From: Hallerella porci
Lineage (GTDB): Bacteria > Fibrobacterota > Fibrobacteria > Fibrobacterales > Fibrobacteraceae
Reading direction: 5' to 3'
DNA length: 53,417 nt
NCBI RefSeq assembly: GCF_003148885.1
Contig: NZ_QGHD01000016.1
Location: 1-53,417, forward strand
A program made the position numbers and the translations under genes. Of this stretch, positions 1-53,417 are shown one piece after another. Numbering within the stretch: the first letter of the stretch is position 1; each line of letters begins with the position of its first letter. The notes beneath the pieces are model-generated. The model was given only the letters and a program-made list of their open reading frames with translations. It was not told where the DNA came from and made no database searches.

Positions 1-290
1 AAAATCGAGTTGAAAAAACATCGCTTTGATTTTGCTTTTCGCTTCTTCAATTTTGAAATTTCAAAGCTCTTTTTTTAGCTAACAAAAACTAAATGTCACC
101 GTTTATTTGACAGAACCAGCGCGCTGCGCGCGAAATCTATAATTTTGCAGCGAAGCTGCCATTATTTCGAATTGTTAATTGTGCATTGTTAATTGTACAT
201 TGTTTCTGCAAGATCCTTCGCTCCATTTCATTGCGTTTAGGATGACACGGAAGGCGTAACGTTTCGTTCAGGATGACACGCAGGCGGCAT
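1..290. other. Gene-free left edge with intergenic repeat remnants
   Basis: No credible gene is seen. The stretch holds a GC palindrome (GCGCGCTGCGCGCG, near 119-133), a short tandem motif of the TTAATTGTGCATTG kind (about 172-204) and two copies of an AGGATGACACG motif (238-250 and 269-281). The TGCATTGTTAATT core recurs near 10390 and 10670, so this looks like dispersed intergenic repeat DNA. Confidence 0.6.
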
Positions 291-1260
291 TCACACTTGA
301 AGCATCAGCATTTCTACAATTCCGTGGTATACTTGCGGGCATTCGATTTGCATGATGGTTGCAATCTTGTTTCCGGCATCTTTTGAAGAAGGACCGCAAT
401 GATATAGCCGTTCATTAGATTTTCCGTAATCCAGAAAAATATAGCGGTCATGGAATTTGCCGCAAGTCCGCTGCACAGACAATTGAACATCTGGGCGCGC
501 CACCTTAAAATCAGCAATCACATTTTTAGTCAACTGTTCTGAGCCACGTTCATCGCTAAAAATTTGCACCTCAACATTTTTTGCAATTCCGCGAAGCAGG
601 TCTAGCGTTTTTACGCCCACATAGTCATCGATAATGATAACGGAGTTTTTCGCTAACGCATAAATCTGCGTGTAGGCGACATCGGCTTCAAGTTTTTTGC
701 CGTTTAGAATCAAGAAATGCTTGTAAGTCGTTGGATCGACGAAATTGTCCATCACTTTTTGCAAGTCCTGCCGGATTTCAACAATTTCGTTTGAATTTCG
801 CTCCGTCTGAACTGCAATTTCTGCAAGTTTTGCGCTGTCGTAACCAAACACAGGCTGGTTTTCAATGATAAAGTCCTTCATCTGCTTGAACAAACGAATC
901 AAGGCGGTACTTTGTTTTATAGCCAATTCGCCTTTAAGGACTGTCATCAGCATATAAATGCCCTGTTCAGTGAATGCATAATGTGGCTTTCTTGAGCCTC
1001 CCCAACTTGAAGCCGATTTTTTCGGCATCAAGTTCTCATATTCCTCTTTTCTAAGCAAAAAAACGGAAATCTTCTGCAAACCGATCTTCGTTATTTTTCA
1101 CCTGTTCGTTGAATCTTTTTGTCTCATACCCATAAATTTCTGCCAAATCGGCATCAAGCATTACCTTCAAGCCACGAATCGTGTAAATCCGAGACTTGAG
1201 AAGATTTTCATCGATTAAAGAAACCTGCTGTTCAACTCCAATCGTTTTAGTCTTTTTCAT
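291..1260 (-). pseudogene. ORF6N (KilA-N-type) domain protein with PLD-like C-terminal region, frameshifted
   Basis: Two minus-strand frames read as one protein. The first starts at an ATG at 1260 behind AAGGAG and encodes the first half of an ORF6N domain (IRGLKVMLDADLAEIYG, then RFAEDFRF), ending at a TAG at 1051. The second continues the domain (LLRKEEYENLMP, YAFTEQGIYML) and runs to 291. The join falls on a run of seven A/T pairs at 1057-1063; one base fewer would give an uninterrupted protein of about 320 residues. The C-terminal part contains KFHDRYIFLDYG and GPSSKDAG, resembling the HxD-like half of phospholipase-D-type nuclease folds seen in some ORF6N proteins. ORF6N is known from phage antirepressor-like proteins. 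It could be a true pseudogene, a sequencing error in the homopolymer, or a gene read by slippage. Confidence 0.75.
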
Positions 1261-1428
1261 TTTAACTCCTTCCTCGCCGACAAGCAAAAAACAGCAAGGA
1301 TTATCATGTTTGAAAAGAATATAATAAAAGTTGGATGTCAAAAAATGACAAAGAAGGGGAACGTGCAATTTTCTTTCTATAAAATCAATCATTCAAAAAA
1401 AAATCAATTACTAATCACACTCAGGGAG

Positions 1429-2960
1429 TCAAACCTTTTCTTTCAAAAAATCTTTCATCGTGTTTACCATTTCTAAGACCTGCAACGGTTTTGCAAAATG
1501 TGCATTCATGCCGACTTTCAAAGCATTCTTTTTGTCTTCTTCAAAAGCGTTTGCAGTCATCGCAAAAATCGGAATATTTCGTTTTTCATCTTTGAAATTT
1601 CGAATCAATTTCGTTGCTTTGTAACCATCCATATTGGGCATTTGAATGTCCATCAAAATGAAATCAAATTCGTGCGGTTTTGATTTTAAAAGCATATCCA
1701 CACATTCAACGCCATCGCGTGCGCGCTCAAATTCAAATCCATATTCTTTCAAAAGTTCCACCGTAATTTCGGCATTTAAATCATTATCTTCGGCGAGTAA
1801 AATTTTTTTGCCTTGAAATAAATCTTTTGAAATTTCGCTTTTCACAATTTGATGAATATCGCTTTCGTGCGCCTTTCTGTGCGGGAGCGTAACGATAAAC
1901 GAAGTGCCTTTTCCAAGTTCACTTTTCACATCGATTGAACCATTCATTAAATTCACCAAATGTTTTACAATCGACATGCCAAGGCCTGTGCCTTCGATGC
2001 GATTTTTTTCCGAATGATGCTCGCGCGAAAATTCATCGAAAATCACTTTCAAAAATTCAGGGCTCATGCCAATTCCAGAATCCGAAATCGTCGTCTGAAT
2101 AATCGCATAGCCTTCGAGATGCGAAGGAATTTCTTTGGTGTCAATCAAAACGGTGCCGCCTTCGGGCGTGTATTTGATGGCGTTCGACATTAAATTCAAA
2201 AAGACTTCTTTAATTTTTACCGTATCGCAACACACAAATTTTGTCTGAATATCGATAGAACTTTTTATCGTGATATTTTTCCGCATCGTCGTGCTGATTT
2301 CCGAGCGTTCGCGTTCAATTTCTGTAATATCGCGAATCGCAATGAGCATGTGTTCTTCGTTTGGATTTTGATTGTTGATTGTGAATTTTCCTTGCAAGCG
2401 TTTTGGCGTTTTCGCAACCACGGCGTCATATTCGATGTAAAAATTTTTCTAACTTTTTAAAACGCGTTTTAAAACATCTAAACGAGTCGCCTCGATAAAG
2501 CGCGCTTGATATACGGAATCATTTCGGGCTCAATTTTACTTCCCGGAGCGCGAAAATCCGAAGTGGATTTTTCTAAGCCATCGACGACATAAATGAGTTC
2601 GCCCGCTTCATTTTTTGTTGCGGTATAAAGATAACGGATTCCTTTAAAATTTCGAATTTCATTTAATTGTTTTTGAATTTCCACATAACGCGGGTCATTC
2701 ATATCCGATTCAGAACGGAACTTTTCAAAATCTTCTGCAGAAAATTTCTGCGAAAGCAAATCAAAAACCGATTCCGCGCGTAATTGATTGCGAGCAATTC
2801 CCGATTCCAAAATTTCACCCGAAAAATTCCGCTGCAAAATCAATGTGTAAACGACGACCAAAAGGACGATAAACAGCACAAAAGCGATAAACGAAAACAG
2901 CCCGCGTTTCGCATTATTCGTTTTCAAAATTTTGTGCCAAATCCAATTTGACAAAGGCAT
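1429..2960 (-). pseudogene. Decayed membrane hybrid histidine kinase
   Basis: Two pieces of one kinase gene lie in order on the minus strand. The first (2960-2478) has a transmembrane segment at about residues 23-46 and a sensor region, then stops at RRLV. The next frame, from about 2500, reads RFIEATRLDVLKRVLKS, a TAG, then NFYIEYDAVVAKTP, and continues through IAIRDITE directly into the HATPase region. There the N box (VFLNLMSNAIKYTPEGG), DSGIGMS and GTGLGMSIVK are intact, followed by a complete REC domain (ILLAEDNDLNAE, LMDIQMPNMDGY, AKP). The whole DHp domain with the phosphoacceptor His and most of a PAS domain are missing. Two deletions, one frame change and one nonsense codon make a working kinase impossible; the HATPase-REC part could still be translated from a GTG at 2421. 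The closest visible relative is the intact kinase at 3151. Confidence 0.8.
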
Positions 2961-3150
2961 CACAGCGATCCTTTTCCCAAAAGGGCGTTCTGATTTATGA
3001 TTGTATATAAACTAATTTTTTTATTTTTACTTTCTCCAAATTTCAATTTGATTTTCGCCTGTAAAATTGGAAATTCTAGCCGAATTTTGCTTGCAAAATC
3101 TTTTTTTCTCACATTTTTTATATAGATTATTCAAAAAAAGGACGCAAATT

Positions 3151-4743
3151 ATGGATGCATTATCGTGGAACGAAATTGAAAAATCGATGCAATTTTCACG
3201 AATCGGTACATGGAAAATTGAAATTGCACCCGATGCTGCTCCGCGTTTCTATGCCGATGACATTATGGATGAACTCATTGGCGTTCCCCAAGGAATTTCT
3301 CCCGAAGGACGTTTTACATTTCACCGCGCTCACATTCATCCCGGCGATTTGCAACTCTTTTTAGATTACTCCAATAAACTCGTTTCCGAACGTGCAGAAA
3401 TTGTTTATCGTTATCAGCACCCAACTCTCGGCGAAATGTTTGTGCGCTGCGGCGGAAAACGCGATGAAAATGTTCAAAATTGCATTTGCCTTTACGGAAC
3501 TCACCAAGACATTTCCGATTCCATTCGCATGGAAAAATCAAAACTTGCAGAGCAGCGCCTCGCTGAACAGAACAGACTTCTTCGCAGAGAAAAAGAACAG
3601 CAAGAAGAAGAAAGCCGCGCCCGTTCTACATTCTTATTCAATATGAGTCACGATTTGCGGACGCCGATGAATGCGATTATCGGCTACGCCAATTTGATGG
3701 AACATCATTTCGAAAAGCGCGAACTCATCGCAGACTATTTGCAAAAATTGCAGAAAGCAAGTTCGTTTATGCTCGACCTTTTAAATAGCATTCTCGAAAT
3801 GAGCCGCATCGAAAATGGCAAAGAAACGCTGCACTTAGCGCCGACAAATTTTGACAAAATCATTCACACGTTAGATATTGTGATGGAAAGTGCGTTAAAA
3901 GAAAAGAAGTTGCATTATCAAAAAGAAATTTCGATAACGCACAAAAATATCGTCTGCGATTCTTTAAAAGTCCGCGAAATTTTTCTCAACATTTTAAGCA
4001 ACGCTGTCAAATATACTCCAGAAGGCGGAAATATTCTTTGGCATTTAGAAGAACTTCCGACCGAAAAAGCAAATGCAGCGAAATTTTCTGCGACAATTTG
4101 TGACAATGGAATTGGAATCAGTTCCGAATATTTGCCGCATCTTTTTGAACCATTTTCCCGCGAGCACAATTCTTCGGAATCGGGAATTTCGGGAACCGGT
4201 CTCGGGCTGCCGATTGTCAAATTCCTCGTCGATTCAATGGACGGAGAAATTTCCGTCGAAAGTGAATCGGGCAAAGGTTCAAAAATTACTGTCACGCTTA
4301 TCTTCCCGATTGCAAAAGAAAAATCGTCCGAAAAAAATAGAAACGAACACGATTTAAAATCTCTCGCCGGAAAACGCATTCTCCTCGCCGAAGATAACGA
4401 GCTCAACGCCGAAATTGCGCTCACCCTTTTACACAATTTAGGCTTCTGCACAGAACTCGCCAAAGACGGAAAAATTGCGCTCGATATGCTCCAAGAAAAA
4501 CCCGTCGGCTATTACGATTTGATTTTAATGGACATTCAAATGCCGAATATGAACGGCTACAAAGCAACCGAATGCATCCGTCACTTGCAAGATGAACGCG
4601 CCCGCATTCCCATCATCGCGATGACCGCAAACGCATTCGACGAAGACCGCGAAGCCTCTCTCGCCGCGGGCATGAACGCGCACTTAGCTAAACCCATCGA
4701 TGTAGAAAAATTGATCAAAACAATTGGGGAAGTGCTCGCCTAA
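3151..4743 (+). CDS. Soluble PAS hybrid sensor histidine kinase
   Basis: A 530-residue protein with no membrane segment, so it should sense a cytoplasmic or diffusible cue. Order: a PAS domain with PAC-like tail (about 8-125, ending YGTHQDISD), a coiled coil (about 128-165), a HisKA domain with phosphoacceptor His167 in NMSHDLRTP, a HATPase domain (EIFLNILSNAVKYTPEGG, DNGIGIS, GTGLGLPIVK) and a C-terminal REC domain (LLAEDNELNAE, Asp461 in LMDIQMPNMNGY, AKP). The start chosen is the ATG at 3151 behind AAAAGGA; an upstream extension in frame looks non-coding. The kinase lacks an Hpt domain, and the nearby Hpt protein (6105-6452) and REC/HD-GYP protein (6502-7608) are plausible downstream partners, which is an inference from proximity. 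Confidence 0.93.
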   Translation: MDALSWNEIEKSMQFSRIGTWKIEIAPDAAPRFYADDIMDELIGVPQGISPEGRFTFHRAHIHPGDLQLFLDYSNKLVSERAEIVYRYQHPTLGEMFVRCGGKRDENVQNCICLYGTHQDISDSIRMEKSKLAEQRLAEQNRLLRREKEQQEEESRARSTFLFNMSHDLRTPMNAIIGYANLMEHHFEKRELIADYLQKLQKASSFMLDLLNSILEMSRIENGKETLHLAPTNFDKIIHTLDIVMESALKEKKLHYQKEISITHKNIVCDSLKVREIFLNILSNAVKYTPEGGNILWHLEELPTEKANAAKFSATICDNGIGISSEYLPHLFEPFSREHNSSESGISGTGLGLPIVKFLVDSMDGEISVESESGKGSKITVTLIFPIAKEKSSEKNRNEHDLKSLAGKRILLAEDNELNAEIALTLLHNLGFCTELAKDGKIALDMLQEKPVGYYDLILMDIQMPNMNGYKATECIRHLQDERARIPIIAMTANAFDEDREASLAAGMNAHLAKPIDVEKLIKTIGEVLA

Positions 4744-4759
4744 TTCAAATGCAAAATTT

Positions 4760-5896
4760 TTAAGTGTCTTTTCGTAAAATTTTTAAATATTCTTCGTAAC
4801 TATAGACGCGCTTTCGCAATGCATTCGTCGTTTCTTTTAAAATGCCTAACGCCTGCAATTTTTGAATTGCATGGGAAGCCGTATTAAAACTAATTTGCAA
4901 ATCCGAAGCAATCCGTTTTATTTCAATAATCGGATGCATTTCTAAATAATCAAAAACCATTTTAATCGTATTTTTCTGACGATTGGATTTAGGTAAAATT
5001 TTCAAATTTTTTTGATGCAATTTCACCAGAGCTTCAATACTTTGCAAGGAATCTTTTGCCGCAGCCGAAACCGCTTCTAAGAAAAAGTAAATCCACTGTT
5101 CATAATTTCCACTTCTCCGAACTTCCGAAATGCGATCGTAATATTCGACTTGATTTTTTTTCAAAAAATAAGAAATGTAAATGACGGGTTTAGAAAGTAA
5201 ACCTTGCTCCATTAAATAAAGTAAAATAATGAGTCTGCCAACGCGTCCGTTTCCATCTAAAAACGGATGTATTGTTTCAAACTGATAATGAATTAAAGCG
5301 ATTCGAATCAATGCATCATCATCTTGATTTTCATTGATAAATTTTTCTAATGCAAAAAGAGCTGCGTTCATGTCCTCGACATTCGGAGGAATATAGCGCG
5401 CCTCTTTAAGCGAACAATTTAAGCCGCCAATCCAATTTTGCGTTTTACGAAATTCACCCGGAGATTTTTCTTGACCTCGAACATGATTCATCAATTTGTG
5501 ATGTATTTCGCAAAAAAAACGATTACACAAAGGAAAATTTTTTAAACGATCTAACGCATAATGACAAGCGGAAATGTAATTGATTACTTCAGAAACATCT
5601 AAATTATGCGATTCATTTTCGGGGTCTAAAATATCATCCAATGTGCATTGAGTTCCTTCAATTTGAGAAGAAATCAGAGCTTCTTTTCGAACATACATCG
5701 AAATAAATAAATTGACATCGGGAATATATTTTGCCGCTGCATCAAGTTCTATCAGATTTCGATTCGCCTCCAATAAAATCTGAGTCATTTTGCCATCTAT
5801 TTGAATGGCTGGTTCAGGAGGTAAATTTGTAGGCTTAAACGAGAAGTATTCTGCTTCTCCACTAAGATTTTTTACAAATTGCCCAGCGCGATTCAT
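4760..5896 (-). CDS. Fic family protein, class II, with winged-helix C-terminus
   Basis: A 378-residue protein. The Fic active-site motif HPFLDGNGR is at residues 210-218, with His210 as catalytic base; such enzymes usually transfer AMP from ATP to a protein hydroxyl. The inhibitory helix motif SSQIEG at 76-81 lies N-terminal to the Fic core, as in class II Fic proteins that hold themselves inactive through the Glu. A Fic/DOC N-terminal region covers about 30-110. The last ~65 residues form a winged helix (IIEIKRIASDLQISFNTASHAIQKLQALGIL), so it probably binds DNA and may regulate itself through the repeated sites just upstream (5934-6046). Start ATG at 5896 follows AAAGG. The target protein cannot be told from sequence, and no antitoxin gene is adjacent. 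Confidence 0.92.
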   Translation of the reverse strand: MNRAGQFVKNLSGEAEYFSFKPTNLPPEPAIQIDGKMTQILLEANRNLIELDAAAKYIPDVNLFISMYVRKEALISSQIEGTQCTLDDILDPENESHNLDVSEVINYISACHYALDRLKNFPLCNRFFCEIHHKLMNHVRGQEKSPGEFRKTQNWIGGLNCSLKEARYIPPNVEDMNAALFALEKFINENQDDDALIRIALIHYQFETIHPFLDGNGRVGRLIILLYLMEQGLLSKPVIYISYFLKKNQVEYYDRISEVRRSGNYEQWIYFFLEAVSAAAKDSLQSIEALVKLHQKNLKILPKSNRQKNTIKMVFDYLEMHPIIEIKRIASDLQISFNTASHAIQKLQALGILKETTNALRKRVYSYEEYLKILRKDT

Positions 5897-5933
5897 TGGA
5901 AACCTTTTGAAATTACTCGGAATAATTTAGTTT

Positions 5934-6046
5934 TTTATTTCAACAAATCAAGACTTTTTGAAATAAAATATCAATTTTTGCATTTTTATTTCAAATAACT
6001 AAGCACTTTTTGAAATAAGAGAATGAAAATTTTAGATTTATTTCAA
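5934..6046 (-). promoter_or_regulatory. Repeated TTTATTTCAA / TTGAAATAAA operator-like sites
   Basis: Upstream of the fic gene, the arm TTTATTTCAA occurs at 5934, 5985 and 6037, that is every 51-52 bp. The first two are each paired with an inverted arm (TTGAAATAAA at 5958-5967, TTGAAATAA at 6010-6018), giving two inverted repeats with 14-15 bp between arms. The regular phasing (about five helical turns) suggests binding sites for a dimeric regulator that can loop or stack. The winged helix of the Fic protein is the obvious candidate, by inference. Confidence 0.6.
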
Positions 6047-6057
6047 ATTTTAGTAAT

Positions 6058-6085
6058 AAAAAAAAGCAGGCGGAAAAAGCCTGCT
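6058..6085 (-). terminator. Rho-independent terminator of the HD-GYP/Hpt operon
   Basis: On the minus strand AGCAGGC pairs with GCCTGCT around a short loop, followed by a run of T. It sits 20 bp after the Hpt stop codon. Confidence 0.85.
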
Positions 6086-6104
6086 CAATCGTTTTGAAAA
6101 ATTT

Positions 6105-6452
6105 CTACGCTAATTTTTTGAGGATTTCTTTGACGCGCTCGTATTCGATTTTTGTTTTTTCAAAAAGTTCTTGCGAACCTTCGAAAGATCTTCCGCATAA
6201 TGCTTCGGTGAGATTGCTGCTCACTTCTTGCAGTTGCGTAAAGCCTAAATTTAAGCAGATGCCTTTTAATGTATGCGCGCCACGAAACGCTTGTTCAGCG
6301 TCTTGTTTTGCATAACCTTCTTCGATAATGGAGAAGCTCGGATCCTCTAAAAATTTGAGAGCAAAACGTTTTACCAACGCTTCGTTCATGAGACGCTTCA
6401 CGGTGCCTTCATAATCGGCGTTTAATTCTGCATAGCATTCTTTGACATTCAT
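6105..6452 (-). CDS. Hpt domain phosphotransfer protein
   Basis: A 115-residue, single-domain helical protein with the Hpt signature AHTLKGICLNLGF; His60 is the expected phosphoacceptor. Such proteins pass phosphate between the REC domain of a hybrid kinase and the REC domain of a response regulator. It lies 49 bp downstream of the REC/HD-GYP gene on the same strand and has its own good ribosome site (AAGGAA before ATG at 6452), so the two are probably co-transcribed. A link to the hybrid kinase at 3151, which lacks an Hpt domain, is likely but inferred. Confidence 0.9.
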   Translation of the reverse strand: MNVKECYAELNADYEGTVKRLMNEALVKRFALKFLEDPSFSIIEEGYAKQDAEQAFRGAHTLKGICLNLGFTQLQEVSSNLTEALCGRSFEGSQELFEKTKIEYERVKEILKKLA

Positions 6453-6501
6453 AAAAATTCCTTTGCCCGAGGCAATTTAAAATAACTTCTCGGATTTGTG
6501 T

Positions 6502-7608
6502 TTAAGCCACTTTTTCTGCTTGATGCGATTTATCCGCAAGCGCTTCGAATTCTGCTTTGGCTTCGTGGAAACATTCCAAAAGTTTTGGATTGAAAATGCC
6601 GCAGTCGCCTTTCATAATCATCTGGAACGCTTCATCTTTGCTGAATGCGCCTTTGTAAACGCGCTTCGAAACGAGAGCGTCGTAAACGTCTGCGATAGAA
6701 ACGAGCTGCGCCGAAATCGGAATTTCTTCGCCTTTGAGTCCATCGGGATAACCGCGACCGTCATAGCGTTCGTGATGATGACGACAAATTTCATAGCTCG
6801 CTTTGCTGTAAACTTCATCCCATACATTGGTAATGCGTTCGAGCATTTCACAACCGCGAGTTGTATGCGTTTTCATATACTCAAATTCTTCGATGGTGAG
6901 TTTTCCCGGTTTGAGCAAAACGTTATCGGCAATCGCAATTTTTCCAATGTCGTGTAACGCACTTGCGGCGACGATAATCCGAATTTTTTCGGGAGTGAGA
7001 TGATATTCCGGATAAATTTTTGCGACCCATTTCGCTAAAATTTCGGTGAATCCTTTGACGCATTTAATGTGTTGTCCGCTTTCGAGGCTGCGGCCTTCGA
7101 CGATTTCACCTAAGACATCGATAATTTTTTCGTTATTTTCGCGGAGTTTAAGCGCTTGCGCTTCGAGCAATTCATTTTGACGCTGCAACGTGCGCATTTG
7201 ACTTGTGACTTTGCTTTCGAGCGCATTACGATGCAAGAAAAGTTCAACGACATTGCGGACGCGGCGCTGCACCGTCGCCGAGTCAAAGGGTTTGCGGATA
7301 AAGTCCGAGACGCCCATCGAAAGGCAACGATTTTCGGCTTCGCTCGACGATTCGGCGCTAATGATTAAAACCGGAATGCGGTCAATCATTTTTTCTTGCT
7401 GCATAAACGAAAGAACATCGTAGCCGTTTTTATTTGGCATATTTAAATCGAGTAAAACGCCGACGATTTCGTCTTTATTCACTTTTAATTTTTGAATTCC
7501 CAAATCCCCATCTTCTGCGACTTCGATTTCATATTCGCCTTCCAAAATCACAGAAAGCATGTCACGATTCAGTTCCATATCATCGATGATAAGTACTTTA
7601 TCTGCCAT
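6502..7608 (-). CDS. Response regulator with HD-GYP c-di-GMP phosphodiesterase domain
   Basis: A 368-residue protein. Residues 1-120 are a REC domain with acidic pair IDD at 8-10, phosphoacceptor Asp54 (LLDLNMP) and Lys106. A coiled coil (about 125-165) leads to an HD-GYP domain with the HD pair at 219-220 (LHDIGK), the later metal histidines (CRHHHERYDG) and GYP at 286-288. HD-GYP enzymes hydrolyse cyclic di-GMP to pGpG or GMP in the cytoplasm. All expected metal-binding residues appear present, so activity is likely. Start ATG at 7608 follows TGGAG. It heads a two-gene operon with the Hpt protein. Confidence 0.94.
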   Translation of the reverse strand: MADKVLIIDDMELNRDMLSVILEGEYEIEVAEDGDLGIQKLKVNKDEIVGVLLDLNMPNKNGYDVLSFMQQEKMIDRIPVLIISAESSSEAENRCLSMGVSDFIRKPFDSATVQRRVRNVVELFLHRNALESKVTSQMRTLQRQNELLEAQALKLRENNEKIIDVLGEIVEGRSLESGQHIKCVKGFTEILAKWVAKIYPEYHLTPEKIRIIVAASALHDIGKIAIADNVLLKPGKLTIEEFEYMKTHTTRGCEMLERITNVWDEVYSKASYEICRHHHERYDGRGYPDGLKGEEIPISAQLVSIADVYDALVSKRVYKGAFSKDEAFQMIMKGDCGIFNPKLLECFHEAKAEFEALADKSHQAEKVA

Positions 7609-7794
7609 TCTAACTCCAGCAAGTCGTGAGAATTTTCAATAAATTTAATTTATAAACAAAAAAATGGAATTTTTTCACTTCATTTTTTACCGACAAATTA
7701 ACATTTTTGTTCTTTATCAAAATTCGATTTAGCAAAAAAAATTTCTTCCAAATTCTGCGAAAAAATTTTGCGTTTTGCAGGAAAATTTTTGCAT

Positions 7795-7832
7795 AAAAAA
7801 ACTCCCGCAGAAAATTTCTGCGAAAGTTTTTC
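7795..7832 (-). terminator. Terminator of dapL
   Basis: On the minus strand ACTTTCGCAGAAA pairs with TTTCTGCGGGAGT with a minimal loop and is followed by seven T, about 40 bp after the dapL stop. Confidence 0.8.
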
Positions 7833-7870
7833 GAAATTTAAATTGTCAAAATTTGAGAAGAAAAAATGCG

Positions 7871-9106
7871 TTACCAAACAAATTTTGCATCGGAAAGACG
7901 ACGTTTAATTTCGTCCATGAGCGCAATTTCTGCGGCTTCGGTATCCGCCATAAACGTGACGCTAAAACGGATGAAATGACCCGCATCGTCCCAAGGCACT
8001 GTGGAAATTTGCTTTTCGCGGATAAGCCACTGCGAAAAATCTTCGGCGGTGTTAAATGTTGCTCCGCCTTCAATTCCCTTCGGCGCTTGCGCGTACAAGT
8101 AGAAACTTCCCTTTGGCTTTTTGACTTTGAAGCCGACTTCGGAAAGTGCTTTGACGAGCAAATTGTGGCGGCGCGAATACTTTGCAACAGTGCGTTCTGT
8201 AATCGATGGCGTTGAGAGCGCTTGCACGCCCGCATACTGAATCGCTTTGAATTGTCCCGAGTCATTGTTGTCTTTGACGCAAGCAAATCCCTTCACCACT
8301 TTTTCGTTGCCCGCGACAAATCCGAGACGCCAACCCGTCATGTTGAAAGCCTTCGAAAGCGATTGAATTTCAACGCCGACTTCTTTTGCGCCTGGAATAG
8401 AAAGGAAGCTGAGAGGCGCATAACCGTCGAAGGTGAGCGCTGCGTAGGCGGCATCCGAAATCACGATGATTTCATTTTTCTTGGCGAAGTCGATGACCTT
8501 GCGGAAAAATTCTGGAGTCGCTACAGCGCCCGTCGGATTGTTCGGATAATTCATGTAGAAAAGTTTTGCACGCTTTGCGATGTCAGCGGGAACTGAATCC
8601 AGATCCGGCAAAAAATCATTTTCGGGAAGAAGCGGAAGTTGATAAACTTCGCCGCCGAGAAATTTCGTCATCGTAGCGAGGACGCCGTAACCCGGAACCG
8701 TTACAATCGCCACATCGCCCGGATTGATGAATGCTTGCGGAATCATCGCGAGCGCAGGCTTTGAACCGATGCTATGGCAAATTTCGGTCTGCGGATTTAA
8801 GCCGTGCACGCCGAAAACGGTCTGCATATAATTCGCCGCCGCTTCTTGAAATGGAAGAATTCCATTGTCCGAGTAACCGCGATTTTCGCGTTTCTTCGCT
8901 TCGGCATAAAGGCGTTCTACGGCTGTTGAATCCGCCATCCAATCGGGTTCCCCAACGCCCATATCGATAATCGGCGTTTCGGGATGTTCCTTTTCGGCTG
9001 CGCGACGCGCGCGCTTGATTTTTTCAAACTTGTAAAGGACGGTTCCCAGGCCAAAGGTTTTCCCGCCGATACGGTCTGCAAAAAGATTCTGAATATAATC
9101 GGACAT
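7871..9106 (-). CDS. dapL: LL-diaminopimelate aminotransferase
   Basis: A 411-residue fold-type I PLP aminotransferase, the usual length of DapL. It would convert tetrahydrodipicolinate to LL-diaminopimelate in one step with glutamate as amino donor, supplying lysine and peptidoglycan. Visible signs: IGGKTFGLGT near the N-terminus, GVGEPDW, the NYPNNPTGA loop (about 186-194), SDAAYAAL, and the PLP lysine Lys252 in QSLSKAFNMTGWRLGF. ATG at 9106 follows CCGGAG. It stands alone with its own terminator. The DapL route replaces the succinylase or acetylase branch and is known from Fibrobacter and several other phyla. Confidence 0.92.
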   Translation of the reverse strand: MSDYIQNLFADRIGGKTFGLGTVLYKFEKIKRARRAAEKEHPETPIIDMGVGEPDWMADSTAVERLYAEAKKRENRGYSDNGILPFQEAAANYMQTVFGVHGLNPQTEICHSIGSKPALAMIPQAFINPGDVAIVTVPGYGVLATMTKFLGGEVYQLPLLPENDFLPDLDSVPADIAKRAKLFYMNYPNNPTGAVATPEFFRKVIDFAKKNEIIVISDAAYAALTFDGYAPLSFLSIPGAKEVGVEIQSLSKAFNMTGWRLGFVAGNEKVVKGFACVKDNNDSGQFKAIQYAGVQALSTPSITERTVAKYSRRHNLLVKALSEVGFKVKKPKGSFYLYAQAPKGIEGGATFNTAEDFSQWLIREKQISTVPWDDAGHFIRFSVTFMADTEAAEIALMDEIKRRLSDAKFVW

Positions 9107-9311
9107 AAAGTCTCCGGTGTTAGAATTTTCCTTTCAAATTTAAAATGGATTTGTCAATTCTCGCCGACGAAAAAAGCCCGTATTTTGCACGATAGCACGC
9201 AATTTTTGAAAAGCATCAAAATTTTAAAACATTTTTGTCAAATCTATTTTTAGGCCGTTCATTTGATTTGCAAAAACAGAAATTCTCAATTTTTTCATTC
9301 GCCGAAACACA

Positions 9312-9334
9312 GAAAAAGCCCGCCCTTGCGGGCG
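9312..9334 (-). terminator. Terminator of the TPR membrane protein gene
   Basis: GCCCGC and GCGGGC form a stem with a four-base loop, with five T following on the minus strand, 31 bp after the stop codon. Confidence 0.85.
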
Positions 9335-9364
9335 AGCCAAGGAGAAAAAATTTTTCAAAAATTC

Positions 9365-10078
9365 TTAAAGAGTGGCGAGGAATTTTTTCGCACGATCGCT
9401 GTAAAGTTGATCGTCGCCGTAAACCTTAATCAATTTTTCGGCGGCAGCTTTTGCTTTGTCTTGGAAGCCCATTTGATTGTAAACGAGAGCGAGTTTCCAA
9501 AGAGCGTCTGCGATTGTCGGGACTTGGTCTGCCGGTTCGAGCTTTTCGTAGCGGTCTTCTAAGTCGCCCGTGCGCTTGCCGAACTCTGCGACGAACTTTT
9601 CGAGAAGAGCTGCCGCAGAAGAATAATCTTTCTTTTCAATCGCCACTGCAGCTTGACCGTGCATTGCGCCGCCGCGGATTAACGGAACCGAGCCCGCATT
9701 GTCCAAAGCCTTTTGATAAAGGACTGCGGCTTCATCAAATTCGCCATTTTGGAAGCGGATATTGCCCGCGAGAAGCGCTGCCTTTGCCAAAGTTTCGTCT
9801 TTCAGTTGATTGGAGGCGATCAAGCCTTCGTAAAGAGCTAAAGCGCTATCTTTTTTACCGGTATATTCGTAAGCGAGAGCCGGACCGAGCAATTCAGCTT
9901 GCGCTGCATCGGCTTTATTTTTTGACCCGTGAAAATGCACAATCGCAATCACCACGAGAATGACGATTAAAAGAATTGCCCCCACCTTGATTCCGTGCTG
10001 GAGAAAAAATTCCTTCATATCGGAATTTGCCGCGGAAGTTCCGGCATTAGGCATATTATTCGGCATATTATTGGCCAT
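9365..10078 (-). CDS. Membrane-anchored TPR protein, YfgM/PpiD-partner-like
   Basis: A 237-residue protein with an Asn/Met-rich N-terminal tail, one transmembrane helix at about residues 31-48 and then several TPR-type helical repeats (LAYEYTGKKDSALALYEGL, AALLAGNIRFQNGEFDEAAVLYQKAL, LWKLALVYNQMGFQDKAKAAAEKLI). The layout (one N-terminal anchor, periplasmic TPR domain) matches the YfgM-like TPR_21 family that assists the Sec translocon. Whether it acts so here is inference; a PpiD-like chaperone is encoded at 37477-39414. ATG at 10078 follows AAGGA. Confidence 0.75.
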   Translation of the reverse strand: MANNMPNNMPNAGTSAANSDMKEFFLQHGIKVGAILLIVILVVIAIVHFHGSKNKADAAQAELLGPALAYEYTGKKDSALALYEGLIASNQLKDETLAKAALLAGNIRFQNGEFDEAAVLYQKALDNAGSVPLIRGGAMHGQAAVAIEKKDYSSAAALLEKFVAEFGKRTGDLEDRYEKLEPADQVPTIADALWKLALVYNQMGFQDKAKAAAEKLIKVYGDDQLYSDRAKKFLATL

Positions 10079-10089
10079 ATTTTCGGTCC

Positions 10090-10118
10090 TTGAAAAAAAA
10101 TTTGCGATTTAATATAGA
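10090..10118 (+). promoter_or_regulatory. Probable promoter of tRNA-Thr
   Basis: TTGAAA (10090-10095) and TATAGA (10113-10118) are spaced by exactly 17 bp, 37 bp before the tRNA. Confidence 0.6.
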
Positions 10119-10155
10119 AATTTTTTCAATTTATTACTACATTTGTGTTCGCCTT

Positions 10156-10228
10156 GCCACTCTAGCTCAGCTGGTAGAGCAGCTGATTCGTAATCAGCAG
10201 GTCGGCAGTTCAAATCTGCTGGGTGGCT
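10156..10228 (+). tRNA. tRNA-Thr (CGT)
   Basis: Full cloverleaf: acceptor GCCACTC/GGGTGGC, D arm with AGCTCAGCTGGTAGAGC, anticodon stem GCTGA/TCAGC with loop TTCGTAA (anticodon CGT, reads ACG), and T arm with GTTCAAATC. CCA is not encoded. Confidence 0.96.
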
Positions 10229-10238
10229 CGAAAAAAAA

Positions 10239-10263
10239 AGCGTCTCGTTGAGGCGCTTTTTTT
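10239..10263 (+). terminator. Terminator of tRNA-Thr
   Basis: AGCGTCTC and GAGGCGCT pair around GTT, followed by seven T. A run of A on the other side would let it work in both directions. Confidence 0.88.
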
Positions 10264-10281
10264 AATGAGAAATTAGAAGGG

Positions 10282-10700
10282 AGAGTTTGAGAACTTAGAG
10301 CTTAGAACTTTGATCTTAGAAAACTCTAAGCTCTAAAATCTAAGCTCTAAGATCTTGCATTACCGCGCGGAGCGCCTAACTCTCTAATTATGCATTGTTA
10401 ATTATCCATTATGCATTGAATCCAAGCGGGCTTTCCATTTCCTCATTTTTTCTCATGCAACGCTGCGGGAACACATTTAACACGTCAAATTCGTTCTTGC
10501 AACGCTGCGGCAAGGCTTTTTAAATGAAAAATGTAGATGATGGCGCGGCGGGGTTTTGATAGCTTAGAGCTGAGAACTTAGAGCTTAGAACTTTGAACTT
10601 AGAAATTCTAAGATCTAAAATCTAAGTTCTAAGATCTCATTCGCGCGGTGCGCCTAACTCTATAATTATGCATTGTTAATTATCCATTATGCATTGAATT
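10282..10700. repeat. Two copies of a dispersed intergenic repeat
   Basis: The gene-free interval between tRNA-Thr and psd holds two similar units (about 10289-10420 and 10569-10698). Each starts with tandem CTTAGA-type hexamers forming a large imperfect inverted repeat (CTTAGAGCTTAGAACTTTGA against TCTAAGCTCTAAGATC), followed by GCGCGG, GCGCCTAACTCT and ATTATGCATTGTTAATT, then TCCATTATGCATTGAAT. Between them CAACGCTGCGG occurs twice (10459 and 10501). Part of the same motif recurs at about 39550-39595, and the TGCATTGTTAATT tail near 183. Confidence 0.75.
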
Positions 10701-10764
10701 ATTTGCTTTCGCTTCATTTGCCCGGTACTTCTTTGTTAACTGTTAATTTTCTACATTGCGTTCA

Positions 10765-11622
10765 ATGAATTCTCCACGTTATGTTTTTATGAAACTTCTC
10801 CCGAAGAACTTGGAATCGAGACTCTTCGGAAATTTGATTAACTTAAAAATTCCCGTGCTTTCTAAACTGGCGCGGAATTTATTTGCCAAAGCTTATCACT
10901 TAGAAATGAGCGAAGCATCGAAACCGCTTTCGGCGTATGCCAATATCGGCGAACTTTTTGTGCGCACTTTGGCTCCGGGAAAGCGTCCCATCGCCGATGC
11001 CGAAATTGTAAGTCCAGTCGACGGACGCGAATCGCAATCGGGAATTCTCTACGGTGAAAATGCCGAGATGATTCAAGCAAAAGGAAAAACATATTCCCTC
11101 GCCGAACTTCTCCGCGATAAAGAGCTCGCCGCCCACTTTGCGCGCGGACGGTTTGCGACAATTTACCTCGCCCCATTTAATTATCACCGCATCCATTCTC
11201 CTGTTTCAGGAAAACTCATCGCGGCAAGTTACTGCCCGGGAACTCTTTGGCCGGTGAACAACTGGAGCGTAAACCGCGTCGAAGGACTTTTCTGCATTAA
11301 CGAACGCATTACGACTCGCATCGCTGTCGATGGTGGCGGAGAACTTTTACTCGTCAAAGTCGGAGCGACCAATGTCGGACGTATTGCGGTCAATTATGCG
11401 CCGAATTGGATTACGAATGTCGGAAAACTTCCCCGCCATGCGCCTCGTATCGATTACACGCCTCAAGAAGAATATCGCTTTAAACGCGGCGATGAACTCG
11501 GACGTTTTGAAATGGGAAGCACTGTCATCTTAATCGCCGACGAAATTCTCGCGAATCGTCATCCCGAACTTTTCGCCAAGACTCTCGGGAAAGCGGTTAA
11601 AATGGGCGAATCTCTTCTTTAA
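10765..11622 (+). CDS. psd: Phosphatidylserine decarboxylase proenzyme
   Basis: About 285 residues. Psd makes phosphatidylethanolamine from phosphatidylserine at the inner membrane and cleaves itself to form a pyruvoyl group. Visible motifs: FVRTLAPGKRPI, SPVDGR, the catalytic region APFNYHRIHSPVSG and a C-terminal EMGST, where the Ser of GST (about 253) would become the pyruvoyl residue. ATG at 10765 is preferred over an upstream in-frame TTG because the repeat DNA ends there; no clear ribosome site is visible, and ATG 10789 is an alternative. It heads a same-strand run of five genes up to 14617. Confidence 0.93.
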   Translation: MNSPRYVFMKLLPKNLESRLFGNLINLKIPVLSKLARNLFAKAYHLEMSEASKPLSAYANIGELFVRTLAPGKRPIADAEIVSPVDGRESQSGILYGENAEMIQAKGKTYSLAELLRDKELAAHFARGRFATIYLAPFNYHRIHSPVSGKLIAASYCPGTLWPVNNWSVNRVEGLFCINERITTRIAVDGGGELLLVKVGATNVGRIAVNYAPNWITNVGKLPRHAPRIDYTPQEEYRFKRGDELGRFEMGSTVILIADEILANRHPELFAKTLGKAVKMGESLL

Positions 11623-11631
11623 TTTTTATCG

Positions 11632-12453
11632 ATGCGTTGGGAAAAGGAACATCCGGACATTATGCGCGGAACCGCAGCCTTTGTCCGCTTTTTCGCCAAT
11701 GTTCCCGATCCTGTTGTCGCAATTGCAAATCGTGCGAGCACTCTCGAATCCAAAATGGCGTGGACTCTTTTGGGAACTTGCATTGAACAAGGAATTCCGC
11801 TTTCGCTTTTACAAAAAGTTCTGAACGCACTCTTTGAAAATTTTCCCGATGAAAAACTTTTTGCATTTCCGATTCCCGCCGAAAATGAAATTCAAAAAGT
11901 CGTTCGCGCGGCGAAGAAAACTTATGATTGGCCCGAAGAAGAATGCGTTCCCGGAATTTTCTTTAGCGTCGGCAATTTTGTGCGAAGGCGTTCACCGCTT
12001 CCCGGCTGGGCTGCTTCTACATCGTTACAAGGAATTCTCCGCGATCTCGGCGAAATTTTTTTCATGGGAAAAGGCGCGTATCGCCCGAAAGCAATTCTTT
12101 CGATTTCGCGTTTATTTTCACCAGCGCCCCGCGGACTCGGCGTTCTCCGAACTCAATTTCAAAATGATATTTCACCCGTTCCATTTGCCTTTGGCATTCG
12201 CCGATGGATCGGTTTAATCGGACCCGGAAAAGAAATCGGTTACGCCGAAATGGACGAAACGCGGAAACGCAAATTAGCATTATCGCTTTGCAAAGCGCTC
12301 GCCCGCAAAGATCCGCGGATGACTGCGCACGCATTTCAATTTTTCTTAGAGCCATCGGAGCACGGATTTATCTGCGCTGATTTGACTGCGAATTGCACAC
12401 AATGTCCGCTCACTTCTTTTTGCCCCAAAAGTTTTGTCGGAGTTCTCAAATGA
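11632..12453 (+). CDS. Unknown protein with EndoIII-type iron-sulfur loop
   Basis: A 273-residue cytoplasmic protein not recognised by name. Its C-terminus carries Cys248, 255, 258 and 264, that is C-x6-C-x2-C-x5-C, exactly the spacing of the [4Fe-4S] loop in endonuclease III and MutY. The stretch before it (KRKLALSLCKALARKDPRMTAHAFQFFLEP) resembles the helices that precede that loop in HhH-GPD glycosylases. A clear helix-hairpin-helix with catalytic Lys/Asp is not evident to me, so it may be a divergent or non-catalytic relative. It starts 9 bp after psd and its stop overlaps the next start (ATGA), so it is translated in the psd operon. Confidence 0.7.
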   Translation: MRWEKEHPDIMRGTAAFVRFFANVPDPVVAIANRASTLESKMAWTLLGTCIEQGIPLSLLQKVLNALFENFPDEKLFAFPIPAENEIQKVVRAAKKTYDWPEEECVPGIFFSVGNFVRRRSPLPGWAASTSLQGILRDLGEIFFMGKGAYRPKAILSISRLFSPAPRGLGVLRTQFQNDISPVPFAFGIRRWIGLIGPGKEIGYAEMDETRKRKLALSLCKALARKDPRMTAHAFQFFLEPSEHGFICADLTANCTQCPLTSFCPKSFVGVLK

Positions 12454-13298
12454 AAATTTGGACGCTTCTTTTCGCTCTTCTTTTCCTTTGCAGTTGCGAA
12501 GGAAAAAAATCTCTTTTGGATTTGAATTTATACCATTTTCTTTATCGCGAAAGCGCTCCAGTTGCAGTAGAACTTTACGATTCCGCAACGGTTTTAAAAC
12601 TCGTTCCCGCTTCGTGGAATTTGAAAAATTATGCGATTTCTACGATGGCAGAACTCGTCTATGCGCCCGTCGCCGGCGACTCTTTGCACATTCGCATTTT
12701 AGAATTTAAAACCGAAATGTCTGCGCTTGCCTTCTATTTAAATAGCGGACTTGTGCAAGAACGTTTGCCCGTTATCGACGGCGATTCCCGCGAAATTGCA
12801 ATGCGAAGCGGTCCGCGTCTTTTCGTTTTTCGCTACGGCCTTTTGCGCAATCACGAACGCGGCGAACTCGAACATTATGTGCAAAATTTTCCCGATTACC
12901 GCGCAGGACTTCCGCCCGAATTTTTGAGCCTTCCGATTGCCGACCGTCTTCCCGGCGAAGCGTCCATTCAAATGAAAAATTTTTTGGGAATCGAATCCAA
13001 CTTTCCGATGCTCGTGCAAGGATTCCGCGGCAATGATGTTTATTGGAACGCTGCCCGCAGTTGGGAATCCGTTTCCGAAGAAGATTGGAAAAATTGGACT
13101 TTTAATTTGCAAAAAAAGACTGCGGATATTTTTTGGAATGCGGATACGCTTTTCTTCAACGCAGGAATCGAAAGCCGCGGCGCTGCGATGCGTTTGTCCG
13201 ATGGTCGTCTCGTTTGCCTTTGGGGCGCTTTGGATTCCAAAAATTTACTAGAACGCTTTCGAAAAATCGCAGAAAGCGTTTACAATTCTCCGGAATAA
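12450..13298 (+). CDS. Lipoprotein of unknown function
   Basis: A 282-residue protein starting at the ATG that overlaps the preceding stop codon. The N-terminus MKIWTLLFALLFLCSC is a lipoprotein signal, with the lipidated Cys at about residue 16 (LCSC|EG). The mature part has mixed alpha/beta content and tryptophan-rich stretches (WNAARSWESVSEEDWKNWTF), and no family motif that I know, though a DUF6599-like exported protein is possible. Position in the psd operon suggests an envelope role only in a general way. Confidence 0.8.
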   Translation: MKIWTLLFALLFLCSCEGKKSLLDLNLYHFLYRESAPVAVELYDSATVLKLVPASWNLKNYAISTMAELVYAPVAGDSLHIRILEFKTEMSALAFYLNSGLVQERLPVIDGDSREIAMRSGPRLFVFRYGLLRNHERGELEHYVQNFPDYRAGLPPEFLSLPIADRLPGEASIQMKNFLGIESNFPMLVQGFRGNDVYWNAARSWESVSEEDWKNWTFNLQKKTADIFWNADTLFFNAGIESRGAAMRLSDGRLVCLWGALDSKNLLERFRKIAESVYNSPE

Positions 13299-13312
13299 CT
13301 ATATTAAAAATC

Positions 13313-13639
13313 ATGGCACAAATCGATACTTTAGCAGAAACAATTCTTGAAAAACTTCGGATGGTTTCCCAAGCAGAAACCGTCATCGGAAAACCCATTC
13401 AAGCGGGCGCAGTTACCGTCATTCCGGTAAGTCGCGTTTCGATGGGATTTGGACTCGGCGGGAAAAAAGAAGCCGTTGCCGCTTCGGGTGGCGGACTTTC
13501 GGTAAATCCTGTCGCTTTCGTCGTCATCTCGGGCGAAGATGTGCGCATTATGCCCATTGCGAAAGAAAACGATATCGTTTCGAAAGTCGCGGATTTAGTT
13601 CCCGATGTTCTTTCGGCGTTTAAGAAAAAAGAAGCATAA
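13313..13639 (+). CDS. GerW/YtfJ-family protein
   Basis: A 108-residue protein with the family core AGAVTVIPVSRVSMGFGLGG, a glycine-rich turn (ASGGGLSVNPVAFVVI) and a closing VSKVADLVPDVLSAF. In Bacillus the relative YtfJ/GerW is needed for spore germination, but family members occur in many non-sporulating bacteria with unknown roles. No sporulation gene is visible here. The ATG at 13313 is 15 bp after the lipoprotein stop; a longer upstream frame overlaps that gene and is rejected. Confidence 0.85.
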   Translation: MAQIDTLAETILEKLRMVSQAETVIGKPIQAGAVTVIPVSRVSMGFGLGGKKEAVAASGGGLSVNPVAFVVISGEDVRIMPIAKENDIVSKVADLVPDVLSAFKKKEA

Positions 13640-13645
13640 ACGAGA

Positions 13646-14617
13646 ATGGATTATTTACTTCTTGTTGTGGGGCTTGGACTTTTGCTTTTGGGAGCGGAAT
13701 TAATCGTCGATTCTTCCGTTGCTATCGCCAAGCGCGCCCGCGTTTCGAATTTTTTAATCGGGCTCACGATCGTCGGAATGGGAACGTCCGCGCCAGAACT
13801 TTTCGTTTCGTTTTCGTCTGCGCTCGAAGGTCACGGGGATGTCGCCATCGGAAATATCATCGGTTCGAATATTTGCAATATCTTTTTAATCTTAGGCGTT
13901 TCGGCGACTATTCTTCCTTTCGCTATTGATAAAGCGATTATCAAGCGCGATATTCCTTTCGGCATTTTCGCCGCTCTGCTTTTAACTTTCCTCGCGAACA
14001 AATCGTTGCTGAACGAAAATTGGAGCAATTCGCTTTCTCGTTTCGACGGCATTTTATTTTTGATTTTATTCGTCGGGTATATGTTTGTGACCGTTTACAA
14101 AAATCGGAAGCCAGCAGACGCTGCGGATAATATTGAAGAAGAAGCCGTTTCGCGTTTCAGCGGAAAGCCGATTTTGCTTTTGATTTTCATCGCAGTGGCA
14201 TCGCTTACGGGACTCATCGGAGGCGGAAAACTTTTCCTCGGTTCGGCGGAAAATTTAGCGCGGGCTTGGGGAGTCGATGAAGCGGTCATCGCAATTACCG
14301 TCGTCGCTTTGGGAACTTCCCTTCCCGAACTCATTACGTCGATTGTCGCTGCTCTCAAGAAAAATTCAGAACTCGCCCTCGGGAATGTCATCGGTTCGAA
14401 TATTTTCAATATTCTTCTCATTCTCGGGATTTCTTCAACGGCAGCACCGATTTCTATTCAAGGCGTTCTTCTTGAAGATTTTGTGGTGATGATTTTTGCA
14501 GCGCTTTGCACATTTCTCGTCGCACACACTTTCGGAAAAAATTTCTTTGACCGCATCGAAGGAATTTTCTTTCTCCTTTGCTATGTCGCATATACCGCTT
14601 ACTTGATTTTGCGCTAA
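13646..14617 (+). CDS. Calcium/sodium antiporter, CaCA family (YrbG-like)
   Basis: A 323-residue inner-membrane protein with about ten transmembrane helices. It has the two inverted alpha repeats of Na/Ca exchangers: GMGTSAPELFVS with GNIIGSNICNI in the first half and ALGTSLPELITS with GNVIGSNIFNI in the second. The Glu of each PEL motif is the ion-binding residue in the family. It would move calcium outward in exchange for sodium or protons. It follows the GerW-like gene by 6 bp and ends the operon. Confidence 0.93.
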   Translation: MDYLLLVVGLGLLLLGAELIVDSSVAIAKRARVSNFLIGLTIVGMGTSAPELFVSFSSALEGHGDVAIGNIIGSNICNIFLILGVSATILPFAIDKAIIKRDIPFGIFAALLLTFLANKSLLNENWSNSLSRFDGILFLILFVGYMFVTVYKNRKPADAADNIEEEAVSRFSGKPILLLIFIAVASLTGLIGGGKLFLGSAENLARAWGVDEAVIAITVVALGTSLPELITSIVAALKKNSELALGNVIGSNIFNILLILGISSTAAPISIQGVLLEDFVVMIFAALCTFLVAHTFGKNFFDRIEGIFFLLCYVAYTAYLILR

Positions 14618-14653
14618 AGAATTTCGAAAAATTTATTCGCAAAAATTTTCACA

Positions 14654-14685
14654 AAAAAATGCACGACTTACGCCGTGCATTTTTA
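14654..14685. terminator. Bidirectional terminator between antiporter and transketolase genes
   Basis: ATGCACG (14659-14665) pairs with CGTGCAT (14674-14680), with A before and T after, so it can serve both converging transcripts. Confidence 0.88.
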
Positions 14686-14716
14686 ATTTCTGCAACGCGG
14701 CTTCGCCGCGTTTCGC

Positions 14717-16801
14717 TTAGCCGTTGACTTTTTTGAAGTCGGCAACGTTCTTTTCAAATTCAGCGAGATACATCATCGCTTCCTTCGCAACTGCATCGGG
14801 TTCGTAACCGAATTTATTTTCGAGAACCGAAGCCGGAGCCGATGCGCCGAAGCGTTCAAGGCCTGCGACTTTGCCGAATCCGCCGACGACATCTTTGAAG
14901 AGAACCGGAAGTCCGCTCGAAAGCGCATAAACCGGAGTCCACGGAATAATGATTTCGTTGCGGAACTTTTCGTCTTGAATGCGGAAAAGTTTCGGGCTAA
15001 TCATCGAAACAACGCGGACATTTTTCGATTCTTTGCGGAGAAGTTCTGCTGCTTGATGGCAAAGAAGAACGTCGGAACCGTTTGCGACGAATGTCAAATC
15101 GGGCTTCTTGCCCGCGGGAGTGTTATCGCTTACGATATAAGCGCCCAAGCGGCATTTTGCCGCTTCCGCGTAGCGGGTCGTGCCCGCAGGGCACGGGAGG
15201 GCGCCCACTTTCTGACGGGTTAAAATCAAAGCGGTCGGACTGTCTTCGTTTTCGAAAGCCATTTCCCAAGCGACAGTCGTTTCGGCGGCATCTGCCGGAC
15301 GGAGAACGAGCATCTGCGGACGACCATCGTCTTTGTTCAAATCTTCGAGAAGACGAATCTGCGTTTCGTGTTCGATCGGCTGGTGAGTTGGACCGTCTTC
15401 GCCGACGCGGAAACTGTCGTGAGTGAACACATACTTCACCGGAAGTCCTTGAAGCGCCGCCATACGAATTACCGGCTTCATGAAATCGCTAAAGACAAAG
15501 AACGTTGCGCAAATCGGATAAAGTCCGCCCGAAAGCGCAAGGCCACAAGCGATGGCTCCCATCGAAAGTTCGGCAACGCCGACTTGCACGAAAGCACCGC
15601 CGAAATCTCCCGGCGTCATAATGCGCGTTTCGTTCAAGAATTTCTGCGTTTGGTCGCTGTTCGAAAGGTCTGCGGAACTGCAGATAATGTTGCGGTAATT
15701 CTTCGCCAAGTAAGCGAGAACAGTGCCCGAGCTATTGCGGGTTGCGACGTCATCTTTCTGCGCTAAATCTTTCAAGTTGAGCTTGACGCTGTTGCCGTTC
15801 AACCAGCTAGCGAGAGTCTTTGCCTTTTCCGGATTTTGCTTATCCCATTCTGCTTTCTTCGCATTCCATGCGGCCGCGAGTTTTTCGAGTTCCGCGAGGC
15901 GTTCTGCAAAAGCTTCTTTGACTTCGGGGAAAATTTCGAACGGATTTTCTGCGTTACCGCCCAAATGACGCACGGTTTCTTCGAGAGAAGCGCCTGCGCC
16001 CGAAAGCGGTTGACCGTGAGTGGAAACTTTTCCTTCAAACGATTCACCGGCTGCGCCGACTGCGCCCTTCGCCATCGTCGTTTGTCCGATGACAATCGTC
16101 GGACGTTCTGTTTCGGCAAAAGCCGCTTTAAAAGCTTGACGAAGTTCTTCCACATTTTCGCCATCGGCTTCGAGAACGCGCCAGCCCCAAGATTCGTATT
16201 GCTTCTTAAAATCTTGATCCATCACGTCGGCGGTTTTGCAAGAAAGTTGCACGCCGTTTGCGTCGTAGAAGAAAATCAAATTCGAGAGTTTTAAGTGACC
16301 TGCGATGCGGCCGATTCCGTAAGCGATTTCTTCTTGAATGCCGCCGTCCGAAACGAGCGCCACCGTTTTGTGCGAAATGATATCGCCGAACTGCGCCACT
16401 TTGTAACGTTCGCCGATAGCAACGCCCGCAGCCATTCCTTGTCCTAAGCCGAGAGGACCCGAGGAATTTTCAATGCCGTGTTCCACAGAAAGTTCGGGAT
16501 GACCCGAAGTAATGCTTCCGAATTGACGGAAATTCTTCAAATCCTCGAGGGTAAGACGACCCGTAAGAACGAGTTCCGAATAAAGCAGCGGAGACATGTG
16601 TCCCGGATCCATCAGAAAACGGTCGCGCGCTTCCCAATGCGGATTCTTCGGATCAAAACGGAGAAATTCCGCGAAGAGAAGAGTGATTGCGGTCGCAGCC
16701 CCCATCGCTCCACCCGGATGTCCGGATTTAGCTTTTTCAACCATGGCGGCGGAAAGAATGCGTACGTTGTCTGCTGCTTTGAGAATAATGGAATCGTTCA
16801 C
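14717..16801 (-). CDS. tkt: Transketolase
   Basis: A 694-residue enzyme moving two-carbon units between sugar phosphates with thiamine diphosphate and a divalent cation. Visible: KSGHPGGAMG near residue 25, DPGHMSP, SSGPLGLGQGMA, and the pyrimidine-domain stretch VFTHDSFRVGEDGPTHQPIEH. The ThDP-binding segment reads VSDGGIQEEIAYG...FYDANGVQLS, which differs from the GDG...N form of the E. coli enzyme and matches the form I know from Bacteroidetes transketolases. Translation starts at a GTG (16801) six bases after AGAGG. Confidence 0.93.
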   Translation of the reverse strand: MNDSIILKAADNVRILSAAMVEKAKSGHPGGAMGAATAITLLFAEFLRFDPKNPHWEARDRFLMDPGHMSPLLYSELVLTGRLTLEDLKNFRQFGSITSGHPELSVEHGIENSSGPLGLGQGMAAGVAIGERYKVAQFGDIISHKTVALVSDGGIQEEIAYGIGRIAGHLKLSNLIFFYDANGVQLSCKTADVMDQDFKKQYESWGWRVLEADGENVEELRQAFKAAFAETERPTIVIGQTTMAKGAVGAAGESFEGKVSTHGQPLSGAGASLEETVRHLGGNAENPFEIFPEVKEAFAERLAELEKLAAAWNAKKAEWDKQNPEKAKTLASWLNGNSVKLNLKDLAQKDDVATRNSSGTVLAYLAKNYRNIICSSADLSNSDQTQKFLNETRIMTPGDFGGAFVQVGVAELSMGAIACGLALSGGLYPICATFFVFSDFMKPVIRMAALQGLPVKYVFTHDSFRVGEDGPTHQPIEHETQIRLLEDLNKDDGRPQMLVLRPADAAETTVAWEMAFENEDSPTALILTRQKVGALPCPAGTTRYAEAAKCRLGAYIVSDNTPAGKKPDLTFVANGSDVLLCHQAAELLRKESKNVRVVSMISPKLFRIQDEKFRNEIIIPWTPVYALSSGLPVLFKDVVGGFGKVAGLERFGASAPASVLENKFGYEPDAVAKEAMMYLAEFEKNVADFKKVNG

Positions 16802-16956
16802 AGGAAGCCTCTGTAAAAATTTTGCGCCCCAAATTTAAATACATTTGAAAATTTCTCAACCCGCAAAAACTTGAAATTCCTTAGAAAAGCCGAAAAGTCG
16901 ATGGCGAAGCGCAAAAAATCTCGGAGTTTCCCGTAAAAAAACTATATTCGCCCCCG

Positions 16957-19521
16957 ATGAAAAACTTAAAAGAACTTTTCAAAAATATTTTGCATCCCGC
17001 AGGAATTGCAGGCGTCATTCTCGCTCTTGCGATTCCCTTTCTCATTTACCTCGGACCCAATGTCGGCGCACGCGATTTGATTCGCACTTTGGATCAGCGT
17101 TTTCCGCTGCCGCTTTTTCTTGCGCAGTTGACCGCTGGCATCGTTCTTTTCGGTCTTCTTTGGAAAGATTTTCGCCATTATATTTTCGAACATCTTCCGC
17201 CAAAGCCGTATCTGCTTTTGATTTTTCTATTTGCCGTTCTCGCTACGATTTTTGCGGGCACGCAAATTGAAGCACGTCACCGCGTCCAAAGCGACGAAAG
17301 CGTTTTCATGGCGATTGCGCAAAATATGTATCACAATCAAACGACGGGAACTTGCGACGAAGGCGAATTTCACGATGGCGTTCTCGATTGCTTCCAAAAT
17401 TCCGATAGTTTTAAAACGAAAGGTCTGTCGTTCTTATACTTCCTCGGGATGCCGTTCTTCGGTTCGGATTTGCATTGGATTTTCAAATTCGAACTTGCGA
17501 TGCTTTTCTTCGCCGTTTTGCTTCTTTTCTTTGCGATTCGCGCGTGGACTGCGGACGATTTTACCGCGTTTCTCACAAGCGTTATCCTTTTTGTGCAGCC
17601 GACAGTTCTCTTTCAATTCCGCTCGATGTCGGTGGAACCGCTTTATATTTTCCTCTTTGCGCTTTCGCTGTGGATGTTTAAATGGGCATTTGATAGAAAC
17701 ACTTTAAAGCATTGGATTCTCGCAGCTCTCGTCCTCGGATTTTTCGCCGAAACGCGTCAAGAAACCGTCTTCTGTTTCCTCGCCTTTTTGTTTATCGCTT
17801 TCCCGAGAATTCTCGATAAAAAAGATTGGAAAGCGCCCGCGTTTTTGGTGACGTTATCGCTCTGCTCGGTTCCGGTTTTACTCACGATTAGTTACTTCCA
17901 AGGCTACGGATTCCAAGGCGGAGCTTATTCGGCGCACGGACACTTCTTCGAAAATTTACAAAGCAACTGGTCTGTGATGACGAAGCCTCTCACCGATAGC
18001 GGAATTCTCGCCAATCCATTCCTTTCGAGTTTTAATTATCTCTTTCTCATCGGCGCCTTTATACTTCTCAGTCTCTGCGCAAAAGAAATTTTGAGCAAAC
18101 GATTCGGCGCTTTTTCCAAGATGACGCTTTTCCTCGTTCTGTATTACGTCCAAGCGTATATGATTTTGGAAAATGTTTCCGGCGATTTTAATATCGAAAT
18201 CAATCAACGTTACGCGCTCGTGATGATGCCTTCGATGGCTTTCCTCGCCGCATTTGCTGTGCGCATTTTATCTGGAACCGTTTTCTTCTTACTCGGAAAA
18301 TCTGAATGGAAAAAAAATTTACGATTCTCTTTTATCGCAGCGATTTTACTCGCCCTTATTTTCTCGGGAAATACTCTTCGTTACAAAGAAAGTTTCAACA
18401 AAAATATCATGTACAACCGCAACCATTTGACGACAGAAGAATCGGAAATTTGGAAGTGGTTAAATGCGCAGCCTAAAAAACCGCGATTCTTTATTTACGG
18501 GCGTCCGTGGCATTTTACCGGTTACGGTGTTTCGGCGATTCACTACAACCGCGCGCGGCAAATTTCACAAGATTCATTGCAGCGTTTGATTCAAAAATAC
18601 AACGGCGAAGTTTACTACATCCGCGGACTCGATTGCTGGGATTCAAAAACTTATCACGCGAAAGCCGTGGAACATCGCATCGCCACCACTTGCGATATTT
18701 TTGAACGCGAAATTAAACTCGAAGAAGTTTACCGCGTTCTCATTACCAATAATTATTGGGTACGCATCGCAAAGCTCGGACAGCGTCGCACATTTGATCC
18801 GGAAAAACTTTTTCAATTCGGCATCTGGGCGGGATATCCCGAAACGAAAACTTTCGTCTTTAATTCCGCAGCAAATTACGAAAGCGATGAACCGTGGAAA
18901 ATTCGTTTTGCGTTAAATGGCGATTCGATTTTTGAAAAGCCTTATGCCGCAGGAAATTTCAGCGACACTCTCGTCGGTCCCATATTAAAACCGGGATTCA
19001 ATCATCTCGAAGCCGAAATCATCGACACGGTAAAGCACGAATCCATCTCCAAAATTTCTGCGATGCGATTCTTCCGTTTCGAAGGCGCTCTGCAACTTTC
19101 TCTCATTCCGCCGACATCGCATTCTCAAGGCTGGGGCGATTTGCACACGAACGCAAGCGTAGACGGAAATCCGTTTACTGTCGAATCACAACAATATCCC
19201 GATGGATTTGGAACGCATGCGCCGAGTAAAACCACCTTTAATCTCCGCGGTGAATTTATACGTCTCACCGCTCGCATCGGACTCGACGAAGAAAGCCTTT
19301 GCAGCGACGGCATCCGCTATCAAGTTTTAGGCGACGGAAAAACATTATATCAAAGCGGAACGGTTTCGCTCAGCCGATCGGATTCTCTCGATATTTCCGT
19401 TCTCGGCGTCAACGAACTTTCCTTTATTACCGATACGCTTTCGAGTAAAGACTGCGACCACGTAGATATTCTTCTCCCGACTCTTTACCCCGATCCCAAG
19501 TCCATTAAACCGGAGAAATAA
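16957..19521 (+). CDS. GT39/ArnT-like membrane glycosyltransferase with C-terminal NPCBM domain
   Basis: An 854-residue protein. The first ~470 residues carry about a dozen transmembrane helices with an acidic loop after the second or third (QSDESVFMAIAQNMY, about 111-125), the position of the catalytic Asp/Glu in GT-C enzymes using polyprenyl-phosphate sugars. A soluble region (about 480-710) follows, and about 720-845 look like an NPCBM carbohydrate-binding domain (WGDLHTNASVDG, QYPDGFGTHAPS, LSFITDT). The substrate is unknown. It runs directly into a GT2 gene (1 bp gap), whose product could make the polyprenyl-phosphate sugar donor, a common pairing. Confidence 0.8.
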   Translation: MKNLKELFKNILHPAGIAGVILALAIPFLIYLGPNVGARDLIRTLDQRFPLPLFLAQLTAGIVLFGLLWKDFRHYIFEHLPPKPYLLLIFLFAVLATIFAGTQIEARHRVQSDESVFMAIAQNMYHNQTTGTCDEGEFHDGVLDCFQNSDSFKTKGLSFLYFLGMPFFGSDLHWIFKFELAMLFFAVLLLFFAIRAWTADDFTAFLTSVILFVQPTVLFQFRSMSVEPLYIFLFALSLWMFKWAFDRNTLKHWILAALVLGFFAETRQETVFCFLAFLFIAFPRILDKKDWKAPAFLVTLSLCSVPVLLTISYFQGYGFQGGAYSAHGHFFENLQSNWSVMTKPLTDSGILANPFLSSFNYLFLIGAFILLSLCAKEILSKRFGAFSKMTLFLVLYYVQAYMILENVSGDFNIEINQRYALVMMPSMAFLAAFAVRILSGTVFFLLGKSEWKKNLRFSFIAAILLALIFSGNTLRYKESFNKNIMYNRNHLTTEESEIWKWLNAQPKKPRFFIYGRPWHFTGYGVSAIHYNRARQISQDSLQRLIQKYNGEVYYIRGLDCWDSKTYHAKAVEHRIATTCDIFEREIKLEEVYRVLITNNYWVRIAKLGQRRTFDPEKLFQFGIWAGYPETKTFVFNSAANYESDEPWKIRFALNGDSIFEKPYAAGNFSDTLVGPILKPGFNHLEAEIIDTVKHESISKISAMRFFRFEGALQLSLIPPTSHSQGWGDLHTNASVDGNPFTVESQQYPDGFGTHAPSKTTFNLRGEFIRLTARIGLDEESLCSDGIRYQVLGDGKTLYQSGTVSLSRSDSLDISVLGVNELSFITDTLSSKDCDHVDILLPTLYPDPKSIKPEK

Positions 19522-19522
19522 A

Positions 19523-20434
19523 ATGCTTTTATCCGTCATCGTTCCTCTTTTTAACGAAGAAGAAATCGTCTCCAAAACATTTGCCGTTTTGGAAGATGAA
19601 CTCAAAAATGTGGAACATGAACTCATCTTTGTGAACGACGGATCCACGGACCGCACCCGCGAAATTTTAGAGTCGCTTCTTCCGAATACGCCGCAAAATA
19701 AACTCATCAATTTCAGCCGCAATTTCGGACACCAAGCCGCATTCAGCGCGGGCTTAAAACACGCCCAAGGCGAAGCCGTTGTAATTATCGACGGCGATTT
19801 GCAAGACCCGCCTTCGCTTATCCACGAGATGCTTGAAAAATGGCGCGAAGGCTATCAAGTCGTTTACGCACAAAGACGCAAACGCAAAGGCGAAACATTT
19901 TTCAAAAAAGCGAGCGCGCACTGTTTTTACAAATTGCTGCATTCGCTCACGAGCATCGACATTCCAACCGATACCGGCGACTTTCGCTTAATGGACCGCG
20001 TCGTCGTCGATCAATTAAACGCTCTCCCCGAACGCAATCGTTTTTTACGCGGACTCGTTTGTTGGGTCGGATTCAAACGCGTAGGAATTCTCTACGACCG
20101 CAAAGAACGCACTGCGGGCACTTCCAAATATCCGCTGCGGAAAATGCTCCGCTTAGCGATGGACGGCATCACAGGCTTTAGCACGACGCCCTTAAAAATC
20201 AGTTTTCTCGCCGGATTTTTCGTCATGCTCGTTTCTCTCGGCATCGGGATTTGGGCGATTCTCGAAAAATTCTTGAACCCCGCTGTAACCGTTCCCGGTT
20301 GGGCATCTCTTATGACCGCCATCGTTTTCTTCGGCGGCGTTCAGCTTATGTCGATTGGCATTTTAGGCGAATATATTGGCCGCATTTACGAAGAAGTAAA
20401 ACAGCGTCCGCTTTACATTGAGGATAAAAAATGA
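19523..20434 (+). CDS. GT2 polyprenyl-phosphate glycosyltransferase (GtrB/DPM1-like)
   Basis: A 303-residue protein with a GT-A domain: VIVPLFNEEE at 5-14, VNDGSTDRT at 37-45, NFSRNFGHQAAFSAGL and the metal site DGDLQDPP at 90-97. Two transmembrane helices (about 225-250 and 263-287) anchor it to the inner membrane. The family moves a sugar from a nucleotide donor to undecaprenyl or dolichyl phosphate. The ribosome site GGAG overlaps the end of the upstream GT-C gene, and its own last codons overlap gmk (ATGA), so the three genes are one transcript. Confidence 0.92.
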   Translation: MLLSVIVPLFNEEEIVSKTFAVLEDELKNVEHELIFVNDGSTDRTREILESLLPNTPQNKLINFSRNFGHQAAFSAGLKHAQGEAVVIIDGDLQDPPSLIHEMLEKWREGYQVVYAQRRKRKGETFFKKASAHCFYKLLHSLTSIDIPTDTGDFRLMDRVVVDQLNALPERNRFLRGLVCWVGFKRVGILYDRKERTAGTSKYPLRKMLRLAMDGITGFSTTPLKISFLAGFFVMLVSLGIGIWAILEKFLNPAVTVPGWASLMTAIVFFGGVQLMSIGILGEYIGRIYEEVKQRPLYIEDKK

Positions 20435-20988
20435 AGCACAAACTTTTTGTGATGAGCGCTCCTTCGGGAGCGGGAAAAACCACTCTCAAAGATTTAGTGA
20501 TTCGGGAATTTCCCGATATGGTTTATTCGATTTCGGCAACGACGCGCGCGCCCCGCGAAGGCGAAATTGACGGCGTGCATTACTTCTTCAAAACCCGTGA
20601 AGAATTTCAGCAGATGATTGCGAAAAATGAAATGGTCGAATGGAACGAAGTCCATGGCAATTTCTACGGCACACCAAAATCTTTCGTCGAAAAAATGCTC
20701 TCCGAAGGAAAACGCGTTTTATTCGATTTGGATGTTTTCGGAAAAGTCAATTTTGATAAAGTCTATCCCGAAGCTGTTGGCATTCTCATTCTCCCGCCGT
20801 CGTTAGAAATTCTCGAAGCCCGTCTGCGCCACCGCGCAACCGACAGCGAAGACGTCATCCGTCTGCGTTTGGAAAATGCGAAAAAAGAAATCGCTTTCGC
20901 CGAAGAACACGGCAAATACGAATACAAAATTGTCAACGATAATTTAGAAATCGCAGCAAATCAATTACGCAAAATTCTTTCGACGTAA
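20431..20988 (+). CDS. gmk: Guanylate kinase
   Basis: A 185-residue enzyme phosphorylating GMP to GDP. The P-loop SAPSGAGKTT is at 9-18, the GMP-binding region YSISATTRAPREGEIDGVHYFF follows, then EWNEVHGNFYGTP and the lid RLRHRATDSEDVIRLRL. Length and motifs are standard. The start overlaps the GT2 stop by four bases. Confidence 0.96.
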   Translation: MKHKLFVMSAPSGAGKTTLKDLVIREFPDMVYSISATTRAPREGEIDGVHYFFKTREEFQQMIAKNEMVEWNEVHGNFYGTPKSFVEKMLSEGKRVLFDLDVFGKVNFDKVYPEAVGILILPPSLEILEARLRHRATDSEDVIRLRLENAKKEIAFAEEHGKYEYKIVNDNLEIAANQLRKILST

Positions 20989-21043
20989 AATTTAACATTC
21001 TCGTCATTTTTCATCGAAAAAAGAAAAACATAGCATCTTTTTT

Positions 21044-21084
21044 TCCGCGATTCTTTCTCCGAGAACGCGGGATTTTTTATTTTT
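21044..21084 (+). terminator. Terminator after gmk
   Basis: CCGCG-TTCT pairs with AGAA-CGCGG around TTCTCCG, followed by an AT-rich run with twelve T. It lies 56 bp after gmk and 32 bp before the next start. Confidence 0.75.
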
Positions 21085-21115
21085 TCCATTTGGAAAATTT
21101 CTCAAGGATATTATT

Positions 21116-22411
21116 ATGAATCTCAATCCTCTCGCCGCAGCTCTGAACGCAGACCTCGAAGCCAACGGAGCCTCCATTCTTCAAATGCTTTCTCAAAAAG
21201 GAAAAAATATTTTCTTTCCGAGCAAAGGCATTTTGGGCCAAGGAGCCGAAGCCAAAGGAAAAGAGATCAATGCGACGATTGGAACCGCTCTCGAAGACGA
21301 TGGTTCGCCGCTCGTTCTTCCTTGCGTGCAAAAGTCGTTGAACCTTCCGAAGACCGCTTTCCTTTACGCTCCGAGTTACGGCAATCCCGATCTCCGCGAT
21401 GCATGGAAAGCTCAAATTCTCCGCAAGAATCCGAGTCTCGCCGGCAAAAATTTCTCGCGTCCGGTCGTCTCGGCAGCGCTCACCCATGCAATTTCTGTCG
21501 CAGGCTATCTCTTCCTCGATCCGGGCGATAAAGTCATCATCCCCGACTTGTATTGGGATAACTACGAACTCGTTTTCGAAAACGCATACGGCGCAAAAAT
21601 CGAAACCTACAACACTTTCAAAAACGGCGGATTTGATATCGATGCCTTAGAAGCAGCTCTCGAAAAAGACGGCATCGGCAAAAAAGTGTTGCTTCTCAAT
21701 TTCCCGAATAATCCGACCGGTTACACCGCTACCGAAGAAGAAGCGAAGAAAATTACCGAAGTTCTCGTCCGCGCAGCCGAAAAGGGAAACAAAGTCGTCG
21801 CATTATTGGACGACGCTTACTTCGGACTCGTTTACGAAGACGGCGTCACCCGCGAATCGCTCTTCACCAAACTCGTCGATGCGCACAAAAATTTGCTCGC
21901 TGTCAAACTCGACGGTCCGACAAAAGAAGATTACGTTTGGGGATTCCGCGTCGGTTTCATTTCTTTCGGATTTAAAGGCGCAACCGCTGAACAATTAAAA
22001 GCACTCGAAAGCAAAGCCGCAGGCGCTGTCCGCGGAAACATTTCGAATGCACCGAGCATCTCGCAGAAAATTCTTCTCGCCGCTTACCAGAGCCCAGAAT
22101 ATGTGCAAGAAAAAGAAGCAAAGTATGCTGTGCTCAAAAAGCGTTACGACATCATCAAAGAAACTTTGGCTTCGCATCCCGAATACAAAGAAGCTTTCGA
22201 ACCGATGCCGTTTAACAGCGGTTACTTTATGTGCGTTAAGCCCAAGGGAGTTGACGCCGAAGCCGTTCGCGAAGAACTTTTGAAGAATTACAGCACCGGT
22301 ACCATCATGCTGAAAGGCCTTTTGCGCCTCGCTTTCTCGGCTGTGCCGACTAGCAAGCTTCCGCAACTTTTCGACAATGTTTACCGCGCCGTCTTGGCGC
22401 TCACCAAGTAA
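21116..22411 (+). CDS. Class I/II PLP-dependent aminotransferase
   Basis: A 431-residue fold-type I enzyme. YAPSYGNPDLRDAW, SAALTHAISVAGYLFLDPGD, NFPNNPTGYTATEEE, LLDDAYFGLVYEDG and the PLP lysine Lys270 in LDGPTKEDYVWGFRVGF are visible, with a C-terminal Arg in GLLRLAFSAVP for the substrate carboxylate. Substrate cannot be fixed from sequence; the PTKEDYVWG active site separates it from classic AspC. ATG at 21116 follows AAGGA. Only 14 bp separate it from citrate synthase, so an amino acid/2-oxoacid link to the TCA cycle is plausible. Confidence 0.88.
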   Translation: MNLNPLAAALNADLEANGASILQMLSQKGKNIFFPSKGILGQGAEAKGKEINATIGTALEDDGSPLVLPCVQKSLNLPKTAFLYAPSYGNPDLRDAWKAQILRKNPSLAGKNFSRPVVSAALTHAISVAGYLFLDPGDKVIIPDLYWDNYELVFENAYGAKIETYNTFKNGGFDIDALEAALEKDGIGKKVLLLNFPNNPTGYTATEEEAKKITEVLVRAAEKGNKVVALLDDAYFGLVYEDGVTRESLFTKLVDAHKNLLAVKLDGPTKEDYVWGFRVGFISFGFKGATAEQLKALESKAAGAVRGNISNAPSISQKILLAAYQSPEYVQEKEAKYAVLKKRYDIIKETLASHPEYKEAFEPMPFNSGYFMCVKPKGVDAEAVREELLKNYSTGTIMLKGLLRLAFSAVPTSKLPQLFDNVYRAVLALTK

Positions 22412-22425
22412 AAACAGGAGGCAAT

Positions 22426-23718
22426 ATGCCTGATTTCGCTACCCTAAGCTACAACGGAAAGAACTTTGAACTTCCCGTTGTAACCGGAACGGAAAATGAA
22501 AAGGCTGTTGACATTTCCAAACTCCGCAAGGAATCGGGACTTGTCACGCTGGATTACGGCTACACCAATACAGGCAGTACCAAAAGCCAGATTACCTTCG
22601 TTGACGGAGAAAAAGGCATTCTCCGTTACCGCGGTTATAATGTGGAAGATTTGGCTGCTTACACCACCTTCCCCGAAACCGCTTGGCTCCTGATTTACGG
22701 TGAACTGCCGACTCGTGAACAGCTCGGCACATTCCGTCGCCTTTTGACCGAGAATGCGCTCATCCACGAAAATTTGCTGAACTTTTTCCGCGAAATGCCG
22801 CCGTCTGCGCACCCGATGGGAATCCTCGGTGCAGTCGTCAACGCTCTCGGGCTTTTCACGCCGCGTTTCTACGACGATGAAAGCAAACAAGATGCGTTCA
22901 ATTTAACCGTTGCAAGCCTCATTTCGAAGGTGCGCACCATCGCTGCGTTCTCGTACAAGGCAAGCATCGGCGAACCGTTCGTTTACCCCGATGCGGAAAA
23001 AAGTTATTGCTCCAACTTCCTCAATATGATGTTCTCGAGCAAAGCAAAACCGTATAACGTTGATCCGCTTTTTGTGCATGCGTTGAATGTGCTTTTGATC
23101 GTCCACGCAGACCACGAACAGAATTGCTCCACTTCAACAGTCCGTATGGTCGGCAGTTCGCAAGCGAGTTTGTATGCGAGTATCTGCGCTGGCATCTGCG
23201 CTTTGTGGGGACCTCTCCACGGTGGCGCCAACCAAGCCGCCCTCGAAACGCTGATGAAAATTCACCAGAGCGGTCTCACAGTCAAGCAAGTCATCGAACG
23301 TGCAAAAGACCGTCAAGATCCATTCAAACTTTACGGCTTCGGGCATCGCGTTTACAAAAACTACGACCCGCGCGCAAAAGTTTTGAAAGGACTTGTGCAC
23401 ACGATTTTTGACCGCGAACATATTAGCGATCCGCTGTTGGACATCGCTTCCGAACTCGAAGATGCCGCCCTCAAAGACGACTACTTTATCGAACGGAAAC
23501 TCTATCCGAATGTGGATTTCTATTCGGGCATTCTTTATCACGCGATGGGAATTCCCACAAACATGCTCACGGTGATGTTTGCCATCGGACGTCTTCCCGG
23601 TTGGATTGCCCACTGGAAAGAAATGCACGATGATCCGCAATCGAAAATTAATCGCCCACGCCAAATTTACACGGGCTATGAATCGCGTCCTTGGCTCCCC
23701 ATCGACGACAGAGGTTAA
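22426..23718 (+). CDS. gltA: Citrate synthase
   Basis: A 430-residue type I-like citrate synthase condensing oxaloacetate and acetyl-CoA. Active-site landmarks: HADHEQNCSTSTVR, ALWGPLHGGANQAALE with His265, GFGHRVYKNYDPRAK with His307, and PNVDFYSGILY containing the catalytic Asp. A very good ribosome site (AGGAGG) precedes the ATG. Confidence 0.95.
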   Translation: MPDFATLSYNGKNFELPVVTGTENEKAVDISKLRKESGLVTLDYGYTNTGSTKSQITFVDGEKGILRYRGYNVEDLAAYTTFPETAWLLIYGELPTREQLGTFRRLLTENALIHENLLNFFREMPPSAHPMGILGAVVNALGLFTPRFYDDESKQDAFNLTVASLISKVRTIAAFSYKASIGEPFVYPDAEKSYCSNFLNMMFSSKAKPYNVDPLFVHALNVLLIVHADHEQNCSTSTVRMVGSSQASLYASICAGICALWGPLHGGANQAALETLMKIHQSGLTVKQVIERAKDRQDPFKLYGFGHRVYKNYDPRAKVLKGLVHTIFDREHISDPLLDIASELEDAALKDDYFIERKLYPNVDFYSGILYHAMGIPTNMLTVMFAIGRLPGWIAHWKEMHDDPQSKINRPRQIYTGYESRPWLPIDDRG

Positions 23719-23725
23719 ATCAAAC

Positions 23726-23748
23726 AGCGCGCCTAACGGCGCGCTTTT
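23726..23748 (+). terminator. Terminator of the aminotransferase-gltA operon
   Basis: AGCGCGCC pairs with GGCGCGCT around TAAC, followed by TTTT, 7 bp after the gltA stop. Confidence 0.9.
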
Positions 23749-23798
23749 CATTTCTTCTTCAAAATTTTTTCACTTCATTTTTCGCCAAATTTTCCGCT

Positions 23799-24959
23799 TC
23801 ATTTTTTCCCAATTTTTTTGAGCACAAAGAAACTAAACAGAAGTGCTAAAATTCCTCCGCAGACAAGTGCTATGCCGAGAGAATGAAAAATATTTCCGAT
23901 GCCCACGAGTGGCGTCACTATTCCGCCCATCAAAAATCCCGAAGCCCCGAGAAGCGCCGAAGCTGCGCCCGCATTTTTGCGCTCCGCATTTAACGCAATC
24001 GCAGTCACCGGCGGTTGCAAAAGTCCAAACGAAAACAGCATACAAATAAAAGTCGCTTCAATCACAAAAATCGGAGCCTGAAGAGCAAGCGCCGCTGCAC
24101 AAATTCCCGCAAAAATAAAAAGGCAAATGCTCCCGAGAAGAATCATCGAACGTTCCTTCGCGCGGCCTGCGACAGCGCAACCGATGCCGATAGAAATCGC
24201 ATTCACCGCAAAGCAAAAACTAAACGCCATCGGCGAAAGCCCGTAACCTTGTTGCAAAATAAAAGGCGACGCCGAAATATACGCAAATAGAACCAAACAT
24301 GACGCTGCATACAAAATAAGAGTCGTCGAATACGTTGAATTTTTGAAAATGCTTCCGTATGATTTGAAAGTGGAAAAAATGGAATTTGAATTGCGACGAT
24401 TTTCCGGCAAACTTTCTTCCGTCCGCGCGGCCCCAAAAAGTAGCGCAAAACCATAAATCAAAAGCAACGCAAATGTGCCGCGCCAATCCACAAAATTCAA
24501 AAGAATCCCGCCAAGAACCGGAGCCGTCACCGGCGCAATTCCGTTAATCGCACTCACGAGCGCTAAAAATTTCGTCAGCACTTTTCCGCGACATTTATCC
24601 GCAGCCATCGCACGCGCAATCACAATGCCGCCCGACGCCGCCATTCCTTGCACCAAACGGAACGCATTAAACACGATTACATTTGGCGAAAGCAAACAGA
24701 GAATCGTCGAAAGAATAAACGCGATTAAAGAAATCAAAAGCAAATGTCTGCGTCCATATTTATCGCTGAGCGGTCCCACAAAAAGTTGTCCGAGCGCAAG
24801 CCCGAGCATGCTCATCGTTAAACTCATCTGCACAAGCGACGGCGACGTTTTGAAAAATGCAGCTAACGACGGAAGCGACGGCAAATAAAGATCCGTCACA
24901 AAAGGCGGAAACGCCGAAAGTGAACCGATTAAAATGACGAGAAAAATGTGCTTGTTCAT
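23799..24959 (-). CDS. Bcr/CflA-family MFS drug exporter
   Basis: A 386-residue inner-membrane protein with twelve predicted helices. The N-terminal FPPFVTDLYLPSLPSL, motif A GPLSDKYGRRHLLL and the helix-4/5 signature FRLVQGMAASGGIVIARAMAAD place it in the drug/proton antiporter-1 branch near Bcr/CflA. Likely exports hydrophobic or amphipathic compounds; the substrate is unknown. TTGAGG lies 6 bp before the ATG at 24959, and the leader holds a terminator-like hairpin that could control read-through. Confidence 0.92.
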   Translation of the reverse strand: MNKHIFLVILIGSLSAFPPFVTDLYLPSLPSLAAFFKTSPSLVQMSLTMSMLGLALGQLFVGPLSDKYGRRHLLLISLIAFILSTILCLLSPNVIVFNAFRLVQGMAASGGIVIARAMAADKCRGKVLTKFLALVSAINGIAPVTAPVLGGILLNFVDWRGTFALLLIYGFALLFGAARTEESLPENRRNSNSIFSTFKSYGSIFKNSTYSTTLILYAASCLVLFAYISASPFILQQGYGLSPMAFSFCFAVNAISIGIGCAVAGRAKERSMILLGSICLFIFAGICAAALALQAPIFVIEATFICMLFSFGLLQPPVTAIALNAERKNAGAASALLGASGFLMGGIVTPLVGIGNIFHSLGIALVCGGILALLFSFFVLKKIGKK

Positions 24960-24972
24960 TTTTTACCTCAAC

Positions 24973-25019
24973 AAAAAAAACGCGCAATGCAACTGGACTT
25001 ATGTGTTACACTGCGCGTT
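24973..25019 (-). promoter_or_regulatory. Terminator-like hairpin in the leader of the exporter gene
   Basis: On the minus strand AACGCGCA (25019-25012) pairs with TGCGCGTT (24986-24979), followed at once by eight T and then the ribosome site and ATG of the exporter. The 25-nt loop contains GTGTAACAC, itself able to fold. An intrinsic terminator directly before the start codon with no gene behind it fits transcription attenuation. Confidence 0.6.
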
Positions 25020-25146
25020 ACGACGAAAGGCAATTTAGGAAAAATTTTCTTTGATTTTCAACTTTTTTTATTGGAATTTTTTCGTCTTTATTTTCCTTAC
25101 CGTTTTTGAAAATTGCAAACTACAATTTTTTTCGGCAGGAAATTTT

Positions 25147-26256
25147 TTAAAGCTCTGAATTTAAAATGCGCAGATAACTTTTATAACGCGCCAGAGGAAT
25201 TTCTCCCGATTCAACGCGGGCGAGCACATCGCAACCGGGTTCATTGATATGCATGCAATCATTATATTTGCACGTAAAAAATTCATCGCGAAAAAATCCG
25301 GGGAACGAACGCGCCAAATCATGTGCGTCCATTTCGAAAACGCCGAGTTCACGAATGCCCGGCGTATCGATAATCCGCCCGCCAAAAGGCAAATCAAATA
25401 AACTCGAAGAAGTTGTCGTGTGACGTCCCTTTCCATCGAGCTCGCGAACTTCGCCGACATTCAACGCTGCATCAGGAACAAGAGCGTTTACAATACTCGA
25501 TTTTCCGACGCCGCTCTTTCCCGAAAGCACTGAACATTTGCCGCGTAAAACCGCCCGTAATTCATCGAGTCCTGCGCCCGATTTACAACTGACGCAGATA
25601 AATTTGTCGACGATTGAAATGAAATCTTTCACATCTTGCGGAATGCTTTCGACCAAATCCGTTTTATTCAAAACCATCACGAGCGGTAAACGGCAAAGAT
25701 TCGCCGCTAACAAAAAACGATCCGCAAATCCATAATTAAACGGAGGCTCGGCAACGCTTGAAACGACGACAACTTGATCTATATTCGACGCCAAAACCAA
25801 TTCCCGCCGCGATTTATCTTTCGGGCCTGGGCGCACAAGCGCAGAGCGCCGCGGAAGAACTCGCAAAAGAGAATACGGTGCGTTTTCTTCGGCTTTCTTT
25901 TCGCGCGCAATCAAAACCTGATCGCCCACCACCGGAAATTCTTTGAGTTCCGTCACCACCGCCGCGCGGTAAATCGCATTCACCACATCGCCATTTTCCA
26001 AACGCACCACAAATGTGCGGCGATGCACTTCCAAGACCAAACCTTCTACGGCTTCGTCCGCTTCAAATTTTTCTGCAGGATTTTTAATTTTTTTGACCTT
26101 GGGCTTTTTAAATTCGCGACTCCAACGTTCTTTAATCGGGCGATCGTCCAAAGTGCCGCGCTTCCACATTTCCATCGTGTTCACGCGCCGCGCCCGCACA
26201 TCCCGCCGCGAAGAACGGCTAGACTTTTCGTCGTCATTATCCAAGTCAAAATTCAT
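25147..26256 (-). CDS. rsgA: Ribosome small subunit-dependent GTPase A
   Basis: About 369 residues. RsgA is a circularly permuted GTPase that helps finish 30S maturation. Order: basic N-terminal extension (about 1-60), OB fold (VEGLVLEVHRRTFVVRLENG), then G4 NKTD, G5-like VSCKSG, G1 GKSGVGKSS, and G3 DTPG, ending in the zinc knuckle CKYNDCMHINEPGC. The ATG at 26256 is chosen over a TTG six codons upstream. Confidence 0.94.
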   Translation of the reverse strand: MNFDLDNDDEKSSRSSRRDVRARRVNTMEMWKRGTLDDRPIKERWSREFKKPKVKKIKNPAEKFEADEAVEGLVLEVHRRTFVVRLENGDVVNAIYRAAVVTELKEFPVVGDQVLIAREKKAEENAPYSLLRVLPRRSALVRPGPKDKSRRELVLASNIDQVVVVSSVAEPPFNYGFADRFLLAANLCRLPLVMVLNKTDLVESIPQDVKDFISIVDKFICVSCKSGAGLDELRAVLRGKCSVLSGKSGVGKSSIVNALVPDAALNVGEVRELDGKGRHTTTSSSLFDLPFGGRIIDTPGIRELGVFEMDAHDLARSFPGFFRDEFFTCKYNDCMHINEPGCDVLARVESGEIPLARYKSYLRILNSEL

Positions 26257-26343
26257 CGAGGAAAAATATAGCAATGTTCCGCGCTCCCCTCATTTTCCAT
26301 TTTACATTCCGCATTTTTCCTTCCTAATTTCTAATTTATCCCC

Positions 26344-27165
26344 GTGATTTCTTTACTTCAAATAACTCGCCCTGGAAATATTCTCATCGCCATTTTTTCC
26401 CTTTGCGTCGGCGTGTTCATTTCTCATGCGGATTTTTCGTGGCAACTTCTTTTGGCAAATGCGAGTGCTTTCGCCTTAGCGATTGCCTTTGGAAATATTT
26501 TCAACGATATTTTAGATTTAAAAGCCGACCGCATTAACCGCCCCAATCGTCCGCTCCCCGCTGGGAAAATTTCACTTTTCACCGCAAAAATTTCTGCCGC
26601 TCTTTGCTTGATTTTCACACTCGCCTGCGCTGGAATTCCGCAAAGCGAACCGCTTTTACATCTCGCTTTTTTTGCAGTCCTTCTCCTCATCCTCTTTTTC
26701 TATGACCGAAATCTCAAACACATTCCGCTTCTCAAAAATTTAACCGTCGCATTTCTCTGTACAACACCGCTTCTCCGCATTCTCTTCTTGACGAACGCCA
26801 ATCCTTTCCCGCTTTACACCGCAGCTGCGTTCGCCTTTTTCCTCACCCTTTCCCGCGAAATTTTGAAAGACTTGCAGGATCAAGATGGCGACTTAATCGC
26901 AGGCATCGCAACTTTTCCGCTCATCGCAGGCGAAGAAAAAGCCAAAAACTTAGCGTTACTTCTCCTCGTCTTTACCATTTTTTTGATTCCGCTTCCCGTC
27001 GCCTTAAATTGGCTCGCCCGCTCATTTCTCTTCTCCCTTTGCGTTCTCATTCCGTTAGCGATTTACATAATCAAAGCCGCCCAAAAGAAAAATTATCATA
27101 GCGCCCAAAAATGGACAAAACTCACGATGCTCGCCGGCTTAATTTTTCTCATCTTCAACGCCTAA
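26344..27165 (+). CDS. UbiA-family prenyltransferase
   Basis: A 273-residue integral membrane protein with about nine helices, starting at GTG. Both aspartate-rich sites are present: NDILDLKADRINRPNRPLPAG (about 58-78) and DLQDQDGD (about 180-187). The family attaches prenyl chains to aromatic rings or glycerol phosphate. The first motif is like digeranylgeranylglyceryl phosphate synthase relatives found in Bacteroidetes and Fibrobacter, and those are not clearly ubiquinone or menaquinone enzymes. The acceptor is unknown. Confidence 0.88.
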   Translation: MISLLQITRPGNILIAIFSLCVGVFISHADFSWQLLLANASAFALAIAFGNIFNDILDLKADRINRPNRPLPAGKISLFTAKISAALCLIFTLACAGIPQSEPLLHLAFFAVLLLILFFYDRNLKHIPLLKNLTVAFLCTTPLLRILFLTNANPFPLYTAAAFAFFLTLSREILKDLQDQDGDLIAGIATFPLIAGEEKAKNLALLLLVFTIFLIPLPVALNWLARSFLFSLCVLIPLAIYIIKAAQKKNYHSAQKWTKLTMLAGLIFLIFNA

Positions 27166-27202
27166 CATCCAAAATTTTCCTGCAAAAATTTTCCTTTTCC
27201 CC

Positions 27203-27231
27203 TTGACAAAAGATTTTTTTAATTCTAAATT
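27203..27231 (+). promoter_or_regulatory. Promoter of tRNA-Gly
   Basis: TTGACA (27203-27208) and TAAATT (27226-27231) with a 17-bp spacer, 12 bp before the tRNA. Confidence 0.75.
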
Positions 27232-27243
27232 GGGGTCACCCCC

Positions 27244-27316
<73 letters not shown>

Positions 27317-27320
27317 CTAA

Positions 27321-27358
27321 AAAAAAGAAAGTCACCTTTATGGTGGCTTTCTTTTTTT
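27321..27358 (+). terminator. Terminator of tRNA-Gly
   Basis: GAAAGTCACC pairs with GGTGGCTTTC around TTTAT, with T run after and A run before. Confidence 0.9.
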
Positions 27359-27367
27359 ATTCCGAAA

Positions 27368-27512
27368 GACTCGGACCCGAGAAGAGGGGCCGACAAAATT
27401 TACTTCGTGCACGAAGTGCGTGGAAGTAAATTTTGAGCTTAACGCGAATGAAATGAGTGTTAAGCCCGAAGGGGCAAACCCCTAGCCGCGTCAGCGGTGA
27501 CTAGGGGTTTGA
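27368..27512. repeat. Cluster of four inverted repeats beside tRNA-Gly
   Basis: In order: CTCGG-AC-CCGAG (about 27370-27381); AAAATTTACTTC with GAAGTAAATTTT (27395-27434); GCTTAAC with GTTAAGC (27437-27465); and AAACCCCTAG-CCGC with GCGG-TGA-CTAGGGGTTT (27476-27512), a near-perfect nested hairpin. None has a long T run, so simple termination does not explain all of them. Confidence 0.75.
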
Positions 27513-28106
27513 CTAATCCTCTTCTTCCTCAACGACTTTCGTTTTTCTTCTTCCGACCATACTTTGCTTATAATGGGCAATTTGCGTGTTCATAAAATTG
27601 GCGAAAGATTCGTAAGCAGCAGAACCTTCTAAAAGCATTCTTGCATTCACTAGAGCAATCAAATCTCGGTAAGCGTTATCGCAGTCAGTTCTTGCTTGTT
27701 TCATCGCTCCGGCGATTTTTGCTGCATTTTCGTCGGTTCGAACATTGGCATATTTTTCCACCGTATCGTTTGCAAGCCTTAAGTGTTCTACAAAAACTTC
27801 CAAGTGAAGAGTTTCGATGAGCGGTTTATGCACCGTTTCTAAATCTTGGATAAAACCCATTAAAGCGCCCGATTCCTTATCCAGTGGATCTTCGGTATTG
27901 ATTCTATAATCGATGATATGTTGATTCAAGACAGTTGTCGCATCAACATATTCTTTTAACGGAATGGACATGCAAGCCTGAACCGCTTTTTTATAGCCCG
28001 CATAAACTTTATCTCGTAATGCGTCTGCTTTAGCAATTTCATCGGTTGCGAAACTTTTTTGTGAAATAGATGCGCATTCTTGCTCTTTTTCAATTGCTTT
28101 TTGCAA
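27513..28106 (-). pseudogene. DUF6261-like protein, C-terminal fragment split by transposon
   Basis: About 198 codons of a helical protein (KADALRDKVYAGYKKAVQACM, LIETLHLEVFVEHLRLANDTVEKYA, TDCDNAYRDLIALVNARMLLEG, ending in an acidic tail). The pattern matches the DUF6261 family common in Bacteroidetes, of unknown function. The reading frame enters from the transposon end through a chance GTG at 28118 but has no ribosome site. The first part of the gene lies at 33200-33339, and removing the transposon restores NILQKAIEKEQEC in frame. Confidence 0.88.
28099..28106 (+). repeat. Left 8-bp target site duplication
   Basis: TTTTGCAA directly outside the left terminal repeat, identical to 33200-33207. 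Confidence 0.93.
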
Positions 28107-28131
28107 GGCTATGTCCACCCAAAGTGTTGCT
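28107..28131 (+). repeat. Left terminal inverted repeat
   Basis: 25 bp, begins GGCTATGTCCACCC; perfect inverse of 33175-33199. A shared subterminal motif CGCCTAATTTCGTCAA follows at 28165-28180, with a counterpart at 33137-33152 on the other end. Confidence 0.95.
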
Positions 28132-28195
28132 GGGCTGGTTTAGCAGCCTAAAAATGCCCCAAACCGCCTAATTTCGTCAAATTTGCGTAGTTTAT

Positions 28196-28224
28196 AGACC
28201 CCGATGCTTTTTCGGGGTCTTTTG
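28196..28224 (+). terminator. Terminator-like hairpin inside the left end of the transposon
   Basis: AGACCCCGA pairs with TCGGGGTCT, followed by TTTT on the plus strand. It would stop rightward transcription entering the element from outside, or serve as a weak terminator for the leftward gene at 28239. Confidence 0.65.
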
Positions 28225-28238
28225 CTATTCGAGACCAA

Positions 28239-29042
28239 TTAGCTCTTACGTTCTTTACGCGATGAGAATGCGTATGAAATTAGCACCCCTAGACCCAACA
28301 GGAAGGAGATAGGTGTAATAATCGCTATAAGATACCATACCTTATACAAGACAGAACTTTCTTTCAAGATGTAGTGGAATTCATGCCCACTATAAGGTTC
28401 GTATTCCACTCGTGCTTTGGTAGCCATAGAATCAGCATACTTGTTGGCTTTAGACACCCATTGTTCCCGCGATACATAACCGGATGACCATATTGTATCG
28501 ACCCAGTATATGGTGATGTTTTCCGGCTGCCATATAATACGAGTTTCATCCTCGCATATCATCTTCCCATTGTCGGACGGAGAGCATTCGTATCTCCCAG
28601 TTTTTACAACCTTTTTATGAAGTCTGGCGATAAGTTCATCCCTTTGCATCGAAACTCTATTGTATTCGTCCCGATTAGCCTTCCGCAATTTATTGCAAGA
28701 AACGGTATCAAACCCAGGGCAACTAACATAGCGAAGATGCTGTTTCATTTCAGCAAACAATGAATCCATGTAGTGCATCGTGATAACACGCTTGCTATTG
28801 TTTTTAATTTGTTCAACACTTCGTATTGTGGTGTCATTGGTCGCCACCCAACTCGCGTACAAAGAATCTCGTTTAGCTGACACTATGCTGTCCTGCTGCG
28901 CATCAAACACGCCTTTCTCGTGTTCATACTTCGCACGGTCAGCGTCATATACGGCATCTTGATAATAAGTCACCGCAACCAGACCACCACCGATTAACGC
29001 GGACAGTAGCACTATGATAGCCGTTATGATTTTTCCTCTCAT
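28239..29042 (-). CDS. Passenger: membrane protein with two terminal helices, unknown function
   Basis: A 267-residue protein from ATG 29042 (AAGGA before it). One helix lies at about 3-25 and a second at about 235-258, enclosing a hydrophilic, partly coiled region that holds four cysteines in two pairs (SCPGFDTVSC and ECSPSDNGKMIC), which could form disulfides if it faces the periplasm. No family is recognised. It is the passenger closest to the left end and is transcribed toward it. Confidence 0.75.
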   Translation of the reverse strand: MRGKIITAIIVLLSALIGGGLVAVTYYQDAVYDADRAKYEHEKGVFDAQQDSIVSAKRDSLYASWVATNDTTIRSVEQIKNNSKRVITMHYMDSLFAEMKQHLRYVSCPGFDTVSCNKLRKANRDEYNRVSMQRDELIARLHKKVVKTGRYECSPSDNGKMICEDETRIIWQPENITIYWVDTIWSSGYVSREQWVSKANKYADSMATKARVEYEPYSGHEFHYILKESSVLYKVWYLIAIITPISFLLGLGVLISYAFSSRKERKS

Positions 29043-29236
29043 ATACGTTCCTTGTGGTTCAGTAATCAAGATAGTATAAATATATGACAGAAATCAATTC
29101 AGCCAGCGTTATTCAGTGAAATGGGGGCGAAAAACGACCCAAACCGCGCATCTAAGTGTTCGCCTGTATTCTCGATGTATAAACTGATGGAAAAGACCAT
29201 TTATATTGCTCGACAGAGATTTCGTAAAGGAACCCT

Positions 29237-29920
29237 ATGAACACCCCTAAAGCGATTATTTCTCTCACGTCCTGGCGTGCGCGTATTAAGACTGTTGGTC
29301 TTACGATATTCAATCTACTAACGACCTGTCCAGGCTTTCACATTGTGCTGTGTCTATCTAGTGAAGAGTTCCCTCAGAAGGAAGCGGAACTACCTAATGA
29401 CCTGGTGTCAATGAATAAAGCCGGTTTACTTGAAATACTATGGGTAAAGAGAAATTACAAGTCGTTTAAGAAGGTGTTGCCCACAATGAACAAATATCAT
29501 GAGGTGCCGATAATTAGTGCTGATGATGATTGTCTGTACCGGTACAATTACGCCGAGGAGCTGTACCAGCTGTGGAAAAACAACCCATCATTTTTCGTGA
29601 CCTATTATACAACGCAATGGATAGGAAAGCATATAACCGGGGGATATGCAACATTATATCCGCCCTATGTCTTCAAAGAGTTTACTAAGATATTGGACAA
29701 TGAGGATATACTGGGTAGCATACTTGCATGCCACGAAGATGATTGCTTATATGCTTGTCTCAGGGCAAAAGTAAATGCAACACATATCATGTGTCTAAAC
29801 AAGGATTTTAGTGCAGTTGCGGTTTCTCATGATGAGTGTGCGCCGTTGCACGATTTATACCAAGGCGATACTTGGAAGCGCCATTTAGAAACAATGTGGA
29901 ACATTATCAATCCATTATAA
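29237..29920 (+). CDS. Passenger: glycosyltransferase-like protein (DDD motif)
   Basis: A 227-residue protein. It starts KAIISLTSWRARIKTVGLTIFNLL and contains PIISADDDCLYRYN, with DDD at 96-98 in the position of the DxD metal site of GT-A enzymes; YPPYVFKEF and HEDDCLYACLRAK may line the acceptor side. The same opening and DDD layout occur in the protein at 30519-31316, so the two are related. Likely adds a sugar to a cell-surface glycan, but donor and acceptor are unknown. AAAGGA precedes the ATG. Its end overlaps the convergent DUF1919 gene by 14 bp. Confidence 0.72.
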   Translation: MNTPKAIISLTSWRARIKTVGLTIFNLLTTCPGFHIVLCLSSEEFPQKEAELPNDLVSMNKAGLLEILWVKRNYKSFKKVLPTMNKYHEVPIISADDDCLYRYNYAEELYQLWKNNPSFFVTYYTTQWIGKHITGGYATLYPPYVFKEFTKILDNEDILGSILACHEDDCLYACLRAKVNATHIMCLNKDFSAVAVSHDECAPLHDLYQGDTWKRHLETMWNIINPL

Positions 29921-30518
29921 ACGAATTGATTTCATTGGTGTATTTAGTATAGTATATTGGGCAATGGCAGTCATCTAATCTATTGGTATCATCAAATATA
30001 CATAGACGATTGTTGCTGTTATAATCCAGTAAATCTTGGTGGCGAGTTATACAGACAATTTTATAATTTGTAGGCAATTCAAGTAAAGCCTTTACATTGT
30101 CGTGCGTATAATCGTAGTAAGGCATTTCATCTAGCACAACAAATACCGGACAATCATTCATACGAGACAATCGTTCAGTGTATTTTTCGATGATATAATT
30201 TTCTACATCTGCGTAATTCACATCGACATCATCTATATGTGGCGTTGCATATCGTTCATCTTTGAGATAGTGCGTATAATGAACTTCAACCATATTATCT
30301 ATGATTAGTTTGAAATATCTCTTATCCGCACACTTCGACCAATCGCCGGTGACTAGATGAAACTTGGTAAAGTCTATGTCATCCCATTTTGTAATGAGGT
30401 TCATTATGCTTGGGTGTAATATGGCGCACCACATAAACGGGTTATTATAGAACCATCCCTGGGTTCTATATAAATGGCCACCCAAGCAACAATTACTGAC
30501 TATATTAGGCATGCGCAT
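29907..30518 (-). CDS. Passenger: DUF1919-like protein
   Basis: A 203-residue protein. The N-terminus PNIVSNCCLGGHLYRTQGWFYNNPFMWCAI matches the pattern of DUF1919 (xIISNNCWGGxxYxxxxxxxxSP), a family found in exopolysaccharide and capsule clusters. Later residues give an alternating alpha/beta pattern (CPVFVVLDEMPYYDYTHDN, YKIVCITRH). Its ATG directly follows the TAA of the glycosyltransferase gene (TAAATG), so the two are translated together, which links its role to glycan transfer. Confidence 0.7.
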   Translation of the reverse strand: MRMPNIVSNCCLGGHLYRTQGWFYNNPFMWCAILHPSIMNLITKWDDIDFTKFHLVTGDWSKCADKRYFKLIIDNMVEVHYTHYLKDERYATPHIDDVDVNYADVENYIIEKYTERLSRMNDCPVFVVLDEMPYYDYTHDNVKALLELPTNYKIVCITRHQDLLDYNSNNRLCIFDDTNRLDDCHCPIYYTKYTNEINSFIMD

Positions 30519-31316
30519 TTACCCATCGCCATAATTAAATGTGGCGTGATACTTTGCGTACAATTCTGGGTAACGGGTTAAAACGGCGTACAACCAATTA
30601 TCACGTTTTTCATATCCATTCGCTTCAACGGCATGGGTTGAACTGCATAACCCTTTCCACTTGCTATTGTCAGGGTCAATGTCGTCACCCCATCCAAAGT
30701 GCTCGCAGAATATCGGTATGTCATGATATACTAGCCAAGGTGTAAACCAAGATTCATCGCACACCGGGCATATCGCATCACGCACCGCCGTATGTTCATC
30801 ATCCAGAACTTCCATTGGATATACCGATGCCGGTATCATGCTTTGACCACACCACCGGAACCGAGTGCTAGGCTTGCTGTAATCGGATGCGTTCTTGTAA
30901 ATGATTCTTCGCCCGTTATACAGGTGTTCGCTATACCATTCATAGTCGATGATTGCATTTGGAAACCGCTCATGGTCTTTTAAGACCGTTTCTATTAACC
31001 GGTCGTTATAGCGCACATCATCATCGAACAAGAATACAAGGTCGCTTGGTTCGGTGAATTTGAATATCTCGTGCCGTTTGTGACAATAGGTATCCTTCTT
31101 CGTCCAATGCAACTTTATCTTCGGTATGCGTAGGATAGTTTGCAAGTCCTTTGGTAAGTCGGACTCCTTGTTCGGGAACTGGGGTTCGGCCAACCATAAG
31201 TGGATTTCATCTGGCTTGACTGTCTGCTGTGTCAGAAGAAGGAAGATTGACATACCCACATTCTTTATTCGGCCTGGGTACGAGGTAATGGAAACGATAA
31301 TTTTGGAACTACTCAT
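30519..31316 (-). CDS. Passenger: glycosyltransferase-like protein (DDDV motif)
   Basis: A 265-residue protein from ATG 31316, chosen because the paralogue at 29237 aligns from KIIVSITSYPGRIKNVGMSIFLLL onward; an ATG 13 codons upstream is possible, and neither has a strong ribosome site. The metal-site-like DLVFLFDDDVRYND lies at about residues 92-105, and the C-terminal half has WYSEHLYNGR, CGQSMIPASVYP and CEHFGWGDD, consistent with a GT-A fold. Upstream partner of the DUF1919 gene in one transcript. Confidence 0.72.
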   Translation of the reverse strand: MSSSKIIVSITSYPGRIKNVGMSIFLLLTQQTVKPDEIHLWLAEPQFPNKESDLPKDLQTILRIPKIKLHWTKKDTYCHKRHEIFKFTEPSDLVFLFDDDVRYNDRLIETVLKDHERFPNAIIDYEWYSEHLYNGRRIIYKNASDYSKPSTRFRWCGQSMIPASVYPMEVLDDEHTAVRDAICPVCDESWFTPWLVYHDIPIFCEHFGWGDDIDPDNSKWKGLCSSTHAVEANGYEKRDNWLYAVLTRYPELYAKYHATFNYGDG

Positions 31317-31407
31317 AACAATGAGTTTATAAAGTTCCCGTTGCACCCTTGACATTCTGTATGGCTTTATGTATGCTTAAGAAACGGACTCAATAGAGGG
31401 TAAGGGC

Positions 31408-31974
31408 ATGCAAAACATATACGATTTTTTCGGAAGCATCATGTCAAGTCAAATAACCATCAACATCCTGTCAAATGTTTTGTCAATACCGGTTATCGCA
31501 TTTATTGGCTGGATTATTTATTCAGGCATGAAACGGTATCAGTTCGGACGCTTAATCGTATGGTGGTGGTTTGGGGGTAAAAAACTTCGAACAGCCCCGA
31601 AGACTATTTTTGAATGGAATAAAATCATTACTCATGCTATCAAGCTGGTGGCTGACAATCTAGGTGTAATGAGGACATTCCAGGGCTCGCCGATTGGAAT
31701 GCCGTTGGCAACATGTTCGGTTGAATTTTACCATAAAGTTATGTTTATGGCATGGTTATCCGTACAACCGGACAACGCCCTATACAAGAAAATCACGACC
31801 GAACATCACATGGGTAATGGTCATGTTTACTATGATTCTGATAACGAATCTAAATTCGATGAATGGTCGAAAGATTTACTCGCCAGTTATGAAGGCGATT
31901 TCGAGCAAATAGCAATAATGAGCTACTCGGATTTCATGTGGGTGTTTAGAGACACCCTATTTTCAGTGGCGTAG
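31408..31974 (+). CDS. Passenger: small membrane protein, unknown function
   Basis: A 188-residue protein with one clear transmembrane helix at about residues 22-44 (VLSIPVIAFIGWIIYSGM) and a soluble C-terminal domain of about 140 residues with no motif I recognise. GAGGGTAAGGGC gives a usable ribosome site. It is the passenger next to the transposase gene, facing it, with 4 bp between the two stop codons. Confidence 0.7.
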   Translation: MQNIYDFFGSIMSSQITINILSNVLSIPVIAFIGWIIYSGMKRYQFGRLIVWWWFGGKKLRTAPKTIFEWNKIITHAIKLVADNLGVMRTFQGSPIGMPLATCSVEFYHKVMFMAWLSVQPDNALYKKITTEHHMGNGHVYYDSDNESKFDEWSKDLLASYEGDFEQIAIMSYSDFMWVFRDTLFSVA

Positions 31975-31978
31975 ACAC

Positions 31979-33034
31979 TTATGCCACAAGCGGCAACGGA
32001 ATAGGCGGTCTATCCATGTAAGTCCACTTGGAATCGTCATAGATGGCAACTGCGTTGTGCTTCTCCCAGTTGGACTCTTTGAGGTGGAAATCGCCCTCGG
32101 CGTAGTTACGGAGGTTGTGCCACACCAGATAGTTGTTGAGATACTTGGTAGCGACCCCGTGGAAGCGCACCATGAAGGACTTCAGCTGGCTATGGTAGCC
32201 GTTGATGTGCTGGATGCCAAGGGTGCCGTTCGTGCGGCGGTTGGACTTCAACTGCAAGAGGTTGATTTCCTCCTGTTCCGCGAAGCCCACATAGCTGTTC
32301 AGCTTGTCGGTGCACAGTACCGCATCGGGAGCGATACGGCCACCTAGAACGCTACTCAAAGCAGCAACGGAAGGACGACCAAGGTTAGCAATCTTCGCGA
32401 TGGACTTGCCATCACGATTGACCGCACACGGCACACATACCTGTTCCAGGGAGACACCGCGCTTCTTGGCGCGTTCACCGCGTAGATGCGGCTCACGGGG
32501 CATGGAGAAGCGTTCGCTGTTGCTGTGGTTGCCCTTGAAGGATATGCGGAAGAAGGTCTCGTCTGCTTCCACGATGCCATCCAGCTTGACCTTGGCCTGC
32601 ATTTCCTGCAGGGCATCAAGTATCTTGTGGCGAAGGAAGAAGGCCGCGTTCTTGGAAATCTTGCACTCGTAAGCGGATGCACGGACAGTCATGCCGTGCA
32701 TCATGCAATGCACATACTTCATGTAGGTTTCCAAGTCCAGCTTGGCTCCGTGGAAGATTGTGCGGGTGGCGTAGGTGAAAGTCTTGCCACAGCCCTTGCA
32801 GACGAAACGCTGGTGGCCGGTCTTGGTCTTGCCATTCTTCTTGCAGTCAACAAGACCGCAGTGAGGGCAGAACACGCCATCGTGGAAACGATACTTGTCG
32901 AGGAACTCTTCCATTGTGGTAGAGTCGATAATCTCGGTCATCTTGGTAGGCATGCCGAGCATCTGCATAAAGCGCATCTTGTCCTGCTTGGACAAGGTGT
33001 TGTACATCTGGTACACGACATTGACTTCTGACAT
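31979..33034 (-). CDS. IS1595-family (ISXO2-like) transposase
   Basis: A 351-residue transposase from ATG 33034 behind a strong AAGGAGG. Residues 56-82 form a zinc ribbon (CPHC...CKGC) as in IS1595 proteins. The ISXO2-type catalytic domain follows: Asp158 in IVEADETFF, Asp243 in LCTDKLNSY, and HINGYHSQLKSF (His276/Asn278) before the final helix FHGVATKYLNNYLVWHNLRNY, giving a DD(H)N-type site. No stop or frameshift is seen, so it may be active. It reads inward from the right end of the element. Confidence 0.93.
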   Translation of the reverse strand: MSEVNVVYQMYNTLSKQDKMRFMQMLGMPTKMTEIIDSTTMEEFLDKYRFHDGVFCPHCGLVDCKKNGKTKTGHQRFVCKGCGKTFTYATRTIFHGAKLDLETYMKYVHCMMHGMTVRASAYECKISKNAAFFLRHKILDALQEMQAKVKLDGIVEADETFFRISFKGNHSNSERFSMPREPHLRGERAKKRGVSLEQVCVPCAVNRDGKSIAKIANLGRPSVAALSSVLGGRIAPDAVLCTDKLNSYVGFAEQEEINLLQLKSNRRTNGTLGIQHINGYHSQLKSFMVRFHGVATKYLNNYLVWHNLRNYAEGDFHLKESNWEKHNAVAIYDDSKWTYMDRPPIPLPLVA

Positions 33035-33174
33035 TGGACTTTCCTCCTTATAGCCTATGAAATATAGCAAAAAGGAGTGTCACTTTATGACACAGAAGCC
33101 TCTGTTTGTAAATTTTAGTAAACAAAAGGTGCCTAATTGGCGAAATTAGGCGAAAATCGGCATTTTACGACCGG

Positions 33175-33199
33175 AGCAACACTTTGGGTGGACATAGCC
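33175..33199 (-). repeat. Right terminal inverted repeat
   Basis: 25 bp, perfect inverse of 28107-28131. Confidence 0.95.
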
Positions 33200-33207
33200 T
33201 TTTGCAA
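33200..33207 (+). repeat. Right 8-bp target site duplication
   Basis: TTTTGCAA directly outside the right terminal repeat. Confidence 0.93.
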
Positions 33208-33339
33208 AATATTTAATGCGTCGGCGCAATTTTTGCAAATCAATTCATTTTCTTTGGCACGTTCAGCGGTTTTATCCATAAAAAGATAATGAGCTGCATT
33301 ACTGATGCCTGCTAAGCGAATCGTCGTAATTTGAAGCAT
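33200..33339 (-). pseudogene. DUF6261-like protein, N-terminal fragment
   Basis: Encodes MLQITTIRLAGISNAAHY... to ...ALNILQK and then runs into the transposon. The ATG at 33339 is preferred because GGAGGA sits just before it; an ATG four codons upstream lies in that ribosome site. With the piece at 27513-28106 the original protein would be about 240 residues, the usual DUF6261 size. Confidence 0.85.
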
Positions 33340-33481
33340 CGCTTCCTCCATCCATTTTTGAGTGTTTTCAAGTTCCGTTATGGAAACTTTCCTGCATAAA
33401 TTATCTTAATTCGCTAGAAATAATGCCAAAGCGAAGAGTAAACTTTTCTTTATGTTACAGGTATACTATAAAATGCCCGTT

Positions 33482-33816
33482 TCTAGCTTCTCCGAGTGTC
33501 CGATGAAGCTAGCGACGACCGTCTCTAGGTTCTCCGAGTGTCCGATGAAGCTAGCGACGACCATCTCTAGGCTGTCCGAGTGTCCGATGATGCTAGCGAC
33601 GACCGTTTCTAGCTTCTCCGAGTGTCCGATAAGGCTAGCGACGACCGTTTCTAGCTTCTCCGAGTGTCCGATGAAGCTAGTGACGACCGTTTCTAGCTTC
33701 TCCGAGTGTCCGATGAAGCTAGTGACGACCGTTTCTAGCTTCTCCGAGTGTCCGATAAGGCTAGCGACGACCGTCTCTAAGTTCTCCGAGTGTCCGATAA
33801 GGCTAGCGACGGAAAT
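33482..33816. repeat. 42-bp tandem repeat, eight copies
   Basis: TCCGAGTG recurs at 33491, 33533, 33575, 33617, 33659, 33701, 33743 and 33785, always 42 bp apart. Units differ at about nine positions; copies 5 and 6 are identical, and the last breaks off after about 36 bp. Each consensus unit holds CTAGCTTC and GAAGCTAG around a 14-bp spacer, but the variants do not keep this pairing. As 42 is divisible by three, frames on both strands stay open: plus strand SSFSECPMKLATTV, minus strand SFIGHSEKLETVVA. Neither has a convincing start and ribosome site. Confidence 0.95.
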
Positions 33817-33839
33817 AGTTAGGGAATTAGAATTCCTGC

Positions 33840-34574
33840 TTAAAATGAAAGCAAAAGGGTTGCGCCCGGGCCTTCGGGGCGGAAGTCAGGGAAGACGTGT
33901 AAACGCTTGGTTTCGCTCGCCGCGAGATCGCTCGATGTTGAACGATAAATGCCCATCACATCCAAAACCGAGATGACGCGGTTCAAAATAAGAGCGCCGA
34001 TGGAAACTTGGAATGCGATTCGCGAAATGCGATAATTCCGCATAATATCGCGGAAGTGCGACATCCGATGCGATGTTTCCGGATTATCGCTCGAGCCCCA
34101 GTTCCAAGAATGCGATTCATCGAACGGATAATCTTTGTCGATAGCGTGACCGCGGCGAAGCATTGCTTGGTTGTAATCTTCATCGGAATCGGGATTGGAA
34201 TTCTCCCCGTCCACGCCACCGCGGCTGCGGTAATCGCCCATTAAATTGAGAAAGCTTTCACTCGACGGCGGATTCACAATGCCCGCATGACGCGATGCAT
34301 AAGAACGCGCATTTGCAATTTGACGCTCCCCAAAAAAGTAACTGCCAAAGGTTGCGACCCAAAGAGCGACATCCGTCCAAATATAAGCCTTCACAAAAGT
34401 TTCTTCGCCTAAATAATACTGTCCCATTCCCGGAAGCAAAAGCGAAGCGCCAATCGCAAGCGGTAAACTTTTCGAGGAATTTTTACTAATCGATTCATCC
34501 ACAGAAATCACTGTCTGCGCATAAGTTTCCGCAGAAAAGAAAAGGATCAAAAATGCAGCGAGCAGTTTCTTCAT
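33840..34574 (-). CDS. Exported DUF5683-like protein
   Basis: A 244-residue protein with a signal peptide (MKKLLAAFLILFFSAETYAQ). SLPLAIGASLLLPGMGQYYLGEETFVKAYIW is the DUF5683-type core, with small hydrophobic segments (ALWVATFGSYFF, AFQVSIGALILNRVISVLDVMG) and a final Phe as often seen in outer-membrane proteins. It follows the paralogue at 34580 by 5 bp and shares the LNxxISxLDxxW-like element, so the two form an operon and probably a paired surface complex. Confidence 0.78.
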   Translation of the reverse strand: MKKLLAAFLILFFSAETYAQTVISVDESISKNSSKSLPLAIGASLLLPGMGQYYLGEETFVKAYIWTDVALWVATFGSYFFGERQIANARSYASRHAGIVNPPSSESFLNLMGDYRSRGGVDGENSNPDSDEDYNQAMLRRGHAIDKDYPFDESHSWNWGSSDNPETSHRMSHFRDIMRNYRISRIAFQVSIGALILNRVISVLDVMGIYRSTSSDLAASETKRLHVFPDFRPEGPGATLLLSF

Positions 34575-34579
34575 GAGGC

Positions 34580-36091
34580 TTAGAAATTAAAGTAAACATT
34601 CACGGTGGAGCGCGAATTCATCGGAACAAATCCACCTTCAAAATGCAAGTGGTCATACCACGAAAGTTCTTCTTCGTAAAGGACTTTATTGTGCGCATGC
34701 GCAGACCATGCAGCATCCAACGCCGACACGATATGGTTGAGAATTAACCCGCCGAAGAACCACGCCTGCATGTCCGCATAATCATTCGCTTTGCTGCGCA
34801 TACTGCGATAAGTTTTCCAATTTTCCGATTCGCCGAGCGGAACGACTTCCGCATCATTTTTACCCAAATCCAACGCAGAAATTGCCGTTTCATTTTCCAC
34901 GTCATCCCAACCGAGAACGTAAGCCGAGCCTGCGATTGTCGAATAGAACGAGCCCGAATTATAAAGGCTGAAATCGCCTTTGACTTTGTTCACATGATTT
35001 TTATCATTCACCATTTCGGTCGTCGCATCACCCGTGTAGCAGCCGTTGGTCGCCGCATCGCCATAAATGGATTTGCAATACGATTCGCGATTCGAAAGAT
35101 AACGCTTCACAAATTCTTCTTCTTCGTCCGAATCATCTAAGCCATTCCGCAAATCGTGCATCTTCGTTTCGTATGTATGCGCCGAATAATGATTCTTCGC
35201 AAATTTCTTGTAACGCTTGACTTGGCGGTCGTATTTGTGCACCGAGAAATAATACCAACTTCCCCAAAGTGCGCCTTCAATCGCTAAATAAGCCGCTCCG
35301 CGCACATAATTGAAAGTAGAACCGCCCACATAAATTTGTCCAGCACCCGGCACGACGAGCGACATAAATAGCGCTTTCCGCGGGCTCTTGTATTTGCCCT
35401 TCATTTCATCGATGCTGTAAACTTTCGAAACTTTCGTCGGACCCAAAATATCTTTGCGCGAAATGGAAGAAGAACTCATCGCGATTACCGACGACGAACT
35501 AGAAACCGAGGAAGAACTCAACGCGGTCGAATCGGTTTTGAGCGTATCCGCTAAAGAATCCGCGAGCATCGGGGCGAGAGAATCGACCAAAAGGGAATCC
35601 GCCTTGGCTTGTGCTGCCGCAGAATCTGCCGCTGCCTGAGAAAGCGAATCCGCAGCAGTCGAATCCAAAGCGACCGTTTGCGAAGAATCAGCGACGAGAG
35701 AAGAACTGCTAAAGAAAGAACTCGACGAAATTTCCGCCGAAGATGACAAGCTCAAACTGCTCGAAGAAATTGCCGAACTAGAACTCATTGCGCTAGACAT
35801 CGCCGAGCTAGAAATCGATGAGCTTGAAACCGCTGAACTAGAAATGGAAGAAGAAAGGGCGACCGAAGAAAAACTAACTGCAACGCTTGAACTCGACACC
35901 ACCGCACTCGAAGAACTTTGCTCCGCAGACGATACGGCGACCGCGCTCGAAGAAATTTCTGCCGAAGAACTCACGGCGACAGAATCCGCAGTCTTTGCCT
36001 CTTCATTAAATTCCGCAAATAAATCACGCACTTGGGCAAACGCCGACGACGAAAGAATCAAAAAGCAAAAAGCGACAACAATAAAACGCAT
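34580..36091 (-). CDS. Exported protein with serine-rich linker and DUF5683-like domain
   Basis: A 503-residue protein. A signal peptide (about 1-19) is followed by a long low-complexity region (about 35-215) rich in SSSAVSSSS-type runs with Asp/Ala patches (ADSAAAQAKADSL), typical of Fibrobacter surface and cellulolytic proteins. The C-terminal ~275 residues hold a DUF5683-like core (KALFMSLVVPGAGQIYVGG), a later NHIVSALDAAWSAH and a final NVYFNF. Two cysteines (YCKSIYGDAATNGCY) may form a disulfide. Function unknown. Confidence 0.8.
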   Translation of the reverse strand: MRFIVVAFCFLILSSSAFAQVRDLFAEFNEEAKTADSVAVSSSAEISSSAVAVSSAEQSSSSAVVSSSSVAVSFSSVALSSSISSSAVSSSSISSSAMSSAMSSSSAISSSSLSLSSSAEISSSSFFSSSSLVADSSQTVALDSTAADSLSQAAADSAAAQAKADSLLVDSLAPMLADSLADTLKTDSTALSSSSVSSSSSVIAMSSSSISRKDILGPTKVSKVYSIDEMKGKYKSPRKALFMSLVVPGAGQIYVGGSTFNYVRGAAYLAIEGALWGSWYYFSVHKYDRQVKRYKKFAKNHYSAHTYETKMHDLRNGLDDSDEEEEFVKRYLSNRESYCKSIYGDAATNGCYTGDATTEMVNDKNHVNKVKGDFSLYNSGSFYSTIAGSAYVLGWDDVENETAISALDLGKNDAEVVPLGESENWKTYRSMRSKANDYADMQAWFFGGLILNHIVSALDAAWSAHAHNKVLYEEELSWYDHLHFEGGFVPMNSRSTVNVYFNF

Positions 36092-36105
36092 AGCTAGAAT
36101 TTACA

Positions 36106-36137
36106 AAAAAAGCCGCTCCCAAAGGAGCGACTTTTTA
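36106..36137 (-). terminator. Terminator of the rpsF operon
   Basis: On the minus strand GTCGCTCC pairs with GGAGCGGC around TTTG, with seven T after it, 29 bp past the rplI stop. Confidence 0.9.
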
Positions 36138-36165
36138 TTTTCAAGCTTAAAAAGGTTGAAAAGAC

Positions 36166-36612
36166 TTAGTCAGCCTTCACCACCCAAACCTTGACTTCAG
36201 CGGTCACATCACCGAAGACATTCACTGTCACCGGATAGTTACCGAGCTGCTTCAGCGGTTCAGCGAGAGCGATCTGAGCACGGGAAACCTTCAAGCCTTG
36301 CTTGGTGATTTCGTCTGCGATATCAGCAGCCGTGACAGAACCATAAAGGCGATCGCCTTCCACAACGCGGCGGGAGAAGTTGAGAGTCACTTCTGCGAGC
36401 TTTGCTGCGAGAGCCTTCGCATTGCCGAGTTCCTTATTGAAGAGAGCTTCCATCGCTTCGCGGTTTTCTGCAATCTTCTTCTTCGCTTCTGCAGTAGCGC
36501 GGATAGCGAGCTTATTCGGAATGAGGTAGTTCATGGCGAAACCGTTCTTCACGTTCACCACATCCATCATATTGCCGAGATGCGGCACATTGGCTTTCAG
36601 AATAACTTCCAT
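36166..36612 (-). CDS. rplI: 50S ribosomal protein bL9
   Basis: 148 residues, the usual size. N-terminal domain MEVILKANVPHLGNMMDVVNVKNGFAMNYLIPNKLA with the conserved G and NYL-P, a long connecting helix, and a C-terminal domain (LYGSVTAADIAD). Binds 23S rRNA. Last gene of the rpsF-rpsR-rplI operon. Confidence 0.96.
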   Translation of the reverse strand: MEVILKANVPHLGNMMDVVNVKNGFAMNYLIPNKLAIRATAEAKKKIAENREAMEALFNKELGNAKALAAKLAEVTLNFSRRVVEGDRLYGSVTAADIADEITKQGLKVSRAQIALAEPLKQLGNYPVTVNVFGDVTAEVKVWVVKAD

Positions 36613-36621
36613 TTTTGCTCC

Positions 36622-36873
36622 TTAGCGCAGAGTGTCTGCAACGAACGGCAAAATAGCCATGTGACGGGCGCGCTTGATCGCTTCAACGAGCATGCGCTGA
36701 TACTTGGCACTCGTGCCGGAAATGCGACGAGGAATGATTTTACCGCGTTCCGAGATGAAACGACGGAGAACCTTTTCGTCTTTGTAGTCGATAAATTCAA
36801 CTTTGTTCTCGGTGAACCAGCAAGTCTTTTTGCGGCGAACGCGAGAGTTGTTCTTCTTATCTTCAAAAGCCAT
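36622..36873 (-). CDS. rpsR: 30S ribosomal protein bS18
   Basis: 83 residues with the family core [21 protein letters not shown] and TGTSAK-like [26 protein letters not shown]. Works as a pair with bS6 on the 30S platform. Its start overlaps the rpsF stop by one base; no ssb gene lies between them, unlike many bacteria. Confidence 0.96.
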
Positions 36874-37238
36874 TATTCAGCCTCCCCTTCTTCTGCGTCG
36901 ATCGGAGTCACTTCTTCGGTCTGGCTCATGTTCTTATCATAGATGACTTCGGTCATCGGATAATCGGCGAGGGTCATCCAACGGAGAACGTTTTCATCGA
37001 GTTTGAAAATGTTTTCCAAGGTGGAAACGACAGAAGCTTCTGCCTTGTAGTAGAAAATCACGTAGTAACCGTGAGTTTTGTGCTTAATTTCGTAAGCGAG
37101 CTTGCGCTTGCCCCAGTCGTCGCGGCGGAGAATTTCGCCAGCAGCGGTAATCTTATCGGCAAAGCTCTGAACTTCAGACGCAATCACGTCGTCAGAGAGC
37201 ATGGCATCGAGGATCACCATTGTCTCGTATTGTTTCAT
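36873..37238 (-). CDS. rpsF: 30S ribosomal protein bS6
   Basis: 121 residues: [41 protein letters not shown], an [11 protein letters not shown] helix and an acidic C-terminal tail as is common in bS6. It heads the operon behind a clear promoter and a structured leader (37239-37304). Confidence 0.96.
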
Positions 37239-37305
37239 AAAATCCCTTTGGACTTCAGCCCATGACCACCATGGTCACAGGAGGGCCCCGTGAATACGGG
37301 GGAAC
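37239..37305 (-). promoter_or_regulatory. Structured leader of the rpsF operon
   Basis: The transcript would begin near 37303 and reads CCCCCGTATTCACGGGG (hairpin with CCG), then GTGACCATGGTGGTCATGG (second hairpin), ending GGGATTTT before the ATG. Some bacteria regulate this operon by bS6:bS18 binding to a CCG-containing leader structure. Equivalence here is inference. Confidence 0.5.
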
Positions 37306-37308
37306 TAC

Positions 37309-37337
37309 AAGATAGTAAAAAAAGAAAAATTTGTCAA
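37309..37337 (-). promoter_or_regulatory. Promoter of the rpsF operon
   Basis: Minus strand TTGACA (37337-37332), 17-bp spacer, TATCTT (37314-37309). Confidence 0.8.
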
Positions 37338-37344
37338 TTAGAAA

Positions 37345-37379
37345 TTCAAAAGGCCTCGCGAAAGCGAAGCCTTTTTGAA
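37345..37379. terminator. Terminator after tRNA-Glu
   Basis: TTCAAAAGGC-TCGC and GCGA-GCCTTTTTGAA pair around GAAA; the stem abuts the tRNA 3' end. Confidence 0.8.
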
Positions 37380-37452
37380 TAGCATGTATGGGACTCGAAC
37401 CCATGTTACCGGCGTGAGAGGCCAGCGTCCTAGACCGCTAGACGAACATGCC
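37380..37452 (-). tRNA. tRNA-Glu (CTC)
   Basis: Minus strand cloverleaf: acceptor GGCATGT/ACATGCT, D arm GTCTAGCGGTCTAGGAC, anticodon stem CTGGC/GCCGG with loop CTCTCAC (anticodon CTC), T arm ATGGG TTCGAGT CCCAT. Position 1-72 is a G-T pair. CCA is not encoded. Confidence 0.93.
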
Positions 37453-37476
37453 AAAATGTCGGGGCAAAATTAGTAA

Positions 37477-39414
37477 TTATTCGCGGTAGTAAAGGTCGAG
37501 ATTGCTTTCGACATTTGCCGCTTTTTCCAAATTCTGCACATAGCTATTGAAGAGCATTGCGTAACCGAAGCGCCACGTATTTGCCAAGTCTTCGACTAAA
37601 GAGGTCTTCACCGCTGCGGTATCCGGAAGAGTGCGAGAAATGATTTTCACCATCGCAGCGCCTTCATTGGTTGCGACCGGTTCACCCCATTCGCCCACTT
37701 TCTGCTTCGAAAGAATGCTGAAAAGAGTCGGATTGGAATAGCCGATTCCCGGAACAAAACCGTCGAACGAAGCAGTTGCCTTTTCCACTTTCACCTTTTC
37801 GATGCTCGTGTCAGTTTTTGCAGAATCCGCCAAAGCAATCGCCTTTACCTGATCCTTCACCGCATTCAAATGACGCACTGCCGCGTCTTTTTCTTCTTGC
37901 AAAAGGATGCTGTTTTTGATTTGTTCAAAGTACGGAGCGACATCGCGCTTGCCCGCTGTAAGAGTTTTCAGACGAGTTGCCACGACGACAAAGTTGCCGT
38001 TCTTCAAAGCATTCGAAACTTTGCTTTCTGCCAAGTCCGGACGTTCTTTGTTAACAAAGGCAAATGCCGAAAGTCCACTCACAAATCCGATTTCTTGAAT
38101 TTCGTCACCGCGACCGAGCCAAGCGGATTCGCGAACAGGAACATTCCGCGCAGCAGCAGCGTCCACGAAAGAAGAATCGCGATCTTCCACGGCGCTCTTA
38201 ATGCTCAACAAAATTTGTTCCAAACTGTCCACGGTTTCCGGAGAAGCTGTCACCGAGAAGAGAATGTGAGCCGCTTTCACCTGTTCGCCAGTCGAATCTT
38301 TCTTGTGGCCGAGATTCTGAATAATATGATAACCGAATTTCGTGCGGACCGGTTCCGAGATTGCGCCCGAATCCAAAGCAAATGCGACATCTTCAAATTC
38401 TTTTACCCAAGTACCACGAGAAGTGTAATCGCCGAGAAGACCGCCGTTGGCTGCCGTTCCCACGTCTTCGCTCGAAACTTTTGCCATATCTTCGAAACTC
38501 GTTGCCGAGCTCGAATCCTTGAGCTGATAATAAACCGTCATCGCATACTTGCGAATTTCTTCTTCGTCCTTCGCAGTCGGTTGAACCGGAAGATAAGCGT
38601 AAGCAAGACGCACTTGATCGTTCGTCACAAAGAAGCTATCCGGATGCGCATTGAAATAAGCGTTCACTTTAACGCTATCCACGGATGCCGGATCGACTTT
38701 GAAATCTTCCGCCGCTGCATAAGCGACTTCCAATTCTTGCGAAGTCATACGATTGTTCACATTCCACTGCGATTCAAGGCTTGTCGGATGAGCGTTCGCC
38801 GTTACAAAAATCTGCAACTGATGCAGAGGAATCGTCATCGACTTGAGTTCTTGTTCATAGTTCTGCATGTTCAGCCATTCGTAGGCTGCTGGAGTTTCGA
38901 GCCAAGCATCGTAAGCAGCTTTGTCAAATGCGGTATCCAAAAGGAACTGCGGCAAAGTTTGAATGAAAGCTTGGACATTTTGAGCGGCTTCTTGTTCGTT
39001 CGCCGCGCTCATTTGAATGCTGTAAATTCTCTGCTGCGCTTCTTCGCCCACCATCCGACGGACGGCGTCCGGATTATTTTTGAGTTCCGCTTTCATTTCG
39101 GCAACGGATGCGTAGAGCGAATTTTCGTCAAACTGCGCCTTGAGGAGTTCCTGCTGCACAAAGCCTTGGAACACGGAATTGCGAAGCTGAGCGCGCTGTT
39201 CATCGCTCAAATTCTGTCCGCGATAATTGATTTCGGTGATGCGATTCACGCGATTATTGAATTCTGCATACGGAATTTCTGAACCATCCACGCGTCCGAT
39301 CGGATACTGATGAGACTGTTCCGGAGTGCGGTCCATCGCAAGAAGACCAAGAGCGATACCTACTGCAAAGATGGCAATGACCCATTTCGCGTTTTCGTTA
39401 ATCCATGTCAGCAT
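37477..39414 (-). CDS. PpiD/SurA-like peptidyl-prolyl isomerase chaperone
   Basis: About 645 residues from ATG 39414. A single transmembrane helix (about 10-28) anchors it, with a SurA_N-like helical region (GRVDGSEIPYAEFNNRVNRI), a chaperone-like middle, one parvulin domain (about 330-385: MAKVSSEDVGTAANGGLLGDYTSRG, FGYHIIQNL) and a second rotamase-like region starting KAAHILFSV. The layout matches PpiD, which works next to SecYEG on emerging periplasmic proteins. A longer start at 39471 is rejected. Confidence 0.87.
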   Translation of the reverse strand: MLTWINENAKWVIAIFAVGIALGLLAMDRTPEQSHQYPIGRVDGSEIPYAEFNNRVNRITEINYRGQNLSDEQRAQLRNSVFQGFVQQELLKAQFDENSLYASVAEMKAELKNNPDAVRRMVGEEAQQRIYSIQMSAANEQEAAQNVQAFIQTLPQFLLDTAFDKAAYDAWLETPAAYEWLNMQNYEQELKSMTIPLHQLQIFVTANAHPTSLESQWNVNNRMTSQELEVAYAAAEDFKVDPASVDSVKVNAYFNAHPDSFFVTNDQVRLAYAYLPVQPTAKDEEEIRKYAMTVYYQLKDSSSATSFEDMAKVSSEDVGTAANGGLLGDYTSRGTWVKEFEDVAFALDSGAISEPVRTKFGYHIIQNLGHKKDSTGEQVKAAHILFSVTASPETVDSLEQILLSIKSAVEDRDSSFVDAAAARNVPVRESAWLGRGDEIQEIGFVSGLSAFAFVNKERPDLAESKVSNALKNGNFVVVATRLKTLTAGKRDVAPYFEQIKNSILLQEEKDAAVRHLNAVKDQVKAIALADSAKTDTSIEKVKVEKATASFDGFVPGIGYSNPTLFSILSKQKVGEWGEPVATNEGAAMVKIISRTLPDTAAVKTSLVEDLANTWRFGYAMLFNSYVQNLEKAANVESNLDLYYRE

Positions 39415-39544
39415 AAAGGAAACTCCATTTCCATTTTGATTTGCCCGCAAATGTAGTAAATTGAAAACCAAGAAAAATAAAGCCCGCGAAAACGAATGGC
39501 TTTTTCAATTCACAAAACTCAATGATTAAGAACTTCGCGCTAAA

Positions 39545-39598
39545 AAGTTTGAACAAAAAACTCTAAGCTATAAATTCTAAGTTCTAAGCTCTCTTTAA
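39545..39598. repeat. Further copy of the CTTAGA/TCTAAG intergenic repeat
   Basis: ACTCTAAGCTATAAATTCTAAG is the second half of the inverted repeat units seen at 10289-10420 and 10569-10698. It lies between the PpiD-like gene and the ABC permease stop. Confidence 0.65.
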
Positions 39599-39601
39599 GC
39601 A

Positions 39602-40246
39602 TTATAAATCGCTTCGAAATTTTCGATAAGCAATTCGCGTTAAAATAGCGCAGGCGACAAATGTGAAAATGCTGAGTCCAAGCGAAGCAAAGTCGATTGA
39701 AAAATAGCGTTCGGCGAAGAATTGAAATAAAATAAAAATGGCGAAGAAAAAAAGAAGCGAAATTTGATTTGCTGCGCGGGTCGTTTTCACAGAGAGCGAA
39801 ACGAAAAGCGCAATCGACGAAAAAAGAATCGTCATGCAAAATCCCGCCCAAACGGATTTTATCCAAAATGAGAATGCATTTCCCGAAAGCATTCCCGCAA
39901 AAATCGTCTCGGAAAGCAGCAAGAAAAAGAGCGGAATTGGAATTAACGCCAGCAATTTTCCGTAAAAAATGAAAGATGAATTTCCCGGAAGAAGCTGCAA
40001 AAGTTCGAGAGAGCCGCGTTCACGTTCCCCCGCAAAACTATCCGAAGCAAGCGGCACCGCCATCGGCGAAAGCAAGAGCGCACAAAGAAGCATCGTAAAC
40101 GGAATCGTCTCGGACGAAGCATTTTCGAGAATGAAAAATTGCGAACAAATTAACAGAAACGGAGGAAAGAAAAAAGGCAACAGAAATTTGGGCTCGCGAA
40201 GAATTTGCCGCAGTTCGTGACGCATTACATGAAAAATAATTTTCAT
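39602..40246 (-). CDS. ABC transporter permease (CcmB/ABC-2-like)
   Basis: About 214 residues with six hydrophobic segments. SFAGERERGSLELLQLLPG is the cytoplasmic helix typical of ABC-2/CcmB exporters that contacts the ATPase. ATG at 40246 follows the stop of the ATPase gene by one base, so both are translated together. The cargo is unknown; no cytochrome c maturation genes are nearby, so CcmB itself is not assumed. Confidence 0.85.
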   Translation of the reverse strand: MKIIFHVMRHELRQILREPKFLLPFFFPPFLLICSQFFILENASSETIPFTMLLCALLLSPMAVPLASDSFAGERERGSLELLQLLPGNSSFIFYGKLLALIPIPLFFLLLSETIFAGMLSGNAFSFWIKSVWAGFCMTILFSSIALFVSLSVKTTRAANQISLLFFFAIFILFQFFAERYFSIDFASLGLSIFTFVACAILTRIAYRKFRSDL

Positions 40247-40247
40247 T

Positions 40248-41093
40248 TTACACGCTGCCTTTTTCTCGTTGAATGCATTGACGGTAAAAATTTTCAAGCG
40301 GAGTCCGCGCTTTTTCGATGTGCAAAATTTCTTCGGGCGAAATGCCTTCGCACTGCATTTTTTTGCAGAAACTTTCAGCCGATTCCCCCGCTGGAATTTT
40401 CACGCAGACATTCATTTCGTCCGAGCAAAGTTCTTCTCTTTTTTTGTGTGCGAGCAATTTTCCGCGGAAAAGGATTCCAAAAGAATCCGCAAAATTTTCC
40501 ATTTCCGAAAGGATGTGCGAACTCACGATTAGCGTGCCGCCGCATTCCCTTTTCCATTCGCCGAGTAAATTCCAAACCGCTTCGCGCGATTCTGGGTCGA
40601 GATTGGCGACGGGTTCATCGAGAAGGAGCAACTGCGGACGCGGTAAAAGCGCCCGCAAAATTTGCACCTTTTGCCGCATTCCCATCGAGAGAGTTCCCAT
40701 TTTTTGCGAAAGATTGACAAGTCCGAGCGCAGAAGCGAGATGCGTCATCTGCGATTTGACTTCGGAATTTTTCATCGCATAAAATGCTGCGAAAAATTGC
40801 AAATATTCTGCTATCGAAAGCCGCGGATAAATTCCCGGATTTTCTAAAAGAATTCCGCATTGAGAAAGGTCTAAAAGTCCATTTGATAATTGCAAAGGCG
40901 GCGCAATTTCAACGCATCCTTGCTTTGCCAAAAGTCGTCCGCAAAGAATTCGCAAAAGAGTCGTTTTTCCCGCACCATTCGGCCCGAGTAACGCAAACGA
41001 TTCTCCGCGAGAAATGGAAAAATCCACGTCATCTAAAACGAGTGGCGCAGACGCTGCATAAGCAAAACTCAAATGCAAAAAATGAAGAAGCAC
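40248..41093 (-). CDS. ABC transporter ATP-binding protein
   Basis: 281 residues with Walker A LLGPNGAGKTTLL, Q loop (QCGILLENPGIYP), signature LSMGMRQK, Walker B LLLLDEPVANLDP and the switch His in VSSHILSEM. A C-terminal extension (about 205-281) holds CVKIPAGESAESF. It pairs with the permease that follows. Family features fit drug, lipid or heme export. Confidence 0.9.
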   Translation of the reverse strand: MLLHFLHLSFAYAASAPLVLDDVDFSISRGESFALLGPNGAGKTTLLRILCGRLLAKQGCVEIAPPLQLSNGLLDLSQCGILLENPGIYPRLSIAEYLQFFAAFYAMKNSEVKSQMTHLASALGLVNLSQKMGTLSMGMRQKVQILRALLPRPQLLLLDEPVANLDPESREAVWNLLGEWKRECGGTLIVSSHILSEMENFADSFGILFRGKLLAHKKREELCSDEMNVCVKIPAGESAESFCKKMQCEGISPEEILHIEKARTPLENFYRQCIQREKGSV

Positions 41094-41212
41094 GAGAACA
41101 ATTTAAATTCGGAATACAAAAGTTAAAATGAAAAATAGAGAGAATGGCGCGCTTTGCGCGCGAATACGAGAAATGCGCGCCTACGGCGCGCAAACGAATC
41201 CAACAAATACAA

Positions 41213-41239
41213 AAAACTCCTCCGTCGCGGAGGAGTTTT
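41213..41239 (-). terminator. Terminator of the small exported protein gene
   Basis: AACTCCTCCG pairs with CGGAGGAGTT around TCG, with T run on the minus strand, 25 bp after the stop. Confidence 0.88.
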
Positions 41240-41263
41240 GAAATCGCAATTTGAAAATGCCGA

Positions 41264-41704
41264 TTAGTTTTCGTTGTTCTGCATTTCCATCGTTTCGCGG
41301 TCCATCGTGTGCGTCAAGTATTCCTTGAAGTTACGGTCGATGTTCACGCCATCAAATTCTGCTGCATCAGCGTCCAAGACGAAGACTGCGCTCGGGTTAT
41401 CCAACCAACCGACAACGTCAACGCCCTCGAGACTCATCGACTTGTCGCCTTCGGCTTTTGCCACATATTCCACAGCGCCTTTGCCGACCCAACCTTGGCC
41501 GCAAGAACCTTTCACGAGAACGTATTCGCCTTCGTCTTTCACAATGCGAAGTTCATCGGAGAAGCCAGCGGTGCAAACCACATCGGAACCGCCTTTGGTC
41601 TTCGTTAAATCAATATCGCCGCGCTTTGATTTAACAGACTTCGGAGCCGCCATCGCAGCGACAACCATCAAAGCAAGAAGGCAGAACAAAATTTTCTTAG
41701 TCAT
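41264..41704 (-). CDS. Small exported protein, unknown function
   Basis: A 146-residue protein with a signal peptide (MTKKILFCLLALMVVAAMAA). The middle part (ELRIVKDEGEYVLVKGSCGQGWVGKGAVEYV) reads like a bacterial SH3-type fold with two cysteines (VVCTAG and GSCGQ) that may bond. The C-terminus is acidic and methionine-rich (MDRETMEMQNNEN). A good ribosome site (GAGGATGAG) precedes the ATG. Confidence 0.82.
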   Translation of the reverse strand: MTKKILFCLLALMVVAAMAAPKSVKSKRGDIDLTKTKGGSDVVCTAGFSDELRIVKDEGEYVLVKGSCGQGWVGKGAVEYVAKAEGDKSMSLEGVDVVGWLDNPSAVFVLDADAAEFDGVNIDRNFKEYLTHTMDRETMEMQNNEN

Positions 41705-41914
41705 TTCTCATCCTCTTAGGGTGAAATCCCTTTTCGAATCTTTAACCCAAATATATCCTTTATTTTTCAAAAATGGTATGGATTTTTTCTTTTTTCTCGT
41801 TTTTTTACCTTGAACCGGCAAAATTGGCGAAATTTTCCCATTTTCGATGACGAGGAAGCCGAGAAAATTCGGCGGGCAGCTCCTAAAGACTCTTCCTAAT
41901 TATAATTTTGAGGT

Positions 41915-42925
41915 ATGAAAAAATTTTTCCTCACCTTTGTAATTCTCGTTATCCTTGCGACTGCAGCACTTTATTTTGCAAAAAAGCAAATTGACGCCCC
42001 GAATCAAGTCCGCAAATGGACGACGGTTCAAGTCGCAAGCGGAGCGACTCCCGTTAAAATCGGAAATGCTTTGGCCGAAAAAGGACTCGTTTCGAGTTCC
42101 AAGCTTTTTTCTTGGTGGTGCAGAATTCAAAAAGTGCAATTAAAAGCGGGCTGGTACGATGTGCCGCCCGCGATGAGCATTGCAAAACTCGCCGAAATTT
42201 TGAGTTCTGGGAAGACAGCAACCCGCAAAGTGACAATTCCCGAAGGCCGCGCTTCTTGGGAAATGCCCGCGTATTTTCGAAAAGCAATTCCCGATTTTGA
42301 TTCGACAAAATGGGAAGCTATCGTCCACGACCCGCAGTTTGCAAAAGAACTCGGTTTAGAATCCGATAATTTAGAGGGCTATTTGCTCCCCGAAACTTAC
42401 TCCATCGAATTCGGTGCCACCGAAAAAGATATCGCGCGTCAAATGGTCAAGGCGAATTTAAAACTCAAAAAAGAAATGCAGGCGTTACAAAGTCCGCTGT
42501 GGAATGAACTCGGTGGCTGGCACAAAGTGCTGACTCTCGCAAGCGTCGTCGAAGAAGAAACCGGAAAAACCGACGAGCGCAATTTAATCGCAGGCGTTTT
42601 CGTCAACCGTCTTCGAATCGGAATGCCTCTCGGCGCTGACCCTACGGTGCGGTTCATCTTCCGCAATTTAACCGGGCCGATTTACAAAAGTCAATTACAA
42701 AGCGATAGCCCCTATAATACAAGGCGTTTCAAAGGTCTTATGCCCGGGCCGATTTCAAATCCGGGACGCAAAGCAATCGAAGCTGCACTGCACCCGACGA
42801 ATACAAAAGCGCTTTATTTTGTCGCCAAAGACGACGGTTCGGGAACGCACTTCTTTTCGAATTCTCTTTCGGAACACAATCAATTTAAATCGACCGCAGC
42901 TCAGAACAGAAAGCGTTCGCAATAA
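41915..42925 (+). CDS. mltG: Endolytic murein transglycosylase MltG
   Basis: 336 residues: one N-terminal transmembrane helix (about 4-22), a LysM-like region, then the YceG domain with ESDNLEGYLLPETY, the catalytic glutamates around 213-215 in SVVEEETGK, FVNRLRIGMPLGADPTV and SPYNTRRFKGLMPGPISNPG. It cuts nascent peptidoglycan strands in the periplasm. TTGAGG precedes the ATG. Confidence 0.95.
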   Translation: MKKFFLTFVILVILATAALYFAKKQIDAPNQVRKWTTVQVASGATPVKIGNALAEKGLVSSSKLFSWWCRIQKVQLKAGWYDVPPAMSIAKLAEILSSGKTATRKVTIPEGRASWEMPAYFRKAIPDFDSTKWEAIVHDPQFAKELGLESDNLEGYLLPETYSIEFGATEKDIARQMVKANLKLKKEMQALQSPLWNELGGWHKVLTLASVVEEETGKTDERNLIAGVFVNRLRIGMPLGADPTVRFIFRNLTGPIYKSQLQSDSPYNTRRFKGLMPGPISNPGRKAIEAALHPTNTKALYFVAKDDGSGTHFFSNSLSEHNQFKSTAAQNRKRSQ

Positions 42926-43056
42926 TTGACGCCGCACCTCGAGGTGACTGCGCTCTAAAAATCTTACGGCAAAAAAATCATCGCAAAATAGCGTTGAAAA
43001 TTTTGTCATTTTTCGTCATTTTGAAATGCTATCTTATAGGCAAAGGAAATTGAGAA

Positions 43057-43587
43057 ATGCAAAACGAAATCGAAAATTTGAACTCTCTCGTCAGCGAAAT
43101 CGCAAAGCTTTTGGCAGAACGCGGCGAAACGCTTTCCACAGCAGAATCGTGCACCGGTGGCATGATTGCGAGTTCGATTGTGAATGTTTCGGGCGCAAGT
43201 TCTTTCTTTAAAGGCGGCGCGTGCACTTATTGGAACGAAGCCAAGCACAATATCCTCGGCGTTCCGCAGCGAATTTTGGATAAATATACCGAAGTCAGCG
43301 AAGAAACCGCATTGGCGATGGCAGAAGGTGCGCGTCAAATTTACAATACCGATTGGGCGGTTTCTACAACGGGAGTCGCTGGGCCAAATGGCGGCACGCC
43401 GGGAAAACCTGTCGGCTTTGTTTGGATGGGAGTCGCATCGAATTGTAAAAAAATAGCCCTGAATGTAAAATTTTCAGGAAATCGGGAAGAAATTCGTGAA
43501 AAAACCGTCTTTAAAGTACTGACTTTGCTGCGAAATGCAATTTTTGAAGAAAATGAACAAAAAAGCACTTGCACAAAAGTTCAGTAA
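43057..43587 (+). CDS. pncC: CinA C-terminal-type nicotinamide-nucleotide amidase
   Basis: 176 residues of a stand-alone CinA/PncC domain: [22 protein letters not shown] with the active-site Ser, [19 protein letters not shown], and [20 protein letters not shown]. It turns nicotinamide mononucleotide into nicotinate mononucleotide. The gene commonly sits before recA, as here (44 bp). Confidence 0.92.
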
Positions 43588-43597
43588 TTTATATATT
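43569..43597 (+). promoter_or_regulatory. Promoter of recA inside the end of pncC
   Basis: TTGCAC (43569-43574) and TATATT (43592-43597) with a 17-bp spacer, overlapping the pncC stop. No LexA box of a form I know is evident. Confidence 0.65.
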
Positions 43598-43631
43598 TAA
43601 CAACAAAAAACTCATTTGGAGAATAAACAAA

Positions 43632-44744
43632 ATGGCAAAGAAAACTGCAGCAACACTCAACAAGCCCCTTTCCGGTGAAAAAGCAAAAGCCGTCGAAGCA
43701 GCGATTGCACAAATCGAAAAGAATTTCGGTAAGGGTTCGATTATGACTTTGGGCGGTCAACCCGAACAGAATATTCCGGTGATTCCATCGGGCTGCATTC
43801 AGTTGGATATGGCTCTCGGTGTGGGAGGTTTCCCGCGCGGACGTATCATCGAAATTTACGGTCCGGAATCTTCGGGTAAAACAACCCTTTCTCTGCATGC
43901 GATTGCCGAAGCGCAAAAGCAAGGCGGAGTTGCCGCATTCATCGATGCAGAACACGCTTTTGACCCGGTTTATGCGCGTCATTTGGGAATTAACATCGAT
44001 CAGCTTCTCGTTTCGCAGCCGGACACAGGCGAACAAGCGTTGGATATTGCAGAAACATTGGTGCGTTCGGGAGCAATCGACATTATCGTCGTGGACTCGG
44101 TTGCAGCACTCGTTCCACAAGCAGAAATCAACGGAGAAATGGGCGATAACCATGTGGGCTTGCAAGCGCGCTTGATGTCGCAAGCTCTCCGCAAACTCAC
44201 CGGCATCCTTTCGAAGTCAAATACTTGTATGATTTTCATCAACCAGTTGCGTATGAAAATCGGCGTGATGTTTGGCAACCCCGAAACGACAACCGGCGGA
44301 AACGCATTGAAGTTCTACGCATCGCAGCGGATTGATATTCGTCGCATCGCCCAAATCAAAAACGGCGAAGATGTGATTGGTAACCGCACTCGCGTGAAAA
44401 TTGTGAAGAACAAAGTCGCAGCTCCGTTTACCCAATGCGAATTTGACATTCTCTATGGGCAAGGCATTTCCCGTGAAGCGAGCATTCTCGATCTCGGCGT
44501 GGAACTGGATGTGATTGAAAAGAGCGGCTCTTGGTTTTCCTATAACGGAGAACGCATCGGCCAAGGTCGTGAAAGTGCACGTCTCTTCCTCAAGAGCAAT
44601 CCGGAAATTTGCAGCGAAATTGAAACGAAGATTCGCGAAAAAATGAAAGATGTGAAAATGTTTGACATCTCCGAAGATGAAGCGCTTGCTGCTGACGATA
44701 CTCTCGAAACAAGCGAACTTCCTCCTGCTGAAGAAGAAGCTTAA
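43632..44744 (+). CDS. recA: Recombinase RecA
   Basis: 370 residues. Walker [13 protein letters not shown] at about 75-85, [25 protein letters not shown], the L1/L2 region with [48 protein letters not shown], and an acidic C-terminal tail. It drives strand exchange and SOS induction. ATG at 43632 follows TTGGAG; an in-frame upstream start is rejected. Confidence 0.97.
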
Positions 44745-44761
44745 CTCTTCCTGTTGATAAC

Positions 44762-44840
44762 AAAAAGTCCTTTTTCTTTTCCAACCTGGCATCGGTTTCG
44801 CCATATTCCAATGCCCCGCGAAAGGGAAAAGGACTTTTTT
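44762..44840 (+). terminator. Long-stem terminator after recA
   Basis: AAAAAGTCCTTTT (44762-44774) pairs with AAAAGGACTTTTT (44827-44839) around a loop of about 50 nt, ending in T. Confidence 0.65.
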
Positions 44841-44930
44841 CAATTTTTGGGAAAAGAGCATTCATTTCACATAATCGTTTGTCATTTCCAATTTTTAAAG
44901 GTACACCCTATTTCCCGTATTCGCAATGAA

Positions 44931-45161
44931 ATGGCTGTTCGGAATTGTATCATTTATTACAACAAGACGAAACGCATTGAAAAAATCGAATCCGAAAAAG
45001 ATGGCAAAAATACATTGACCACGTTTACCTACGATGCAAACAACCATTTAAAGAAAATGGTTGTATCCGTCATGGTAAATGGAGTTGAAAGCGTTGTGGC
45101 AACAGAGTTCTTGCGCTTGCAAAAATCAGATAAAGTGACGGATTCTTTATTTGAGTTTTAA
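44931..45161 (+). pseudogene. Remnant of a YD-repeat-like protein
   Basis: About 76 codons (RIEKIESEKDGKNTLTTFTYDANNHLKKMVV) look like the tail of a secreted protein with YD-type repeats. There is no ribosome site. Five bases upstream, in another frame, an ATG opens MKWLFGIVSFI, which looks like the start of a signal peptide, suggesting deletion or frameshift of a longer gene. Confidence 0.45.
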
Positions 45162-45312
45162 TTAAAATTTTACCCAGCTAAAAAATAGCCGGAGCGCAAA
45201 ACTTAAAATTCAAATTATTGATTCAACGACAATTATTTTTTTTGCAATTTCTAAGCTCCGCAGAATTTATCCGTATTTTTTTTCGGGCGATAATAAATTC
45301 TAATTTATACTT

Positions 45313-46032
45313 GTGATTCGATTTTTGTGCATTTTATTGGTGACGATGTCTGTTGAGATCGTCGCAGAAGAATGTCCGCAACTGCTCGTGGACTCGGCTG
45401 CGATCATTTCCATTGAAGGGCGATTTGTAAACCGCGAACATTCCCGCGTTCACGTGGATATTATGTGGCAACATGAACCGCTTTCTGCAGATACTTTTGA
45501 CATTTCACTTCCCCATTCCGCATTCCGCTATGTTTCGGCTCCGCAATTTCGTTATGTCGAAATCAAGCCCGAAAATATTCGGCGGCAAATGGCAATGCAC
45601 CATTTAAAAGAATTCATTGGCGAAACGCCTCTCAAGTGGGATGATTTTGAACTTCTCGCCCGCGGATCATTTCTTTGCCCCGATAGTTTACACCGCGATT
45701 CGACAATTCTTTACACCGCCATTTCGCAAACTTGGTTTACTCTCAATGTGGAAAAGTCTCAGCCCGATTCCATTCGGATGAACGGACCTGCCGGTGAAAA
45801 AAGGAAAATTTTCATTCATTCGTGGAAGTCTTACGACGGAATTTTTCTCCCTGCGATTCTCGATATTCAAGGCAGCAATTATTCGGGTTCTCTTTGGATT
45901 CGCACTGCAAAACGCGTGCCCGCGAAACAAAATTTCACGCCCGAAGAAAAGTCCGCGAAAGAAGAAAAATCATTCCTTTGGAACTGGTCGAATGCCGAAT
46001 CCGAAGTTCCGCTGATATTGCAAATGCACTAA
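45313..46032 (+). CDS. Exported protein, unknown function
   Basis: A 239-residue protein starting at GTG, with a signal peptide (MIRFLCILLVTMSVEIVAE). The mature part is mostly beta (AAIISIEGRFVNREHSRVHVDIMWQHEP, WFTLNVEKSQPDSIRMNG, ILDIQGSNYSGSLWIRT), loosely like the half-barrel of LolA/LolB-type proteins, but no motif confirms it. Its last 63 bp overlap the convergent gene at 45970. Confidence 0.7.
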   Translation: MIRFLCILLVTMSVEIVAEECPQLLVDSAAIISIEGRFVNREHSRVHVDIMWQHEPLSADTFDISLPHSAFRYVSAPQFRYVEIKPENIRRQMAMHHLKEFIGETPLKWDDFELLARGSFLCPDSLHRDSTILYTAISQTWFTLNVEKSQPDSIRMNGPAGEKRKIFIHSWKSYDGIFLPAILDIQGSNYSGSLWIRTAKRVPAKQNFTPEEKSAKEEKSFLWNWSNAESEVPLILQMH

Positions 46033-46950
46033 GAATTGCTGCGAAACTTTTCCGCTGTAAAAGCGCTCTTTTTCTCGCATCCAAAATCCGCCCATCAGCG
46101 TTAATTTATTCGGACTTGTATCGCCCCAACGAAGCGAAGGTCCGAGAAGTCCAATCGTATAACTCAGCGGTTCTTTGAGATACGAGCCGTCCGACGAGCG
46201 CGAACTTCCGGTATTATACTGATTCAAATGACATGCTAGCGCCCAATGCTCGGAGAAAGGAATGTAAGCGTAAGCAACGAGATCGATGATAAAATCGCGG
46301 CTAAAAACGGGAATGTTTCGGCGGTAATCAAAACTTTTCCCTTCGAATTGCGTGCTGATATCGACGAGAGTAAAATGCACCCCGAGCCCGAGCAGCCCGT
46401 CCGAGCCCATCGCATATTCCAAGTCAAAGAAGAACGCAAAATTTTGCATCAAATCAACGGCAGCGTCACTCGTATAAACGCGATCCGAAATCCAATCTGC
46501 ATTCCACGAATCGGCGATGCTTCCGTTTTTCAAATTGCTCGAAAGAGTCATCTCGACATTGGAATTGAAATAAGTATAATGCTCGTAAATAAATCGGGCT
46601 TCGACTTGCGGATTCATTTTAAACGGGCGTCCGCCAATGCCCAATCGAAATCCCCCGTAAAAAGGAGAAACTTCCATATCCATTGAAAAACGCAAAAATG
46701 CTGCATCGGGATCGAGAAAATTTCCATAAGGCAAATCGCGCAGCGGTTCAATCCAGTTAAACGATGCTGTCGCCGTTCCCTGATTCATCCACTGTCCCCA
46801 AACAATCGGCGTATTTCCCGAAAGAATCATATTCAAATTCGGGCCATATTGTAACCGATACAGTCCGTTCATATCAAAAATATCTGCCAAAGACGCACTC
46901 GCAAGCAGCGAAACGCCAAAGGCAATTTTTTGGAACAGACGAAATTTCAT
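45970..46950 (-). CDS. Predicted outer-membrane beta-barrel protein
   Basis: A 326-residue protein with a signal peptide (about 1-23, ending SASLA|DIF) and alternating aromatic beta strands (FSMDMEVSPFYGGFRLGIGGRPF, FAFFFDLEYAMGSDGLLGLGVHFTLVDI, FLVHLQYQRNFGFGI). Family unknown. The ATG at 46950 is chosen over a preceding TTG. It does not end in an aromatic residue, unlike standard porins. Confidence 0.75.
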   Translation of the reverse strand: MKFRLFQKIAFGVSLLASASLADIFDMNGLYRLQYGPNLNMILSGNTPIVWGQWMNQGTATASFNWIEPLRDLPYGNFLDPDAAFLRFSMDMEVSPFYGGFRLGIGGRPFKMNPQVEARFIYEHYTYFNSNVEMTLSSNLKNGSIADSWNADWISDRVYTSDAAVDLMQNFAFFFDLEYAMGSDGLLGLGVHFTLVDISTQFEGKSFDYRRNIPVFSRDFIIDLVAYAYIPFSEHWALACHLNQYNTGSSRSSDGSYLKEPLSYTIGLLGPSLRWGDTSPNKLTLMGGFWMREKERFYSGKVSQQFLVHLQYQRNFGFGIRPVPKE

Positions 46951-47143
46951 CAAATAAAAATTAAAAACTTTCTTGAATGCAATCGACGAAAATTTGCATT
47001 ATTTCCGATGAAGATGGCACAATTTTTTAAGAAGCATAAAAAAAGGAATTTCGTTGTTCTTTAATCCGCTTTCCTGCCGTTCTTATCGCAAAACCTACCC
47101 ATTTACTTTTGCAAGTCGCATTTCTTTTCTAAATTGCGCTCCG

Positions 47144-48211
47144 ATGGATTCATTTACCACAGTCCAGCTTCCGAGGGAAATTACACCCAAGGACATCGGC
47201 ACAATTCAAAAGAGCTGCGCCCGCATTCTTGCGCGCGGTGATTTGCGCTTAGACGGTTCTGCGGTCGCATCGCTGGATTTTTTTGGAAAAACTCTTCTCG
47301 CTGACATTGCAATCGCTGCAGAATCGAGCGGGAGAAAATGCGTTCTCCGCGGATTTTCGTCCGAATTACGCGAAGAACTTTCCAAATTAACCATCAATCA
47401 TGTGCCGAAAAAAGATGAAACTCTCAAAATGGGATTCGTCGAAAAGCTCGGCGATTTCGGATTTTTTATTTTAAAAGGTTTCCGCGATTTCAGTTATCTT
47501 TTGAGCGAATGCCTTTATTGGACTCTCTTTAAGCCGTTTGATAAAAACCGCATTCCTTTTCACGGAACTGCATTGCAAATGTTACGGCTCGGCGCGGACG
47601 CGAGCGGAATCGTTTTCTTGCTCGTTTTTCTCATCGCTTTTTCGCTCGCCTTTCAAAGTTCCAATATGTTGAACGCAGTTGGCGGCGGTTCTTTCCTCGC
47701 GGGCGGTCTCGGCTTTTTGATGTTTGCAGAAATCGGTCCGCTTTTAAGTTCGATTATTTTGGCGGGACGTTCCGGCAGTTCGATTACCGCAGAAATTTCG
47801 AGCATGACTGTCGCCGAAGAAATCAAAGCGCTCAAAACGATGGGCATTCAACCGATTCAATTTTTGGTACTTCCCCGCTTCAAAGCGTTGAGCGTCACCG
47901 TTCCGATTCTTTCTTTTTGCTCGTCGATTTTCGGATGCCTTTCCGGTTTAATCGTTGCAGATTTAGTCTGCCAAATTTCACCATATAATTATATTCTTTC
48001 GTTAAAAGACGGCATTGATGTCATCTTGATTTTTAAAAGCATGATTAAATCCGTCGTCTTCGGCTGGATTATCGCACTCGTCGCTGCGCAAAAAGGTTTA
48101 AATGTCCGCGGCGGTGCCGATGCCGTCGGACGCGCGACAACTTCTTGCGTGGTGACTTCGATTTCGGGAATCATCATCGCTGACGCCATTTTCTCTTTCA
48201 TTTATTACTGA
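47144..48211 (+). CDS. mlaE: MlaE-type ABC permease with N-terminal STAS domain
   Basis: 355 residues. The first ~85 form a STAS-like domain (ARGDLRLDGSAVASLDFFGKTLLADI), and the rest is the MlaE fold with FAEIGPLLSSIILAGRSGSSITAEISSMTVAEEIKALKTMG and about five membrane helices. In E. coli the STAS part is a separate protein, MlaB; fused forms are known in other phyla. Together with the next three genes it would move phospholipids between the membranes. Start ATG 47144; a longer frame is rejected. Confidence 0.92.
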   Translation: MDSFTTVQLPREITPKDIGTIQKSCARILARGDLRLDGSAVASLDFFGKTLLADIAIAAESSGRKCVLRGFSSELREELSKLTINHVPKKDETLKMGFVEKLGDFGFFILKGFRDFSYLLSECLYWTLFKPFDKNRIPFHGTALQMLRLGADASGIVFLLVFLIAFSLAFQSSNMLNAVGGGSFLAGGLGFLMFAEIGPLLSSIILAGRSGSSITAEISSMTVAEEIKALKTMGIQPIQFLVLPRFKALSVTVPILSFCSSIFGCLSGLIVADLVCQISPYNYILSLKDGIDVILIFKSMIKSVVFGWIIALVAAQKGLNVRGGADAVGRATTSCVVTSISGIIIADAIFSFIYY

Positions 48212-48212
48212 T

Positions 48213-48995
48213 ATGTCCGCAGTTCTCGAAGTCAAACATTTACGCGCCGGTTATGGTCAACGAGTCATCTTAAAAGATGTTTCGTTTTCGGTTCAGCCCC
48301 GCGAAATTCGGATGATCCTCGGCGAATCCGGCTGCGGAAAATCCACGCTTTTAAATAACATTCTCAAATTGGAACACGCGATTTCCGGTTCGCTCGCTTT
48401 TTTCGGCGAAGAAATTCCGACGAAAGAACCGATTCCCGATTACATCCGCCGCAGAACGGGCGTGCTTTTTCAAGGCGGCGCTTTGCTTACCAATTTGACC
48501 GTTGCCGAAAATGTGGAATTGCCTTTGCGTCGCAGTTATCCGAAACTCGCACAAAAAACCTTGGACGAAATCGCCGCAGACCGTTTAGAAAAAGTGCATT
48601 TGCTTAATGCATTTTACAAATTTCCTTCGGAGCTTTCGGGCGGTATGCGGAAACGCGCAGCGCTCGCGCGGGCGATTGCATTTGAACCCGAGCTTCTTTT
48701 CTGCGATGAACCGTCGGCGGGACTTGACCCCGTTACATCGCGTTCTTTGGACGAATTGCTTCTCGAACTCCGCGATACTCTCGGCGTTTCTGTCGTCATC
48801 GTTTCGCACGAACTCGAAAGCATTAAGACGATTACCGATAAATTTATTTATCTGAAAAATGGCGAAATTTTAATGGACGATACTCTCGAAAATGGAATGG
48901 CATCGGACATTCCTGCGATTCACGATTTTTTTGCCCGCGAACATCATAAAGCTGAAACGAATAAACGATTCGTTCACTTTCAATTTGAGGACTAG
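48213..48995 (+). CDS. mlaF: MlaF-type ABC ATPase
   Basis: 260 residues: Walker A ILGESGCGKSTLL, Q loop VLFQGGALLTNLTVAENV, signature LSGGMRKRAALARA, Walker B LLFCDEPSAGLDP, and switch VSHELESIKT. The LSGGM signature and DPVTSRSLDELL continuation fit MlaF. It starts 1 bp after mlaE ends. Confidence 0.94.
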   Translation: MSAVLEVKHLRAGYGQRVILKDVSFSVQPREIRMILGESGCGKSTLLNNILKLEHAISGSLAFFGEEIPTKEPIPDYIRRRTGVLFQGGALLTNLTVAENVELPLRRSYPKLAQKTLDEIAADRLEKVHLLNAFYKFPSELSGGMRKRAALARAIAFEPELLFCDEPSAGLDPVTSRSLDELLLELRDTLGVSVVIVSHELESIKTITDKFIYLKNGEILMDDTLENGMASDIPAIHDFFAREHHKAETNKRFVHFQFED

Positions 48996-49004
48996 CAAAG
49001 TTTT

Positions 49005-49928
49005 ATGGATACCACAAGAACAGAACGCATCCGCCTCGGCATCTTTCTTTTGATTTGCTTAGGAGCTGCAGTCGGATTCACCGTTTTCATCGCCGAGCAA
49101 CAACTCGCCGACAAAAAAACGGAATATTATACGGTGTTTCACGAATCGGTCATCGGACTTTCCATCGATGCAAAAGTTTTACTCAACGGCATCGAAGTCG
49201 GTAACGTTACCCAAATTCATATCGATAGCACAAACCTCGGCAATGTCGTCGTGCGCTTTAATGTGAAAGAAGGAACACCCATCAAAACGGGAACGCGGAC
49301 GCGGATGACTCACGGAATTTCACTCACGGGATTAAAAGATCTCGTCCTTTCGGGCGGTGAAGTTTCCGAAGCGGATATTCCCGCGGGCGGTTATGTGCAA
49401 GCCGGTGACAATATGCTCGCCAAAATTTCGGACAAAGCCGAAGAAACTTTTGACCGCGTCGCAGTCATCATGGATCAACTTTCGAAAATCCTTTCCGAAG
49501 ACAATGCGAATCACATTTCCAATACTTTGAAAAATTTGGAATCGATGAGCGCAAACGCAAATAAAATCACCCGCGAAATTCAATCGCCGATGAAAGAAAT
49601 CGAAGCGTCCGCGCAATCGCTGCATCAAACTCTCGACGATTTGAATAAAGCCGAAATCGCTAAAAAAATTGAAGACGATTTGGTCTTAATCCAAGCGAAG
49701 ATGCAAGAATTAGACGTCAAATCCATCAACGAAAATACGGTTTCTGCGCTCAAGTCGGTAAGCGATATGACGAAACGCGCCGATATGGTTCTGTATAACA
49801 ATCAAGATCGCCTTTCCGAAGTTTTGGATCAATTAAATGCTGTGCTTTCCAATCTTTCTGTCTTCTCGCAAAAGATTAAGCAAAATCCGTCGGCGCTTAT
49901 CCGCGAATCCAAACAAACGGGCCGTTAA
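49005..49928 (+). CDS. mlaD: MlaD/MCE-domain lipid transport protein
   Basis: 307 residues: one transmembrane helix (about 10-30), an MCE domain (about 38-115: VIGLSIDAKVLLNGIEVGNVTQI, GTRTRMTHGISLTGLKDLVLSGG) and a long helical tail (about 145-300) with coiled-coil character that could bridge the periplasm. It would form the hexameric ring on the MlaEF complex. 9 bp after mlaF. Confidence 0.92.
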   Translation: MDTTRTERIRLGIFLLICLGAAVGFTVFIAEQQLADKKTEYYTVFHESVIGLSIDAKVLLNGIEVGNVTQIHIDSTNLGNVVVRFNVKEGTPIKTGTRTRMTHGISLTGLKDLVLSGGEVSEADIPAGGYVQAGDNMLAKISDKAEETFDRVAVIMDQLSKILSEDNANHISNTLKNLESMSANANKITREIQSPMKEIEASAQSLHQTLDDLNKAEIAKKIEDDLVLIQAKMQELDVKSINENTVSALKSVSDMTKRADMVLYNNQDRLSEVLDQLNAVLSNLSVFSQKIKQNPSALIRESKQTGR

Positions 49929-49946
49929 TTTTATTGAGGACGCAAA

Positions 49947-50540
49947 ATGAAGCATTTTATTCTCACTCTCAGTTTTCTTTCGTTACTCGCCCTTTCTGCG
50001 TGCTCCACCACCTCGGTGCAAACGCGTTATTATACTCTTGCTGCCGATGCCCAAGCAAAATCTTCGACAGCGACCGAATTCAGTTTAGTCGTCAAAAAAT
50101 TCTCCGCCGATCCCGCGTATGCGCATTCGAATATCGTCTATCGCGAATCGCCCTACGATTTTATGTCGTATAATAACGATCTTTGGGCAACTTCTCCCGA
50201 ATATCAAATCACCAATGTCGTCGCCGAAAATATCAAACAAAGCGGACTCTTTCAAAAAGTAGAAGTCCGCGCCTCGGCCATTCCCGATTACGAACTTTCG
50301 GGTTTTGTTTCTGCGATTGAAGAAGTCGATTTGGATTCTTCCGATCGTTACGCCCGCGTCGCGTTAGAGCTCACTTTCCGCGATGTGCAAAAAGATTCCG
50401 TTCTATGGAAAAAATCCTACGACGAAAAAGAAGCACTCGCAGGAAACGAACCGAGGGAAATTGCCAAAGCAGCGTCCAAACTCGTGAACCGTTACACCCA
50501 AGAAGCAATCGATGCGATGAGTTCTGCAATCGCCCGCTGA
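49947..50540 (+). CDS. PqiC-like ABC transport auxiliary lipoprotein
   Basis: 197 residues with a lipobox (LSLLALSAC, Cys19). RYYTL, then SNIVYRESPYDFMSYNNDLWATSPEYQITNVVAENIKQSGLF match the ABC-type transport auxiliary (PqiC/DUF330) pattern. These lipoproteins dock MCE tunnels at the outer membrane. It follows mlaD by 18 bp. Confidence 0.85.
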   Translation: MKHFILTLSFLSLLALSACSTTSVQTRYYTLAADAQAKSSTATEFSLVVKKFSADPAYAHSNIVYRESPYDFMSYNNDLWATSPEYQITNVVAENIKQSGLFQKVEVRASAIPDYELSGFVSAIEEVDLDSSDRYARVALELTFRDVQKDSVLWKKSYDEKEALAGNEPREIAKAASKLVNRYTQEAIDAMSSAIAR

Positions 50541-50637
50541 AAAATTTCTCGTGCAAACTTTCCGAAACATTTGTGACAAGAAACAAAAATTTATTTATCT
50601 TACAATCGCTAAAAGCGTAACCTCTTCAGGAGCGATT

Positions 50638-51066
50638 ATGAAATTTTACAGGTTCATCGCACTCGGACTCGCAGTTCTTGCCTTTTCGGCGTGCAACAGC
50701 CGCTATTCTTCGTCGGTTCTCGTCGAACGCGGCGTCGAACAATATGAACGCGAATATTTTGCGACAAAAGAAAGTATGGGCATCGAAAAGCGCCTCAAAG
50801 ATATCTTCTTGCAAGGCTACATCGAAGAAGGCATGACCCAAGAAATGGTGAACCTTCTTTGGGGACCTCCCGATCGCGAAATGCAAGACGGCTTCCTTTG
50901 GGAATACTTGACCCGCGATGGTCAACTCATCACTCGCCTCAAATGGAAAGAACCGGAAACCGCTCGCCTCAAAGGCTACGAACACGAACTCATTTTGGAT
51001 AAAATTGAAGGCGACCGCTACGGCGGATCTGCTCCTCCGAAAAAGAGTTTAGAATCGGCTTATTAA
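50638..51066 (+). CDS. BamE/SmpA-like lipoprotein
   Basis: 142 residues with lipobox LAFSAC (Cys19). GMTQEMVNLLWGPPDREMQDGFLWEYLTRDGQ has the G-M-x-x-x-x-V-x-x-x-x-G-x-P pattern of the BamE fold. That suggests a role with the beta-barrel assembly machine or another envelope complex, by fold only. Start ATG 50638 behind AGGAGCG. Confidence 0.75.
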   Translation: MKFYRFIALGLAVLAFSACNSRYSSSVLVERGVEQYEREYFATKESMGIEKRLKDIFLQGYIEEGMTQEMVNLLWGPPDREMQDGFLWEYLTRDGQLITRLKWKEPETARLKGYEHELILDKIEGDRYGGSAPPKKSLESAY

Positions 51067-51077
51067 GAAGCATTTTC

Positions 51078-51110
51078 AAAAAGCGCCGCCCCCAAGGTGA
51101 CGCTTTTTTT
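51078..51110 (+). terminator. Terminator after the BamE-like gene
   Basis: AAAAAGCG pairs with CGCTTTTT, extended by CGCC/GGTG, with seven T. Confidence 0.78.
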
Positions 51111-51162
51111 CTACATTTGGTTTGGAATTTATTCTAACAATCCTACGAAGGAGTTAAACATT

Positions 51163-51927
51163 ATGCGTCAGTACATTATTGCTGGTAACTGGAAGATGAA
51201 CAAGACCGTGAGCGAAAGCGTCCAACTCGCAAGCGACATCGTCGCTGCAGTCAAAGACGTGAAGAAGACCGAAGTGGTCATCGCTCCGACTTACCTCGCC
51301 GCAGCAAAAGTTGCCGATGTCATCAAGGGTTCGAACGTGAAGCTCGCCATCCAAGACATTCATTGGAAGGATCAGGGCGCATTCACCGGTAAAGTTTCCG
51401 TAGACATGGTGAAGGAAATCGGCGCTGATTACATTATCATCGGCCACTCCGAACAGCGTCAATATTTCCACGAAACAGACGAAACCGTGAACCTCAAGGT
51501 GAAGAAGACTCTCGCCGCTGGTATCAAGGTGATCATCTGCATCGGTGAAACTCTCGAACAGCGCGAAACTGGCGTTCTCAAAGAAGTTCTCGGCCTCCAG
51601 ATCAAGGGCGCACTCGCAGGCGTTTCCGCTGAAGACGCAGACAAGAACGTCGTCCTCGCTTACGAACCGGTTTGGGCGATCGGCACCGGCAAAACCGCTA
51701 CCGACGAACAAGCAGAAGAAGTCCACGCTTACATCCGTTCTCTCATCAAGGAAATCTACGGCGAAAAGATTGCCGAAGATATGCGCATCCAATACGGTGG
51801 ATCGATGAAGGGTGCAAACGCTGCAGGTCTTCTCGCTCAGAAGGATATCGACGGCGGTCTTATCGGTGGTGCAGGCCTCAAGGCTGATACCTTCAAGGCA
51901 ATCATCGACGCAGCCGAAGCCAAGTAA
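51163..51927 (+). CDS. tpiA: Triosephosphate isomerase
   Basis: 254 residues: AGNWKMNK with the substrate Asn and Lys, the catalytic His in IIGHSEQRQYF, the catalytic Glu in LAYEPVWAIGTGKTA (loop 6) and YGGSMKG and GGLIGGAGL for phosphate binding. Strong ribosome site (GAAGGAG). Followed 20 bp later by secG. Confidence 0.97.
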   Translation: MRQYIIAGNWKMNKTVSESVQLASDIVAAVKDVKKTEVVIAPTYLAAAKVADVIKGSNVKLAIQDIHWKDQGAFTGKVSVDMVKEIGADYIIIGHSEQRQYFHETDETVNLKVKKTLAAGIKVIICIGETLEQRETGVLKEVLGLQIKGALAGVSAEDADKNVVLAYEPVWAIGTGKTATDEQAEEVHAYIRSLIKEIYGEKIAEDMRIQYGGSMKGANAAGLLAQKDIDGGLIGGAGLKADTFKAIIDAAEAK

Positions 51928-51947
51928 TCTCAGCTGAAGGAATCAAA

Positions 51948-52325
51948 ATGTCAACACTCTTTTGGGTCGGAATCGTAATCCACATCTTCCTCTGCCTTTT
52001 CTTGATTCTGTTGATTCTTCTTCAGAACGATAAGATGGGCGGTCTCGCAGGCCTCGGCGGAATGACTTCGCAATCTGCATTCTCCACTGCAGGTGCGGCA
52101 ACGTTCGTTCAGAAGCTCACGAGAGTCGTCGGCATCATTTACTTGGTGCTGGTCTTTGCCCTCGGGTACATGACCATTCAGGAAGATCGCTCGGTCAAGG
52201 CAACCTCGTCGCTCAAGCAGTCTGCAGAACAATCTGCAACTGCGGCTCCGCAGATTCCTGCAACCGCGATTCCCGCAGCACCTGCCGCCGAAGTTCCGGC
52301 AGCAGAACTCCCCGCTGCCCAGTAA
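51948..52325 (+). CDS. secG: Preprotein translocase subunit SecG
   Basis: 125 residues with two membrane helices (about 3-23 and 55-76) joined by LLQNDKMGGLAGLGGMTSQSAF, the family core. The C-terminal tail is an Ala/Pro-rich stretch. tpiA-secG is a common pair. Confidence 0.93.
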   Translation: MSTLFWVGIVIHIFLCLFLILLILLQNDKMGGLAGLGGMTSQSAFSTAGAATFVQKLTRVVGIIYLVLVFALGYMTIQEDRSVKATSSLKQSAEQSATAAPQIPATAIPAAPAAEVPAAELPAAQ

Positions 52326-52347
52326 TCATTCCGATTAGAATTGCAAC

Positions 52348-52375
52348 AAAAGGTTCTGCGAAAGCGGAGCCTTTT
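52348..52375 (+). terminator. Terminator of tpiA-secG
   Basis: AAAAGGTTCTGC pairs with GCGGAGCCTTTT around GAAA. Confidence 0.85.
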
Positions 52376-52468
52376 GCGTTATAGAACGAAAATCAATCCA
52401 GAACACCAAATAGGATTTCTGAAAAAATCGCTTTTCGAAAAAAAAAGTGATTTTTTTTGCCTTACCCC

Positions 52469-52497
52469 TTGACAAGGCTTGACGGATTATCTATATT
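52469..52497 (+). promoter_or_regulatory. Promoter of tRNA-Leu
   Basis: TTGACA (52469-52474), 17-bp spacer, TATATT (52492-52497). Confidence 0.85.
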
Positions 52498-52521
52498 AGG
52501 GCGCGTAATCAAGTTAACCAC

Positions 52522-52605
52522 GCGGTCGTGGTGGAATTGGTAGACACGCTAGCTTGAGGTGCTAGTGCGGGCAACCGCTTGACAGTTCAAGTCTGTCCGA
52601 CCGCA
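52522..52605 (+). tRNA. tRNA-Leu (GAG)
   Basis: 84 nt with a long variable arm. Acceptor GCGGTCG/CGACCGC, D arm GTGGAATTGGTAGACAC, anticodon stem CTAGC/GCTAG with loop TTGAGGT (anticodon GAG, reads CTC/CTT), T loop GTTCAAGTC. CCA not encoded. Confidence 0.95.
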
Positions 52606-52754
52606 TCAGAGTTCGGTTTTGAAAGAGACCGAACTCTTTGCTTTTAAAGCGGAAATTGAAGAGAGCTCATTTGTATTTTGAGAACTCAATTAACCTTTGC
52701 TATTTTCAATATCAATTTCTAAAATTTTTCTATGTCAAATTTTTTCAGAATCAA

Positions 52755-53090
52755 TTATACATCAGATTGCTTGATGGCTGAATGAATTTGTTCAAATTTT
52801 TTCTTTAGTTCTTTATAACTCGCTGAATTTTCTTTTTTGAAATTTTCTAATTCTTCTGCACAAGGATTTGGCGGCATTCTTTTTAGATTAAAGATGTCTA
52901 ATTTTTGTTTTAAAAAATTCAGATATTCATTTAATTTGCAAAATCGCATATCATTCTCTTTTAAAACATTCTTTTTCGCATTCGCTAAGTAATTTTTCCT
53001 CTGCGATTCAGAAATTTTCCGATCATCTTTTTGATTTTTGCTGATTAAAGCGGGGAGTTGTTTATTGTATTCCGTGAGCAATGTTGCCAC
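52755..53090 (-). CDS. Small basic, lysine-rich protein, unknown
   Basis: 111 residues, highly charged and helical (SESQRKNYLANAKKNVLKEND, LENFKKENSASYKELKKKFEQIHSAIKQ), start ATG 53090. No signal peptide, membrane segment or family motif is visible, and no strong ribosome site. The AT-rich composition and charged pattern suggest an accessory gene or a fragment. Confidence 0.5.
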   Translation of the reverse strand: MATLLTEYNKQLPALISKNQKDDRKISESQRKNYLANAKKNVLKENDMRFCKLNEYLNFLKQKLDIFNLKRMPPNPCAEELENFKKENSASYKELKKKFEQIHSAIKQSDV

Positions 53091-53289
53091 AGAAACGGTG
53101 TCTCATTCCTTCAGTTTTTTCTCACTGCCCACGATTTCGTTATATATCTCAATACAAGTCATTTTACTCGTTTGGCTCTGTTAGCCATCATGGTTGTTGA
53201 CATCTATCGTGAATATAGATTTTATTCTGAAAAAGAGGAAATACGCCTTCAAAAAAACATGGACATACGCCGGAAATACGTAGGAATCG

Positions 53290-53417
53290 CCCGCAGGGTA
53301 CGCTCAACGCAAAATCGCCCGGCGGCGGCATCGGGCTTGCGTGGATGACGTCCGGATTCGGGGCCGGATACGGGTTCTAGGCGGCCCGCAGGAGCGGGAG
53401 GGCCGGGCGGGACCAGA
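53290..53417. other. Abruptly GC-rich right edge
   Basis: From about 53290 the sequence becomes roughly two-thirds GC (CCCGGCGGCGGCATCGGGC, GGCGGCCCGCAGGAGCGGG), unlike any other part of the window. One plus-strand frame reads GTLNAKSPGGGIGLAW and then SGFGAGYGF before a TAG, which could be the end of a protein. It may mark another mobile element, or an assembly or contig boundary. Confidence 0.5.

Follow-up and report, generated by a model that had tools for sequence, protein, structure and literature searches.

A transposon of the gut bacterium Fibrobacter that carries passenger genes matching a phage gene cluster

Insertion sequences of the IS1595 family that carry a passenger gene, known as transporter ISs, have been described in the form of the lincosamide-resistance elements MTnSag1 (tISSag10) and tISCpe8 (PMC5704250). 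In these elements, found mainly in Firmicutes, a single resistance gene lies beside the transposase, and a circular intermediate has been reported for MTnSag1. Loci of the ISSag10 type are uniform, with 36 of 38 having a length of 1,724-1,735 bp and carrying lnu(C). The family is characterised by terminal inverted repeats of about 25 bp that start with GG and by 8-bp target duplications in AT-rich DNA (PMC5704250). Passenger genes may also be bounded by IS ends without a transposase, which then has to be supplied from elsewhere, as in the mobile insertion cassettes such as MIC231 of Bacillus cereus (PMC6542083), which have IS231 ends. The TIMEs, miniature elements derived from Tn3, similarly have short non-autonomous ends that can carry intervening DNA, including bacterial resistance genes, with a transposase supplied in trans (PMC4133298, PMC13367494).

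The element described here occupies positions 28107-33199 of the window, the whole 53,417-nucleotide stretch of DNA that was analysed (contig NZ_QGHD01000016.1). It is 5,093 bp long and is bounded by 25-bp inverted repeats that are 100% complementary (the repeat finder extended these to 27 nt by two bases that belong to the target duplications). The sequence TTTTGCAA is duplicated directly outside both ends. The end pattern occurs nowhere else in the 2.85-Mb genome, even when 3 mismatches are allowed, and a reversed control pattern gave 0 matches. When the flanks were joined with one copy of TTTTGCAA removed, a single open frame of 263 codons encoding a DUF6261 protein was restored, showing that the element splits this gene. 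In relatives only paralogues and weak relatives of the target gene were found. The transposase has no internal stops and was assigned to the IS1595 family by profile search (NF033547, E 6.5e-52, 176.5 bits against a cut-off of 75; NF050000 and PF12762 also above cut-off). This is in agreement with the original prediction of a cargo-carrying IS1595/ISXO2-type transposon with clean ends and a target duplication, and the element is probably still functional. The features of the locus are listed in the table.

Features of the IS1595-family element and its target gene (positions in the window; L051, L052 and L131 are related elements and L149/L214 a phage contig, described in the text)
Position	Strand	Feature	Remarks
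27513..28098	-	3' part of the interrupted DUF6261 gene	Target
28099..28106		Left copy of the 8-bp target duplication	TTTTGCAA
28107..28131	+	25-bp terminal inverted repeat	Cargo-side (far) end
28107..28223	+	Far-end module of about 118 bp	Shared with the L051 element (85% identity); terminator-like hairpin at 28197-28219 (by eye)
28239..29069	-	Cargo ORF, 276 aa	TTG start as listed; probable membrane protein by eye; no family
29237..29920	+	Cargo ORF, 227 aa	Glycosyltransferase-like; 72% identical to a gene of phage contig L149/L214
29907..30518	-	Cargo ORF, 203 aa	DUF1919; 72% identical to the neighbouring gene in the same phage contig
30519..31355	-	Cargo ORF, 278 aa	GT-A-fold glycosyltransferase; 64-65% identical to the next gene in the same phage contig
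31408..31974	+	Cargo ORF, 188 aa	No family; no viral relative found
31979..33034	-	Transposase, 351 aa	IS1595 family (zinc ribbon plus DDE_Tnp_IS1595 domain)
31980..33199	-	Transposase module (end, promoter-like region, transposase)	Shared with L051 (98% DNA identity), L052 (90%) and L131 (78%); homology stops at the transposase stop codon
33175..33199	-	25-bp terminal inverted repeat	Transposase-side end
33200..33207		Right copy of the 8-bp target duplication	TTTTGCAA
33200..33351	-	5' part of the interrupted DUF6261 gene	Target

The highest named match to the transposase is that of ISSag10, with 49% identity over 95% of the protein, and 18 of the 25 positions of the ends are alike by eye. 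The element nevertheless falls outside the ISSag10/MTnSag1 subgroup, since it is 5.1 kb long and encodes no nucleotidyltransferase. The suggestion in the original prediction that it may be an undescribed transporter IS is supported, although in the absence of an ISfinder search its undescribed status rests on this 49% value. The further claim that the five passenger genes are of surface-glycan type holds for only three. The 278-aa protein has a GT-A glycosyltransferase fold, the 227-aa protein is its homologue at about 30% identity, and the 203-aa protein is assigned to DUF1919 (E 1.9e-7), whereas the 188-aa and 276-aa proteins match no Pfam, NCBIfam or PHROGs family significantly.

Interestingly, the same 25-bp ends were found, letter for letter, around unrelated cargo elsewhere, which was the test proposed with the original prediction. 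Two Fibrobacter genomes contain elements of 6,010 bp (L051) and 1,752 bp (L052), and a 160-kb myovirus contig that also contains primase, DnaB, UvsX and baseplate genes has one of 4,424 bp (L131). Two of these three have identical 8-bp duplications. The transposase protein of L051 is identical to that of the window element, with 21 synonymous and 0 nonsynonymous differences between the genes, so it is both selected and recent. L052 combines a transposase module of the window type with a far end of the L131 type and has no duplication, a trace of end swapping. The empty site of the L131 insertion was not found in other phage contigs.

The original prediction did not recognise a link with phages. 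The three central cargo genes are collinear with a gene cluster in contigs of large phages, with 75% DNA identity over 1,081 bp, and a pair of cargo genes from L051 is found in the same order in the same phage contigs at 25%. The phage cluster has no flanking ends. This points to the source of the cargo and does not undo the transposon, the boundaries of which are fixed by the duplication and the split gene. The window cargo is, however, itself 28-36% diverged from the nearest phage genes, and its two outer genes have no known source.

Also missed originally was a set of transposase-less insertions with the same ends. In total eleven distinct insertions were identified in phage contigs, ten with 8/8 duplications and one with 7/8, and up to seven ends were seen per contig. 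Ten of the insertions have no transposase and seven carry one ORF each, all unrelated, so that these seven have the organisation of mobile insertion cassettes, here with IS1595 ends and in large phages. The 13 duplications of the group are 85% A+T. One cassette is nested, and its empty site was found. Metagenome assemblies can be chimeric, although the duplications and the shared ends in independent samples argue against this. Phages of this type have been assembled within a Fibrobacteraceae genome, and the link between phage and host rests mainly on that one assembly together with the restriction of close transposases to Fibrobacter.

Taken together, we consider it likely that the element is an autonomous cargo-carrying insertion sequence of the IS1595 family, related to but distinct from the ISSag10/MTnSag1 group, and the autonomous form of a family whose ends also bound gene cassettes in large Fibrobacter-linked phages. 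No transposition has been observed, and only one autonomous copy was found in a phage. It is an inference that the transposase acts on the 25-bp ends, that the element moves to AT-rich 8-bp targets by the IS1595 route, and that it can move the transposase-less cassettes in trans. Copies in phages and host chromosomes may pick up phage genes next to the transposase, most simply when transposition or recombination joins the transposase-side end of one copy to the far end of another, and loss of the transposase by deletion would then leave cassettes. The cargo here probably alters a surface or virion glycan through phage-derived glycosyltransferases, although this is the weakest step in the interpretation.

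An alternative that remains possible, if less favoured, is that this is an ordinary transporter IS, a further member of the ISSag10 line that trapped some neighbouring genes, and that the phage copies are incidental passengers with no role in gene exchange. Transporter ISs with one resistance gene are known in this family (PMC5704250) and phages do occasionally pick up ISs, as with the ISSag10-type transposases of Streptococcus phages. However, in contrast to the uniformity of the ISSag10-type loci, every autonomous copy of the Fibrobacter type has different cargo and the phage contigs hold many cassettes. It is unlikely that the cargo came from the Fibrobacter chromosome and was taken by the phages from the same source. 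Weaker glycosyltransferase relatives (22-34% identity) do occur in many Fibrobacterota genomes, but the closest and only collinear matches are in viral contigs, and the best match in a Fibrobacteraceae genome (52%) lies in a contig, G057:C15, which has phage-type genes itself. Five cargo genes are many for a simple IS, and a composite transposon or a recombination-made genomic island that merely contains an IS1595 copy was also considered. This can be rejected, as there is only one transposase, which lies inside the ends and directly at one of them, and a single pair of ends with an exact duplication and a restored target frame.

More speculatively, and with rather less than even likelihood, these ends may form a gene-cassette exchange system of large Fibrobacter phages, in which many single-gene cassettes with interchangeable 25-bp ends are moved in trans by rare autonomous copies in phages or hosts, and multi-gene autonomous copies ferry phage genes into bacterial chromosomes. 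Such a system would be a transposon counterpart of an integron working between co-infecting phages. The analogy would lie in the many single, often promoterless ORFs behind one common recombination sequence, although inverted transposon ends and target duplications take the place of attC sites and an integrase, and there is no array or fixed integration site. Insertion sequences and MITEs appear to have been studied mainly in bacterial chromosomes and plasmids, with large phages not being a usual home for them, and a 2024 MITE review contains no word beginning with 'phage'. Here one IS family shows identical ends in host chromosomes and in several large phage genomes, each time around different genes of foreign base composition. 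If the cassettes move in trans, this is a concrete and testable route by which large phages exchange single genes and by which phage glycosyltransferase genes reach Fibrobacter, a main cellulose degrader of the rumen. The identical transposase protein with different cargo also offers a natural series in which to ask how IS elements capture passenger genes.

Among isolated phages (INPHARED) there was no match for the glycosyltransferase, and transposase matches were only of the ISSag10 type or weaker. Searches by peptide pattern revealed no viral relatives of the 188-aa, 276-aa and DUF1919 proteins, although the relative of the last was found beside the glycosyltransferase in the phage cluster. 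A structural model of the DUF1919 protein (pLDDT 70.7) matched one uncharacterised protein (2g6t) and gave no indication of function. Internal relics of ends, which would show fused cassettes, were sought within the window cargo and none was found with 9 or fewer mismatches. An 18-nt repeat at 28150 and 29130, considered as a possible internal subterminal remnant, is about what chance gives in 5 kb.

The element is 5,093 bp long and is bounded by perfect 25-bp inverted repeats, GGCTATGTCCACCCAAAGTGTTGCT, flanked on both sides by TTTTGCAA. In the 2.85-Mb Hallerella porci genome (78 contigs) these two ends are the only matches within 3 mismatches and the reversed control pattern gives none. Removal of the element and one duplicate joins the flanking frames into one open frame of 263 codons encoding a DUF6261 protein. 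Paralogues of 52-57% identity occur elsewhere in the genome, where DUF6261 genes form a family of about seven further matches, some of them fragmentary, while most relatives lack close members, and loss of one by insertion may be tolerated. The surroundings, comprising tRNA-Gly and, as recognised by eye, RsgA-like and ribosomal L9-like ORFs, look chromosomal. Just outside the element lie eight copies of a 42-bp tandem repeat (92% match) within an ORF of 174 aa.

Locations of the element and of the associated features in the H. porci genome and in phage contigs (contigs designated L; G000, the H. porci genome; G057, a Fibrobacteraceae genome)
Feature	Location	Strand
Element	28107-33199	
Transposase, 351 aa	31979-33034	minus
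DUF6261 genes	27513-28118 and G000 contigs C4, C7, C20, C21, C23	
42-bp tandem repeat	33477-33811	
Single end without a partner	L209:5454-5478	
Single end without a partner	L214:7883-7907	
Single end without a partner	L205:7916-7940	
Transposase-like genes of other PHROGs families	L141:3258-4361 and 11997-13100; L205:3906-5192; G057:C5	

The transposase matches the IS1595 family (NF033547, E 6.5e-52; PF12762; IS1/IS1595 zinc ribbon), and five other ORFs of 188-278 aa fill the rest of the element. The 278-aa protein is predicted to have a GT-A glycosyltransferase fold (mean pLDDT 79.6; best Foldseek match KfiA, E 8e-8), the 227-aa protein is its homologue and the 203-aa protein is DUF1919, while the other two have no family. 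The transposase gene is 54% G+C, the cargo 41.5% and the flanks 46.5-46.8%.

A transposase scan of one genome for each of 84,980 species identified a 100% identical transposase in Fibrobacter sp. RGIG6529 (locus L051) and a 95% one in F. succinogenes RUG13674 (L052), and among viral contigs an 86% one was found in a 160-kb contig (L131). All three have both 25-bp ends letter for letter, the L051 element being 6,010 bp with TTTAATTT duplicated, that of L052 1,752 bp without a duplication and that of L131 4,424 bp with TTTTAAAT duplicated. The cargos of these and the H. porci element are unrelated. The H. porci and L051 transposase genes differ at 21 positions, all of which are synonymous. Homology among the four elements stops within a few bases of the transposase stop codon and resumes only in the far-end module, of which about 118 bp is shared by the H. 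porci element and L051 (85%) and 142 bp by L052 and L131 (93%). L052 therefore joins a transposase module of the H. porci type to a far end of the L131 type and lacks a duplication, as expected if two elements recombined. A transposase-only relative of 51% identity was found in F. intestinalis ATCC 43854.

Evidence for a link with phages came from the genes surrounding the L131 insertion, which include primase, single-strand binding protein, RuvC-like resolvase, DnaB-like helicase, UvsX and baseplate wedge genes. A 164-kb contig of a Fibrobacteraceae genome (G057:C5) has primase, DnaB, UvsX and baseplate wedge genes and a 31% relative of the same baseplate protein, and this is the main evidence that such phages belong to Fibrobacter. 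Transposase-like genes of other PHROGs families (phrog_506, 12300; TnpB-like by eye for L141) recur in the phage contigs L141, L205 and G057:C5. The three middle genes of the H. porci element are collinear with a cluster in IMG/VR 3300021431_002372, with 64-72% protein identity and 75% DNA identity over 1,081 bp, and with one extra gene between the first two in the phage. That contig and its relative 3300021254_002501 carry clamp-loader and terminase matches between them. Furthermore, the adjacent 276- and 257-aa cargo genes of L051 have weak relatives (25%) in the same order in the same two contigs, and its 817-aa protein has a 48% relative in another viral contig.

A search of 2.9 million viral contigs with a slightly degenerate end pattern hit 12 stretches in nine contigs, five of them above 110 kb. 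Scanning of those records gave up to seven ends per contig with no reversed-control hits. When ends were paired and their flanks compared, eleven distinct insertions were obtained, ten with identical 8-bp duplications and one at 7 of 8, these being the L131 element and ten without transposase. Seven of the latter hold one ORF of 62-188 aa that fills most of the cassette (285, 366, 411, 456, 625, 626 and 807 bp), usually with a ribosome-binding-site-like stretch just inside one end, and no two ORFs match each other. Three are MITE-like without an ORF. Cassettes are 38-49% G+C in phage regions of 47-55%, and the duplications of thirteen insertions are 85% A+T. The 456-bp cassette is inserted in a MITE whose uninterrupted copy elsewhere in the same phage has the target ATTGCTAT once. 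The 807-bp cassette (in L202) shares both end regions (89-93%) with L131, so it looks like a deletion derivative of such an element. The far ends (about 120-150 bp) of L052, L131, this 807-bp cassette and the contig L216 have in common a leader with a TTGCTATATTTG motif and a ribosome-binding-site-like stretch, which precedes different genes (no gene was seen at the contig end in L216), as if the far end supplied expression signals to swapped genes. Single ends without a partner were also seen directly before a start codon of the same gene family in different phages (98% between L209 and L214, about 30% to L205), with the ATG inside the end reading in frame (MSTQSV...), and these are possibly fixed cassettes or reuse of the end as a 5' leader. 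A transposase-less 1,332-bp relative with a 372-aa HNH-like ORF (motif recognised by eye) lies in a Fibrobacteraceae chromosome without a clear duplication.

These data show a family transposase under purifying selection, with fixed ends, target duplications, swapped cargo, residence in phages and cargo of phage type. We infer that the transposase acts on both ends and in trans on cassettes, and that movement follows the IS1595 route described for MTnSag1, with 25-bp ends, 8-bp duplications and a circular intermediate (PMC5704250). It is likewise inferred that genes are captured when the ends of different copies become joined and that loss of the transposase yields cassettes. The cargo genes have been under purifying selection since their split from the phage relatives (DUF1919 dN/dS about 0.12, with synonymous sites saturated in the other two), although this does not say in which replicon. 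A role in changing surface or virion glycans is a guess from the predicted fold.

The element is an IS1595 transporter IS but does not fulfil the criteria for the lnu(C) subgroup, and the phage cassettes fit the structural definition of mobile insertion cassettes. Among the open-access papers searched, none was found that describes IS1595 cassettes in large phages. ISSag10-type loci are nearly uniform (36 of 38 at 1,724-1,735 bp with lnu(C)), whereas the Fibrobacter-type copies differ in every cargo. A complete genome of the same genus as H. porci has two identical 1,725-bp copies with their own duplications and a nucleotidyltransferase passenger, which match by length, ends and annotation of relatives the lnu(C)-type ISSag10/MTnSag1 element (PMC5704250), a type common in Firmicutes.
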